In this document: positions 1 to 64,000 of the stretch, piece by piece
Layout: every line of letters starts with the position of its first letter
How positions within the stretch are numbered: position 1 is the stretch's first letter
Source of the DNA: Chloroflexota bacterium
GTDB taxonomy: Bacteria; Chloroflexota; Limnocylindria; Limnocylindrales; CSP1-4
Length of the DNA: 64,000 nt
Assembly (NCBI GenBank): GCA_021783095.1
Contig: JAJXUG010000008.1
Location: forward strand, 31,531-95,530
Direction of reading: 5' to 3'
Notes under the pieces: generated by a model
What the model was told of the DNA's origin: nothing
Database searches by the model: none
What the model saw: the letters and a program-made list of their open reading frames with translations, nothing else
Program-made: the position numbers and the translations under genes

Positions 1-2
1 GG

Positions 3-278
3 CTCCGCAAGGCGATCGGCGCCAGCCGCTCCGACATCCTCGGCCAGTTCCTGATCGAGGCCGTGTTCCTGACCACGCTCGGCGGCATCGCGGGCGGGGT
101 CGTCGGGATCCTCGTGTCCGTCGGGATCGCCAGGTTCACCACGGTGCATGCCACCGTCACCTTCCCCTCGCTGCTGCTCGCCGTCGGGGTCAGCGCCCTG
201 GTCGGGCTCGCCTTCGGCCTGTACCCGGCGCGCCGCGCCGCGCGTCTCCAGCCCATCGTCGCGCTCCGGACCGAGTGA
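3..278 (+). CDS. ABC transporter permease (FtsX/MacB-like), C-terminal part, truncated by window start
   Basis: Frame 3 reads LRKAIGASRSDILGQFLIEAV...GLYPARRAARLQPIVALRTE, the typical MacB-type permease C-terminus. Confidence 0.85.
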   Translation, partial: LRKAIGASRSDILGQFLIEAVFLTTLGGIAGGVVGILVSVGIARFTTVHATVTFPSLLLAVGVSALVGLAFGLYPARRAARLQPIVALRTE

Positions 279-874
279 CGCGCGATGCCGTGACCCCTCC
301 GACACCCCTCCAGCCGCGACCCGAGCACCGGGTCACCACCCCCACGGAGCACATGATGAACGCCGCCACCCCCCAGACGCCCGAGCTCGACTACCACTTC
401 ACAACCCCGCGGCCCGCCGCCAGGCGATCCTCGAGGCGGACCCCCCTCATGGCCGCCGCGGCCCTCGTCATCGCCCTCATCGGCTTCGGCGGCGGTTTCG
501 CGGTCGCGGACGCCACGGCCGCGAAACCCGCTGGACGGACCTTCTCAGGCGTCAACGGACAGGGGGCCGGCGGCGGGGGAGGGGCGTCCGGGACCGTCGC
601 CTCGGTGTCCTCGACCCAGATGACCGTGACCACGCAGGCAGGCGGGTCCAAGCTCGTCCTGCTCTCGCCCACGACCACCGTCACCCAGGTCTCCTCGACG
701 CCGGCCGCCATCTCGGCCATCGCCAACGGGACCCGGGTGACCGTCATCGGCACGACCAACCCTGACGGGAGCGTCACGGCCACGCAGGTCGTGATCGGCA
801 ACGTGGGCGCATTCGGCCGCAACCGATCGTTCGGCGCGGGCGGCGCATCGCCGGCCGCGAGCACCGCCCCCTGA
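275..874 (+). CDS. Membrane-anchored/secreted protein with DUF5666-like region
   Basis: Single N-terminal TM, Gly-rich linker, GTVASVSSTQMTV...TRVTVIGTTNPDGSVTATQVV; start may be about 353. Confidence 0.55.
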   Translation: MTRDAVTPPTPLQPRPEHRVTTPTEHMMNAATPQTPELDYHFTTPRPAARRSSRRTPLMAAAALVIALIGFGGGFAVADATAAKPAGRTFSGVNGQGAGGGGGASGTVASVSSTQMTVTTQAGGSKLVLLSPTTTVTQVSSTPAAISAIANGTRVTVIGTTNPDGSVTATQVVIGNVGAFGRNRSFGAGGASPAASTAP

Positions 875-1014
875 CGGCGCCGATCCCAGCGCATCCAGTT
901 CGTGGTGCCCCCGTCCGGATCATCCGGGCGGGGGCATCGCCACGTGGCGATCCTGCCGGTGCCGCCCAGTGCCACGGCCTCGACGCGTGCACCCTGCGCG
1001 CGAGGTCGGCCCGG

Positions 1015-1542
1015 CTATGCGGCGTCGACCGTGTCGACTGCGGCGCCCGCGTCGACGACGTCGGCGGCATCGACCCGCCGGAGCCGCAGACAGTGCTGGA
1101 CGCGGAACATCCGCAGGCTCCGTTGATCCGAGAGAGGGAAGCGGGACTCGACCGTCGCGAGCGGGACGAGCTCGGGCCGGACAACCGGATGGACCTGGCC
1201 GTCCTTGGCGATCGTCGCGCTGCCGCTCGCGAGGACGTTCCTGACCCAGTTCGACTGCGTCCCGTACGGGAGCGCGATCAGGAACCCGTCCTCCGTGGCG
1301 ATCGCGTCCACCGGGGTTGCGAGGGCGCGACCCGAGGTCCGCCCCACGTGCCGGACCACCGACGTCGTGGCGCCCCGCGAGCCCGCCGTCCGCATCTGCA
1401 GCGGGTTGAACAGGCGGCTGAACCGGCGCAGGAGGTCGACGGCGAGCCGCTTCCGCGCGCGCACGCCGAGCAGCACGAGGACGGCGATTGCCAGGATGGC
1501 GACAACGCCGCCGCCGACGATGATGAGCAGTGTCCCGAGCAC
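1015..1542 (-). CDS. Deazaflavin-dependent nitroreductase (DDN/DUF385-like)
   Basis: RHVGRTSGRALATPVDAI...FLIALPYGTQSNWVRNVLASGSATI motif. Confidence 0.75.
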   Translation of the reverse strand: MLGTLLIIVGGGVVAILAIAVLVLLGVRARKRLAVDLLRRFSRLFNPLQMRTAGSRGATTSVVRHVGRTSGRALATPVDAIATEDGFLIALPYGTQSNWVRNVLASGSATIAKDGQVHPVVRPELVPLATVESRFPLSDQRSLRMFRVQHCLRLRRVDAADVVDAGAAVDTVDAA

Positions 1543-1576
1543 CTTCCAAACCTCCTGAACCTGGCCGTGCTACGCT

Positions 1577-1621
1577 GTAAGCCGCAGATGACGCCGTAAG
1601 CCTACGATTACACCGTAAGCC
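1577..1621. promoter_or_regulatory. Three GTAAGCC direct repeats at exact 19-bp spacing, candidate TetR operator array
   Basis: GTAAGCC at 1577-1583, 1596-1602, 1615-1621 between divergent genes. Confidence 0.6.
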
Positions 1622-1645
1622 TGTCAAGGCCTGCTGGAGGACGAC

Positions 1646-2314
1646 ATGGCCGCCACTGACGGACGGGCGCGCCGCCGGGCGCCACTGACGAGGGCACGCG
1701 TGCTGCAGGCCGCCGTCAAGCTGGCCGATCGGGGCGGGCTGTCGAGCCTGTCGATGCGCAAGCTCGGTCAGGCGCTCGGCGTGGAGGCGATGTCGCTGTA
1801 CAAGCACGTCGCCGACAAGGACGACATCCTCGACGGCATCGTCGACGCCGTGTTCGCCGAGGTCGCGCTGCCCGCCGCCGACGCCGATTGGCGGGCCGCG
1901 ATGCGGACTCGAGCCCTCGCGGCCCGGCAGGTGCTGCTCCGCCACCCGTGGGCGATCGGCCTGCTGGATTCGCGGCGCAGCCCCGGCCCCGCGACCGTCC
2001 GCCACCACGACGCGGTGATCGGGAGCCTGCGGCGGGGCGGCTTCTCGATCGAGATGGCGGCCCACGCCTTCTCGCTGCTCGACAGCTACATCTACGGCTT
2101 CGCGCTCCAGGAGGCCAGCCTGCCCTACGCCCCCGAGGAGATCAAGCAGGCGGCGACGGACATGCTCCCGGGGACCAGCCCGGACGCCTATCCCCATCTC
2201 GCGGAGATGCTGGCCGAGTTCGCCCTCAAGCCCGGCTACTCGTACGACGCGGAGTTCGAGTTCGGGCTCGACCTCATCCTCGATGGCCTGGCCCGACGCG
2301 GCGGCCTGGGCTGA
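1646..2314 (+). CDS. TetR/AcrR family transcriptional regulator
   Basis: N-terminal [52 protein letters not shown]. Confidence 0.9.
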
Positions 2315-2339
2315 CCATCGACATCCTGGGGCGACGCTG

Positions 2340-3089
2340 CTAGGTGGGCCGTCCCCAGATGACGACGCCCGCGACGCCACACCGGAGCGGATCGAGGCCG
2401 TGGCGCGCGAACACGGCGCGGACCCCGGCATCGAAGCGAGCGGCGCGATCGCCCAGTCGAACGCGAGCGAGCGTGCTGGTGCTGTGGAGCATCTCGATGT
2501 AGTCGTCGACCGATTGCTCGAACGGCATCGGCTCCGTCCGCTGCCGACCCTGGATCGCGAACCGGCCGGAGGCACTGAGCTCGTCCATGAGGTCTGGGGT
2601 CTCGCGGTGGTGGTCGATCTCGGAGTGCTCGCGGATGACAGCCTCGAGCTCAGGCCGGTACGGGCCATGGACGATCTCGGTGTCGGCCACCGCAACCACC
2701 GCGTCCGGGGCAAGAGCCTCGCGAAGTCGGGCAAGGGCCACCTCGGGGTCGAGCCAGTGCAGGCTGGCGCCCGCGGTGATCAGGCCGTACTGGGGCGACA
2801 GCGGAGCGTCCTCCGCGCGACCACGGATCCACTGGAGGCGCCGGTCGGCGCCACCGGGCAGACGCCGGCCCTCGTCGATCATCGCGGCGGAGGGATCGAC
2901 GGCATCGACGCGCTCGGCGAAGCCCACCATCCGTCGTGCCAGCGCGCCGGTGCCCGCACCGACGTCCAGAATCGTGCGCGGGGCGACCAGCAGGCCGCGT
3001 AGCGTGGTCAGCACCTCGTCCGGATACGGCGCGCGGTGGCGGTACAAGCGCGCAACCTCGGGGTCAGTGAAGACAGCTCCCAACGTCAT
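2340..3089 (-). CDS. Class I SAM-dependent methyltransferase
   Basis: ILDVGAGTGALARRM motif I, Methyltransf_11-like. Confidence 0.85.
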   Translation of the reverse strand: MTLGAVFTDPEVARLYRHRAPYPDEVLTTLRGLLVAPRTILDVGAGTGALARRMVGFAERVDAVDPSAAMIDEGRRLPGGADRRLQWIRGRAEDAPLSPQYGLITAGASLHWLDPEVALARLREALAPDAVVAVADTEIVHGPYRPELEAVIREHSEIDHHRETPDLMDELSASGRFAIQGRQRTEPMPFEQSVDDYIEMLHSTSTLARVRLGDRAARFDAGVRAVFARHGLDPLRCGVAGVVIWGRPT

Positions 3090-3204
3090 CCTTCGATACC
3101 TCTCGCAGGCGTCTCATCCTGACGGTTCCCGGCCTCGCTCGCCACCGACGATGAGCGTGCAGAATGCGACGCCGGCGGTTCCTCCCCGAGGCGCGGGGCC
3201 CGCT

Positions 3205-3330
3205 GACGGGCGACCCGGCGCCGGCGACCCGTCGCCAGCGAGCCAGCGCCTGCGCCCCCGGTGCCGGCGACCCAGGCCCGCGCCCCGGCGCCGGCGACCC
3301 GGCTCCTGCGCCCCAGCGCCGGCGACCCAA
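3205..3330. repeat. GC-rich minisatellite with GYGCCGGCGACCC core
   Basis: Core at 3218, 3261, 3288, 3316 (spacing 43, 27, 28) in an intergenic region. Confidence 0.7.
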
Positions 3331-3471
3331 CTATGTGTTGGGAGGCGATGCCGCGAACGTGGCCCATGCGCAGAACCCCGACTTCGCGCACGGTCCACGC
3401 ACGCGGACCCGGCTGGTGACCCCACCGTGAGTCACGGCAGACGCATCCGGATGCCCGAGCCCGCCGAGCCC

Positions 3472-3546
3472 TTGACGCGCGTTTGTCAACCCCTTGACAT
3501 GGGGGTACAGTCCGTCGTCACGTGGCTTGTCAAGACTTGACAAGCC
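3472..3546. promoter_or_regulatory. Cluster of TTGAC/GTCAA inverted repeats upstream of and overlapping the dnaG start
   Basis: TGTCAA-CCCC-TTGACA at 3484-3499 and GGCTTGTCAAG-A-CTTGACAAGCC at 3524-3546, plus TTGAC at 3472. Confidence 0.65.
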
Positions 3547-5549
3547 CGTACGTGTATCCGCCGGAACCCGCCGGCGGACAGCGGGGACTGGAGCAGCGAT
3601 TGGCCGTCGGCGTCGTGGCCGAGATCAAGGGCCGCCTCCCCGTCGCGGACGTGGTGGGGGAGACCGTCCAGCTGAAGAAGGCCGGCACCACCCTCAAGGG
3701 CCTGTGCCCGTTCCACGGCGAGAAGACCCCGAGCTTCGTCGTGACGCCCGCCCGCGACACCTGGCACTGCTTCGGCTGCAGCAAGCACGGCGACATCTTC
3801 ACGTTCCTGATGGAGCGCGACGGCCTGGCCTTCCCCGAGGCGCTCGCCCAGCTGGCCGCTCGCGCCGGCGTGGAGCTCGACGAGCGCACGAAGCGCGAAG
3901 ACGCGAGGAACGCCCGTCTGCGCGAGGTCATGGAGGCGGCGATCGCCTTCTACCACGCGGTCCTGGTGAGATCCAAGCAGGGCGAAGCCGCGCTCGGGTA
4001 CCTGCGCGGCCGGGGCTTCACCGACGAGATCATCGAGAAGCAGCAGCTGGGCTGGGCGCCGGGCGGCTGGGACACGCTGGGCCGAAACCTCGCCCGCAAG
4101 CGCCAGGTCACGCCGCAGGACCTCCTGGACGCGGGCCTCGCCAGCCCCCGCCAGCGCGGCGGCGGCGTGTACGACCGCTTCCGCGAGCGCGTCATCTTCC
4201 CCATCCGCGACCAGAACGGCCATGCGGTGGGCCTCGGAGGACGAATCCTCGGCAAGGAGGGGACCGACGAGGACGGCCGCGACCACGGCCCGAAATACCT
4301 CAACTCGCCGGCCACCCCGCTGTTCGACAAGAGCCGCACCCTGTACCTCATCGACCGCGCCAAGTCGGCCATCCGCAAGACCGGCCAGGCCGTCATCGTC
4401 GAGGGCTACACCGACGCGCTGATGGCCCACCAGGGCGGCTTCGAGAACGTCGTGGCCAGCCTGGGAACCGCGCTCACGCCCGGGCAGGTCGCGCTGATCA
4501 CCAGGTACGCGAAGCGGATCGCGCTCGCGTACGACGTCGACGCGGCCGGCGAGAAGGCCGGCACGTTCGGCGCCACCGCGCTCGAGGAGCTGATCCGCCA
4601 GCTGGCGCGCGACGACTCCGGCGTCGAGCTCGACGACGTGCGCGTGGTCCGGCTGCCGGAGGGCAAGGACCCCGACGAGGTGGTCCGCGACGAGCCCGAC
4701 CGCTGGCGCGAGGAGGTCCGGACCGCCCGCCCGATCGTCGACCACCTGATCGACGTCCACGCGCGCGCCCACGACCTGCGCACCCCCGGCGGCCAGGCCC
4801 GCTTCGTCGACGCGGTGCTGCCGATCATCCGCAACCTGCCCAACCCGGTCATGCGCGACGCCTACCTCGCCCGCGTCCGACAGGTCAGCGGGGTGGAGGA
4901 GCGCACGCTGCTCGAGGCGATGCACCGCCGCACGGACCGCGAGGGCGGCCGCCAGGACGGCCGCGACGGCCGCGACCGCTTCAGCGCCGAGGCCGTCACC
5001 GGCGCTGCCGACGCGCTGCCGGTCAAGGACATCCTGCGCGGCGTGTCGCCCACCGAGCAGCGCCTCCTCCGCCTCGTCCTGCTCGTCCCCGAGGCGCACG
5101 ACCAGCTGCTCGACGGCCTCGGCCCGGACCGCCTCCCGTCCCAGGTCGCCCGGGAGCTCTTCCGCGCGGTCGTCGAGTCGCGCGCCCCGGACGACCACGG
5201 CGTGCGGCCGGCCTGGTCGCTCTCGAAGGTGCTCGAGGGCACCGATCCCGAGAGCCGCGCCCTGGGCCAGGCGCTCGTGTCGCGCGAGGGCCCTGACCCG
5301 CGTGACCTCACGGACCGCTCCCTCGCCTACGAGGTGGAGCGCCTGATCCTCGAGCTCGAGGACGCCGAGTGGCACGAGCGCTCGGCGTTCAACCACGACG
5401 CCACCGCCGAGGCCGAGCGCGACGGCGACCGCGAGGTCGTCGACCGCCTCCTCCTCGAGCGTCGCGCCCTCAACGAGCAGCGCCGGTCGCTCGACCGGCG
5501 ACGCAACGACACGCGCCTCCTGGGCCGAGCGGAGGTGCCGGCCCGCTGA
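3522..5549 (+). CDS. dnaG: DNA primase DnaG (start uncertain)
   Basis: CHC2 zinc finger CPFHGEKTPSF...WHCFGCSKHGD, TOPRIM VIVEGYTDALMAHQ. Confidence 0.97.
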   Translation: MACQDLTSPYVYPPEPAGGQRGLEQRLAVGVVAEIKGRLPVADVVGETVQLKKAGTTLKGLCPFHGEKTPSFVVTPARDTWHCFGCSKHGDIFTFLMERDGLAFPEALAQLAARAGVELDERTKREDARNARLREVMEAAIAFYHAVLVRSKQGEAALGYLRGRGFTDEIIEKQQLGWAPGGWDTLGRNLARKRQVTPQDLLDAGLASPRQRGGGVYDRFRERVIFPIRDQNGHAVGLGGRILGKEGTDEDGRDHGPKYLNSPATPLFDKSRTLYLIDRAKSAIRKTGQAVIVEGYTDALMAHQGGFENVVASLGTALTPGQVALITRYAKRIALAYDVDAAGEKAGTFGATALEELIRQLARDDSGVELDDVRVVRLPEGKDPDEVVRDEPDRWREEVRTARPIVDHLIDVHARAHDLRTPGGQARFVDAVLPIIRNLPNPVMRDAYLARVRQVSGVEERTLLEAMHRRTDREGGRQDGRDGRDRFSAEAVTGAADALPVKDILRGVSPTEQRLLRLVLLVPEAHDQLLDGLGPDRLPSQVARELFRAVVESRAPDDHGVRPAWSLSKVLEGTDPESRALGQALVSREGPDPRDLTDRSLAYEVERLILELEDAEWHERSAFNHDATAEAERDGDREVVDRLLLERRALNEQRRSLDRRRNDTRLLGRAEVPAR

Positions 5550-5646
5550 CAGCCCCCGCGACCACGCCAACGCCGTTCCGCCTCATCCGTGAGCGATCCC
5601 AGCGCCCCTGCGTCCCCACAGCGATACATCCGGAGGTCCCGCGGCC

Positions 5647-7638
<1,992 letters not shown>

Positions 7639-7816
7639 GGGCGACCACGGGGCAAGCCGCGCTCGTTGGACGGATCGGCGGGCGGGGCGCATGCTGGCGC
7701 TTCTGGATGAGGCGCGAGCCGACGCCCATCCCGTGGGCGTCCCGCCGGGCGGCTTCAACCGCCGACTCTCCTCACGCAGTGGCGGCACATCGCGCAGCCG
7801 CGCAAGGAGGTCGGCC

Positions 7817-8566
7817 ATGTCCGTCTCGGCAAGCCCCGATCTGTCAGACCCGGGCCCTCGGGGGCCCTTCGAGCACAGCACTGTCCCAGCGCGCCAGCTC
7901 CGGATCCTCGTCGTGGACGACCACGAGGTGGTCCGGCGCGGCCTGGTCGCGTTCCTCGATCGGAGGGAGCAGTTCCAGGTCGTGGCCGAGGCGGGGAGCT
8001 GCGCCGAGGCCATCGCGCAGGCGCGGCGGTTCCGACCCGATCTCGCGCTGCTCGACATCTCGCTCCCCGACGGTCCCGGGACGGTGGCCTGCCGCTCCCT
8101 GCTCGACGAGTTCCCTGACCTGCTCGTCGTGTTCCTCACGAGCTCGCCCGACGAGGTCGACGTGTTCGCCGCCATCACCGCCGGCGCACGCGGCTACGTC
8201 CTCAAGCAGACGCGGTCGGCTGCGCTGGTGCGGACGATCGAGGCCGTCGCGCGAGGCGAGTCCCTGTTCGATGCGGCCGTGACCGGCATGGTGCTCGATC
8301 GCGTGCGGCGCATCGCAACCGGGGGGTACCCGGACGACCTGGCGGGCCTCACCGCGCGCGAGCTCGAGATCGTGCCGCTGATCGCCGCCGGGCAGACGAA
8401 CAAGGAGATCGCCGCCGCGGTGTTCCTCTCGGATCGGACCGTGAAGAACTACGTCAGCTCGATCCTGGCCAAGCTCGGCCTGAGCCATCGCGCCCAGGTG
8501 CCCGGCTACATCGCCACCCACGACGTCGGTCGGCTGGGGCCGAATCGCGCGGCGACCAAGCGCTGA
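7817..8566 (+). CDS. NarL/LuxR-family response regulator
   Basis: Receiver domain ILVVDDHEVVRRGL...LLDISLPDGPG and LuxR HTH LTARELEIVPLIAAGQTNKEIAAAVFLSDRTVKNYVSSILAKLGL. Confidence 0.93.
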   Translation: MSVSASPDLSDPGPRGPFEHSTVPARQLRILVVDDHEVVRRGLVAFLDRREQFQVVAEAGSCAEAIAQARRFRPDLALLDISLPDGPGTVACRSLLDEFPDLLVVFLTSSPDEVDVFAAITAGARGYVLKQTRSAALVRTIEAVARGESLFDAAVTGMVLDRVRRIATGGYPDDLAGLTARELEIVPLIAAGQTNKEIAAAVFLSDRTVKNYVSSILAKLGLSHRAQVPGYIATHDVGRLGPNRAATKR

Positions 8567-8762
8567 TCGCAGCCGCCCTGCGGCCCGGCGCGAGGCGGCA
8601 TCCGCCGACGAGACACCCCGTTGCGCGAGACCGCCCCGGCGAGAGGGGGGTCCACGCCGGGGCGCTCCCAGCGTAGGCGGCCGGCTCACGCGCTGACTTT
8701 CGGCAGGGCGTCCTGCTCCCAGTTCGCGGCGGGCGCCGGCGATCCCCGGTAGTCTCCCGCGC

Positions 8763-9083
8763 ATGTCGTCCCAATACGCGCTGTTCCTCACGCTCACCGC
8801 GCTCGCCGTCGTGCTCGGGATCGCGGCCACGCAGGTCGTGGCGCGCCTCGGCGGGGGCCCGCGCAACGTCCTCGCCCACGTGTTCCCCGTGCTGACCGGG
8901 TTCGCCACGATGGGGGCGCTGGGCCACGCGCTGGGCGCGCACTTCGGGCCCACGGTGCCGTTGTACGGCTTCGAGATCTCGCTGCCCTGGGACATGGCGA
9001 TCGGGTTCGGGGGCGGGCTCGTCGGCGCCGCCATCCAGGTCGCTGTGGTTCGGGCGCTCCGGCGTCGGTCTCCGTCAGCCTGA
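8763..9083 (+). CDS. Small multi-pass membrane protein
   Basis: Three hydrophobic segments, basic C-terminus. Confidence 0.6.
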   Translation: MSSQYALFLTLTALAVVLGIAATQVVARLGGGPRNVLAHVFPVLTGFATMGALGHALGAHFGPTVPLYGFEISLPWDMAIGFGGGLVGAAIQVAVVRALRRRSPSA

Positions 9084-9123
9084 GCCCGATCTGCCCTGAC
9101 GCCGGCCTCCTCAGGATCACCCG

Positions 9124-9954
9124 TCAGGCGGGCATCGCCCCCGGCTCGTCGCCGGTCGCCACCGGCATGCCGGCGCGCGTCCAGTCGCTGTACGAGCCCT
9201 CGTACAGGAGGGGAGCGGGCAGTCCGGCGATCCGCATCGCCAGCGCGGCGTGGCAGGCGTTGACGCCGCTGCCGCAGCTGGTCACCACCTCGTCCCCCAG
9301 CGGGGCGAACCGCTCGCGCAGCGGCTCGGGGGTGAGGAACCGTCCGTCGGGGCCGAGGTTGCCCGGCAGCGGCAGGTTCACCGCGCTCGGGATGTGGCCC
9401 GCATAGGCGTCCACGGGCTCGAGGTCGCCGCGGTACCGCTCGTGGGCGCGGACATCGACGAGGCCGACGCTCCCCAGGCGCGAAGCCAGCGTCGCGCGGT
9501 CGATCACGCGGCTCCAGCGCCCCCGGAGCGTGAGGCGGCCAGGGGTGGGCGCTGCGATCGCCGTCGTGACGGGCAGCCCGGACTCGGACCAGGCGACGAG
9601 GCCGCCGTCGAGGACGCGGATCGACTGATGCCCGAGGTCGTCGAGCATCCACCACAGGCGGGCCGCGATCGTCCCTCCGACATCGTCGTACACCACCACG
9701 TCCGCATCGTCGGCCACGCCCAGCTCCGCCATCCGCTGCGCGAACGCGGCCGGCTCGGGGAGGGGGTGGCGGCCCGGGCCGCCGGGCGCCGTGAGGTCAC
9801 GGTCGAGATCGACCCAGACCGCGCCCGGCAGGTGCCCCTCGAGGTAGTCGCGGTGGCCCCGGCCGGGCTCCGTCAGCCACCAGCGCACGTCCAGCAGCCG
9901 GAGCGCGGGGTCGTCAAGACGTTCGGCGAGCGTCTCCGGGGAGATCAGGCACAT
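9124..9954 (-). CDS. sseA: Thiosulfate/3-mercaptopyruvate sulfurtransferase (two rhodanese domains)
   Basis: LLDVRWWL...HLPGAVWVDLDRDL, active-site-like TSCGSGVNACHAALA. Confidence 0.9.
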   Translation of the reverse strand: MCLISPETLAERLDDPALRLLDVRWWLTEPGRGHRDYLEGHLPGAVWVDLDRDLTAPGGPGRHPLPEPAAFAQRMAELGVADDADVVVYDDVGGTIAARLWWMLDDLGHQSIRVLDGGLVAWSESGLPVTTAIAAPTPGRLTLRGRWSRVIDRATLASRLGSVGLVDVRAHERYRGDLEPVDAYAGHIPSAVNLPLPGNLGPDGRFLTPEPLRERFAPLGDEVVTSCGSGVNACHAALAMRIAGLPAPLLYEGSYSDWTRAGMPVATGDEPGAMPA

Positions 9955-10058
9955 GCGCGGAGCATACCCGCGGGGGCGGTCTTGCCGGGCCTCCTCGGGC
10001 CCTCGTCGGCGGTCGCGTCCTGCTATGATCCCGCCTCGGCGCCGCGAGGCGTCATCGC

Positions 10059-10134
10059 TCCGGCGTAGCTCAGTTGGTAGAGCGGGTGACTGTTAATCAC
10101 TTGGTCGTAGGTTCGAGTCCTACCGCCGGAGCCA
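10059..10134 (+). tRNA. tRNA-Asn (anticodon GTT), CCA encoded
   Basis: Cloverleaf: acceptor TCCGGCG/CGCCGGA, anticodon loop CTGTTAA, T-arm GGTTCGAGTCC. Confidence 0.97.
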
Positions 10135-10165
10135 GCTACCTCTGGGTAGCACGTTTACCCAGGCG
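10123..10165. repeat. Candidate att direct repeat, left copy (tRNA-Asn 3' end plus downstream)
   Basis: CCGCCGGAGCCAGCTACCTCTGGGTAGCACGT matches 23216-23247 with one mismatch; similarity continues to CAGGCG. Confidence 0.75.
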
Positions 10166-10877
10166 AGTCCCAGCACGAATCCGCTGATTCGCCGCGGCTA
10201 CTGCGCGACGGCGCGTGTTAGGTTCGGTCCGCTTCGCCTCCCGCCGGTCCGTCGATCAGGAGCGCCAGTAGAGCAGCGAGGGCGAAGCATCTCGCGCTCG
10301 AGCTGCCCAGTCGCGACCCACCCCGTCGTCGTCGCCCGCACCGCCTGGACACGCCAACGGGGCACCGCCCCGCCACGCGTGAATCCCGAGTTCGGTGCTC
10401 GAGCTGGCCGCCATCGTCGCCGGTCCATCGACACCGGGGTCTTGATCCCGCGCAAGGCGGACTCCGGCCAGAGGTCCCGGCCGGCGACCTCAAGCAGACC
10501 ACGTGCCCCAGCTTCGCGCGCGAAGGTCAATGGCCCGCCCACGGTGAGGCGGTGCACGCCCGACGACGTCGGGCCAGCGCGCCGAGGGCAGCCGGCAGCG
10601 ACCGCGTGGCCAGTCGGCGGAGTCGGTCGCCGCCATCATCCTTGGGGAGCAGCCGGTGGAACCGCTCGGCCGGCCGGCATAGGCATCCCTGCCTACTTGC
10701 CGGGGGCGCGGGCACCGCGCATCCTGCGGGTGCGGCCCAGGCGTAGCCCGTGGCCGAGAGGAGGCAACGGTGGGTTGGGGGAGGGCCTCCCGCGTGAACG
10801 ACCGGCGGCGCGCTGCCAGCGCCGCCCTCGGGTGCAGCGATCCGAGGCCCGCCGGGGCTCACCATCGCCTCAGCGTC

Positions 10878-11369
10878 ATGCGGATGCTGCTCGGGCTGCT
10901 GGCAGTGGCGCTCATCGTCAGCGCCTGCCGCGCAGGGCCCGGCCCCGACCACTACGCGACGGTCCTGGACGGCCTAGGCGTGCCTTCCGCCTGGGAGCTC
11001 GTCCACACGACCGTCTTCTCGCTGACCGGCCCGGACCACGCGGTGGACCCCAGCCGCTCGCAGGACGACATCGGCTGCTTCGAGCCTCCGTGCCCGCGAC
11101 TGATCCGCTACTACATTGTCGACGGCCCGGGCTCCGACATCCTCGCGTCCGCGAGGGGCCTCCTCTCGGACGCCGGCTTCACCATCGGGCACGAATCTGC
11201 GCCCGCGTGCGACCCGCCACCGGCCTACAACTCGTGCGGGATCGACGCCACGCGCGGCTCGGATTTCGTCGACATCACGATCTACAGGCCCGGCGTCTCG
11301 ACCGCGGGGATCGGGAGCAGCGACCCCTCCAGGGTCGTGGTCACGGTCGAGGCGCGCCTCAACGAGTAG
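10878..11369 (+). CDS. Putative lipoprotein
   Basis: Lipobox MRMLLGLLAVALIVSACRAG. Confidence 0.65.
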   Translation: MRMLLGLLAVALIVSACRAGPGPDHYATVLDGLGVPSAWELVHTTVFSLTGPDHAVDPSRSQDDIGCFEPPCPRLIRYYIVDGPGSDILASARGLLSDAGFTIGHESAPACDPPPAYNSCGIDATRGSDFVDITIYRPGVSTAGIGSSDPSRVVVTVEARLNE

Positions 11370-11402
11370 CCCACCAGACGACTGCCAGCAAGGGGGAGAA
11401 GG

Positions 11403-14400
11403 ATGTCACGGTCTCGGCGTCATCAGGTCCTTGCGCTCGCGCTCAGCCTGGTGCTCAACGCGTCGATATCCGCCATCGCGCCGGTGGCCCTGGTGAGGGC
11501 GGACACGCCATGCGGCGACGTGCTGGTCATCTACGCACGCGGTTCGACCTATCAGCCCAACGGATCCGACTTCCAAGCGTTCTACGGCTCCGATGCCCAC
11601 CCCACGGCGGGGATCGTCCCGCACGTCAACCGCAACGATGTCGCGATCAACTCGTATCAGCTGGGCGACAACGGCGGCTATGGCGGGTTCCGGTACGACG
11701 CCGTGGGCGACATCGCGACGCTCGCCTCGAGCGTCCTCCCGTTCCTGCCGGGCAGCGCGTACGCCAACAGCGTCGCCCAGGGGGTGGGCGAGCTCCACGC
11801 CTACCTCGCCGACCGAGCAGCGGCCTGCCCGGGCGAGGTGTACGTCCTCGGGGGCTGGTCGCAGGGAGCCCAGGTGGTCGGCACGGCGCTCGAGGGCCTC
11901 GACCGGAGCGTCCGCGACCGGATCGCCTACACGGCCCTGTTCGGCGACCCCAAGCTTGACACCGGGAACGTCCGGGCCCCCTTCGGCACGACCTCCTTCT
12001 GGTCCGCCTGTACGCCGGCCACGTCCAGCCCTCCCTGGAAGCGCTGGGACGACTGCGCGATCGCCGGCGGATACCTGGAGGCGCGGACCCCGTACGTCCC
12101 CGACGACATGCGCCTCCGGGTCGGGTCGTGGTGTGAGGAGGTCCACCCGCTGAACCTCCCGGGCGCGGGCGACGGCGTCTGCGACGGCTTCACCGGCGAC
12201 CTCATCGCCTCCACGTTCGGTCTCCTGGGGCAGCCGCACTACCACGCCGCCTACCTGCAGCCCGGCGGCGGCATGGACCAGGCGGCGGTGGAGGTCGCGG
12301 AGACGTTGCAGGTCTTCCTGCCTGCACACGCCGCGAGCTTCGACACCAGCAGGTTCGCCCTCGTGGGCGGGCCCGCGGGGGCCGACCTGGCGATCGTCTT
12401 CGACACGACCGGCAGCATGTGGAACGCGATCGCCGACGCGCAGGCACAGGCGACGGCGGTCGCCCAGCAGTGGCTGACCTTCTTCCCCGGCGGCCGGGTC
12501 GCGCTCGTCGACTTCAAGGACCAGGGCGACCCCTACGTCGCCCGCGTCGACCTCGGCCTGACCGGCAACATCGGCGACTTCCAGAACGCCGTGAACCAGC
12601 TGACCGCCACGGGCGGCGGGGACACGCCGGAGGCCCAGCTCAGCGGCGTCATGGCCGCCCTCGACGGGCTCGACTGGAAGGCGGGCGCCACCAAGGCCGA
12701 GATCGTCATCACCGACGCCCCCGGCAAGGACCCGGAGCCGGTGACCGGGTACACGCGCGACCAGGTCGCGCAGCACGCCCGCGAGATCGACCCGGTCGCG
12801 GTCTACGGCGTCAACGTCGGCACGGACCAGTCCGCGACCGACTTCTTCGGGCCGCTGACCGCGGGCACGGCCGGCCAGGTCCTCGTCGTCCAGCCCGGCC
12901 AGACCCTCGGGGACGCCTTGTTCGCGGTCCTCAACATCGTCCATCTCAAGCCCGTCGCCACGCTCAACGACGCCTACATCGGCGAGACCGGGACGGCGAT
13001 CCACTTCAGCGCCGAGGGCTCCTTCGACCCCGACGGCGAGCTCGTCAGCTACGAGTGGGACTTCGACAACGACGGCACCGTCGACGCCACGACGACCGAC
13101 CCGTTCGTCGACCACCTGTATCCGGGGGACTTCAACGGGGTCGCCTCGGTCCGGGTCGTCTCGTCTGACGGCGGCTCCGCCATTGCGACCGCGACCGTCC
13201 GGGTCATGACCGAGGCCTCGCTCGCGGCGCTGATGCCCGCCGCGCCGACGTCGGCCGCGGCGTCCGCGACAGGGCCTAGCCAGGTCACCCTGACCTGGAC
13301 GCCGGCGGCCTCCGACCGCGCGGTCGCCTACCTCGTCACGCTCGCCGACGGCACCCCGCTCGCCGGGGTGCTCGCGGCCGACCCGCACTCGGTCGTCGTC
13401 GACGGCGTCGACTTGGGCTCGCCGGTGAGTTTCCGCGTCGTCGCCCAGAATGACTACGGCAACAGCGCCGCGGCGGAGACCGCGCCGGTCGGCGGCGCTG
13501 GCTGGGGGCCGAGCGTCCGCGTGAATGATGTGGCGGGGAGCGCGATTTCGAGCGCACCAAGCGTGGCCCTCGGCCCCGACGGGGCCGGGTACGCGGTCTG
13601 GCCCGACTCCCGCGGGACGAGCCAGGACGTCTACTCCTCGCGACGCGACCAGGCCAGCGGGGCGTGGTCGGCGAACGTCAGGGTCAACGACGACACCGGC
13701 ACGGCCCGCCAGTCCTCGCCCCGGATCGCCGTCGACGGCTCCGGCAACGCCTACGGCGTCTGGGACGACACGCGCAACGGCGCCACCAACAGCGACATCT
13801 ACTTCAGCAAGCGCCCGTCGGGCAGCGGGATCTGGGGCGCGAACCTCAAGGTCAACGACGACACGCAGACGGCGCTCCAGATCGCGCCGTCCATCGGCGT
13901 GACCTCGTCCGGCGTGGCCACGGCGATCTGGATCGACCTTCGCAAGAACAAGAGGAACCTATGCTCGTCGACGCTCCCGGCGGGCGGCTCCGCATGGGCC
14001 GCGAACCTGCAGATCACCGGGAACCAGACGTCGAACAAGGCGAGCCCCGACCTCGCAGTGGGGGCGGACGGCACCGCCTACGCCGCGTGGGCCGACGACC
14101 GGAACGGCAACAACGACATCTACTTCTCGAAGCTGACGCCGGGAGGAGTCTGGTCGGCGAACGTCAAGGTCAGCGACGACCCGGACAGCGCCAGGCAGGA
14201 GCAGCCGAGCGTGGCCGTCGACGCGGCCGGCAACGTCCTCGTCATCTGGGTCGACTACCGCTCCGGCGACTATAATTCGGGCCTGGCCGAGGTCCGGGCG
14301 AGCCGCCTCGCCGCAGGCACTTCGACCTGGTCCGCGAGCGTCGCGGTTGCCGACGCGACCTCGAAACCGCTGAGGACGGACCTCGCGATCCGGCCTGACG

Positions 14401-14615
14401 GGCGGGCGCTCGCCGTATGGGAGGACGCGGCGACCGGGCAGTACGAGATCCGCTCATCGGAGCGTGATCCGTCCTCGGGCTCGTGGACCGCGCCCGTCGC
14501 GGCGAGCGAGGTCCCGGGATCGGACCTCGACCCGCAGGTCGCGTACTCCACGAGCCAGGCGCTGCTCGTGTACCAGAATGGAAGCGACATCTACGCCAGG
14601 AGGTCGGCCAACTGA
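11403..14615 (+). CDS. Secreted multidomain protein: cutinase-like esterase, von Willebrand A, PKD, fibronectin III, beta-propeller-like repeats
   Basis: GGWSQGAQVVG (cutinase serine motif), VFDTTGSMWN (vWA MIDAS), SAEGSFDPDGELVSYEWDFDNDG (PKD), VTLTWTPAASDRAVAYLV (Fn3), repeated VND..R..P.IAVD..G.AY.VW.D.RNG..DIYFSK. Confidence 0.85.
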   Translation: MSRSRRHQVLALALSLVLNASISAIAPVALVRADTPCGDVLVIYARGSTYQPNGSDFQAFYGSDAHPTAGIVPHVNRNDVAINSYQLGDNGGYGGFRYDAVGDIATLASSVLPFLPGSAYANSVAQGVGELHAYLADRAAACPGEVYVLGGWSQGAQVVGTALEGLDRSVRDRIAYTALFGDPKLDTGNVRAPFGTTSFWSACTPATSSPPWKRWDDCAIAGGYLEARTPYVPDDMRLRVGSWCEEVHPLNLPGAGDGVCDGFTGDLIASTFGLLGQPHYHAAYLQPGGGMDQAAVEVAETLQVFLPAHAASFDTSRFALVGGPAGADLAIVFDTTGSMWNAIADAQAQATAVAQQWLTFFPGGRVALVDFKDQGDPYVARVDLGLTGNIGDFQNAVNQLTATGGGDTPEAQLSGVMAALDGLDWKAGATKAEIVITDAPGKDPEPVTGYTRDQVAQHAREIDPVAVYGVNVGTDQSATDFFGPLTAGTAGQVLVVQPGQTLGDALFAVLNIVHLKPVATLNDAYIGETGTAIHFSAEGSFDPDGELVSYEWDFDNDGTVDATTTDPFVDHLYPGDFNGVASVRVVSSDGGSAIATATVRVMTEASLAALMPAAPTSAAASATGPSQVTLTWTPAASDRAVAYLVTLADGTPLAGVLAADPHSVVVDGVDLGSPVSFRVVAQNDYGNSAAAETAPVGGAGWGPSVRVNDVAGSAISSAPSVALGPDGAGYAVWPDSRGTSQDVYSSRRDQASGAWSANVRVNDDTGTARQSSPRIAVDGSGNAYGVWDDTRNGATNSDIYFSKRPSGSGIWGANLKVNDDTQTALQIAPSIGVTSSGVATAIWIDLRKNKRNLCSSTLPAGGSAWAANLQITGNQTSNKASPDLAVGADGTAYAAWADDRNGNNDIYFSKLTPGGVWSANVKVSDDPDSARQEQPSVAVDAAGNVLVIWVDYRSGDYNSGLAEVRASRLAAGTSTWSASVAVADATSKPLRTDLAIRPDGRALAVWEDAATGQYEIRSSERDPSSGSWTAPVAASEVPGSDLDPQVAYSTSQALLVYQNGSDIYARRSAN

Positions 14616-14794
14616 GGTTGCGCGAGCGACCTACGGCTTCGCGAGGGCCGAGTTTCGCGGGTTGCCGGACATGCGGTCACCCCGCCCGCTCGAGCCACCT
14701 CTCGCTGCCGACTAGTGCGAACTTGAGCCTTCCTGAGCGGACGCTTGAGGTCGGTTATGGCGGTTCGACTTCTGTTCAAGCCGCCGACCCTCGG

Positions 14795-15520
14795 TTACGG
14801 CGACGGTCGGGACCGCGGTCGAGCCGCTCTCATGCGCACCAGTGCCCCGCGGCTGCGGTCGCGCTTCAGCGCCGCACGGCAGTCAGGGCAGAGGCGCTGG
14901 ACGGGCGACGTGCGCTGGACGACCTGATGGCAGCGAGCGCACTCGAGCAGCGCGACCTTCAGCCACTCTCGTGAACGGCGGGGGAGCGGGACCGCGATGT
15001 CGCTGCCGACCGTGCCCAGGCGATTCAGCACACGGCCCGCCCCGGCCCGCCGGAGCCAGCCGCTTACTGCGTCCGACCGGTTAACACCCGCACCGGTCGT
15101 CATGTTCCAGATCGCCACGGCCTTGAGCTCTCGGCTGTCGACGTCGACGCGCTCGAAGAGGTCGCGTACGGTCGCGACTCTGGTGTCGAGCGGGGCGCGT
15201 TCCAGGATGCCCTCGAACTGCGCAACAATCTCGTCGACCATCTTCTTCGTGATCCTGAGTGGCCGTTCTGCCAGCCGGAGGTCGTTCAGGCGCGCCGTGG
15301 CCGCCGCCAGTTCGGCACTGACCGTCTCGATCTCGAGGGTGATCCTGTCGGCCGCCCGTGGCCCGGCACCGCGTAGCGCGCGCCTCAGGTTCGCGTCCTC
15401 CTGCTCGAGCTTGCGCACCTGAGCGCGCGCTCGGTCGAGGTCAGGACCGCGATGCTCGGCACGGAGTCGGATGTCCTCGTTGAGCAGCGTGACCATCTGG
15501 CGGATCGCGTCCGGCGGGAA
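14795..15520 (-). pseudogene. Large serine recombinase remnant: coiled-coil plus C-terminal zinc-ribbon tail (copy 1), catalytic domain absent
   Basis: DLDRARAQVRKLEQEDANLRRAL...KKMVDEIVAQFEGILERAPLDTRVATVRDLFERVDVD...GWLRRAGAGRVLN...LLECARCHQVVQRTSPVQRLCPDCRAALKR. Confidence 0.7.
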
Positions 15521-15523
15521 CGG

Positions 15524-15610
15524 CTCTATTACCGCTGCCTTGCTCACTGCGACAGGCCGCATGTCCGGGCCGATCACCTTGAGGCCGGGGTCCTGGATCT
15601 CATCCGCAGC
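15524..15610 (+). pseudogene. Serine recombinase zinc-ribbon fragment, head-to-head with copy 1
   Basis: LYYRCLAHCDRPHVRADHLEAGVLDLIRS in high-GC3 frame on + strand. Confidence 0.5.
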
Positions 15611-15639
15611 ACGCTCTTCACGGAGTCGTCACCGGCCGC

Positions 15640-16070
15640 GGCCACGCGGAGCTCCTCCGGGAGCAGTACGGCTTCGGCTGGGCGGCGGTGGCCGTCGTCT
15701 CGATGGCGGCGATCGATCTGCTGGCCTACGTCGCCGAGTTCGCCGGCATCGGCCTCGGCGCCGGCATCCTGGGTGTCCCGGCATGGCTGGCCGTGGGCCT
15801 CGCCCTGTTGTTCCATTCGCTCATGGTCCTGACCGGCAGCTACCGCAGCTACGAGCGGATCGCGCTGCTGCTCTCGGTCGCTCTCTTCACCTTCGTCGTG
15901 CTCGTCCTGACGGCGCATCCCGACCCGGGGCCGGGCTGGGCGGCCTGACACTTGCGCAACCCATCGGGAGCCGCGGCTGCCTCGATCTCGTGGTCGCCAC
16001 GGTCGGCGCGGTGATCATGCCCTAAATGCTCTTCTACCAGCAGGCGGCCAACGCCAGCCTGTTCACCTGC
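15640..16070 (+). pseudogene. NRAMP-family metal transporter remnant
   Basis: LREQYGFGWAAVAVVSMAAIDLLAYVAEFAGIGLGAGILGVPAWLAV..., frame break, then LDLVVATVGAVIMP*MLFYQQAAN with in-frame stop. Confidence 0.7.
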
Positions 16071-16231
16071 ACCTGGTCGTGGACGACCGAGCCCGACGGC
16101 ACGACCGACGGCTGGGCGATCTACCCGAACAACTAGGCTGCACCGCCGGATAGGCAACGTGGCGACGCGCACCGGGCCGGGAGCATCAGGACCGGCCCGG
16201 CGTCCATCTCTCTGGGAGGCAGACGGAGCTC

Positions 16232-19075
16232 ATGCTCGCTGCTATGCTCCCGCCCACAGTGCCCAGCGTGTTCGTCGGCCGGCAACGTGAGCTTGCGCGC
16301 CTCGACGAGGTAGCGCGGCGCGTTCGGGACGACCGGGTCGGCGGGGCTGCGCTAATCGTCGGCGACCCCGGAAGCGGCAAGAGCCGCTTGCTCGGGGAGG
16401 CCCTGTCAGGAGCCGCGATCCGCCGCCAGGTCAGGCTGGTGGGCTTCGAACCCACCCAGTCGATCCCATTGGCTGCGGCTGGTGATCTCCTCCGCCGGCT
16501 CAGCGGCGTGCCGGTTCACGGACGGCGCCTCGAGGAGCTTGCCTTCGGGGCAACCGAAGGCGTTCCCGATCCGGTGCGAATCTTCGAAGCAGCCCACCGC
16601 GCGCTCTCGGTTTCCGGTCCTCTCCTGGTGGCGGTCGACGACTTGCACTGGCTCGACGACCTGACGATCGGGCTGCTGCTGTATCTGCTGCGCGCCGCCG
16701 TAACGGCCACGACCGGCGTCGCGATCATCGCCGCCGCTCGTCCATCGCCGATAACGGCTGCCTTCCGCGGGGCGATGGAGGCGGCGTTGGCCGACGCCAA
16801 GGGCGCGGTCCTGGAGCTCGGACCCCTGAGCCTCTCCGAGGGGCTGGCCCTCGCCCGCAGCCTCGATCAAGGCCTCGACGACGCGGCCGCCGCGGCCATC
16901 TGGCGACGAGCCGCCGGCTCGCCATTCTGGCTCGAGGCGCTGGCCGTCACCCGCGAGCCCTCGGATCTCACCACCCTGATCGACAATCGGCTCCAGTCGA
17001 TCGGTGCCGATGCGGGCCGCCTGATCGCTGCGCTGGCCGTCGCCGCGCGGCCGTACGCCGTCGACCAGCTCGGCGAGGTGCTCGACTGGGAGTCCGGGCG
17101 CGTCCAGGCCGTGACTCGCGAGCTCGAGGCGCGGGGCCTCGGCCTGGAGGGCGGCGGCTACGTTCGTACTGCCCATGACCTGATCCGGGAGGCGGCGGAA
17201 CGCGAGATTCCCAGCTCGCTTCGGCGGCGACTGCACGCGCGGTTCGCCCAGCTGATCGAGGCGGACGCGGGCGATGACGTGGCGCTCCTGCGCGAGGCGC
17301 TCGAGCACCGTGCGGCGGCCGGCCTGCCCTCCACCGACCTTGCCCTGCGACTCGCCGCGTCCCCCCAGCGGCGGCTCCTGGGTCGCGACGGGCTGTTGCT
17401 GCTCGTCGCGATCAGCGATTCGTTGCCGGTGCGTTCGCCAGCGCAGCTGGCGCTCGACCAGCGTCTCGGCGAAATCGCCGACTCGCTGGGGGAGCAGGAC
17501 GTGGCGATTGAGCGATGGGCCCGGGTCGCCGACGCCGCGGGGAGGCCGGACGATCGAGTGCGGGCGCTCATCGAGGCTGGCTGGTCGTCGTTTCGACGCC
17601 GCGACGCGGCGGCCGTCCATGCATTCGCGGATCGGGCCCGGGCGGTGCTGGGTCCGCCGGTGGACGGGGCCGTGGAGCTCGAGCCCGTCGTGCGGCTCGA
17701 GGCACTCGAGGCCCTGACGGCCCTGTGGCTCGACCACCGCACTGCGGAAGGTGCAATGGCCGCCGATCGGGCGCTCGACGCGGCCCGGAGGATGTGGGCG
17801 GCGATGACGCCCACGAGCGGCAGCCTCTCGCGGTCGGCGCGCCTGGCATACCTGGCTGCCCTCGAGGCGGCGATGGACGCGGCCCTGCAGCAGGATCGCC
17901 CCGACGAGGTCGCGCGCCTCGGCGACGAGAGCCTGGCCATCGCCTCGGGCCGCGACTCCGAGGCGAGGGTTGCGGCGCTGAATCGCTTTGCCTTCGCGCT
18001 CCGGGCGCTGGGGCATTCGGCCGATGCCGAAGTCCACTCCCGGGAGGCCTGGGAGCTGGCGTCCCACCTCGTCCTGCCGGCTGCGCAGGTCGAGGCCGGA
18101 CATGGCCTCGCCCAGTGCCTCGCGACGATGGGCCGGCTCGAGGCCGCGCGCGATGCGGCGCGCGCGACCGCGGAGATCGAGGCGAGGCTTCGTCACGTCG
18201 CCCAGCGCTGGGGGAACGCCGTCGCGGCGCTTCACGGCATCGAGCTGTCAATGGGCGATCCGACCCTGGCACTTCGGGCCCTGGGGGACGACGCGGCGCG
18301 GGAGACCGACCCCCACTTCCGGCTGGGTATCCACCAGACGATCGCCCTCTGGGAAGCCAGATGGCACGGCTCGCGAGCCGCCGGTGCGGTCGAGGACGAG
18401 CTGGCCGCGGCGCAGGCGGACTGGGCGCTGGTCGGCTGTCCCCGCTGTGGCCGCGAGCTCGCGATCCGAACGGTCGAAGCGCTGGCCCGCATCGGACAGC
18501 CGGATCGGGCGAGGGAAGGCCTGACGGCCTGGGACGAGCGTGCCGACGGCGCATCCGCTCAGGCAGCGACATGGCGGCTCGGCGCCGAGGCAATGCTCCG
18601 CGCTGCCGAGGGCGACCGGTCAGCCGCCCGGGGACTGCTCGAGACCCTCGGCACGCGGCTCGAGGTTGCTGGCGAGGTCGACGAGGCACTGTGGGCTCGC
18701 ATCGACCTCGGTCGTGTGCTGCTCGGAAACGATCGCCAGGCGGCGATGGAGGTCTTCACGGCCGCGGAGTCGCTCGCAGAGGACATGGGCGCTCGCAGTG
18801 AGGCCCGCCTCATCGCCCAGGCCCTACGCCGCCTCGGCGTTCGTGCCTGGCGCCGACGAGGGAGTGTCGGCGAGGCCGCTCTGTCGGCCCGAGAGGTCGA
18901 GGTTGCTCGGCTCGTCGCGACCGGGGCTTCGAACCGCGAGATCTCCGAGGCGCTCGTGATCGCGCCGAAGACCGTCGAACGCCACGTGAGCAATGCGCTG
19001 ACGAAGCTCGGTCTCCGCAACCGCACCGAGCTCGCGGCCGCGATGACGGGCAGTCAGGCGCCCGAGCCCGGGTGA
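16232..19075 (+). CDS. LAL-type transcriptional regulator (AAA ATPase plus C-terminal LuxR HTH)
   Basis: Walker [68 protein letters not shown]. Confidence 0.93.
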
Positions 19076-19215
19076 CGTCGGTGGTTTGCGCTGCGGTCCG
19101 GACGTATCCGGATCGGTCCGGTACGGGATTCCCCCGATGAACCGGAGGCCCCCCGGCTCCTAGCCTCCCCTGCGATCGACCACCGCCGGTCGAGACGCGC
19201 ACTGCGAGGGAGCGC

Positions 19216-19551
19216 ATGGCAATCGTGGTGCTCATGGCCGGAGATGGTGCCGGGGAGCCGGTGGTCGGACCGACCGCCGCGGAGCTCCTCAATGGCCTCG
19301 GCATCACCCGGATCGCGTTCCTGCGCGACGGCCTCGCGACCAGTGTGGTGCTCGAGGGTTGGGCGTTCGACCCGACTCGAACCGATGAAGCCGTCGGGGT
19401 CCTGTTCCCGGGCGGCACTCACGACGTCCGGGCGTTCCACGAGATCGAGCACGTGGGCGTCTCGGGCGGACTGCGCAAGGGGAAGGACCCGATCGTCGAG
19501 GTCCTGCCACGGCCCAGCGTCCCTGGGCTCACGAGGGAAGGTGCTCAATGA
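19216..19551 (+). CDS. Hypothetical protein
   Basis: ORF with 4-bp overlap to next gene. Confidence 0.5.
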   Translation: MAIVVLMAGDGAGEPVVGPTAAELLNGLGITRIAFLRDGLATSVVLEGWAFDPTRTDEAVGVLFPGGTHDVRAFHEIEHVGVSGGLRKGKDPIVEVLPRPSVPGLTREGAQ

Positions 19552-20498
19552 AGACGTCGCTCGCACGCATCGGAGGGTCGAGAATCTCCCGACCCCGGAC
19601 CTGGCTCCCCGTCGCGATCGGCTTGATCGCCCTCGTCGCCGTGCCGGCCTCGGCGCTGGCGAAGCAGTACTCGGATTGGTCGGCACCGCAGCGGATCGAC
19701 ACCATCAACGGGAACAGCTCCGAGCTGACCACGGCCTACACGGACGGCTGCCCGATGCAGTCTCCCGACGGCCTCACCCTCTACTTCGCGTCGAATCGAC
19801 CAGGGTCCGTGGGCGGTCTCGACATCTACGTTTCGAATCGTGCGAGCACGGATGCCGCCTGGGGAGACCCGGTGAACCTCACGGCGGTGAACACCACGGC
19901 CAACGAGTTCTGCCCGACGCCCATTCGGGGCGGCGGCCTCTTCTTCGTCAGATCGGGATCCGGCGATTGTGGCGGCGCCTCCGATCCGGGCGACATCTAC
20001 TTCACGCGCTACAACCCGACCCGCGGCTGGACGGTTCCGGAGAATCTCGGCTGCCAGGTCAACAGCGCCCTCGGCGCCGCGGGCCCGTCGTACTTCGAAA
20101 CCAGCTCCGGCAACTTCCTGTACTTCTCCAACGGCCCGGACATCTACGCCAGCAAGCAGGCGCCCGACGGCAGCTTCGGTCCTGCCACCGCGGTCACGGA
20201 GCTGAACAGCACTGCCAACGACTTCCGGCCGAACGTCCGGAAGGACGGGCTCGAGATGGTCTTCGACTCCGACCGGCCCGGTGGCTATGGGGGCCTGGAC
20301 ATCTGGACCTCGACGCGCGCCATCGTGAACGATCCATGGTCGACCCCCACCAACCTGGGTGGCCTGGTGAACACGTCGGCGAATGAACTCCGAGCATCGT
20401 TCTCCTGGAATGCCACGACCCTCTACTTCGGCCGGACCGGCGGGGTAGGCGGATCGATGGACATCTGGGTCGCGACGAGAGAATCCGTCAGCAACTGA
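19548..20498 (+). CDS. Secreted PD40/TolB-like beta-propeller protein
   Basis: Signal/TM, repeats SPDGLTLYFASNRPGSVGGLDIYVS and VFDSDRPGGYGGLDIWTSTR. Confidence 0.85.
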   Translation: MKTSLARIGGSRISRPRTWLPVAIGLIALVAVPASALAKQYSDWSAPQRIDTINGNSSELTTAYTDGCPMQSPDGLTLYFASNRPGSVGGLDIYVSNRASTDAAWGDPVNLTAVNTTANEFCPTPIRGGGLFFVRSGSGDCGGASDPGDIYFTRYNPTRGWTVPENLGCQVNSALGAAGPSYFETSSGNFLYFSNGPDIYASKQAPDGSFGPATAVTELNSTANDFRPNVRKDGLEMVFDSDRPGGYGGLDIWTSTRAIVNDPWSTPTNLGGLVNTSANELRASFSWNATTLYFGRTGGVGGSMDIWVATRESVSN

Positions 20499-20595
20499 CA
20501 TCGACGGGTCAGGTCGTGTCAGCGGCGCACGACAGCGTCCCTGGCGAGCGAGCCCACTCGCTCGCCGCAGGTGCCCATCAGTGCGCCCATCCAAG

Positions 20596-20629
20596 GAGAA
20601 GTGCCCACCACGTCGGGTGGGCACTTCTC
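20596..20629. terminator. Strong hairpin, 14-bp perfect stem, 6-nt loop
   Basis: GAGAAGTGCCCACC-ACGTCG-GGTGGGCACTTCTC. Confidence 0.65.
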
Positions 20630-20776
20630 ACGTTCACCCCGCGCTTCTTACCGACCGGCCCCGATCAGAGCGCCTGAAGGGCGCCCCGAATTTCGGGTCT
20701 ACCGCGCGGCGAATCGGTCGGATAGCCTCCCCACGCACACGCGGAGGGCCGCGATCACCCGACGACGGCCGCCGGC

Positions 20777-21103
20777 GTGCTGGGAGGGAGTGGGATGGCC
20801 AGGGGCCGAGCCGCGTCCGCGATCCTTGTGGCCCTTCTATCGATCGTCGGGGCCGCCGGCTGTGGCGGGCCAATGGGATCGGCCGGTCTTGGCGCGGGAG
20901 CCCCAGCGTTGCTCCCCGCGCCGTCGGAGCCCGCGGTTGACCTCTCGACTGCGCCGACGCGCGTCCACGTTGATCGCGCAACGGCGACGGCGGCCTGGAT
21001 CGGTCCGGCGGGCGGCACGGTGTCGGCGAAGGCGGCGGAGGTGCCGGCCATCTCGGGGGCCGGCGGCCGGGTCGGCACAGGGGAGGGTGCGGGCGACCGG
21101 TAG
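20777..21103 (+). CDS. Small putative lipoprotein
   Basis: ILVALLSIVGAAGCGG lipobox. Confidence 0.4.
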   Translation: MLGGSGMARGRAASAILVALLSIVGAAGCGGPMGSAGLGAGAPALLPAPSEPAVDLSTAPTRVHVDRATATAAWIGPAGGTVSAKAAEVPAISGAGGRVGTGEGAGDR

Positions 21104-21366
21104 GCGATGCGCCGCCGCAGCGGGGCGGCTGGGAGCATGGAGACGGACCACGCCCTGAGGGTGGACGCGCGCGGCTCGCTCGGGTATCGGTCAGTTGACC
21201 GAGGGGCTAGGGAGTCCCGCTGAATCAGCCCGGTGCGCCGTCCTGCCCGTCAAGAGTGCGGGCGTTGGCCCCGATCCCTACTCGGCCCTGTGGGCCGTGC
21301 GTTCTGGCTGCGGGCGGTCGGTGCGCCACTTGGCGCGCGCGTCCCGATCCCGCCCTATCCGGCGGG

Positions 21367-22175
21367 TCGTTCGCTCGCGAGCTGTTGCAGGCGCTCCGGC
21401 AGGCCGCGACGGACCGCCTGCCGGTAGCCCACCTTTGCGAACACCCCGTTGGCCACGAGCAGCAGATCCTTGAGTGGCGGGGCCGAGAGTCCCCTCGAGG
21501 TGAACGGCGCAAAGGTCGCCGCGCCATCGTCGGTCACGCTCAGCCAGCCCGTGAGCATCCGCGAAGTGATGCCGTTGAGGAGCGCCCCGAAGTCGTGCGC
21601 GAGGACACCGGCTCGGCGACCGCCGAGCGGGAGCAGACTGTCGGCGGCGCTGACCGACAACCCGGCGCGATCATGGGCCGTGACGTGGACCGGTACCACA
21701 ACGGGAAACCCGTCGACACCGCGGAAGGCGATGAGCTGGTGCGGCAGCTTGGCGACCTGCCCGGCCACCTTGCGCACCTCGACGCGTGGTTCCGTGCCGG
21801 CCGCAGGCGCGGCCTGAGGCAGCGGCAGATCGAATGGACCGGCGCCCAGGACTTCGGGCTCACCTCGAGCGTCAAGATCGGGCCATGTCACGACGCGCTC
21901 GACCGCGACGTCGACGAACACACGCTCCCAGTAGTACTCCTTTAGCAAGCGATCCCAGAGCAGCCCGCGCTTCGTTCGCGGATGATGTGCTCGAGTTTGC
22001 GCCCGAAACCGAGCGACGTCGTGAACCCCAGGATGCCCTCGGCGCGCCGATCGAGCCCACATGTCGCGATGCTGGTCACAACGGCGCCTCCCGCGGGCGT
22101 CAGGTAGGCGGCAGCCGCGACGAGATCACCGCGGATCGTGTCGTCGACGGCATCGGACCAACACACCGGAACCGT
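21367..22175 (-). pseudogene. Pyridoxamine 5'-phosphate oxidase-like family protein, frameshifted
   Basis: N-terminal VAAAAYLTPAGGAVVTSIATCGLDRRAEGILGFTTSLGFGRKLEHIIRE in one frame, remainder LLKEYYWERVFVDVAVERVVTWPDL... in another. Confidence 0.6.
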
Positions 22176-22489
22176 GCTCATCTCTTCCTCGCCGATCGTG
22201 GCCTGTTCACCCTGATGATCGTGATGCACCTCGACGCTCGGGACCTGTCGGCGTCGCCCGGCCAAGGCTTTGCCGAGCTGAATGGGCCCGATTCAGGGGG
22301 CCGAACGGCCCTGCCGCAAGGGCCGTTCGGCTCGATCGCCAGTGGACCGCCAAGATCGTCCGATCACGGGACTGCCCGTAGCCATCCCGCGACCACCGTC
22401 GGCACCACGAGCCGGAGGCCTGGGACCTACCGGGTCAAGTCATGTAGCTCCACGACCGGCTCAAAGCGGGGCATGGCTCGCATGACTCC

Positions 22490-22890
22490 GCCGTGCCCTC
22501 TGGCTCGACCAGTCGCGGCCCCAGGATCCACACGAGCGGCGCCGTCGTCTCCGCCCCACCCTCGACCGCGCGTTCGACCGGTGGTGCTTCACGGTCGAGT
22601 GCGACAGGCCGAGGCGGTGGGCGGCGGCCTTCCCGACCCGACGGGGACTTGGGCGTCGGTGCGGATCGGACCACCGTGCCGTCATGGCTCAAGCATGACG
22701 GTGGGCGGGGTTCCTACTCGGCCGACGCGCGTCAGTCCGCGCTCGCCCCGCCTTCGTCTCGCCCGCTTCCGCTCTGCCTTCAGGCACCGGCACCTGCGGG
22801 GCGAGCATCGACACGAGCCGCGCCGTCGTCTCAGCGGATGGGTGAACCGCTGGGCGAACGCTCGAACTCCCGGGGCTTCTCGGTCGAGGG
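22490..22890 (-). pseudogene. Two degraded LuxR-type HTH fragments
   Basis: VGKAAAHRLGLSHSTVKHHRSNARSRVG and AETTAPLVWILGPRLVEPEG (copy 1); AETTARLVSMLAPQVPVPEG (copy 2). Confidence 0.45.
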
Positions 22891-22989
22891 GACCGGAAAG
22901 TCAATGGTGGAGGGGCAATGCCTGTTGAGCCTCCGACCTTTGCTCGCCCGCCCGCGGCCTTGATCAGGGCGGCAGTCATGTTCGTCGTC

Positions 22990-23247
22990 GAGCGGCCCTC
23001 GCGCGGGTGACGGCGTCGAGGCTTCGACTTCGCTTCAGTGCCGCTCGGCAGTCCGGACAGTAGCGTTGTACGGGCGAGCGGCGCTCGACCACCTGATGAC
23101 AGCGCTCGCACTCGAGAAGGGCGACGGTCAGCCACTCGCGTGAGCAACGGGGGAGAGGCAGGGCGATCTCGGTGGTGGTCGTGCCCCGCGCATTCAGTAC
23201 ACGCCCGGCTCCCGCCCGCCGGAGCCAGCTACCTCCGGGTAGCACGT
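22990..23247 (-). pseudogene. Serine recombinase C-terminal tail, copy 2, truncated at the tRNA-Asn-like sequence
   Basis: SWLRRAGAGRVLNARGTTTTEIALPLPRCSREWLTVALLECERCHQVVERRSPVQRYCPDCRAALKR, homologous to copy 1 only from WLRRAG onward. Confidence 0.75.
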
Positions 23248-23258
23248 GTCCGCAGGCG
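23216..23258. repeat. Candidate att direct repeat, right copy
   Basis: CCGCCGGAGCCAGCTACCTCCGGGTAGCACGT, one mismatch to 10123-10154. Confidence 0.75.
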
Positions 23259-23634
23259 TGCGTGGAAGACCTCGACTTGGCGTGCGACCTCAACTTGTGG
23301 CAGACCTGAGGCAATCCTCAACTTGTGCCGGACAGACGAGGTCGCCACGACCTGACGTCTTCGAATCCCTCCGGGCGCGTCGACGACGTGCCGATGTGGG
23401 CATCGCACCACCACGGCGCCAACCGCAACCTGTTACGTCCTTCCAGCTTCGGCCAACGGTTACGTACTGTCTGGCCCCGCCAACTGTTGGCCACCGCTTC
23501 CCCGCCGGTTCAGCACACGGGAGGCGTCGGCGCCCGGCGCCTGATGCCGCGGGACCGCCTCCGACGTCCACGGTGGGATCCACGTCGCGGGGGCCGCGGA
23601 TCCGGTGCCGCTGGACGCTGGACGGAGGTGTGGC

Positions 23635-24114
23635 TCAGCCGCCCGTGACGGCGAACCAGCGCGGGCCGGCGCCGGTCTGGCCGGCGAAGAACACGACCGG
23701 GGCGAGGCACGGCGTCGGCAGGCTCACGTGTGCCGAGACCATCGCGTCGCCCTCGGGCGAGAACGGGACGGTGTCGGTCAGGATCGGGCTGGCGCCGGCG
23801 CACGCGACGATCGCGCGACCGGTCGGGATCGGGTTCGTCCCAGCCGCCCCGCCGGAGGCCAGCACGAGGCCCTGGACCGAGACCGTGAGGCGGCCGTCGG
23901 CGAACAGGCGGGCGTCGCCGCGGTCGAGGACCCACGCAATGCCCCCGCCGGCGATGCCGTCGAGCGCGAGGCCGCCCGTCGGGATGCCGGTCATCGACGC
24001 GTCGAGGAGCTTGGTGCCGGGGTCTGCGGCTGCTGCGCCGCTGGCGAGGGCCACCGCGATGACGGCACCTACGATGGCGGGCACGAGGCGGCCGAGACGG
24101 GTGCGGGCAGACAT
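23635..24114 (-). CDS. Secreted hypothetical protein
   Basis: Signal peptide MSARTRLGRLVPAIVGAVIAVALASGAAAADP. Confidence 0.65.
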   Translation of the reverse strand: MSARTRLGRLVPAIVGAVIAVALASGAAAADPGTKLLDASMTGIPTGGLALDGIAGGGIAWVLDRGDARLFADGRLTVSVQGLVLASGGAAGTNPIPTGRAIVACAGASPILTDTVPFSPEGDAMVSAHVSLPTPCLAPVVFFAGQTGAGPRWFAVTGG

Positions 24115-24393
24115 GGGGCGATCCTCCTAGGTGACGACAGGTGGCGCAGGTGTCGTCGTGGGCGTGGATACGCCACGGTGGGGGCGGCGGTTTCCGGAAG
24201 TTGATCGCAGCCGGTTGCCTGGGCAGGGCTGGGCGAGGTGGACACGGCCGAACTTCGCGGCGTGCTGCGTCGCGGCGATGCCCGGGCTCGCCACCCGAAT
24301 GGGGGCCGCTGTGGGCAGCGACCGGCGCATGGGCGCGTACCTGCCCGCTCCTCTGAGTCAACCGAAGTCAAGACGCGCCTCGAGCCCAGCCGC

Positions 24394-24430
24394 TTGACAC
24401 CATGCGGTCTGTGATGCAGACTAGTCTGCA
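24394..24430 (+). promoter_or_regulatory. Promoter-like -35 TTGACA with overlapping 16-bp perfect palindrome TGCAGACTAGTCTGCA
   Basis: TTGACA 24394-24399; palindrome 24415-24430 where the -10 is expected. Confidence 0.65.
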
Positions 24431-24475
24431 CGGAACGAGACCGCACGCACACGAAGGGGGCCGGAGGCCAGAGAC

Positions 24476-25096
24476 ATGAACAACCAGAACGAGGTCGAAC
24501 GGAGGGCCCGCCGCTACTGGTACGAGGACGGGTTCGCCGAGATCGGGCTGGGCGTGCTCTTCGGCGCACTGGGCCTCGTGTTTGCGCTGGAGGCTTCGGC
24601 CAGCTCCGGGGCCGTCAGAGTCGCCGCGGTCGCGACTCTGACGCTCCTCGTGTTCCTCGGAACACTGGCGGTGCGAGGCGCGATCAAGACGAGCAAGGAG
24701 CGCCTGACCTACCCGCGGACCGGCTACGTGGCCTACCGGCGCGACTCGTCGAGTCGCCGGACCATCCTGGCTGTGCTCGTGATCGTCGGCGGCACGGCGA
24801 TCGCCCTGGGCGCTTCGGCCGCGACGCCGGGACGGGTCCTGGCGCTGCAGAGCCTCACCGTGGCGGCCGCCCTGCTCGTGCCCGCCTACCGGCTCGGCCT
24901 CAGGCGCTTCTACTTCCTCGCGGCCGTGGCCGGAGTGGCGGGATGCGCAGCGGTGGCTCTCGGGGCAGGCGAGATCAGCGGCAGCGCACTGGTGTTCGGC
25001 GCCACCGGGGTCGCGAGCCTGCTTTCGGGGGCCTGGACGCTGCGGTCGTACCTCGGGCAGCCCGGCCAGGCGGACGAACGAGAGGACCACCGTTGA
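24476..25096 (+). CDS. Multi-pass membrane protein
   Basis: YEDGFAEIGLGVLFGALGLVFALEA and further TM segments; overlaps next gene start. Confidence 0.7.
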   Translation: MNNQNEVERRARRYWYEDGFAEIGLGVLFGALGLVFALEASASSGAVRVAAVATLTLLVFLGTLAVRGAIKTSKERLTYPRTGYVAYRRDSSSRRTILAVLVIVGGTAIALGASAATPGRVLALQSLTVAAALLVPAYRLGLRRFYFLAAVAGVAGCAAVALGAGEISGSALVFGATGVASLLSGAWTLRSYLGQPGQADEREDHR

Positions 25097-25464
25097 CCAC
25101 CGACAGCGAGACCGGCGCCAGTCGCGCGGCCGCGATCGCGTCGCTGGATCGGCTGATCCACGAGCCGGCCCGGCTCATGATCGTGACCGTGCTGGCGACG
25201 GTGGCCGAGGCCGACTTCGTCTACCTGGTCCGCGAGACCGGCCTGACCAAGGGCAACCTCGGCGCGCACCTCGTCCGGCTCGAGGCCGCCGGCTATCTCG
25301 AGATCGAGAAGACGTTTCGCGGCAAGGTGCCCCGGACAGTGTGCCGCCTGACCGACGCTGGCCTGGCCGCCTACCGGATGTATCGCGACGCGCTCCGGCG
25401 GACCGCGGACGAGCTCCCCGAAGTCCGGGCGGGCTCCGAGGACGGGTGGCTGAACCGTGCCTGA
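25093..25464 (+). CDS. Winged-helix transcriptional regulator
   Basis: PARLMIVTVLATVAEADFVYLVRETGLTKGNLGAHLVRLEAAGYLEIEKTFRGKVPRTVCRLTDAG; TTG start, 4-bp overlap. Confidence 0.85.
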   Translation: MTTDSETGASRAAAIASLDRLIHEPARLMIVTVLATVAEADFVYLVRETGLTKGNLGAHLVRLEAAGYLEIEKTFRGKVPRTVCRLTDAGLAAYRMYRDALRRTADELPEVRAGSEDGWLNRA

Positions 25465-26395
25465 GGCTGACTGCGCGATCCGGGCCGAGGGCCTGAGCCG
25501 CGACTTCGGCTCGCTGCGGGCGGTGGACGGCGTCTCGCTCGAAGTCCCGGTCGGTGCCATCTTCGGCTTCCTGGGGCCGAATGGATCGGGCAAGACGACG
25601 ACGATCCGGCTCCTGCTCGGCCTGCTCGAGCCCAGCGGGGGCACGGCCACCGTGCTCGGGCACGACACCCGAACCGACGGCGCTGCCGTCCGGGAACGCT
25701 GCGGCGCGCTGCTCGAGCACCCGGGCCTCTACGAGCGCCTGACCGCCCGCGACAACCTGGACTTCTACGCCCGGGTCTGGCATCTGCCCGGGCCCGAGCG
25801 GGAGCGGCGCGTCCACGAGCTGCTCGACGGCCTGGGCCTGTGGGACCGGCGCGAGGAGATCGTCGGGACGTGGAGCCGGGGCATGAAGCAGAAGCTCGCC
25901 GTGGCGAGGACGTTGCTCCACCGCCCGTCCCTGGTGTTCCTCGACGAGCCGACGGCCGGCCTGGATCCGATCGCGGCCGCGGCGCTGCGCGACGACCTGA
26001 CCGGCCTGGCCAGGCGGGAGGGCGTCACGGTCTTCCTGACGACGCACAATCTGGCCGAGGCCGAGAAGCTGTGCGATCGAGTCGCCGTGATTCGCAGCGG
26101 CCGCCTGGTCGCGGTCGGCCGCCCCGACGAGCTCCGCACACAGGCCCGGCGCGATCGCATGGAGGTCACCGGCGCCGGCCTGGACGATCGATCCGTCGCT
26201 CTGATGACCGCGGACCCGTCCGTCGAATCGGCGTCGCTGGCCGACGGTCGGCTGACCCTCCGGATCAGGGACGGCGCCAGCACCGCCCCATTGGTCGCCG
26301 CGCTCGTGCGCCAGGGTGTGGCGATCGACGAGGTGCGGAAGGGCGGCGCGGATCTCGAGGAGGCGTTCCTCGCCCTGATGGGAGCCGACGCATGA
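25457..26395 (+). CDS. ABC transporter ATP-binding protein
   Basis: Walker A GPNGSGKTTT, signature WSRGMKQKLAVA, Walker B LVFLDEP. Confidence 0.95.
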   Translation: MPEADCAIRAEGLSRDFGSLRAVDGVSLEVPVGAIFGFLGPNGSGKTTTIRLLLGLLEPSGGTATVLGHDTRTDGAAVRERCGALLEHPGLYERLTARDNLDFYARVWHLPGPERERRVHELLDGLGLWDRREEIVGTWSRGMKQKLAVARTLLHRPSLVFLDEPTAGLDPIAAAALRDDLTGLARREGVTVFLTTHNLAEAEKLCDRVAVIRSGRLVAVGRPDELRTQARRDRMEVTGAGLDDRSVALMTADPSVESASLADGRLTLRIRDGASTAPLVAALVRQGVAIDEVRKGGADLEEAFLALMGADA

Positions 26396-27129
26396 TCTCG
26401 GACGCGCTCACGGTCGCCCGCAAGGACCTGCGCGAGACGCTCCTCCAGTCTGGGACCCTGCGCCGCTCGTTGCGGGGCCTCCTCTTCTCCGTGGTCGTGT
26501 TCGGCGTCGTCCTGCCGCTGCAGATCGGCCCGGATCTGGTGCGCCAGCCGGCGGCGATCCTGCCGTTCGCGTGGGTGCCGCTCCTGCTGGCGAGCAACAT
26601 GATCGCCGACGGGATCGCCGGCGAGCGCGAGCGCCACACCCTCGAAACACTGCTGGCCAGCCGCCTGTCCGACCGGTCGATCCTGCTCGGCAAGGTCGTG
26701 GCCGCGGTCGCCTACGGCTGGAGCTTCATGGTCGTCAACGCACTGGTGGGGCTGCTGACCGTGAACCTGGCAAACCCGGCTCAGGCCATCCTGGTCTACT
26801 CGCCTCAGGCGATCCTGATTCTGGGCGTCTTCGGGTTGCTCGGCGCCGGGCTCGTCGCCTGCGGCGGTTCGCTCGTGGCGCTTCGGGCGCCGACGGTCCG
26901 CCAGGCCGCCCAGAACATGAGCCTGGCCCTGGTCGGGGTCTTTCTGGTCCCCGCACTCGCGATCCCGGCCCTGCCCGCGGACCTGCGCCGTCAGGTCATC
27001 GACACGCTCCTCGGCCTCGACTGGCTCACCATCGGCGTTGGTCTGGCGGCGATCCTGGTCGTGCTGGACGTCGCCCTCTTCTCCGCCGCGATGCTGCGCT
27101 TCCAGCGAACGCGCCTGATCCTGGACTGA
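26392..27129 (+). CDS. ABC-2 type transporter permease
   Basis: IADGIAGERERHTLETLLASRLSDRSILLGKVVAAVAYG, six TM segments. Confidence 0.88.
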   Translation: MISDALTVARKDLRETLLQSGTLRRSLRGLLFSVVVFGVVLPLQIGPDLVRQPAAILPFAWVPLLLASNMIADGIAGERERHTLETLLASRLSDRSILLGKVVAAVAYGWSFMVVNALVGLLTVNLANPAQAILVYSPQAILILGVFGLLGAGLVACGGSLVALRAPTVRQAAQNMSLALVGVFLVPALAIPALPADLRRQVIDTLLGLDWLTIGVGLAAILVVLDVALFSAAMLRFQRTRLILD

Positions 27130-27221
27130 GCGCCTGACTCGGGCGCTGGCGCCGCCGTGTTGGCCCCCGGGACTGCAAGCTCAACGACTGAGAGCCTGCC
27201 TCGTAAATGACCCTGCCAGGG

Positions 27222-27873
27222 TTACGCGGCCTCGGGTCGAAGGGTGACCGCATAGCCGAGCTGCTCGAGGCGGCGGGTGAGTCGGCGGCGGACGCGCTCG
27301 CGGTCCCGGTCGTCGAAGTGGCGTGGCCCGAGGTCGTGGAAGGGCCGGCCGGTCACGAGGACGGCGTAGATGATGCCCGGGATCGTGTGGCCGACCGCGA
27401 CGCAGGCGCGCATGGCGCCCCGCCGCGCTGCCAGCCGGTGGTATTGGGCGCCGAGGCAGGTGTCGGTCCTCGACGCCGAGCGGGCCGAGCCCACGAGCGC
27501 GCTGCGCAGCCAGGGGCTGCCGCGCCGGGTCCGGCCGCCGTGCCGGGTGCCGGCGCTCTCGTGGTTGCCGGGGCACATCCCGGCCCAGGAGGCGAGCCGG
27601 CGCGGCGAGCCGAAGCGCGCCATGTCGGTGCCGATCTCGACGAGCACGGTCTCGGCGGTCCGGCGCCCGATGCCGGGGATCGTGACCAGCCGCTCGATCA
27701 GCCCGTCGGCGCCCCGGAGGCGCCCGGCGATCTCGGCGTCGAGCGACTCGACGAGCGCGTCGAGGTCGGCGAGGTGGCGGAGCTGGGTGGCGAGCAGGAA
27801 CCGCTGGTGCGGCCCGACCGACCCGGCCAGCGCCTCGACGAGCGTGTCGTGCTTGCGGCGCTGGAACCGGCCT
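27222..27873 (-). pseudogene. IS110-family transposase, N-terminally truncated
   Basis: RFQRRKHDTLVEALAGSVGPHQRFLL...LVTIPGIGRRTAETVLVEIGTDMARFGSPRRLASWAGMCPGNHESAG; DEDD domain absent. Confidence 0.8.
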
Positions 27874-27911
27874 GATCGGGAGGTTGGACGCTCCTCGAAC
27901 AGCGATTCTGG

Positions 27912-28274
27912 TCAGCCACCGAATGCCGGCCAGGGGATGTCGTTGGGGATCGGCGCGTCCGGTGAGATCGACTTGGGCGGCCCGAGGCGCGGGCGCGATC
28001 CCCACTGGGGGCCGAGGCCCTGCGCGGCGCGCTCGTCGCACGGCGTCGCGGCGTCCTCGACGGCGACCACCAGGCCCGCGAACTCGCCGTCGAGCGGCTT
28101 GAACTCGTCCCAGTCCAGAGCGATGTCGGAGCACGGGTCGCCGAGACCGCCGGCCCGGATGCACCGGAGCTGCGTGCCGACAGCGAGGGTGATCTCGCGC
28201 TTGTGGCCCATGTAGTCCAGGAAGGCCCTTGTCGGGGCGGTCACCGTGAAGGTCGGGAGGCACGCTCGGGTCAT
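27912..28274 (-). CDS. Hypothetical protein
   Basis: ORF with plausible coding content. Confidence 0.5.
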   Translation of the reverse strand: MTRACLPTFTVTAPTRAFLDYMGHKREITLAVGTQLRCIRAGGLGDPCSDIALDWDEFKPLDGEFAGLVVAVEDAATPCDERAAQGLGPQWGSRPRLGPPKSISPDAPIPNDIPWPAFGG

Positions 28275-28372
28275 GTCCCCATCGTTGGCTGCGGAACTTG
28301 CTCGCGCAAGGCCCCGGAAGTCACCTGACGAGCGAGTTCATTCAGGCAGGCTCTGAGGTGCGCCGCAGCGCC

Positions 28373-29029
28373 TCAACGGGGCCGCCCGACATGCCTTCGG
28401 CCCCTCTCGCGGGGCGCCTGTCCGGGGCGAGTCTGCCGTTCGCGCTGCGGGAGGGGATCGCTGCCGGCCCCTCCTCCGCGGCCGCTCGAGTCCCCGAGCG
28501 CGCTGGTGCCGTCGCTCACCGCGGCAGCCGGTTCCGTGGCCGGGCCCGGCGGCGCGGTCGAGTCCCTCGCGCACGCCGCGCTGCTGATCGGGTCGGCAAG
28601 GCCGTCGCCGGCGGCCGGGTCGGTCAGCAGGTGCGGCCGAACGAGCCGCCGCGGTCGGATGTCACGCATGCCGACAGCCAATCGGACGGGGGCGCAGGCG
28701 GGCGGCGGGTCGGGGTGGCAGCTGATGGTCGGCGTGCGGGGAGCCGGGCTCCTCAGCCCGCGCCGCGCCTGGATCTCGTACAGGCGCCCAGCCGGCGTGA
28801 TCGTGCCGAGGTACTCGCCCGCCGGGTCGAACACGTCGCCGTCGTTCCACGGCGCCCAGCCGAGCCAGCACAGGTCCAGGTCGAAGACGTCGCGCTCGTG
28901 CCGGAAGGCCACGACGGCGCCCTGCGAATCGAACAGGAACTCGACGTCCGGCTTCACGGCCACAAACGCTGCCTCCGGCCATCTCGGCGATGCGCTGGTG
29001 CGACGGCTGCGCACGCCGCCCAGCGACAC
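28373..29029 (-). CDS. Protein with 4-fold beta-flower-like N-terminal region
   Basis: PDVEFLFDSQGAVVAFRHERDVFDLDLCWLGWAPWNDGDVFDPAGEYLGTI repeat pattern. Confidence 0.45.
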   Translation of the reverse strand: MSLGGVRSRRTSASPRWPEAAFVAVKPDVEFLFDSQGAVVAFRHERDVFDLDLCWLGWAPWNDGDVFDPAGEYLGTITPAGRLYEIQARRGLRSPAPRTPTISCHPDPPPACAPVRLAVGMRDIRPRRLVRPHLLTDPAAGDGLADPISSAACARDSTAPPGPATEPAAAVSDGTSALGDSSGRGGGAGSDPLPQRERQTRPGQAPRERGRRHVGRPR

Positions 29030-29284
29030 CAGTCAACCGCGCCCCGGCCGGGGTGCCAAGTGCCGACATTCCCGGCCCGACGGTTGATGCCGAAACCGTC
29101 GTCCTCAACTCGGGTGACGCGTTTCGAGACCCTCAGCCGTCGGTGCGATCGCGGCCCTCGTGCGGTCGTACTCGGTCGCGACGTGTCGCAGAGCGGGCTC
29201 ATCCGCGTGCGCCTCACCACCGCCGGTCGATCGCGCCATCGACGACCCGAGGCTCAGCCCTCCGGCTGCACCGCCTCGATCACG

Positions 29285-29531
29285 CTCGCAGGTCGCGCTG
29301 TCGCGATCGTCCTGGTGTGACGCAGGCCCGCGCGCTCGAGGAGGTCCGCGTACTCGGCAGCGGTCCGCTCCCGGCCGCCGAGCAGGACGAGCGTGCCTGC
29401 TCGAGCACGCCGAGCGCCGCAAGCGCTCGCAGGGCCCGATGCAGCGAGGGCGCGTGCGTTCCGGTGGCTGCCGCCAGCGCCGCGCTGCCGACCGGCTCCG
29501 TTCCGACAAGCTCTGGCGGACCCAGCTCCAC
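29285..29531 (-). pseudogene. Methyltransf_2-type O-methyltransferase with large internal deletion
   Basis: Dimerisation region LVGTEPVGSAALAAATGTHAPSLHRALRALAALGVLEQ followed out of frame by C-terminal LLGGRERTAAEYADLLERAGLRHTRTIATA. Confidence 0.5.
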
Positions 29532-30261
29532 TGCGACCCTACCGACACGGCGCCCTCGCCGCAGGTGCGCTGCTCATCATCGCCACCGTTTCCACCGTCG
29601 TCCTCGGCGCCATCGCCCTCACGCCCGTCGTCGGCGACCCGGTGAACCTTGCCCGGATCAGCGCCAACCAGACCCAGGTCTTCCTCGGGGCGCTGCTCCA
29701 GATCATCGGCGCCGCCGCCTGCCCGGCGATCGTCATCGCGCTCTACCCCGCGCTCCGCGCCTTCAGCCCGGCCATGGCCCTCGGGTCGGTGGCCTTCCGG
29801 ACGATCGAGGCGACCTTCTACGTCATCGGGATCGCGGGGCTGCTCATGCTGGTGACGCTTGGCGGGGAGGCCGCGAAGGCGGGCTCGGCTGACGTCGCCT
29901 TCTACGACCGGCTCGCCGCGCTGGTCGTCGCAGGCCGCGCGTGGCTCGGCTTCGTGGCCGCGGTCGTGTTCGCCGGCCTCGGCACGCTGCTGTACGACTG
30001 GGTCCTCTATCGATCCGCGCTCGTGCCGCGCTGGCTGTCGGGGTCGGGATCGGGGCCGCCGTCGCCATGCTGGCGGCTGCGGCCCTCGTGATGCTGGGCA
30101 CCGTCGCGCCTGTCTCGCCGGTCCACATCGTCCTGAACCTGCCCATCGCCATCCAGGAGATGGTCCTCGCGGTCTGGCTGATCGCCCGCGGCTTCGCTCC
30201 GGGCGCAGTCGCCGCCCAGCGGGCCTCGACGGGCACGCTCGTCGGCGCGGATGCCCGGTGA
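29530..30261 (+). pseudogene. DUF4386-like membrane protein, frameshifted near 30035
   Basis: VALYPALRAFSPAMALGSVAFRTIEATFYVIGIAGLLMLVTLG..., then VGIGAAVAMLAAAALVMLG in another frame. Confidence 0.6.
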
Positions 30262-30346
30262 CGGCCGCCCTCGATCCTCAGATCCGCCGTCCGGAGGCAC
30301 GGCCGGAGGGTGGTCCTCGCCGATCATCAGGCCGGCCTCCGGGCCG

Positions 30347-30895
30347 CTACATCTTCGCGGCGGCAACCTTCCCGATGGCCAGCTCGGCCGCCTCCTGCTG
30401 GGCCTGCGTGGTGTTGGGGTCCTTGAGGGCGACGGTGATCGTGATGGCCCGACCGCCCTTGCTGATGTCCAGCTCGGCAGTGGTGCCGGTGGCCCCGGAG
30501 GCGAAGAACGCCGCGTCGCCGAGGTTGGGCACGGCGGTCACGTGGGAGCCCGAGACGTTCTGGAGCCCGTAGGGGATCTGGCCGACGGATCCGGGATCGG
30601 TGGCGGCGATCGTCGCCCCGGAGGCGTCCGCCGCCTGCCAGGAGCACGAAGGGGCGTTGACGCCGGACGGAACGCCCGCGCCGACCGTCGTGCCCAACGC
30701 GGCGCTGACGTCCGCCGGCGAGGCCAGGGCGCACAGGGCGTCAGCCGTGAAGCCCAGACCAGCCGGCTGGCCGCCACCGGACGATGGCGCCGCGGAGCCC
30801 GACGGCGGCGAAGAGCTGGCGGCCGAGCATGCGACCACCGAGCTGAGGATGACCAGCGCGACTCCAGCGGTGACCAGCCTGCCTGAGGTCTTCAT
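30347..30895 (-). CDS. Putative lipoprotein (DUF3558-like)
   Basis: Lipobox VILSSVVACSA; single Cys pair around CALASPADVSAALG / CSWQA. Confidence 0.65.
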   Translation of the reverse strand: MKTSGRLVTAGVALVILSSVVACSAASSSPPSGSAAPSSGGGQPAGLGFTADALCALASPADVSAALGTTVGAGVPSGVNAPSCSWQAADASGATIAATDPGSVGQIPYGLQNVSGSHVTAVPNLGDAAFFASGATGTTAELDISKGGRAITITVALKDPNTTQAQQEAAELAIGKVAAAKM

Positions 30896-30961
30896 GGGCG
30901 CGAATTCTGACACAGCGAGTCAACAGCACCGCGCCGGCCTCCGCGCGCGGCACGGGATCGA

Positions 30962-31534
30962 CTAGCGGCGAGTGAGCAGCAGGGTCCACTCATCGGGACC
31001 ATCGCGCTCCAACCGCCATTCGACCTCCGTGGCGCAGCGGTCCTCCAAGGCGTGGCACAGCGGTCCCACAGGGTGGTCAGACCAGACTCGGGCGCTCTCG
31101 CCCGGTCGAAGCGCGTGGAGGATCGCGCAGATCGGACGGTGCTGCGCACTGCCTCCGAGCATGCCCGCCGCGCGCAGCGGGAACAGGTCTCCGGGCATCA
31201 TCGGGATGTCCCACGTCGGGTGATCACGATCACGCCTGTGGATGATCTCGACCCTTGTCTGGTCGGACTTCGACGCAGCCGTCCCGATGCCCGGCGCCGC
31301 CGCGTCGTCCGAGCCGCGCTGCTCCACGATCGGGGGCAGCTGTCGCAGCCAGTCCAGAAGCGGGTCCCCGCTCGTTCTGCTCATCATCATGTCGGATGCC
31401 TCGCTCTTCATGCGAGGAAGCATGAAGAGGGACCGCGTCCGAGACCGTGACATTGGTCGTTGTCGGGTCTTCCCGGGTTGGCCGAGACGCCCCGCCCGAC
31501 CCAGCCCGACGCACGCGGTGTCGCCCCGCCACAT
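30962..31534 (-). CDS. DUF2249-like domain protein (start uncertain)
   Basis: C-terminal LCHALEDRCATEVEWRLERDGPDEWTLLLTRR. Confidence 0.5.
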   Translation of the reverse strand: MWRGDTACVGLGRAGRLGQPGKTRQRPMSRSRTRSLFMLPRMKSEASDMMMSRTSGDPLLDWLRQLPPIVEQRGSDDAAAPGIGTAASKSDQTRVEIIHRRDRDHPTWDIPMMPGDLFPLRAAGMLGGSAQHRPICAILHALRPGESARVWSDHPVGPLCHALEDRCATEVEWRLERDGPDEWTLLLTRR

Positions 31535-31569
31535 TCGCGGTCCGGATCCGCTGGCCGTCGGCCCGGAGG

Positions 31570-32184
31570 CTACGCATGCGCCGCCAGCCCGTCCCGGTCA
31601 AGCAGCAGGATCCGGCCGCGCTCCACGCGGATCAGACCCTCGCGCTCGAGCTGGCGCAGCGTCCTGGCCACGACCTCGCGACTGGTCCCGACCATCTCGG
31701 CGATCTCGCGCTGCGTGAGCGCCTGCCCGCCGGACCCCGCCCCCACGCCCGGGTGCGGGACGACAGCCTGGAGCAGGACTCGCGCCACGCGACCCGCGAC
31801 CTGGCGGAAGGAGAGGTCCTCCACGAGCGCGATCGCCTGCCGCAGCCGGTAGGCGAAGCTGGCGGCGGCCGCGGTGACGAGCTCGGGCACCGCCCGCAGG
31901 ACCTCTGCGCGTCGCTCGATCGGAAGCGTCAGCAGGGATGCGTCCTCGACCACCTGCGCGGTGGCCGGTTCGGGGCCGAGGTCGAAGAACGGAACCTCGT
32001 TGAACGACGCGCCTGCGCGGATGATCTGCAGGGTCTGCTCCCGGCCGGCTGCGTCGGAGGTGTACAGGCGCACGGCTCCGGCCTCCACGAACCAGATCCC
32101 GCTCGCCGGATCCTCCTGCGAGTAGAGCAGCTCGCCCGCGCCAACTCGATGGTGGACGAGGAACCGCTCCAACTGGGCTCGCAC
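31570..32184 (-). CDS. Crp/Fnr family transcriptional regulator
   Basis: cNMP-binding fold plus HTH LTQREIAEMVGTSREVVARTLRQLEREGLIRVERGRI. Confidence 0.92.
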   Translation of the reverse strand: MRAQLERFLVHHRVGAGELLYSQEDPASGIWFVEAGAVRLYTSDAAGREQTLQIIRAGASFNEVPFFDLGPEPATAQVVEDASLLTLPIERRAEVLRAVPELVTAAAASFAYRLRQAIALVEDLSFRQVAGRVARVLLQAVVPHPGVGAGSGGQALTQREIAEMVGTSREVVARTLRQLEREGLIRVERGRILLLDRDGLAAHA

Positions 32185-32219
32185 CTCTGGCGGCAGACCT
32201 CGTCCGAGGAACGGCTGAG

Positions 32220-32636
32220 CGCCCCCGGCTTGTGCTCTGCCGCTGCCGCCAGCGAGCCGAGGACCAGGTCCGCGGGCCCGACGATCGGGTGGACCTGCGG
32301 TCGGCAGGCCGTCGCTGCTACCCCCGCGCTGACCGGTGCCGGCATCTGCCCTGCCGACGAGGGGCTCGCGCCTCCGACCGGGCCGGGGGCCCCGGGACCG
32401 ACGTCGGTCCTGAGCCTCCGGTAGAGGCGGCGCCGGCGGTCGTGGGGGTCGACTTCGCCGCCCGCCAGCCCGGCGGCGACGAGCCTCGCGAGGTGGTACG
32501 AGATGAGCGGTCGGCGCCGCCCCAGCTCGCGGGCCAGCTCCCCAGCGGTCCGACCCGACGCACCGGCTGTCGCCAGCGCCAGGAGGATCTGGCGCCGCAG
32601 GGGATCGGCGAGGATGCCGAAACGGTCCACGGCCAT
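32220..32636 (-). CDS. ArsR-like HTH regulator (3' end unresolved)
   Basis: MAVDRFGILADPLRRQILLALATAGASGRTAGELARELGRRRPLISYHLARLVAAGLAGGE. Confidence 0.65.
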
Positions 32637-33150
32637 TGACCGAATCGTACGACTCGGACCGGGATGCCGGTTGGACCGTCCTCCCAGCAGGGGCTCGAAG
32701 GTCCCTGGGAGCTCAGGCGAGCTCGACGGCGCAGCGGAGGCCGCTGCGGCCAAATCCCGCCAGGACGTCGGACGGAGCCCCTGCGAGGCGGGCGGCCAGC
32801 GCCTGGAGCAGGGCATCGAGGGAAGCCTGGGCCGCGTCGCGGGATGCGGCGTCGATAACGTCCTCGACCCAGGTTCGGCACTCGGTAGGCAGGCTCTCTC
32901 CGGTGCCCAGCACGTCGAGCGCCAGCCCGAGTTCGTGCTCGCGAAGCCGATCGAGGAGATGGACCCGCTGCGCGCGCAGGGCAAGCTCTGCCCTGGCGAG
33001 GTCACCGAGGTGCGTGCCCGACGACGCGCACGGGCACGCCTGGGTCCCGGTCAAACGCGTCCGCGGTGCCATGGGCCCGAACGCCGCGCGCTTCGCGTCG
33101 GAGGGTCGGGCTCCAGATTGCCGCCGAACCGGCTCGCTACTGTCATGCTC

Positions 33151-34194
33151 CTATGGCGTCAAGGGCTGATTGACGATTGTCTGGTGACCGGCCACGAGGG
33201 CGGCGAAGACGTGCCGGACCAGGTGCCGCTTGAGGCAGCGAAGGGCCTCGCGCCAGGTCTTGCCCTCAGCCCGCTTGCGCGCGAGGTACGCCTTCGCGCG
33301 GGGGTCGAACCTGGCCTGCCAGGCGGCGATCGTCCAGACGGCCCGGTTGGCCCGGCGGTTGCCCCTTCGGTTGTACCGGACCCGGCTCGTCCTCCCCGAG
33401 CTCGCCGGCAGCGGCGCGACGCCCGCGAACATCGCGAACGCGTCGGCGGAGGGGAAGCGGGACACCTCGCCCGCCTCGCCGCGCAGGACCGCGGCCGAGA
33501 GGTGGCCGCAGCCCGGGATCGCGAGCAGCGGGTCGTCGCCCACGAGGGAGCGGATCTGGCGTCCGAGGGCGTCGGCCCTCCGCCCCAGCCGGACGACCTC
33601 GGCGAGCTCGGCCCGGGCGAGGTCGGCCGCGACGCCCCGGTGCCCGCGCAGCAGCCGGCGGGCCGCCGCGAGCTCGGGCCCCGTGACCAGGCGGGCGACC
33701 GCCGACCCGTACCCCGGCGCCAGGACGAGCAGGTGCGCGTGGAGCCGGTTGCGGGCCCGGGTCTGGGCGACGACGGCGCAGTCGCGCGCCTCGGCGAGCA
33801 GCTGGAGGTCCCGGGTGCGGTCGGCCAGGCGGACCGGCGGGAGGCCCGGCTCGGCCAGGGCCACCCGGGCGATCGCGAAGGCGTCGCCGGGGTCGCTCTT
33901 GCCCGGGCGCCTCGTCCGGCCGCGCTCGCGCCGGGACAGCTGGGGCGGCACCTCGACCGCCGCCAGGCCGGCCGCGACCAGGTGCCGGGCGAGGGCCGCC
34001 CCGTACGAGGAGGAGCCCTCGACCCCGATCCGCAGGCCCGGCTCGCCGAGCCCCCGCGCCCAGGCCGCGAGCGCGGCGTGCCCGGCGGGGTCGTTGCCGA
34101 ACGCGCGCTCCTCGCGGGCAACCCCCGGCCCGTCCACGAGGCATGCCGCCAGGGTGTCCTTGTGGGTGTCGACCCCGATCGCCACAGCCGCCAT
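33151..34194 (-). CDS. IS110-family transposase (DEDD recombinase), apparently intact
   Basis: VAIGVDTHKDTLAACLVD, KSDPGDAFAIARVAL, IPGCGHLSAAVLRGEAGEVSRFPSADAFAMFAGVAPLPASSG. Confidence 0.92.
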   Translation of the reverse strand: MAAVAIGVDTHKDTLAACLVDGPGVAREERAFGNDPAGHAALAAWARGLGEPGLRIGVEGSSSYGAALARHLVAAGLAAVEVPPQLSRRERGRTRRPGKSDPGDAFAIARVALAEPGLPPVRLADRTRDLQLLAEARDCAVVAQTRARNRLHAHLLVLAPGYGSAVARLVTGPELAAARRLLRGHRGVAADLARAELAEVVRLGRRADALGRQIRSLVGDDPLLAIPGCGHLSAAVLRGEAGEVSRFPSADAFAMFAGVAPLPASSGRTSRVRYNRRGNRRANRAVWTIAAWQARFDPRAKAYLARKRAEGKTWREALRCLKRHLVRHVFAALVAGHQTIVNQPLTP

Positions 34195-34430
34195 CGACCG
34201 TCCTCCCGCGCGCCGCTACGATGGTCGCGGGCCGGGCGGGCAGCAGTGCGTTGAGTTACAGGGCCACGCTCCCATGAGGCCACGCCCGGCCCGCTCGAGC
34301 ACGGCGGCGGGGGCAGATGACTCACTGGCCACCGGCCTCGCGGAGGGGGCTGACTGACTCGGGGCCACCCGCCGCCGGCTCGACCCTCGCACATCGCGCG
34401 AGGCAGGTCGAGCCTACGCACCACTGACTC
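34195..34430 (-). ncRNA. Candidate IS110 left-end non-coding region that may encode a bridge RNA
   Basis: Non-coding region upstream of the transposase containing a long hairpin (34377-34414: GGCTCGACC/GGTCGAGCC with inner CTCGC/GCGAG). Confidence 0.35.
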
Positions 34431-34674
34431 GTGCATGTCGTTTCCTTCGCGACGCTCAGGGGCGTCGCGTTCGTCGTCGGGGCGAGGCTGCGCTGCGCGG
34501 ATCCGTCTCCTCCGTGACTTGCGTCCGGGTTGTGCCTGTCCTGGCGCTGCCCGCACCGACGTCACAGCGCCATCACGGTGAGGGCGGGATGCTGGCCGTC
34601 GACGAGGGCGAAGGCAGGCAGCGGACCGACTGGTTCGGGCGGAGAGCCATCGCCCCGAGCAAGGAGCTATCTGT

Positions 34675-35160
34675 ATGGACCGCCTGACACAGCCCCTGCG
34701 CGACGAGCACCGCGAGCTCCGCCCGCACGTCGACGACATCCTGGCCGCCGCCGACCTGCTCGACGAGCGCGCTCCCGAGTTGCCCGTCGAGCGCCTCGCA
34801 GCCTCGTCGGCCTTCCTGCGGGACCACCTGCTTCGCCACGCGTCTGCGGAGGAGGCGGTGCTCTACCCGATGGTGGGCCTGGCGTTCGGCGACCCGGGGG
34901 CCACGGCCACGATGGCGCGTGACCACCGCCAGATCGAGCACCTCGGCGAGGAGCTTGCGGGCCTGGTGGCGAACGCCGGCTCGGGTGGTCCCGACGTCCG
35001 CGCTCTGCGCCGCGTGCTCTACGGGCTGCACGCAATCCTCGTGCTCCACTTCGCCAAGGAGGAGGAGGTCTACCTGCCGCTCCTCGACGCGCGATTGACG
35101 CCCGACGAAGCGACACGGCTGTTCGCGGGCATGGAGGAGGCGGCAGCGATCGCAGCCTGA
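34675..35160 (+). CDS. Hemerythrin HHE-domain protein
   Basis: LRDEHRELRPHVDDI...LRDHLLRHASAEEAVLYPMV...DHRQIEHL...ILVLHFAKEEEVYLPLLD. Confidence 0.92.
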   Translation: MDRLTQPLRDEHRELRPHVDDILAAADLLDERAPELPVERLAASSAFLRDHLLRHASAEEAVLYPMVGLAFGDPGATATMARDHRQIEHLGEELAGLVANAGSGGPDVRALRRVLYGLHAILVLHFAKEEEVYLPLLDARLTPDEATRLFAGMEEAAAIAA

Positions 35161-35380
35161 AGGCCGAGGCTCGGCCATCGCGACCCGGCCCGACGCGTCC
35201 TGCGACGGTCGCCGCTCACCGACCAGCCGGTCGGCGGGACCTTCGGGAGGGTCACGCCTGCGGCCGGGACGCGGGACTTCACTGGGCTACCATCGTCCGG
35301 GGCGCTCTGGCCCCATCGGGCTGTGGACGCTGGTCGTCGCCCGGCACACGCTGAGTCCCCACAGAAGAGAGGAGCCGGCA

Positions 35381-37648
35381 ATGCCTGACCGCGCTCGACC
35401 CGCGCACGCCGCCCGCCTTGTCCCGAGCCTCCTGACAGCGCTCCTGTCCGCCCTGCTCCTGTTCGGCCTCTCGTTCGCGGTCACGCCCGGGACGGCCGAG
35501 GGCGCCACGACCGCGACCGCCGCCTGCGGGGCGAACCTCCGCACCGGGGCCTCGACCGGCTACGCGATCCGGGCGACCGCCGCCACCGGAGCGAGGGTCA
35601 CGGTCGCCGCGACCGTGACCGGCGGGTCCTGGCGGGCGACCTGCGCCGGCCGGTCGGTGTCGGGCACCCGCTGGTACCGGATCAGCGCGATCAACGGCCG
35701 GAGCGTCCTCTCGCTCTACGGCCGCAGCTACCTCTACGGCGCGACCGGCCTGTTCACGGCGGTCAGCGCGCCGGCCCCGACGCCGGCCGCCCCTGCATCG
35801 GTCGCGACCGCGACCGCCGCCTGCGGGGCGAACCTCCGCACCGGGGCCTCGACCGGCTACGCGATCCGGGCGACCGCCGCCACCGGAGCGAGGGTCACGG
35901 TCGCCGCGACCGTGACCGGCGGGTCCTGGCGGGCGACCTGCGCCGGCCGGTCGGTGTCGGGCACCCGCTGGTACCGGATCAGCGCGATCAACGGCCGGAG
36001 CGTCCTCTCGCTCTACGGCCGCAGCTACCTCTACGGCGCGACCGGCCTGTTCACGGCGGTCAGCGCGCCGGCCCCGACGCCCACCCCCACGCCGACCCCC
36101 ACGCCGACGCCGACCCCCACGCCGACCCCGACCCCCACGCCGACGCCGACCCCCACGCCGACCCCGACCCCCACGACGAAGGCTGCCGCCTGTGACGGGG
36201 TCAACCTGCGGACAGGGGCATCGACCGCCTACGCGATCAAGGCGAGCGTGGCGTCTGGAACCACCATCACCGTTGCGACGACCGTCAGCGGCGGCGCATG
36301 GTCGACGCCCTGCGACGGCACGGCCGTCTCCGGGAACACCTGGTACCGGATCAGCTCGGTCAACGGCGCAAGCGTCCTATCGCTCTACGGCGTGACCTAT
36401 GTCTACGGTGCGACGGGCCTGTTCACAACGCCCAGCGCACCCGGCGCCGGCGCCACCCCGCTCGGCCCGACCGTGACGTTCTACGGCCGCGGCGCGGGCC
36501 ATGGGGTGGGGCTGTCGCAGTACGGTGCTCGCGGCCGTGCGCTCGCCGGCCAGAGCGCGGCCACGATCCTCGCCCACTACTACGCCGGCACCACCATCGG
36601 GACCATCGCCAACCCCGACATCCGGGTCCTCGTCCTGGACCGGGCGACGGCCACCGCCACCAGCCCGATCGTCCTCTACGGGCGGGGCGGCACCTGGACC
36701 ATCGACGGCGTCGCCACCGTCTTCCCGGCCGACGCGCGCCTCCGGCTCATCCCGAGCACCTCGGCCGGAGTGACGACCTGGCAGGTGATCGTCGACGCGA
36801 GCGGCGGTGCGATCCTCTACAGCGCAGCGACTGGCGGGGACCTGCGCGTGCGCCCGGCGACCGACGCCACGCTCCTCCAGTTGTGGTCCAAGCCGTCGAC
36901 GTTCGATCGCTACCGCGGCGTCCTCCACCTCATGGCCACCTCGACCGTGAGCGTCGTCAACGAGCTCCCGCTCGAGTCCTACCTGCGCGGGGTGGTTCCC
37001 GCCGAGATGCCGTCGAGCTGGCCGGCCGAGGCGCTCAAGGCCCAGGCGATCGCCGCCCGCTCGTACGCCGCCTACCAGCTTCGGTCGGGCACTTCCACGT
37101 TCGACGTCTACGATGACACGCGATCGCAGATGTACCTGGGCGCCCTCGACGAGAACCCGGCGACCGACGCCGTGCTGACCGCCACGGCCGGCCAGGTCCT
37201 GCGCAGCGGCACGGCCATCGCCGACGCCCTGTTCCACTCGACGGGCGGCGGGGCGACGGAGAACAACGAGAACGCCTTCGTGTCGCCCACCGGGGCCAAG
37301 GTCGCCGGGCCCGTCAGCTACCTTCGCGGCTCATCCGACCGGGCTCCCGATGGGACCCCGTACGACGCCAGCTCCCCGTACGCGAGCTGGCACACCGCGA
37401 CGTACACGCAGAGCCAGGTCTCGGCGATGTTCGCCGCCGACAGCCGGACGAACGTCGGGACGCTCGTGGCGCTCGACCTCCGGAACCGGGGCGTCTCGGG
37501 CCGGCTGATCAGCGTGACCCTCGTCGGGTCCACGGGGATCACGAAGACCGTCTCGGGCGACGTGTTCTCCTCCGTCTTCAACGCCCAGCGCCCGAGCGGC
37601 GACCCGATCCTGCGCAGCAACCTCCTCGGACTCGCGCCGATCCCCTGA
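35381..37648 (+). CDS. Secreted SpoIID/LytB-domain protein with three SH3b-like repeats and a Thr-Pro linker
   Basis: [60 protein letters not shown]. Confidence 0.92.
35508..35784 (+). repeat. 277-bp intragenic direct repeat, copy 1 (copy 2 at 35805-36081)
   Basis: Appears identical by eye at nucleotide level; encoded repeats identical. Confidence 0.9.
36080..36176 (+). repeat. (ACNCCN)n Thr-Pro repeat linker
   Basis: TPTPTPTP tract coding sequence. Confidence 0.9.
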
Positions 37649-37686
37649 TCGGCGGTCGCGCCCAGCGTCGTCGTTGACTCGCGCGG

Positions 37687-39246
37687 TCAGCCTGACACGG
37701 GCGCCGGGACCACGATCGGCGCCGACTCGCCCAGCAGCCCGCCGAGCTCGTCGTGCGCCCGCACCGCGACGTACGCGCCAAGCGCCGGCGCCACGATCCC
37801 GGTCTCGAAGCCGGAGCGCGGCGCGGCCGCGACGACGTTGAGGTCGCTGGCGGCGTCGCCGGTGAGGACCTGCCAGGTGCCGACGCTCGTCGCGCCGTTC
37901 CAGCTCGCGTAGACGCTCCGCGCACTGCCGTCACCGCTCGCGGTGGGGCCCCGGGTGCCGGCCGGGAAGTCGACCGCGACGGCGGGCGCGTCGGTGGGCC
38001 GGCCCGTCCAGGCTTGGCGGTAGTCCCGGTAGGACTCGGTCGAGGCTGGGAAGGTGGCGTCGACGAGGAGGGTCCCGTCGGCCGCGTACTCGCTGAAGAA
38101 CGGCCGGCTGCCCCAGCCGATGAAGGCACCACCGTCGGCAAGCAGCTGGACGTTCCCCTGGCTCGTCGAGAGCAGGCCGTCAGGTCGGTCATAGGAAGTG
38201 ACGAGCGAGGCCGTTCCGGCGCCAAGGTCGGGGCGGATGCGCAGCCCGCGAGATCGGCCCGGGGCTTCCGAGGCGCCATTGTCGAACATGGTGATCGTCC
38301 CGTCGTAGCGCCGCCGGACGTCGTGCTGCCACCCGAACGACGCATCCTGGGCGACCCGGATGTCGCTCTTCTTGCCGCCGAGGCGCCACAGGATGTCGCC
38401 GGTCTTGCGGTCAACCTTGTAGATGGCCGAGGTGTTGCGCGCCGAGACGATGAGGTTGCCGTCGGCGTCCTCGTCGATCGCGTTGCCGTGGATGTAGTCG
38501 TAGACCTGGTTCGCCCCGGTCGGCGGGGCGATGTACGACTCGTCGAGGCCGATGTGCTCGCTCGCCCGCCACTCGAAGACGACGCGGCCGGTCACGAGGT
38601 CGATCTCCTGGACGGCGGAGTCCATGATGGGCCACGGCGTGGGCGTCGGGTGCCCGTAGACCGGGCCCGGCTGTTGGGCATCCGCCCAGATCAGCGCCGT
38701 CCCGCGGGAGGTGAGCTGAAGCTCGTGCAGGTCGGCCTGCCGTCCGTTCCCGGCCGAGATCCGGCCGATCGGCTGGTAGGCCTCGTCGACCAGCACGAAC
38801 GCGCCGGATCCGATTCCCTCGTTGAGCGCCCCTTCCCACCAGGCGAGCGCCGATGCATTCGCGTACTCGACGACGTGCAGGTCGGTGGCGGCGACGCCCT
38901 TGGCCGAGGGGAGCATCCACACGAGCTCGCCCGTGCGGTCGATGATGGTCGGCCCGTCGGGTGCCGCTCCGTTGGACGGGGTCAGGAACGTGTACAGGCC
39001 GTCCGGGCGCCGCTTCTCGCCGGTGATCGTGACGACGGGCGGCGTGAGGTCTGGACGCGAGAGGAAGCTGTGGCGTCCCGGGGTTCCGGCCGGCGCCGCG
39101 GCGGCTTCGCGCAGTCCGGGACGGTAGTCGCCCACGAGCTGGGCGACGGCGGCAACGCTGGCTCCGCCGACGGCGATCGCGCCAACTGAGATGAGGAAGC
39201 GTCGTCGTGTGAAGGTGTTGGCAGAGCCGACCCGATCCGGTTCCAT
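37687..39246 (-). CDS. Arylsulfotransferase (ASST)-like secreted protein, TAT signal
   Basis: RRRFLISVGAIAVGG; DLHELQLTSRGTALIWADAQ; YIHGNAIDEDADGNLIVSARNTSAIYKVDRKTGDILWRLGGKKSD. Confidence 0.88.
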   Translation of the reverse strand: MEPDRVGSANTFTRRRFLISVGAIAVGGASVAAVAQLVGDYRPGLREAAAAPAGTPGRHSFLSRPDLTPPVVTITGEKRRPDGLYTFLTPSNGAAPDGPTIIDRTGELVWMLPSAKGVAATDLHVVEYANASALAWWEGALNEGIGSGAFVLVDEAYQPIGRISAGNGRQADLHELQLTSRGTALIWADAQQPGPVYGHPTPTPWPIMDSAVQEIDLVTGRVVFEWRASEHIGLDESYIAPPTGANQVYDYIHGNAIDEDADGNLIVSARNTSAIYKVDRKTGDILWRLGGKKSDIRVAQDASFGWQHDVRRRYDGTITMFDNGASEAPGRSRGLRIRPDLGAGTASLVTSYDRPDGLLSTSQGNVQLLADGGAFIGWGSRPFFSEYAADGTLLVDATFPASTESYRDYRQAWTGRPTDAPAVAVDFPAGTRGPTASGDGSARSVYASWNGATSVGTWQVLTGDAASDLNVVAAAPRSGFETGIVAPALGAYVAVRAHDELGGLLGESAPIVVPAPVSG

Positions 39247-39689
39247 CTTCGGTCTTCCTCGAGGTCCCCCGGATACAAGGTGTGGCGTGGCTGACCATGG
39301 GCGGCCGGCGCCTCTGGAACGCGCCGTGGCGAGGCGCTGCGATTATGTCGCGGTCCGGCCGAACGTGACGCAACGACCGAATGGCGGCCGCGTGATGCGC
39401 CGGAGGGCGACCGAGATGCGGGGCCCGTCTCGTGGCGGGCCCCGGTGGAGGCTGGGCTGGCACTCGGCCCGCAGCCCGAAGATCTGTTCGCGGTGGACCC
39501 GGAGCGGCTGTCGACGCGGCGTCATGCCTGGCCGCCTGTTCCTGAGCCGCAGCGCCAAGTATCGGGTGGGGGAGTGGGCGGCGCGGCTCAGGATCGCCGG
39601 CGCCGCGGCGGTCGTCTCCGCCGGGCGCTTCGGTGTTGGTAGCATCGTCTGCGGGACCGCGAGCGTGCGACGGGACCAGCGACCGTGGA

Positions 39690-40256
39690 GCGACGTGGGC
39701 GACGAGACCTGGGTCAGCGTGGACGTGGAGACCCTCAGGCCCGACGCCCTCCACGGGGAGCCTGCTCTCGATCGGCGCGTGCCTCGTGGACCGGCCCGAG
39801 GAGGGGATCGAGCTGCTGCTCCGCCCCGACTTGACCCTGCCGTGGAGCGCGGAGGCGGAGTCGATCCACCACCTGGACCGCACGATGCTCGAGCGCGAGG
39901 GGCGCGAACCGGCCGCGGCGATGGCAGCCCTCGACGCCTGGCTGGCAGGGGTCGTGCCCGCTGGCTCCCGACCCGTGTTCGTCGCCCTCAACGCGCCGTT
40001 CGACTGGATGTTCCTTGCCGACGCCTTCTGGCGTCACCTCGGGCGCAACCCGTTCGGGGTCAGCGCGCTCGACATCAAGGCGCTCTACCTCGGGCGCCAT
40101 CTGGGCGAAGTGCCAGCGTGGTCGGACACGAAGCGCCTCCAGATGCTGCGCCGCTACCCCGTGGACCTGCCGCACACGCACCACGCGCTCGACGATGCTC
40201 GCGAGCAGGCGTCCCTGTGCCGGGCCCTCGTCGAGGCGGGTCGCCGCGGCCTCTAG
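39690..40256 (+). pseudogene. DnaQ-like 3'-5' exonuclease, +1 frameshift near the catalytic motif
   Basis: ETWVSVDVET in one frame; SGPTPSTGSLLSIGACLVD...HHALDDAREQASLCRAL in another. Confidence 0.65.
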
Positions 40257-40268
40257 CCTCCGAGTCCC

Positions 40269-40856
40269 TTAGCGGCTCCGGCGCATCGCCTCCCCGATCA
40301 GCAGGGCGCCCAGCGCGATGACCGCCACCGGCCAGACGAGATCCCAGTTGATCGGCACGTAGTCGCGGATCAGGAACCACGCGCCCAGCACCACGAGCAC
40401 GATGCCCGCGATGATGCCAGCCTGGTCACCCCGGTGCCGCACGTCCCAGTCGCCGCTCGGCTGGTTGGGCACGCCAGCTGGGCCGGTCTGGGTGGCGCCG
40501 CTCGGCGCACCCGTCGTCCCGCCGGTCCACGCTCCGCCCGGGGCGCTGCCGCCCCAGTTGCCGCCGGGCGTGCCCTGGCCCCACAGCGGCGATCCCGCCT
40601 GCCCGGCGCCCCACCCGCCGCGCTGCGTCCCGGACGGCGTCTGGCCCCGTCCACGCGGCGTCCACCCGGGCGGTGCGTCGGGCACCACCACGGCCATGAC
40701 GATGTACAGCACCACGAACACGCCGCCCGACATCAGCGAGAGCAGCACCCACGCGATGCGCACGATCGACGGGTCGAGTCCCATCCATGCCGCGATGCCG
40801 GCGCAGACGCCAGCGAGCGACCGGTCGGTCGTCGACCGGTAGAGGCGGTCATCCAC
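40269..40856 (-). CDS. PspC-domain membrane protein
   Basis: LYRSTTDRSLAGVCAGIAAWMGLDPSIVRIAWVLLSLMSGGVFVVLYIVMAVVVPD. Confidence 0.9.
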   Translation of the reverse strand: MDDRLYRSTTDRSLAGVCAGIAAWMGLDPSIVRIAWVLLSLMSGGVFVVLYIVMAVVVPDAPPGWTPRGRGQTPSGTQRGGWGAGQAGSPLWGQGTPGGNWGGSAPGGAWTGGTTGAPSGATQTGPAGVPNQPSGDWDVRHRGDQAGIIAGIVLVVLGAWFLIRDYVPINWDLVWPVAVIALGALLIGEAMRRSR

Positions 40857-41847
40857 AGCCGTCCTCCGGATCCAGGGTCACCGTGCCGAGATTGGCCGAG
40901 ACGTTGAGGTCGATCCGCGCGGAGGCGGTGGCCCACGGGCCGCGCGTCCAGATGTTGCCGTTCTGCACCAGGCCGCGCGCGGCGAGGTTCGTCGTCCCGA
41001 GCGGATGGTCGTCCACCCTGATCCGGAGGGGCACGCCCGCCGGGGCGCACACCCGCACGGTTCCCGCGTTGGCCGACAGCGACCCGCTCAGCGTCCCCGA
41101 GGGGGAGGGGAGCGCGACCGTGAGCGATCCTGCATTGACCGAGCCGGTGACCGAGGTGGTGCCCAGAGCGCCCGTCAGATCGACGTGGGCGTCGGCGGCG
41201 TTGACCGAAGTCGCGAACGAGGTGACGTGCATCGCGCCGAGCGCCAGCCGTGAGGAACCCGCGTTGACCGAGAGCGAGAGGCTCAGATTGGGGTCCGCGG
41301 GCAGCGTGAGCAGCCACTTCGAGGCGAGATTGCCCACGCCGAAGCCGTGCTGGTCGCCCATTCGGAGCCGCAGCCTGTCGCTCGAGGACGCCTCCACGGC
41401 GGGCGTGCTGTCGCCGCTCGGCCAGGCGACCGCCCAGCCGCCGCCCGGCGCGCCCGAGACGGTCAACTCACCGCAGGTCACCGAGACGTCAACCGACGCC
41501 CCCGAGGCGAGCGACCCACTGAGACCCGGGACGCTCGACGGGCTCGCAGGCGTGTTGCCGATCCCGCACAGCGCGAGCGAGGAACCGGGTCCGATGCCGG
41601 CCGCGACCAGCCCGCCGGCCATGAGACCGAACGTCACGGCCACCACGACGCCGCCGAACACGTCGAGCACGGTGTGGCGAAGCGCCAGGCCCAGCCCCAC
41701 GCCGATCAGCAGCAGCGGCCAGAGCTCCAGCGAGCGGCGGGCCGTCCCGGCGTCGAGCACGCCGCCCTGCACCGCCAGCGGCACAACCCCAAGGGCGACG
41801 AAGAACGCACCCCAGCCCAGTAGCCCCCGATTCACGCGCATCGTCAC
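40849..41847 (-). CDS. LiaI/LiaF-like membrane protein with C-terminal adhesin-like (toastrack/DUF4097-like) domain
   Basis: N-terminal TM repeats LWPLLLIGVGLGLAL, then NLSLSLSVNAGSSRLALGAMHVTSFATSVNAADAHVDL. Confidence 0.65.
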   Translation of the reverse strand: MTMRVNRGLLGWGAFFVALGVVPLAVQGGVLDAGTARRSLELWPLLLIGVGLGLALRHTVLDVFGGVVVAVTFGLMAGGLVAAGIGPGSSLALCGIGNTPASPSSVPGLSGSLASGASVDVSVTCGELTVSGAPGGGWAVAWPSGDSTPAVEASSSDRLRLRMGDQHGFGVGNLASKWLLTLPADPNLSLSLSVNAGSSRLALGAMHVTSFATSVNAADAHVDLTGALGTTSVTGSVNAGSLTVALPSPSGTLSGSLSANAGTVRVCAPAGVPLRIRVDDHPLGTTNLAARGLVQNGNIWTRGPWATASARIDLNVSANLGTVTLDPEDGCG

Positions 41848-41956
41848 CTCTCCCGGCTCTCGGCCGCCGACATCATCGCGCAGCGCACGCGTGCCGACGG
41901 GTGACGAGGGTCACATCCTCGGGGCCGGGGGGCCCGCTGTTGATAGCCTAGGACGC

Positions 41957-42628
41957 ATGCCCAACCCCACCCGGCGGTTCGAGGCCGTGCTGTTCGACAT
42001 GGACGGGGTGCTCGTGGACAGCGAGCACCGCTGGAATGACGTGCGGATCGCGTACGCTGCGGCGCACGGGCGCTCGTGGGGCATCGACGACCAGCACGCG
42101 GTGATGGGCGCGAATTCGATCCAGTGGGCGACGACGATGCGCAATCGGCTCGCGCTCGACGACATGCCGGTGGACCGGATCCTGACGGCGATCGTGGCCG
42201 GGGTCGTAGGCGAGTTCCGGAGGGGCAGCGTCCCCGTGGTCCCTGGCGCGCCGGCGGCGGTCCGCAGGATCGCGACCCGGTGGCCGGTCGGCATCGCGTC
42301 GTCGTCGCACCCCGACGTCATCGCCGCCGCGCTCGACCTGCTGGGTCTCCACGGCGTGTTCGGCGCGGTGACCTCGTCCGACGAGGTGGCGCACGGCAAG
42401 CCGGAGCCCGACGTGTACCGGCTGGCCGCCCAGCGTCTGGGTGCGGCGCCCGAGCGGTGCCTGGTCGTGGAGGATTCGACCAACGGCATCCTGGCGGGCA
42501 AGGCTGCCGGCGCCTACGTCGTGCTGATCCCGAACCCGACGGTGCTCCCCGCGCAGCATGCGGTCGAAGCCGCCGACGCGATCATCGAGCGGATCGAGGA
42601 CCTTGACCCGGACGCGCTGCCGGCCTGA
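41957..42628 (+). CDS. HAD-superfamily hydrolase (beta-phosphoglucomutase-like)
   Basis: AVLFDMDGVLVDSE; GKPEPDVYRLAAQRLGAAPERCLVVEDSTNGILAGKAAG. Confidence 0.93.
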   Translation: MPNPTRRFEAVLFDMDGVLVDSEHRWNDVRIAYAAAHGRSWGIDDQHAVMGANSIQWATTMRNRLALDDMPVDRILTAIVAGVVGEFRRGSVPVVPGAPAAVRRIATRWPVGIASSSHPDVIAAALDLLGLHGVFGAVTSSDEVAHGKPEPDVYRLAAQRLGAAPERCLVVEDSTNGILAGKAAGAYVVLIPNPTVLPAQHAVEAADAIIERIEDLDPDALPA

Positions 42629-42683
42629 CGGCCTCGGGGCCGCCTCGGCCAACCGCCGCCGCCATACTCAGGGCGTGCCCGAG

Positions 42684-43460
42684 ATGCTGCTCCCGGAACC
42701 CGAATACCGCCCGTTCCGAGTGCGCCTGCTTCGCCTCGCCTGCCGGATCGTCATCGGCGGGCTGCTGCGCATCCGGGTGGAGCACGGCGAGCGGTGGGCG
42801 ACCGGCCCGGCCATCTATTGCTTCAACCACCTGAACTGGATCGATCCGCTGGTCCTGCTCGCCGTCCTGCCCCTTCGGCCCCACTACGCCATGTTCGGCC
42901 CCATGGAGGCGGACATGCGAAAGGGACCGCGCAACCGGCTGATGTCGTGGGCCGGTTTCGGCATCCCGTACCGGCCGGAGAAGAGCGACCTCCTGCCGAC
43001 GACTCGACGCGTCGGCAAGGTGCTCGGGCGGGGCTGGGTCATCGCGATCGCGGGGGAGGGGAGGATCCACCGGGGCGAGGGGGAGCTGACGCCGGTGGCC
43101 GACGGCACCGCCCACTTCGCGCTCCGTTCCGGCGTTCCGGTGGTGCCGCTCGCGATCAACGGCACGTCGTGGCTGGCGTTCCGGCGCGGGGTCCGCGTCC
43201 GGGTGGGCGAAGCGATCGTGCCGGAGGGGCGTGCCAGCCATGCGGCCGTCGAGGCGCTGACGGGCCGGATCGAGGTTGCCCTGCTGGGGATGACCTCCGA
43301 CTTCGCCGACCCGCCGCCCTCGGGGCGAATCTTCCGCCGCCTGACCGAGTGGTTCAACGTCTGGCCCGAGGGCGGGCGCCCGCGGCTGGGCGACGGCGAC
43401 GGCGCCGCGTACGTCCGTGAGCTCGGCGAGCGTGATGCGGCGGGAGGGGCCGCGGGCTGA
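42684..43460 (+). CDS. 1-acyl-glycerol-3-phosphate acyltransferase (PlsC family)
   Basis: NHLNWIDPLVLLA (HX4D), EGRIHRGEGE, GVPVVPLAINGTS. Confidence 0.88.
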   Translation: MLLPEPEYRPFRVRLLRLACRIVIGGLLRIRVEHGERWATGPAIYCFNHLNWIDPLVLLAVLPLRPHYAMFGPMEADMRKGPRNRLMSWAGFGIPYRPEKSDLLPTTRRVGKVLGRGWVIAIAGEGRIHRGEGELTPVADGTAHFALRSGVPVVPLAINGTSWLAFRRGVRVRVGEAIVPEGRASHAAVEALTGRIEVALLGMTSDFADPPPSGRIFRRLTEWFNVWPEGGRPRLGDGDGAAYVRELGERDAAGGAAG

Positions 43461-43512
43461 CCCCCGTCTGTGGCATCCTGCCATCGACACCGCACACCAT
43501 GGAGATCCTGCG

Positions 43513-43877
43513 TGGGAGCCACCGGCCTCTCAGCCGACCGCACCGAGTACCGCACCCGCCTGGCGGAGCAGCCTGACCCCCAGATCGACAGCTGGGCCGC
43601 CGAGATGATGCGCGACGTCGCCATCCGGCGGGGCGTCGTGCGCGTGATCGAGGAGTTCCGCGCCGCCGCCAAGCTCAGCGAGCGGGAATTCGAACGGGTG
43701 TTCGCATCTGGCGGTGGCCCACCGGCCTCCCTGGGCCGCGACGCGCAGGGGCGCCTCTTCGTGCCCGCGGTCACGCTGTGGGCGCTCGTGCCAGGCATCC
43801 GCTCCCAGGTCTCCGATGGCCGCGACCGCCTGATCGAGTACCTCGTGGCCTCGTTCGACGAGCTCGTCTACGTCTGA
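43513..43877 (+). CDS. Conserved hypothetical protein (start uncertain)
   Basis: ORF RLAEQPDPQIDSWAAEMMRDVAIRRGVVRVIEEFRAAAKLSEREFERVF. Confidence 0.55.
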
Positions 43878-44034
43878 TCGCCGCAACACCGCGGCGCCCT
43901 TACGGCAGGCCCACCCGATCGGGGAGGCACCGCCCGCCGAAGCCCCTGCCCCACCCGTCCCGCCTGGCGCCCTGCCGAGGCTCGCCGCTCGGAGCGGGGC
44001 CTCGTCGGCGGCCCGTCCGCCGAGTGCCACCGAC

Positions 44035-44970
44035 TTGAGCGCGGTCTCGCCCCCAGACGCTGCGTTCGTGGGCTCGGGGTCCCCCGTCTCGGGGCGCATC
44101 GCCCCGCAGCCCGGCAGCCGTGTCGACCGAGCGCTCAGGGTCGCTCGGCTCGTCCACCCCTTCCCGTCCCTGCTCGACGGGATCGTCGTCGCGGTCGTCG
44201 CCCTGGTCGCGGACGGGACGCCCGCCCGGGCGGCGATGCTTGGCGCCTCGACCGTCGGCCTCCAGTTCGCGATCGGGACGCTCAACGACATCGCTGATGC
44301 CCCTCGGGACGCCAAGGCGCGGACCCGCAAGCCCATCGCGGACCGCCTTGTCAGCGCTCGAGTGGCGAAGGGGGTCCTGGCGGCGTTCCTCGTGACCGGG
44401 CTCCTGTTGGCGCTCATCGCCGGGCCGCTGCTCCTCGTGATCGCGAGCCTCGGGCTTGCGATCGGCGTCTGGTACGACATTGGAGCCAAGGGGACCTGGT
44501 TCTCCTGGCTCCCGATCGCGCTCGGCGTGCCCCTGCTGCCGGTCTATGGCTGGCTGGGGGCGACGGGCAGCCTGCCTGCGGCGTTCACGGTTCTCGTGCC
44601 AGCCGCCTTCCTGGCGGGCGCCGCCCTCGCCATCGCCAACTCCTCAGTGGACCTCGAGCGCGACGCGTCCGTCGGCTTGACGTCGCTTGCGGTCGTGCTG
44701 GGCCCAACCCGGTCCACGGCCGTGGTGCTGCTCCTGCAGCTCCTCGTGGCGGCCCTCGCCATCGCCTCCTCCAGTGCGTCACCACGGTCCGGGCTCTGGC
44801 TCGCCGCGACTGCGGTGGCCGCGGCGCTCCCCGTCACGGGGGCGCTGCTGGGGCTCCTGGGGGCGAGGCGCGGCCCGGTGCCGCGCGAGGTGGCCTTCGA
44901 GGTGCAGGCCGTGGGCCTCGGCCTCCTCGCGGTGGCCTGGATGAACGCCCTGGGCGCTGCGGCCGCCTGA
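44035..44970 (+). CDS. UbiA-family prenyltransferase
   Basis: GTLNDIADAPRDAKARTRKPIADRLVS (NDxxD), multiple TMs. Confidence 0.88.
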   Translation: MSAVSPPDAAFVGSGSPVSGRIAPQPGSRVDRALRVARLVHPFPSLLDGIVVAVVALVADGTPARAAMLGASTVGLQFAIGTLNDIADAPRDAKARTRKPIADRLVSARVAKGVLAAFLVTGLLLALIAGPLLLVIASLGLAIGVWYDIGAKGTWFSWLPIALGVPLLPVYGWLGATGSLPAAFTVLVPAAFLAGAALAIANSSVDLERDASVGLTSLAVVLGPTRSTAVVLLLQLLVAALAIASSSASPRSGLWLAATAVAAALPVTGALLGLLGARRGPVPREVAFEVQAVGLGLLAVAWMNALGAAAA

Positions 44971-45147
44971 CAGATGCCTGAAACTTCTCGCCCCGGAGGT
45001 GCCTCATCGGGGTGGAAGGCAGTCGGCCCACGAGCCGGACAACCTCAAGGTCCCAGGGGGAGGGGCGACCACCGTACCCCTAACAACATGCCTTGCCCGC
45101 CCGTTACTGTAGATACCGATCACCCGCTCGGAGGACACCAGCGTCTC

Positions 45148-45690
45148 ATGTCGTCCATTCTTCGTCAGTTCCGGGGCCTCGGCATTGCCCTCGCGGTGCT
45201 CGCGATCTCGGCCGGCGCGGTTTTCGCCGCGGCACCGTCATTGCAGCTCACCTCCAACCACGGGACCACCCACCCAGCGGTCGACGCGCCAGGGTCGGTG
45301 GATCAGTCGGAGTCGGCCGAGCGGTCCGCTGCCGCTGAGGCCACCGAGAGCCCCGAGCCGAGCGACTCCGCCGAGCCGTCCGAGGGCGTCCAGCCTGCTT
45401 CGCCGCTCAGCCCGAAGGGCTCCCCGAGCCCCAGCGCAGGCGCGCACGGCGCTCTTGTCTCGACGGCCGCCCAGATGCCGACGCCGTCGGGCTTCGCGAA
45501 CCACGGCGCGTTCGTCTCCTGCGTCGCGCATCTTGACGTCTCGCCGACGGGCTTCGACTGGAACACGGTCACGCCACAATTCTGCGGTATCACCCCCGCC
45601 GCTTCGGCCCAGCCGAAGGCCGGCCAGGGTCACGGCCACGGCAGCGGTCATGGCAACAACGGCCACGGCCACGGGGCGACCGGCCACTGA
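45148..45690 (+). CDS. Secreted protein with His/Gly-rich C-terminus
   Basis: Signal ILRQFRGLGIALAVLAISAGAVFAAAP; tail GHGHGSGHGNNGHGHGATGH. Confidence 0.65.
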   Translation: MSSILRQFRGLGIALAVLAISAGAVFAAAPSLQLTSNHGTTHPAVDAPGSVDQSESAERSAAAEATESPEPSDSAEPSEGVQPASPLSPKGSPSPSAGAHGALVSTAAQMPTPSGFANHGAFVSCVAHLDVSPTGFDWNTVTPQFCGITPAASAQPKAGQGHGHGSGHGNNGHGHGATGH

Positions 45691-45730
45691 GAGCCCCGCC
45701 TGGATGACGATCCGGGCATGCCAACACGAC

Positions 45731-45763
45731 GAAGCCGGCGCCAGTGGCGCCGGCTTCTTCTGT
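45731..45763. terminator. Hairpin terminator between convergent genes
   Basis: GAAGCCGGCGCC-AGT-GGCGCCGGCTTC followed by TTCTGTT. Confidence 0.85.
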
Positions 45764-45782
45764 TGCTGGGGGAGCCACGGGC

Positions 45783-46802
45783 CTAGCGGCCCGGATCGCC
45801 GCTCCTTACGACGGCGATGGCGTTCTCGAGGCGGAGCTTGGCGATCGTCAGGTACTTCGCCAGGTTCGCCCGGTCGGTGATGCCGATCGACTCCAGGAGC
45901 CGCGGGTCGCGGATGACGCCGAGCAGTTCCTCGACCGCCTCGTTCAGCTGCGCCTTCGCAGAGTAGAGGCTGTCGTCCTTGAGGTTCTCGTGGGGACCCG
46001 CGGCCGCCCAGCCGACTTCGGCCGCGCCGCTGACGACGGGCGCCGCCTCCGGCCGCGGGACCGCCTGCGCATTGGCCTCCTCGCCGTCATCTTGCTGGCG
46101 AGCCGGGCGACCCTCGATGCGCTCCCGCAGCTTGACGAGCGAGAGCTCGTTGCGGGCCACCGCGTCGGCCAGCCGCTTGCGCTTCTTGGGGTCGGCGACC
46201 TTCATGATCTCGTAGGCGTGGGACAGGGTGTCCTTGCGCAAAGACACGAGCTCCCGCACCTCGGGCGGCGCGTCCGCCAGCCGGAGCCGGTTCTCGAGGT
46301 ACCCCTTGTCCTTGCCCAGCTTGTCCGCCAGGCGACGGATGCTGTAGCCGTGCTCCTTGATCATCCGGTCATACATCGTCGCCTCGTCGAGCGGCGAGAT
46401 GTCCTCGCGCTGGAGGTTCTCGATGATCGAGATCTCGAGCGCGGTGGAGTCGTCGATGTCCTCCACGAGCGCGGGGATGGTGGACATCCCGGCCAGCTTC
46501 GACGCGCGCCACCGGCGCTCGCCGGCGATCAGCTGGAAGTGGTTCTCGCCGATTGGCCGGACCAGGATCGGCTGCAGCACGCCGTGCTCGCGAATCGAGC
46601 CGGCGAGCTCCAGGAGCGTGGTCTCGTCGAAGGCGAGCCGGGGCTGCTCCGGGTTGGATTCGATGCGATCCACCGGGATGACCTTGACGCCGGTGGAGCG
46701 GTGCGTCGTCTCCGATGACAGGAGGCTGACGATGGCGGGGGAGAGCTCGCGTTCCTCGGACAGCCGGCGCGCGGCCGCTGCGCGGAAGTCAGTCCTGGCC
46801 AA
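45783..46802 (-). CDS. parB: Chromosome partitioning protein ParB/Spo0J
   Basis: NPEQPRLAFDE; GVLQPILVRPI; IAGERRWRASKLAGMSTIPALV; IIENLQREDISPLDEA; HTH YSIRRLADKLGKDKGYLENRLRLADAP. Confidence 0.96.
   Translation of the reverse strand: MARTDFRAAAARRLSEERELSPAIVSLLSSETTHRSTGVKVIPVDRIESNPEQPRLAFDETTLLELAGSIREHGVLQPILVRPIGENHFQLIAGERRWRASKLAGMSTIPALVEDIDDSTALEISIIENLQREDISPLDEATMYDRMIKEHGYSIRRLADKLGKDKGYLENRLRLADAPPEVRELVSLRKDTLSHAYEIMKVADPKKRKRLADAVARNELSLVKLRERIEGRPARQQDDGEEANAQAVPRPEAAPVVSGAAEVGWAAAGPHENLKDDSLYSAKAQLNEAVEELLGVIRDPRLLESIGITDRANLAKYLTIAKLRLENAIAVVRSGDPGR
46230..46245. other. Candidate parS-like site 1 GTCCTTGCGCAAAGAC (inside parB)
   Basis: Member of six-copy 16-bp family. 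Confidence 0.7.
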
Positions 46803-47568
46803 GCTCGATCACCTCCCGGGCGAACTCGCGGTAGGTCTTCGCCGCCTCCGAGGATCCGGCATAGGCGGTGATCGGTCGTCCCACGAGCGGCGCCTCTCCC
46901 AGCTTCACGCTGGTCCGGATGATGGTTGTGAAGACGTGATGGTCGCCGACGATGCGCAGCTCGTCGAGCATGTCGCGGGCGAGATTCGTCCGGCCGTCGT
47001 AGAACGTGGGCAGCAGGCCCAGGATCCGGAGGTCGCGGTTCAGCTTGTGGCGGATGGCGCTGATGACCTTGACAAGGTTGTTGAGGCCCTTCATCGCGTA
47101 GAACTGCGTCTGCACGGGGATGATGACGCTGTCGGCAGCGACGAGCCCGTTGACCGTGAGCAGTCCGAGGTTGGGGGGGCAGTCGATCAGCACGTAGTCG
47201 TAGGCGTCGATGCTCTCACGCATCGCCTCGCGCAGGATTGATTCGCGACCGAGAGCCGTGAACAGCTCGCCTTCTGTGCTGGCGAGGTCGATGTGCGCGG
47301 GCGCCACGTCGATGCCGGCCGTCTCTGTCGGGAGGACCACCTCGGGGAGCGTGGCCCGTCCGTCGGCGAGGACGTCCGCCATGGAGCGCACGACGGTGTT
47401 GAGGTTGATGCCGACGCCCGCCGTGAGATTCGCCTGCGGGTCCATGTCGACGAGGAGGATTCGACGTCCCTCCTCGGCGAGGGCGCCCGCGAGATTGATC
47501 GCGGTCGTTGTCTTGCCGACGCCCCCCTTCTGGTTGGCGATCGCGATCACGTGCGTCAAGGGCGTCAC
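46789..47568 (-). CDS. parA: Chromosome partitioning ATPase ParA/Soj
   Basis: [40 protein letters not shown]. Confidence 0.97.
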
Positions 47569-47861
47569 CTCGTGGGCTGCATCCGCGGGAGAGCGGCGCA
47601 GAAGTCCTCGAATGCTACCGCGCCGCGCAAAGGAGCGGCGCGCCCCTTTTCCACATCGACGACGAGTTGTGCACCATTCTGTGGATATGTCGCGAGCCAG
47701 CGGGGGCGCCGGAGTGCGGGACGCGATGAGTTCACCGCCCGTTCGCATGGCGTTTACGGCCTTGCGCGAGGTGCGGTCTCCTCATCGCCCCCGGGGTGGC
47801 TGGCCCTTGCGCGGTCCGTCGCCGCTCCGCGCTACGCCTATGATGGGCACTCATCCCCAAC

Positions 47862-47877
47862 GTCTTTGTGCAAAGAC
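47862..47877. other. Candidate parS-like site 2 GTCTTTGTGCAAAGAC (parA/pccB intergenic)
   Basis: Member of six-copy 16-bp family. Confidence 0.75.
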
Positions 47878-47908
47878 GAGCCAGCTCACGAGCGGAGGCA
47901 AGCCTGGC

Positions 47909-49462
<1,554 letters not shown>

Positions 49463-49474
49463 TCAGCGCTGTCC

Positions 49475-49490
49475 GTCCTTGTGCAAAGAC
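49475..49490. other. Candidate parS-like site 3 GTCCTTGTGCAAAGAC (intergenic)
   Basis: Member of six-copy 16-bp family. Confidence 0.75.
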
Positions 49491-49510
49491 GTCTCGCCCG
49501 GGAGCACCCG

Positions 49511-51091
49511 ATGACCCTCGAGCCCGCCCCCTTCCGCCGTGTGCTGGTCGCCAATCGCGGGGAGATCGCCGTCCGGATCATCCGGGCCTGTCACGAGATG
49601 GGCATGGAGGCGATCGCCGTCTACAGCGACGCCGACGCGGAGGCGGCCCACGTCCGCATTGCCGACCGTGCCGTGCGCCTCGGCCCGCCCGCGCCGGCCG
49701 AGAGTTACCTGAGGATCGACCTCGTCGTCGCGGCTGCGCTCGCGACGGGCGCCGAGGCGATCCATCCGGGCTACGGGTTCCTGGCCGAGCGCGCCGCGTT
49801 CGCCCGAGCTGTCGAGGACGCCGGCGTCGTCTTCGTCGGCCCGACCTCCGACGCCATCGAAGCCGTGGGCGACAAGCTCAATGCGCGCCGACTCGCAGCG
49901 AGGGTCGGCGTGCCCTCGGTGCCTGGAACGCTCGAGCCGGCGCCGGTCGACCATCCTGACCGAGTCGGTGAGCTCATCTCGACGGCGCGGCGGATCGGCT
50001 TCCCGCTGTTGGTCAAGGCGGCGGCTGGCGGCGGGGGACGGGGAATGCGCCGCGTCGTCCATGAGGAGGATCTCGCCGCCGCACTCGTGTCCGGCTCGCG
50101 TGAGGCGCTCTCGGCCTTCGGCGATGGCTCGGTGTACCTCGAGCGCGAGATCCTGCCGGCCCGGCACATCGAGGTCCAGCTCCTGGCCGACCACCACGGC
50201 AATGTCGTCGCCCTGGGCGAGCGCGACTGCTCGCTGCAGCGGCGACACCAGAAGCTCGTCGAGGAGGCGCCCGCACCCGGACTTACCGTGGAGCAGCGGC
50301 GACACCTTCACCAGCTCGCCGTGACGATGGGCTCGGCGGCGGGACTTCGAAACGCGGCGACCTGCGAGTTCCTCCACGACCCGGCAGGCAACTTCTGGTT
50401 CCTCGAGGTGAACACGCGGCTGCAAGTCGAGCACGGCGTCACCGAACTGGTGTCGGGTGTCGACATCGTTCGCGAGCAGTTCCGCATCGCTTCGGGGCGA
50501 GCGCTCAGCCCGGAGGTCATCGACGCGGGGAACCGAGCGTCGCGCCCCGCGAGTCACGCCATTGAGGTGCGGCTCTCCGCGGAAGATCCCGCGCGCGCCT
50601 TCGCGCCCACGCCAGGACGCGTTGGGCGGTGGACGATGCCGGGGGGACCCGGCATACGCGTCGACACGCACATCGAGGCGGGCGACCGAGTCCCTGCGGA
50701 CTACGACAATCTGATCGCCAAGCTGATGGTCCACGCGCACGACAGGGACTCCGCGATCGACCGGCTCCGCCGGGCCCTGGACGAGGTCGAGATCGGCGGC
50801 GTCCAGACCACGCTTCCGTTCCACCGCGTCGTCGCCACGAGTGACGCATTCCGCGATGCGCGGCTGTCGACAGGCTGGGTGGAGGAGCACTGGGATGGCG
50901 AGGCCGTGCGCGCCGAAGCGGTGCGCCGAGCACTGCTCGCGACGGGTCTCGCGTCCCTCGACACGGGCGGGGCGCCGGCGGGTCCCGCCACCGGGGCGGG
51001 CCAGGTCGCTGGGGGCGCGCAGCAGACGCAAGGTCGAAATGGATGGCGGATCAGCGCGCGAACGCATGGAGCCGACCGATGGCCGAGTTGA
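49511..51091 (+). CDS. Acyl-CoA carboxylase biotin carboxylase (alpha) subunit
   Basis: RRVLVANRGEIAVRIIRACHEMG; KAAAGGGGRGMRRV; ERDCSLQRRHQKLVEEAP. Confidence 0.93.
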   Translation: MTLEPAPFRRVLVANRGEIAVRIIRACHEMGMEAIAVYSDADAEAAHVRIADRAVRLGPPAPAESYLRIDLVVAAALATGAEAIHPGYGFLAERAAFARAVEDAGVVFVGPTSDAIEAVGDKLNARRLAARVGVPSVPGTLEPAPVDHPDRVGELISTARRIGFPLLVKAAAGGGGRGMRRVVHEEDLAAALVSGSREALSAFGDGSVYLEREILPARHIEVQLLADHHGNVVALGERDCSLQRRHQKLVEEAPAPGLTVEQRRHLHQLAVTMGSAAGLRNAATCEFLHDPAGNFWFLEVNTRLQVEHGVTELVSGVDIVREQFRIASGRALSPEVIDAGNRASRPASHAIEVRLSAEDPARAFAPTPGRVGRWTMPGGPGIRVDTHIEAGDRVPADYDNLIAKLMVHAHDRDSAIDRLRRALDEVEIGGVQTTLPFHRVVATSDAFRDARLSTGWVEEHWDGEAVRAEAVRRALLATGLASLDTGGAPAGPATGAGQVAGGAQQTQGRNGWRISARTHGADRWPS

Positions 51092-51795
51092 TCAAGCAGG
51101 AAGAAGCCGCAGCCGCCAGTGATGCAGTCCAATCGCCTCCGGCGATTCCTGACCCGCGCGCCGTCCGTGTTCAGCTCGCTGCCGCGTCCCGGGCCGGCGA
51201 GGAGCCGGCCATGCGCGTTGGACCCGCGCCCAAGCCGCTGCGCATGACGAACCCGACGGTTGGCACCGGACCATTGGGCGGCATCGCGATCGCACCCGGG
51301 TCGCCGGGCAACGGCGATGTCCTTGCGCAAAGACAGGTCCTCGTGGACGGCGAGCCGAGCAGCGTCTCGATCCGGCGCCTCGGCGGCGGGCGGCACGTCC
51401 TCCTCGAGGCACAGGTGGCGAGCCGCGTCGTCATCGAACCAGAGACGCGAGGTGAGAGCGGCACGAGCATCCGCGAGGTTCTCGTCGACGGCTTCAGGTT
51501 CCTCGTCGAGACCGAGCCCGAGCGGATCGCAGCGCTGCGGGAGCGCGCCACGAAGGGCCGCGCGGCCACCGCGCATCTCGGCCCCCTCCAGGTGAAGGCG
51601 ATCATCCCGGGCAAGGTCGTGGCCATCTCGGTCGGCATCGGGGACACCGTGACGGCGGGGCAGCAGCTGCTCGTCGTCGAGGCAATGAAGATGCAGAACG
51701 AGCTGCGAGCGCCGAAGGATGGCACCATCGAGCGCGTGGGGGTCGCTGTTGGTGTCAATATCGAGATCGGCGACCTGCTGGTGGTGATCAACTGA
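51079..51795 (+). CDS. Biotin carboxyl carrier protein
   Basis: [27 protein letters not shown]. Confidence 0.92.
51319..51334. other. Candidate parS-like site 4 GTCCTTGCGCAAAGAC (inside biotin-carrier gene)
   Basis: Member of six-copy 16-bp family. Confidence 0.7.
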
Positions 51796-51806
51796 CGGAG
51801 GACCGG

Positions 51807-53525
51807 GTGAAGGACGATGCGCGGGCGACCGCGGGCGGCGCTGGCGAGGGCACGGGTCCCGCGGATGGGGGAGTGGACTCGGCGGTCGAGCGATGGCGCG
51901 CCACCACCCGCGCCAAGGCCGTGGCCGCGTCCCCCGAGCGGCGGCCCGAGTTCGCCACCACCTCAGAGATCCCCATCGCGGACGTCTACACGCCGGATGA
52001 CGTCGTCGCCCTCAGCGCCCGGGATCTCGGGCTCCCCGGGGAATACCCGTTCACGCGCGGCGTCCAGGCGACGATGTACCGCTCCCGCTTCTGGACCATG
52101 CGCCAGTACGCGGGCTTCGCCACCGCGGGCGAGACGAACGAGCGGTTCCGGTATCTGCTCGAGCAGGGCCAGACCGGGCTCTCGGTCGCCTTCGACCTGC
52201 CAACGCAGATGGGCTACGACTCCGACGCCCCCGAGGCGGAGGGCGAGGTCGGCCGCGTCGGCGTCCCGATCAGCTCGCTGGCCGACATGGAGGCCCTGTT
52301 CGACCGCATCCCGCTGGGCCAGGTCAGCACCTCGATGACGATCAACGCGACCGCGCCCATCCTCCTCGCGCTCTATGTGGCGGCCGCCGAGCGCCAGGGG
52401 GTTGCCCGTGCCAGCGTGTCCGGGACCACCCAGAACGACATCCTCAAGGAGTACATCGCCCGCGGGACGTGGATCTACCCGCCCCGCCAGTCCTTGCGAC
52501 TGGTGACCGACGTGTTCGAGTTCGCCTCGCGCGAGCTCCCCCGGTGGAACACCATCAGCATCAGCGGCTACCACATGCGCGAGGCGGGCGCGACCGCTGC
52601 CCAGGAGCTCGCATTCACGCTCGCCGACGGGATCGCCTACGTCGAGGCGGCGGCGGAGCGTGGTCTGGCCGTCGACGACTTCGCACCCCGGCTCTCGTTC
52701 TTCTTCGCGGCCTGGTCCGAGCTGTTCGAGGAGGTCGCCAAGTTCCGGGCGGCCCGTCGGATGTGGGCCCGTATCATGAAGGAGCGGTTCGGGGCTCGAA
52801 ATCCCAAGTCCATGATGTGCCGCTTCCACACCCAGACCGCGGGTTCGAGCCTTACGGCGCAGTCGATCGACAACAACGTCGTCCGCACCACCCTCCAGGC
52901 TCTCGCGGCGGTCCTCGGCGGCACTCAGAGCCTGCACACCAATTCCCGCGACGAGGCACTCGCGCTGCCGACCGTCGAATCCGCGCGCCTAGCGCTCCGC
53001 ACCCAGCAGATCATCGCCCACGAGGCGGGCGTCGCCGAGACCCCCGATCCGCTCGCGGGCAGCTGGTTCGTCGAGGCCCTGACGAACGACCTCGAGGCCG
53101 CGGCCGCGGCCTACCTCGCCGAGATCGACGCGATGGGCGGCACACTGACGGCGATCGAGTCGGGCTTCCAGCAGCGGCAGATCCAGGAGTCCGCGTACCG
53201 GGCCCAGCGCGAGATCGAGCGCGGCGACCGGGTCGTCGTGGGCGTGAACAAGTTCCGTGACGAGGAGGCCGGCACCCGGCCGGCGCTGCTGCGGATCGAC
53301 CCGGCGGGCGAGCGTCGGCAGGTGGCTGGCCTGCGGCGGGTCCGCGCCGAGCGTGATCCCGCGACGTGGGCCGCCGCCCTGGCGCGACTCGGGGACGCCG
53401 CCCGGGGCGACGACAATCTGATGGGGCCGATCATCGAGGCTGTCGCGGCCTACGCCACGGTGGGGGAGATCGCGGATCGGCTTCGGTCGGTGTGGGGTGT
53501 CCACCGCGAACTCATCACGGTCTGA
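51807..53525 (+). CDS. Methylmalonyl-CoA mutase large-subunit type (no C-terminal B12-binding domain)
   Basis: [61 protein letters not shown]; ends at about 572 aa. Confidence 0.93.
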
Positions 53526-53536
53526 GGAGGCCCGTC

Positions 53537-54004
53537 GTGACCGAACTGTCGCCGGCCGTTCCCGAGGGGATCCGAAAGCTCGGCCGTGTCCACCATGTCG
53601 CGGTCGTCGTCCGCGATCTCGAGGCGTCGCTGCGGCTGTGGCGCGACACGCTCGGCCTGCCCGTCGAGCTCGTGCTGCCCATCGAGCATGACCGGGTCAC
53701 GATCGCCTTCCTGCCCGTTGGCGAGAGCAAGATCGAGCTGGTGCAGCCGATGGATGACACGACGGGCGTCGCCCGGTTCCTCGCCAGCCGGGGCGAAGGG
53801 TTCCACCATGTGTGCTTCGAGGTCGGCAACATCTCCGAGGCCCTGATGCGCCTGGAGATGGACGGGATCGAGCTCATCGACAGCGCGGCGCGGAAGGGCG
53901 CTGAGGGGCCGGTCGCGTTCCTCCACCCGCGTTCCTGCCAGGGCGTGCTCGTGGAGCTGATCGAGGCGCCCGGCGGGCCCGCGTGGTCGGCGCTCGGCTA
54001 CTAG
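53537..54004 (+). CDS. mce: Methylmalonyl-CoA epimerase
   Basis: VHHVAVVVRDLEASLRLWRDTLGLPV...GVARFLASRGEGFHHVCFEV. Confidence 0.93.
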   Translation: MTELSPAVPEGIRKLGRVHHVAVVVRDLEASLRLWRDTLGLPVELVLPIEHDRVTIAFLPVGESKIELVQPMDDTTGVARFLASRGEGFHHVCFEVGNISEALMRLEMDGIELIDSAARKGAEGPVAFLHPRSCQGVLVELIEAPGGPAWSALGY

Positions 54005-54024
54005 CGAGGACCGGGGGGGCCGGC

Positions 54025-54040
54025 GTCTTTGCGCAAGGAC
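54025..54040. other. Candidate parS-like site 5 GTCTTTGCGCAAGGAC
   Basis: Member of six-copy 16-bp family; 52 bp from site 6. Confidence 0.75.
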
Positions 54041-54066
54041 ACCCTCCCTCGGCGGACTCGCTGGGC

Positions 54067-54753
54067 CTATGCGCGCGTCTTTGCGCAAGGACGGCAGTCG
54101 CATCCCGACCGGAGGGCGTGCCGGCCCGCGCGCCAGAGCAGGAGCAGGCCGAAGGACACCAGCACCTGGCGCCGGATCCAGCCGCGACCGCCTGGATCGT
54201 CCGGTCCGGGCTCCAACTCGGAGCCGTCCGCCGGCCGCAGACGGATCAGCGGCACCCAGGCCGTGGCGTCGAGGATCTCTTCGTCCGGCGTCGTCATGGG
54301 GGAGGGGACCACCATCATGCCGGGCAGCCCGGTGGCGCGCACCAGAGCCGGGATCAGGCGTGCCCGCACCACCGGGTCGAGCACCTCCACGGCAGTCCCC
54401 GTGAAGGCGCGACCCGGCAGCCGGACCTCGACGGAGGGGTCGGCGAGCAGGTTCCGGTACCACTCGGTTTGCCGCCCGAAGCCGGCCACGATCCAGGCCG
54501 CGCCGTCCGCGATCAGGTAGTTGAGCGGCGTCTCGTGGATGAGCCCGCTCTTCCGGCCCCGGACGCGAAGCAGCAGGATCCAGCCCCCGACCGGGGTGGA
54601 CACCCAGGCGCCGAGGCCCGCGTGGTGAGCGGGGACCATGAACCAGCGGTTGAGCCCCTTGAAGAACCTGCGGAGATAGGGCGACGCGGCCACCATGGCT
54701 CCCTCAGCGGGCGGCTCGGCGAGCGGCGGGAACCGATCGGCATCGTCGGTCAT
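54067..54753 (-). CDS. Deazaflavin-dependent nitroreductase (DDN/DUF385)
   Basis: LLLRVRGRKSGLIHETPLNYLIADGAAWIVAGFGRQTEWYRNLLADPSVEVRLPGR. Confidence 0.85.
   Translation of the reverse strand: MTDDADRFPPLAEPPAEGAMVAASPYLRRFFKGLNRWFMVPAHHAGLGAWVSTPVGGWILLLRVRGRKSGLIHETPLNYLIADGAAWIVAGFGRQTEWYRNLLADPSVEVRLPGRAFTGTAVEVLDPVVRARLIPALVRATGLPGMMVVPSPMTTPDEEILDATAWVPLIRLRPADGSELEPGPDDPGGRGWIRRQVLVSFGLLLLWRAGRHALRSGCDCRPCAKTRA
54077..54092. other. Candidate parS-like site 6 GTCTTTGCGCAAGGAC (3' end of DDN gene)
   Basis: Member of six-copy 16-bp family. Confidence 0.75.
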
Positions 54754-54817
54754 GGCGAGTACCCCCTGGCGAAGATCACGATCCGGGCGCCCGGCCAGCA
54801 AGACGCCATGAGCCGGC

Positions 54818-55702
54818 TCAGCCCCGGTACCCGGCCTCCCGCAGCAGCTTCGGCAGCTCGGTGGGGGAGCCCGCGACGCGGAACCCGGCCGCCTCGAGCG
54901 CGGCCACCTTGGACGCCGCCGTGCCCTTGCCGCCCGAGATGATCGCCCCGGCGTGCCCCATCCGCTTGCCCTCGGGAGCAGTCCGGCCCGCGATGAACGC
55001 CACCTTGGGCATGTCGGGCAGGTGCTCGGCGGCCCAGGCGGCGGCCTCCTCCTCGGCGCTGCCGCCGATCTCGCCGATCAGCACCAGCGCGTCGGTCTCG
55101 GGGTCCTCGGCGAACAGCCGCAGGATGTCGATGTGCTGCGTCCCGACAATGGGGTCACCGCCGATGCCGACGCACGTGGACTGGCCCAGCCCGGCGTCGG
55201 TCATCGCCTGGACGGCCTCGTAGGTGAGGGTGCCTGAGCGGGAGACCACGCCCACCCGGCCCTCACGGTGGATCGAGCCCGGGATGATCCCCACCTTGGC
55301 CCGGCCGGGCGAGGTGGCTCCAGGGCAGTTGGGCCCGATGAGGCGGGCGCCGGCGAGGCGAACCTTCTCGACGACCGAGATCATGTCGAGCGCCGGGATG
55401 CCCTCGGTGATGCAGAAGATCGTCTGGATGCCCGCGGCGACCGACTCCAGGACGGCATCCGGGGCGCCCGCCGCGGGCACGAAGATGCACGACGTGTTCG
55501 CGCCGGTCTCGCGGACGGCCTCGGCCACGGTGTCGAACACCGGGACGCGGCCGTCGAGCGCTGTCTGGCCGCCCTTGCCCGGCGTCATGCCGGCGACGAG
55601 CGGGGTGCCGTACTCGAGCATCGCCCGGCTGTGGAACTCACCCTCGCGCCCGGTGATGCCCTGGACGACGAGGCGCGTGTCACGCCCGATCAGGATGCTC
55701 AC
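54818..55702 (-). CDS. sucD: Succinate-CoA ligase alpha subunit
   Basis: [50 protein letters not shown]. Confidence 0.96.
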
Positions 55703-56883
55703 GACGCGACTCCCTTCGCCGCCGCGACGGCCTTGGCCGCGGCCTCGTCGAGGCTTGCGGCGGTCACGAAGTGCGCCTCCTCGAGTATCTCGGCGGCCTC
55801 CGCCGCGTTGGTTCCGACGATGCGGACCACCATCGGGACGTCTCGCTCCTGCTGGGCTCGAGCCTCGACCAGGCCGCGGGCAACTTCGTCGCCGCGGGTG
55901 ATGCCGCCGAAGATGTTGACCAGGATCGCCTTGACGTTCCGGTCCTCGAGGATCAGGCGCATCGCGGCCGCCACGCGGTCCGCCTTGGCGCCGCCTCCGA
56001 TGTCGAGGAAGTTCGCGGGCTCGCCGCCCGCGCGCTTCACGAGGTCCATCGTGGTCATCGCGAGGCCTGCCCCGTTGACCATGCAGCCGATGTCGCCGTC
56101 GAGCTTGATGAACGTGAGGTCGTAGCGGCGCGCCTCTACGTCGGCCGGGTCCTCGGCATCGAGGTCCCGCAGCTCCTCGAGGCCCTTGTGCCGGCCCAGC
56201 GCCGAGTCGTCGAGCGTGATCTTGGCGTCGAGGCAGACCAGGCGCTCGACCGGCGTGCCGTCGGCGTTGTGCTCGCGGATCACGGCCAGGGGGTTGATCT
56301 CCACCAGGTCCGCGTCATTGGCGATCATGGTCCGCAGGAGGCCCTTGGCGATCGCGGCGCCGGCCTTCCAGTGCTTCCCGAAGCCAACCTTGAACGCGAG
56401 CTCGCGGGCCGCGTAGTCGGGCAGCCCGAGCAGCGGGTCGGCGTGCTCGTAGACGATCGCGTCGGGGTTCTCGACTGCGACCTGCTCGATCTCGACGCCG
56501 CCCTCGGCCGAGCCGATGAACATGAGCCGTTTGGTCGCCCGGTCGAGCAGCACCGAGAGGTAGTACTCCTTGACGATATCGGCCGCCGGTCCCACCAGCA
56601 CGCGGCGGACCGGGAGCCCCTTGATCTTGAGGGCGAGGATTTGGGCCGCCACGTCCTCTGCCTCGTCCGCGGTGGCGGCGAGCCGGACGCCGCCGGCCTT
56701 TCCGCGGCCGCCCACGAGCACCTGCGCCTTGATCACCACCTTCTTGGTGGCGTTCCCCGGGTCGGCGAGGAACTGGACGGCAGCCTCGCGCGCCTGCGTC
56801 GGGGTTCGGGCGACGGCCCAGGCGGGCACAGGCAGGCCCTGTGCGACCAGCAGCGATTTGGCGTCGGCTTCGTGGATCTTCAC
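55699..56883 (-). CDS. sucC: Succinate-CoA ligase beta subunit
   Basis: [58 protein letters not shown]. Confidence 0.96.
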
Positions 56884-57109
56884 GCGAGTTGCGAGACCTC
56901 CGGGCGACGGGCGGGCGGGACGAATGGTCCTGTCGATGGCGACGGGCGCAGGACCGGATGATAGCCCGCCCGGCATGGCCCCCCGGCGGCCGGTGGTCGC
57001 CCGACCACAGGACAACCGGCCCTCGTGATGCACGACGGGAGCAACGGCAGGTCGCCGCCAGTCCATATGGCGACCGGTGGCAGGCCCATTGCCTCGCTAC
57101 AATCGCTCC

Positions 57110-58114
57110 ATGCCCTACCGAGTCACCCTTATCCCCGGCGACGGCATCGGTCCCGAGCTGGCGGAGGCCACCCGACGTGTCCTTGACGCCTCTGGCGTCG
57201 CTTTCGACTGGGAGGTCCAGGACGCCGGCGAGGGCGTCATGGCGCAATACGGGACGCCGCTTCCGGAGCACGTCCTCGAGTCCATCCGGCGCAACAAGGT
57301 CGCGCTCAAGGGACCCATCACCACGCCCGTCGGCGCGGGCTTCCGGAGCGTCAACGTGGCGCTGCGCCAGACGCTCGGCCTGTACGCCAACCTTCGGCCT
57401 GCACGCTCGATCAAGGGCCTCGAGACTCGCTACGAGGACGTGGACCTCGTCATCGTGCGCGAGAACACCGAGGACCTCTACGCGGGCATCGAGCACATGG
57501 TCGGCCCGGATGCCGCCGAGAGCATCAAGATCATCACCCGCGCCGCGTCCGAGCGCATCGCCCGCTTCGCCTTCGAGTACGCCATCCACAACGACCGCCA
57601 CAAGGTCACCGCGGTCCACAAGGCCAACATCATGAAGTTCTCGGACGGCCTGTTCCTCGAGAGCTGCCGGACGGTGGCGAAGGACTACGAGGGCAAGGTC
57701 GAGTTCGAGGATCGGATCGTCGACAACATGTGCATGCAGCTGGTGCAGAAGCCCGAGCTGTACGACGTCATGGTGCTGCCCAACCTCTACGGCGACATCG
57801 TGAGCGACCTCTGCGCCGGCCTGGTGGGCGGCCTGGGCGTCGCGCCCGGTGCCAACATCGGCCTCGAGGCCTCCGTGTTCGAGCCGGTCCACGGCTCCGC
57901 TCCCAAGTACGCGGGCATGAACAAGGCGAACCCGACCGCCCTGATCCTGTCCGGCGTCCTGATGCTCCGCCACCTCGGCGAGCAGGAGGCAGCCGTGCGC
58001 GTGGAGACCGCCCTGCGCGAGGTGATCGCGGAGGGCAAGGCCACGACCTACGATCTTGGTGGACCGGCCGGAACCAGCCAGTTCGCTGACGCCATCATCG
58101 CGCGGCTCGGCTGA
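57110..58114 (+). CDS. Isocitrate/isopropylmalate dehydrogenase family (NAD-type isocitrate dehydrogenase)
   Basis: [52 protein letters not shown]. Confidence 0.92.
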
Positions 58115-58170
58115 CCGCCGCGCACCCCAAGGAAGCGACCCGCGGCGCGGGCCGGGAGGCAGGAGGCTCC

Positions 58171-58560
58171 ATGCTGTTTCGGTACCGGGGCAGCGAGGGA
58201 ATGCTCGCGTGGGCGTTCCACCGCATCTCGGGTGTCGCCATCTGGGCGTTCATCCTGCTCCACGTCCTCGACATCTGGCTCGCGAACGTCAACGCCACGC
58301 TCTACAACGACCTGCTGGGCCTCTACGGGAGTCCGGTCGGCCGGGTAGGGGAGTCGCTGCTCGGCGCCGCGCTGCTGTACCACGCGCTCAACGGCCTGCG
58401 GATCATCATCATGGACTTCTGGCCCTCGATGACCCGGTATCACAAGCAGCTGTGGTACGCGAACTGGGTGGCGTTCGTGGTGATCGGCGTGCCGATCCTC
58501 ATCCAGATCATGGCGCCGGCCTTCGGGCTCACGGCCCCGTTCACCTTCGGAGGTGCGTGA
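58171..58560 (+). CDS. sdhC: Succinate dehydrogenase cytochrome b556 subunit
   Basis: WAFHRISGVAIWAFILLHVLDIWLA; position in sdhCDAB. Confidence 0.93.
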   Translation: MLFRYRGSEGMLAWAFHRISGVAIWAFILLHVLDIWLANVNATLYNDLLGLYGSPVGRVGESLLGAALLYHALNGLRIIIMDFWPSMTRYHKQLWYANWVAFVVIGVPILIQIMAPAFGLTAPFTFGGA

Positions 58561-58561
58561 G

Positions 58562-58966
58562 ATGGCCATTCGAGTCTCGCGCGCTGGCAGCTCCCCGCGG
58601 CCCCAGACCGGGGGCTGGGAGCTCGCCATCTGGTACCTGATGCGGCTGACCGGGCTGGGTCTGTTCGTCACCGCGCTGGCACATTTCATCATCGTCCACT
58701 TCATCTCCGACCCCGCGGTGCAGACCGCCGACTGGATCGCGAAGAACCGGTGGGCGGACGCCGCCTGGCGGACGGTGGACTGGCTGATGCTCGCGTTCGT
58801 CGTGTTCCACGCGTTCATGGGGTTGCGCATCGTCGTGCAGGACTACACCAAGGGCAGCGCCCGGATGGCGCTCACGATGGCGCTCTACATCGGGGCCTTC
58901 GTGATCTTCGCGATGGGGACCATGGCCCTCATCACCTTCAAGGCTGCCGGCCCGGTGCAGCCGTGA
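58562..58966 (+). CDS. sdhD: Succinate dehydrogenase membrane anchor subunit
   Basis: TM protein between sdhC and sdhA; LMRLTGLGLFVTALAHFIIVHF. Confidence 0.9.
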   Translation: MAIRVSRAGSSPRPQTGGWELAIWYLMRLTGLGLFVTALAHFIIVHFISDPAVQTADWIAKNRWADAAWRTVDWLMLAFVVFHAFMGLRIVVQDYTKGSARMALTMALYIGAFVIFAMGTMALITFKAAGPVQP

Positions 58967-60711
58967 TCCGCGAGCACGAGGCCCTCGTCGTCGGCGCTGG
59001 TGGCGCCGGCCTCTGGGCCGCCCTCGAGCTGGCGAAGGCCGGCATCGACTCCGCCGTCCTGACCAAGCTCTACCCGACCCGCTCCCACACCGGCGCCGCC
59101 CAGGGCGGCGTGTGTGCCGCCCTGGGGAACCAGGAGGAGGACCACTGGGAGTGGCACATGTTCGACACCATCAAGGGTGGCGACTACCTGGTGGACCAGG
59201 ACGCGGCCGAGGTGCTCGCCCGCGAGGCCATCGAGACGGTGATCGAGCTCGAGCACATGGGCCTGCCGTTCAACCGGACGCCTGACGGCAAGATCGACCA
59301 GCGCAAGTTCGGCGGCCACACGCGCAACTACGGCGAGGGCCCCGTCATGCGGGCCTGCTTCGCCGCCGACCGCACCGGCCACATGATCCTCCAGACGCTG
59401 TACCAGCAGTGCGTCAAGCACGGCGTCAAGTTCTACGACGAGTACCACGTCGTGGACCTCGTGACCGAGGGCGGCGAGCTGGGCGACGGCGGACGCTGCG
59501 CGGGCGTGGTGGCCTACAGGATCGCCGACGGCGAGCTGGTGACGATCAAGTCGAAGGCCGTGCTCCTCGCCACCGGCGGCTTCGGGCGCATGTTCCGCGT
59601 GACCTCGAACGCCTGGAGCCTCACCGGCGACGGCGTCTCGCTGGCCTACCGCCACGGCGTGCCGATGCAGGACATGGAGTTCTACCAGTTCCACCCGACC
59701 GGCATCGTCGGCATCGGGATCCTGCTCTCCGAGGCGGCCCGCGGAGAGGGCGCCTACCTGCTCGACAACGACGGCTTCCGGTTCATGGAGCGCTACGCGC
59801 CCAAGCTCATGGAGCTGGCGCCGCGCGACATGGTCAGCCGGGCCATCGTCCAGGAGATCCGCGCCGGCCGGGGCATCAACGGCAAGGACTACGTCTACCT
59901 CGACGTGCGCCACCTCGGGCGCAAGAAGATCGACGAGAAGCTGCCCGACATCACCGACTTCGTGCGGGTCTACCAGGGCATCGAGCCCTACACGGACCCC
60001 ATCCCGATCCAGCCCACGGCCCACTACGCGATGGGCGGCATCCCGACCAACCTGAACTCGCAGGTCACCCGCGACAAGAAGAGCACGGTCGTCCCGGGGC
60101 TGTACGCCGCCGGCGAGGCCGCGTGCGTGTCCGTCCACGGCGCCAACCGCCTGGGCACGAACTCACTCGTGGACCTGCTGGTCTTCGGGCGCCGGGCCGG
60201 GATGCAGATGGCCAAGGACGTCCGTGGCGTCGACATGCCCGAGGTCGGCGAGACGGCGGCCGACGCCGTCCGCGCGGATCTGGAGGCGCTCCGGACGCGG
60301 CCCAAGGGCGAGCGCAAGGAGGCGATCCGCAAGGAGCTCGCCGACGTGATGATGGACGACGCGGGCGTCTACCGGACGGCCGAGGGCCTCGAGCGTGCCC
60401 GGGCCAAGGTCGCCGAGCTGCGGGACCGCTACCAGAACGTCAGCGTGGACGACAAGGGAACGACCTTCAACACGGATCTCCTCGAGGCCCGCGAGGTCGG
60501 CTACCTGCTCGACTGCGCCCAGACCATGGTCGCCGCCTGCATCAACCGCACGGAGAGCCGCGGGGCGCACAGCCGCGAGGACTTCCCCGAGCGCGACGAT
60601 GTCAACTTCCTCACCCACTCCCTCGCGACGAAGGGCGCGGACGGGTCGGTCGAGCTGGACTACAAGCCAGTCACGATCACCAAGTTCCAGCCCAAGCCGC
60701 GCGTCTACTGA
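58963..60711 (+). CDS. sdhA: Succinate dehydrogenase flavoprotein subunit
   Basis: ALVVGAGGAGLWAALELAKAGIDSAVLTKLYPTRSHTGAAQGGVCAALGN. Confidence 0.97.
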   Translation: MIREHEALVVGAGGAGLWAALELAKAGIDSAVLTKLYPTRSHTGAAQGGVCAALGNQEEDHWEWHMFDTIKGGDYLVDQDAAEVLAREAIETVIELEHMGLPFNRTPDGKIDQRKFGGHTRNYGEGPVMRACFAADRTGHMILQTLYQQCVKHGVKFYDEYHVVDLVTEGGELGDGGRCAGVVAYRIADGELVTIKSKAVLLATGGFGRMFRVTSNAWSLTGDGVSLAYRHGVPMQDMEFYQFHPTGIVGIGILLSEAARGEGAYLLDNDGFRFMERYAPKLMELAPRDMVSRAIVQEIRAGRGINGKDYVYLDVRHLGRKKIDEKLPDITDFVRVYQGIEPYTDPIPIQPTAHYAMGGIPTNLNSQVTRDKKSTVVPGLYAAGEAACVSVHGANRLGTNSLVDLLVFGRRAGMQMAKDVRGVDMPEVGETAADAVRADLEALRTRPKGERKEAIRKELADVMMDDAGVYRTAEGLERARAKVAELRDRYQNVSVDDKGTTFNTDLLEAREVGYLLDCAQTMVAACINRTESRGAHSREDFPERDDVNFLTHSLATKGADGSVELDYKPVTITKFQPKPRVY

Positions 60712-60726
60712 GCGGAGGAGCACGAG

Positions 60727-61428
60727 ATGCAGATCGAGCTGCGCATCCTCCGTTTCGACCCGGAGCGCGACCAGAAGCCGCACGAGGAGAGCTACAAGGT
60801 CGAGGCGGCCCCGATGGACCGGGTCCTGGACCTGCTCCACAAGGTCAAGTACGAGCAGGACGGGACGCTGACGTTCCGCCGTTCGTGCGCGCACGGCGTG
60901 TGCGGGTCGGACGCGATGCTCATCAACGGCCGCAACCGCCTCGCCTGCAAGATCCGCGTGGACCAGCTCAAGGCCAAGCGGATCACGGTGGCTCCGCTGC
61001 CGGGCCTGCCGGTGACGAAGGACCTGGTCGTGGACATGGACGGCTTCTTCGAGAAGTTCCGAAGCGTCCAGCCGTACCTCCAGACGAACACGCCCGCCCC
61101 TGAGCGGGAGCGGCGCCAGTCGCCCGCCGACCGCGCCGTGTTCGACGACACGACCAAGTGCATCCTGTGCGCCGCGTGCACGACCTCGTGCCCGTCGTTC
61201 TGGGCGCAGCCGTCGTACGTCGGGCCGGCCGCGATCGTCAACGCCCACCGGTTCATCTTCGACACGCGGGATGACGCGGCCGAGGAGCGGCTGGAGATCC
61301 TCGCCGATCGCAACGGCGTCTGGCGGTGCCGGACGATCTTCAATTGCACCGATGCCTGCCCGCGCGGGATCCACATCACCCAGGCGATCCTCGAGGTCTC
61401 CTCGAAGATCGTGGAGCACCACGCCTGA
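60727..61428 (+). CDS. sdhB: Succinate dehydrogenase iron-sulfur subunit
   Basis: SCAHGVCGSDAMLINGRNRLAC; CILCAACTTSCPSFW; CTDACPRGI. Confidence 0.96.
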   Translation: MQIELRILRFDPERDQKPHEESYKVEAAPMDRVLDLLHKVKYEQDGTLTFRRSCAHGVCGSDAMLINGRNRLACKIRVDQLKAKRITVAPLPGLPVTKDLVVDMDGFFEKFRSVQPYLQTNTPAPERERRQSPADRAVFDDTTKCILCAACTTSCPSFWAQPSYVGPAAIVNAHRFIFDTRDDAAEERLEILADRNGVWRCRTIFNCTDACPRGIHITQAILEVSSKIVEHHA

Positions 61429-61943
61429 GCGAGGCGCCGCTCCCCGTCATCGCGCACCTCGTCATCCGCACCGACGGCGCGGCCAGGGGCAACCCCGGAC
61501 CCGCGTCGCTCGGCGCGGCGCTGATCAACGGGGCGCGCCCTGACGCCCTCGACCCGTTCGCCCCCCCTGACGCGACGATCAGCCAGGCGCTCGGGATCCA
61601 GACCAACAACGTCGCCGAGTGGACGGGCGTCGTCGAGGCGCTCAAGCTGGCCCACCGTCTGGGGGCTGAGCGCGTCGACCTGTTCCTCGACTCCAAGCTG
61701 ATCGTGGAGCAGCTCCACGGCAGGTGGCGGGTCAAGGACGCGAAGCTGGCGCCGCTCCACGCCGAGGCGAAACGCCTGCTGGGCCGCTTCGGGCGGTGGT
61801 CAGCCACGCACGTGCCCCGCGCCCAGAACGCCACCGCCGACCGGTTGGCGAACGAGGCGCTCGACCGAGTGGCCGTCGGGGGGCCGGCCCGTGTCGCGCG
61901 GGCACGACGCATGGCACCGGATCAGGACGGGGGGACGGCCTGA
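61425..61943 (+). CDS. Ribonuclease HI-family protein (start uncertain)
   Basis: IRTDGAARGNPGPASLGAAL...TNNVAEWTGVVEALKLA...DSKLIVEQLHGRWRVK...NATADRLANEAL. Confidence 0.88.
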   Translation: MSEAPLPVIAHLVIRTDGAARGNPGPASLGAALINGARPDALDPFAPPDATISQALGIQTNNVAEWTGVVEALKLAHRLGAERVDLFLDSKLIVEQLHGRWRVKDAKLAPLHAEAKRLLGRFGRWSATHVPRAQNATADRLANEALDRVAVGGPARVARARRMAPDQDGGTA

Positions 61944-62590
61944 TGGCCCGCCTGCCGACCGTGCTCTGCTTCGGCGACTCGAACACCCACGGCGCGGACC
62001 CGGGCGGCGGCGAGCGCTTCGCGCGGGACGTCCGGTGGCCGGGCGTGATGGCCGGCCTGCTGGCCGGCGAGGCGCACGTCCTCGAGGAGGGGCTCAACGG
62101 CCGCACGACGATCTGGGACGACCCGTTCACCGAGGGCAGGAACGGCCGCGCCTACCTGCTGCCTTGCCTGCGCTCGCACCAGCCGCTCGACGTGCTGGTC
62201 CTGATGCTCGGGACCAACGACGTCAAGCCGATGTTCCACGCCGAGCCCTTCGAGGTTGCCCTCGGCATGCAGTCCCTCGTCGACATCGCCCAGTCGTCGG
62301 GGTGCGGCCCTGGCGGCACTGCACCGCGGATCCTCGTCGTGGCGCCTCCCCGGCTCCTCGACGCCACGGCCCGGTCCGACCTGTGGGGGTTCCGCGATCG
62401 GCAGGCGGCCGCGCTCGCCCTGGCGCCGCTGTACCAGGCGGTGGCGGCCTCGCGCGGCACGGCATTCCTCGATGCGGGCTCCCTCGTGTCCGGGGACCCG
62501 GTTGACGGCGTCCACCTCTCGGCCGAGAGCCACGCTGTCCTGGCGCGCGCCATGGCCGACGCGGTGCGCCCGCTGCTGCCGGCGCGCTGA
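61943..62590 (+). CDS. SGNH/GDSL hydrolase
   Basis: VLCFGDSNTHGADPGGGERFARDVRWPGVM; LMLGTNDVK; GVHLSAESHAVLARAM. Confidence 0.92.
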   Translation: MARLPTVLCFGDSNTHGADPGGGERFARDVRWPGVMAGLLAGEAHVLEEGLNGRTTIWDDPFTEGRNGRAYLLPCLRSHQPLDVLVLMLGTNDVKPMFHAEPFEVALGMQSLVDIAQSSGCGPGGTAPRILVVAPPRLLDATARSDLWGFRDRQAAALALAPLYQAVAASRGTAFLDAGSLVSGDPVDGVHLSAESHAVLARAMADAVRPLLPAR

Positions 62591-62736
62591 CCTCCGGGCT
62601 GCGGGCGACCCCTCGCGCTCGAGCCGTCGCCACCCTCGCACCGCCCCGAACCGCGCACCGCGCAACCCGCGCCCCCGGCGGCTTGCGACGCGCGGGCTCA
62701 GTGGCGGCACGGGTCGCCCCCGCGTACAATCCGCCG

Positions 62737-63086
62737 GCCAGCGAGGCGGCCGGACGGTCGTGCGTCGCCCCGAGCGATCGGCGCGGCGTGAGGAAAGTCC
62801 GAGCTCCCCAGCGCAGGGTGGCGGGTAACGCCCGCCCGCCGTGAGGCGAGGACCAGTGCCACAGTGACGATGCCGGCCCCTCGGGGCCGGAGTGAAACGC
62901 GGCAAACTCCACCCGGAGCAAGGCCAAATAGGAGGGCGTAACCCCGGTTCGCCGGGGGGAGAGGCGCGCTGCCCAGCCCTCGGGTCGGCTGCATGAGCCG
63001 TCGGGCAACCGGCGGCCTTAGATGGATGACCGTCGCCACGGCGCGAGCCGCGGCACAGAACTCGGCTTACAGGCCGCCTCGCTGGC
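62737..63086 (+). ncRNA. rnpB: RNase P RNA, bacterial class A
   Basis: P1 helix GCCAGCGAGGCGGCC/GGCCGCCTCGCTGGC; GAGGAAAGTCCGAGCTCC; ACAGAACTCGGCTTACAGGCC; TACAAT at 62725-62730. Confidence 0.95.
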
Positions 63087-63172
63087 GCCTCACCCGATTC
63101 CACGCCCGGATCAGCCCCTCGTCGGCATACCGGCGGAGGGGCTGCACTCGATTCTGCACACGTTTGGAGCGG

Positions 63173-63589
63173 TCACTCGTCGCCCAGCGTGGCAAGGAAT
63201 TGGGCTGGGGTCATGACGGGCAGGCGATCGCGCAGGTCGAGCAGGTGGGCATCACCCGACACGAGGACGTCGGCTGCAGCGGCACGCGCGAGGTCTACCA
63301 GGTACTCGTCGTCGGGATCGACGCTGAGCGGCCGACCGCTCGGCGTCGGGTCATCGAGGATCGTGGCTTCGTTCCCGATGAGGCCGACGTACGCGATGGC
63401 CTCGGCCTCAGCGACGTACCGCCGGGACTTCTCGCGCCCCAGGACCTCGCGGAGCTCGGCCAGCAGCGTCGGAGAGGCGACAAACTCGAAGGCGCCGGCG
63501 CGAAGCTCGAGCAGGAGCGCCGCGCTCGGCCCGCCTGGGCTGATCAGCGCCGAGACGAGGACGTTGGTGTCAAGAACCGCGCGCGGCAC
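63173..63589 (-). CDS. PIN-domain toxin (VapC-like)
   Basis: AVLDTNVLVSALISPGGPSAALLLEL; DPDDEYLVDLARAAAADVLVSGDAHLLDL. Confidence 0.9.
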   Translation of the reverse strand: MPRAVLDTNVLVSALISPGGPSAALLLELRAGAFEFVASPTLLAELREVLGREKSRRYVAEAEAIAYVGLIGNEATILDDPTPSGRPLSVDPDDEYLVDLARAAAADVLVSGDAHLLDLRDRLPVMTPAQFLATLGDE

Positions 63590-63818
63590 GCTTCTCGGCT
63601 CGGGTCGCGTGGGTCTCCTCGACCGCGAGGCGCATCGCCTCGTCCTCGCCCAGGTCGCTGCGCGCCCACACGCCCGCCACGACGTCGAAGCCGAGGTACG
63701 CCCGGAGCGCCTCCTCCACCACCTCTGAGTCGCGCTTGTCGGTCCGGGCCGCCCGGACGCGGGCCGCCCGCATCACGTCCTCGTCGACGTAGAGGGTCAC
63801 CTTCTTCTTGGTCGCCAT
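63570..63818 (-). CDS. Antitoxin partner (RHH-like)
   Basis: MATKKKVTLYVDEDVMRAARVRAARTDKRDSEVVEEALRAYLG; overlaps toxin by 20 bp. Confidence 0.85.
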   Translation of the reverse strand: MATKKKVTLYVDEDVMRAARVRAARTDKRDSEVVEEALRAYLGFDVVAGVWARSDLGEDEAMRLAVEETHATRAEKRAARGS

Positions 63819-63879
63819 GACGCCAGCATAGCGGCATGACGCTAAGACCTCAAGAGGGTGTACTCGTTCAGTGCCTCCG

Positions 63880-64000
63880 TTACACGTCGGCATGGAGCGA
63901 GGCGAGGAACTCGGCCGGGGTGAGGTACCCCAGCGATTGGTGGGGCCGGACGGTGTTGTACGTGGCCTCCCACTCCAGCAGCGCCGGCCGCAGGCCGGCG
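63880..64000 (-). mobile_element. rve-type transposase C-terminus (IS481/IS3-like), truncated by window end
   Basis: Minus strand reads ...LLEWEATYNTVRPHQSLGYLTPAEFLASLHADV*. Confidence 0.85.

Follow-up and report, generated by a model that had tools for sequence, protein, structure and literature searches.

The window (the whole 64,000-nt stretch of Chloroflexota DNA that was analysed) is very probably the footprint of elements with a large serine recombinase, in which attP lies inside the integrase gene (int) and the gene is split at tRNA-Asn. In the circular element, int would read through attP and encode an enzyme of ~595 residues, composed of a canonical serine integrase of ~515 residues ending in WLRR (the N-part) and a zinc-finger-like tail of ~80 residues. 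At GG/CC, the ~52-bp attP would recombine with the tRNA-Asn 3' end, which would be rebuilt from the WLRR codons of the element. The N-part, with the catalytic, Recombinase, Zn-ribbon and coiled-coil regions, would then remain beside the tRNA, with a stop codon usually taken from the tRNA antisense strand, and the tail would be left at the opposite end of the element, adjoining the old tRNA 3' end. Comparison among relatives supports the target, the crossover, the gene split and the rebuilding of the tRNA from the WLRR codons, and a circular intermediate and a full-length N-plus-tail enzyme are presumed from them.

The target, tRNA-Asn (GTT), was located by ARAGORN at 10059-10134 (+ strand) with its 3' end CCGCCGGAGCCA at 10123-10134, and the tRNA-Asn pattern had a single match per genome in G000 and most relatives. 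The exact 14-mer CCGCCGGAGCCAGC, which at 10123-10136 is the tRNA-Asn 3' end plus GC, was found three times in the window, all on the + strand (10123-10136, 15047-15060 and 23216-23229, the positions given in an earlier note on this DNA), as compared with 0.01 expected by chance and with three or more copies in 0 of 100 shuffles. The earlier note had read the stretch as the tRNA-Asn 3' end plus GC; the tRNA 3' end does lie in the recombinase tails, but what is informative is the 12-nt block CCGCCGGAGCCA and not the full 14-mer, the GC beyond it belonging to element sequence in copy 1 of the recombinase and to the flank in copy 2. In copy 1 this 12-nt core was assigned by sequence identity to 15047-15058 (+ strand), and it encodes WLRR on the - strand.

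Integrase searches were performed in 61 genomes and then in 177 genomes of the class (33 with matches). In 17 genomes, all from a single Chloroflexota class, an N-part of ~515 residues runs antiparallel into tRNA-Asn, and the N-parts stop at the residue where the tails begin. The WLRR codons are the tRNA-Asn 3' end, and their identity with the tRNA, put forward earlier as a point to check in full-length homologs, was observed as TGGCTCCGGCGG in all 23 distinct N-part ends with fetched loci, no full-length homolog having been found. Eighteen of these ends (17 genomes) enter tRNA-Asn and five enter a tail, including copy 1 of the window. The tRNA antisense strand gives a stop directly after WLRR in 17 of 18 copies, and the tRNA of G034 has CAG where the stop otherwise stands; the identity block therefore ends at CC and it is the tRNA that provides the stop. 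As for the tails with a visible 5' edge, about 20 have the tRNA 3' end before them and, beyond it, varied flanks, five follow an N-part, and seven follow unrelated DNA with homology starting at GG.

If the tails are right ends of elements at tRNA-Asn, genomes without the insertion should have tRNA-Asn followed directly by the DNA found outside a tail. The outside flank of one G123 tail corresponded from the first base to the DNA after tRNA-Asn in G017 (1459 bp, 79%), and that of a second G123 tail corresponded, again from the first base, to the DNA after tRNA-Asn in G030 (1619 bp, 75%). A third pair (G085 and G092) agreed, but with different first bases after the core, and the tRNA flank of the window resembled the outside flank of the right end in G003 (82.5% over 63 nt). 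Judged by these alignments, the two G123 pairs represent clear empty sites. The element boundaries in relatives, with the N-part adjoining tRNA-Asn and tails flanked by empty-site DNA, agree with the earlier proposal of an attP inside the recombinase gene and an attB in the tRNA. A chance match of 12 to 14 nt, with recombinase tails unrelated to the tRNA, could draw on the 12-mer with one mismatch tolerated, which is not rare in this GC-rich window (four matches as compared with 2.7 expected); against it stand the counts of the exact 14-mer, the N-part ends, exact without exception and mostly overlapping tRNA-Asn, and the empty sites joining at the identical base, by which this extremely improbable origin was refuted.

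The crossover was placed at GG on the int strand, i.e. CC at 10123-10124 (+ strand), because, in the seven tails whose flanks are unrelated, homology begins only at GG. The same seven tails, having flanks other than tRNA, were counted against the split-gene reading. Both secondary-site insertions and deletions made from a reconstituted attP were considered for them, and their common GG start favours site-specific recombination. In G123 (L123-L129, L130), about ten tail copies were found over several contigs; in four copies the flanks do not come from tRNA-Asn, and three of these four flanks contain GTTAACCG-like motifs. In G159 (L116 9007-11538), a stretch of ~2.5 kb from tail to tRNA contains little beyond the integrase and a 177-residue ORF, and it is possibly a minimal element, though its tail has a non-tRNA flank.

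The putative attP is a near-palindrome of ~52 bp inside the ORF, with two 25-bp halves around GG, and linked N and C half pairs gave 15-18 of 25 symmetric matches as compared with a mean of 7.5 for random window sites. Judged by the arms and by the crossover read from the flanks, it has the form known for serine integrases, a short near-palindrome centred on a dinucleotide. The outer arms vary by lineage, and the N half equals the C half within a lineage: TACTGAAT was found in most, TACTGCGT in G059 and G159, and TACGTCGAT in one genus (the N half in G012 and G084, the C half in G079), TACTGAATC and TACGTCGAT being arms of differing lineages. The attP-type junction of the window at 15022-15073, with its halves around CC at 15047-15048, had 17 of 25 palindromic matches, and an equally good score was reached by four of 20,000 random window sites. 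Its N half is of the second type (TACTGCGT) and its C half of the first (TACTGAAT), as expected if two different elements had stood in tandem.

In the window, homology to same-genus genomes (blastn against G002, G003, G010 and others) ends at ~10134 and restarts at 40296-41979, which leaves a variable region, or hotspot, of ~30 kb (10135-40295) from tRNA-Asn to the next common DNA. Directly after the tRNA lies flank X (10135-10165, + strand), near-identical to the outside flanks of copy 2 and of the right end in G003. Copy 1 (- strand; ORF 14795-15577) comprises an integrase C-terminal tail past the crossover (14795-15046, matched by the tail profile) and a remnant of the N-part, residues 359-515 (15047-15514; found by tblastn at 55% identity to the G003 N-part). 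It is broken: residues 1-326 are missing, and a fragment of ~105 bp coding for residues 327-361 lies inverted beside the remainder (15527-15631, + strand; tblastn, 63% identity). Copy 2 (22976-23215, - strand), recognized by its ORF and by the repeat and tail-profile comparisons, is a bare integrase tail forming the right end of an element, and its attR (23216-23258, + strand) consists of the core, i.e. the former tRNA 3' end, with flank X after it, a layout also found in G003. The two tails form a direct repeat of 272 nt (73%; 14789-15060 and 22958-23229), and the tRNA flank matches that of copy 2 in a 43-nt repeat (91%; 10123-10165 and 23216-23258); therefore, as had been noted before, copy 2 stops resembling copy 1 at the core, beyond which it is like the DNA downstream of the tRNA.

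The window thus holds decayed remnants only, a mixed N/C junction and an attR without an intact element, and records at least two past insertions, neither of them intact. Counted against the split-gene reading is that the window tRNA-Asn is followed by flank X and not by an N-part, X being present also after copy 2, and one element of another kind, filling the 13 kb from one X flank to the other, was considered. Short inverted repeats stand directly after tRNA-Asn in several genomes (window 10135-10165, L033 and L034; CTGGGTA...TACCCAG in the window, GTTACGGATTACGTAAC in G017). They may serve as operators, or they may be the ends of other elements sharing the site. Between the tRNA and copy 1, the window encodes a predicted secreted protein of 1070 residues (11403-14615) with cutinase-like, VWA, PKD and fn3 domains.

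The catalytic half is absent from both integrase copies of the window, and the enzyme was therefore identified from relatives. The homologous ORF of G003, a genome of the same genus, has 515 codons and ends in SVSGWLRR followed by TAG, a stop that the antisense strand of tRNA-Asn supplies (TGG CTC CGG CGG TAG). Its N-part carries the domains Resolvase (PF00239, 1.8e-22), Recombinase (PF07508, 8.9e-11) and Zn_ribbon_recom (PF13408, 1.5e-9), it resembles the integrase structures of TP901-1 and A118, and the integrase profile PHROG 95 covers N-part residues 10-498. The N-terminal catalytic-serine motif YxRVSxxxQ is present in it, by alignment, as YVRVSTAHQ. By domains and motif, the recombinase is a large serine recombinase (serine integrase), in agreement with the class assigned to it earlier.

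The tail has ~80 residues with a CxxC...CxxC pattern, four invariant cysteines and a basic C-terminal helix, and it did not reach any curated family at the family cut-off. Its AlphaFold model has a zinc-finger-like core (block means of 88-93 pLDDT), and no significant structural match was obtained in fold searches with the copy 1 and tail models; the tail is accordingly described as zinc-finger-like in the model, and no named fold is claimed. dN/dS ranged from 0.15 to 0.37 for N-parts and from 0.13 to 0.51 for tails, rough values with high dS for many pairs, which suggest that coding constraint acts on both parts. Enzyme family, shared core, empty sites, lineage-matched arms and coding constraint are each supported by comparison among the genomes.

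The G003 element has 8,057 bp, and its cargo (L021 6765-12847) includes a ThsB-like TIR protein, a SLOG cluster 2 protein, a second TIR protein (TIR_2) and an HNH protein, by resemblance a Thoeris-like defence set. In G034 (L118 6821-8431), the sole sizeable cargo gene between tail and integrase encodes a 536-residue protein without a Pfam match. The named records with matches were Chloroflexota MAGs and one contig in an Acidimicrobiia-labelled MAG, possibly misbinned, and matches in the rest of the phylum were few and weak. Distant serine recombinases run antisense into the 3' ends of tRNA-Ile or tRNA-Asp in G516 (L143 421-2055) and G256 (L146 1387-2142; L161 1682-3942), and no conserved tail was seen with them; in G256, the tRNA-Asp end is repeated over 24 bp at a distance of 2.2 kb, so that the element would be barely more than the recombinase.

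A complete N-plus-tail gene was found neither in relatives nor among viral contigs, plasmids and phages, the five contiguous junctions all being without the N-terminal half; this, too, was counted against the split-gene reading. With viral contigs, the N-part profile returned a single integrase of 22% identity and window copy 1 returned nothing, and no matches were obtained with plasmids and phages. Circular forms, a search for which the earlier note had called, were not seen; a 4.7-kb contig ending within int (L120) was tried as a linearised circle and rejected, there being no tail in the contig.

Loss of the tail may alter the activity of the enzyme (lock, direction or specificity). There is about an even chance that it disfavours excision until full-length enzyme is supplied; tail scars, decayed N-parts and the absent complete gene would be compatible with a poorly reversible insertion. 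It is tentatively proposed, at less than even confidence, that the enzyme is a serine-recombinase counterpart of the archaeal suicidal integrases, in which insertion into tRNA-Asn removes a dedicated zinc-finger tail which licenses integration or sets direction, the insertion itself switching the enzyme with no separate directionality factor. A split devoid of regulatory meaning, with a truncated N-part that works fully and an attP that merely overlaps the gene, would accommodate the filling of the canonical PHROG 95 profile by the N-part alone, the open N-part ORFs in G003, G123 and G085, and the distant recombinases of G516 and G256 that enter tRNA 3' ends without a comparable tail; it is nevertheless rather unlikely, in view of the many decayed N-parts among integrated copies and of the conservation of the tail (invariant cysteines, dN/dS below 0.52), which requires selection at one stage or another of the life cycle. 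We consider it improbable, too, that the split reverses or retunes the enzyme into an excisionase-competent or site-shifted form, as reported for the altered integrase of phage Mx8, where integration changes the C-terminus and the activity or specificity of the integrase (PMC6070905, PMC4701971). The catalytic domain kept in N-parts and the seven tails at non-tRNA flanks, taken as recombination at other sites, would suit such retuning, but excision is probably rare, given how commonly a tail scar stands without an N-part and given that N-parts decay.

Canonical large serine integrases normally have attP beside the gene, unlike the attP within int described here. The domain order and the near-palindromic attP of ~50 bp are those of TP901-1, A118 and phiC31, with profile matches to TP901-1 and A118 domains. 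In archaeal SSV-type ('suicidal') tyrosine integrases (SSV1, pTN3 and pT26-2), attP lies in int, the tRNA is restored by the element and the gene is split (PMC8371274). The present elements share with them the attP within int, the N-part at the tRNA and the tail at the opposite end, and differ in host (bacteria instead of archaea) and in recombinase class: SSV-type enzymes are tyrosine recombinases with the catalytic residues in the C-terminal part, and serine domains were detected here in the N-part. The SSV-like split suggested earlier applies to the division of the gene at attP, with a difference in what is lost: SSV-type splitting yields inactive halves, whereas here the catalytic part is not cut from the DNA-binding domains and only the tail of ~80 residues is lost.

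Streptococcal rumA ICEs have a serine integrase with the att site inside the gene and a C-terminus changed by integration (PMC4701971). They resemble the present elements in these three respects and differ in that integration disrupts the rumA protein gene and exchanges 3' parts and frames, whereas tRNA-Asn is restored here; no separate conserved tail domain is described there for rumA ICE integrases. Phage Mx8 of Myxococcus xanthus likewise has a bacterial integrase with attP inside int, of the tyrosine class, and on integration its 112 C-terminal residues are replaced by 13 with altered activity (PMC4701971, PMC6070905). In the integration-dependent immunity of mycobacteriophage BPs, attP lies in a gene and integration alters the C-terminus of the protein, which is a repressor and not the integrase (PMC4557955). 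A tRNA-targeting self-splitting serine integrase was not found in the part of the literature covered. The earlier judgement that such logic would be unusual for a serine recombinase agrees with this for the tRNA target, but the rumA ICE integrases are a precedent for the class (PMC4701971). SSV-like logic is supported, and with rumA ICEs and Mx8 as precedents a self-altering integrase is not in itself new.

For serine integrases, mechanistically and in practice, the central question is how direction is controlled. Through the integration reaction, one enzyme apparently occurs in two forms, with and without the tail, by which the role of the tail becomes directly testable. Two unrelated recombinase classes would have converged on one trick, extended here to bacteria with a tRNA target, and a tRNA-Asn-directed serine integrase is provided. 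Surveys in which truncated integrases are dropped, or attP is expected beside int, would misread such elements.
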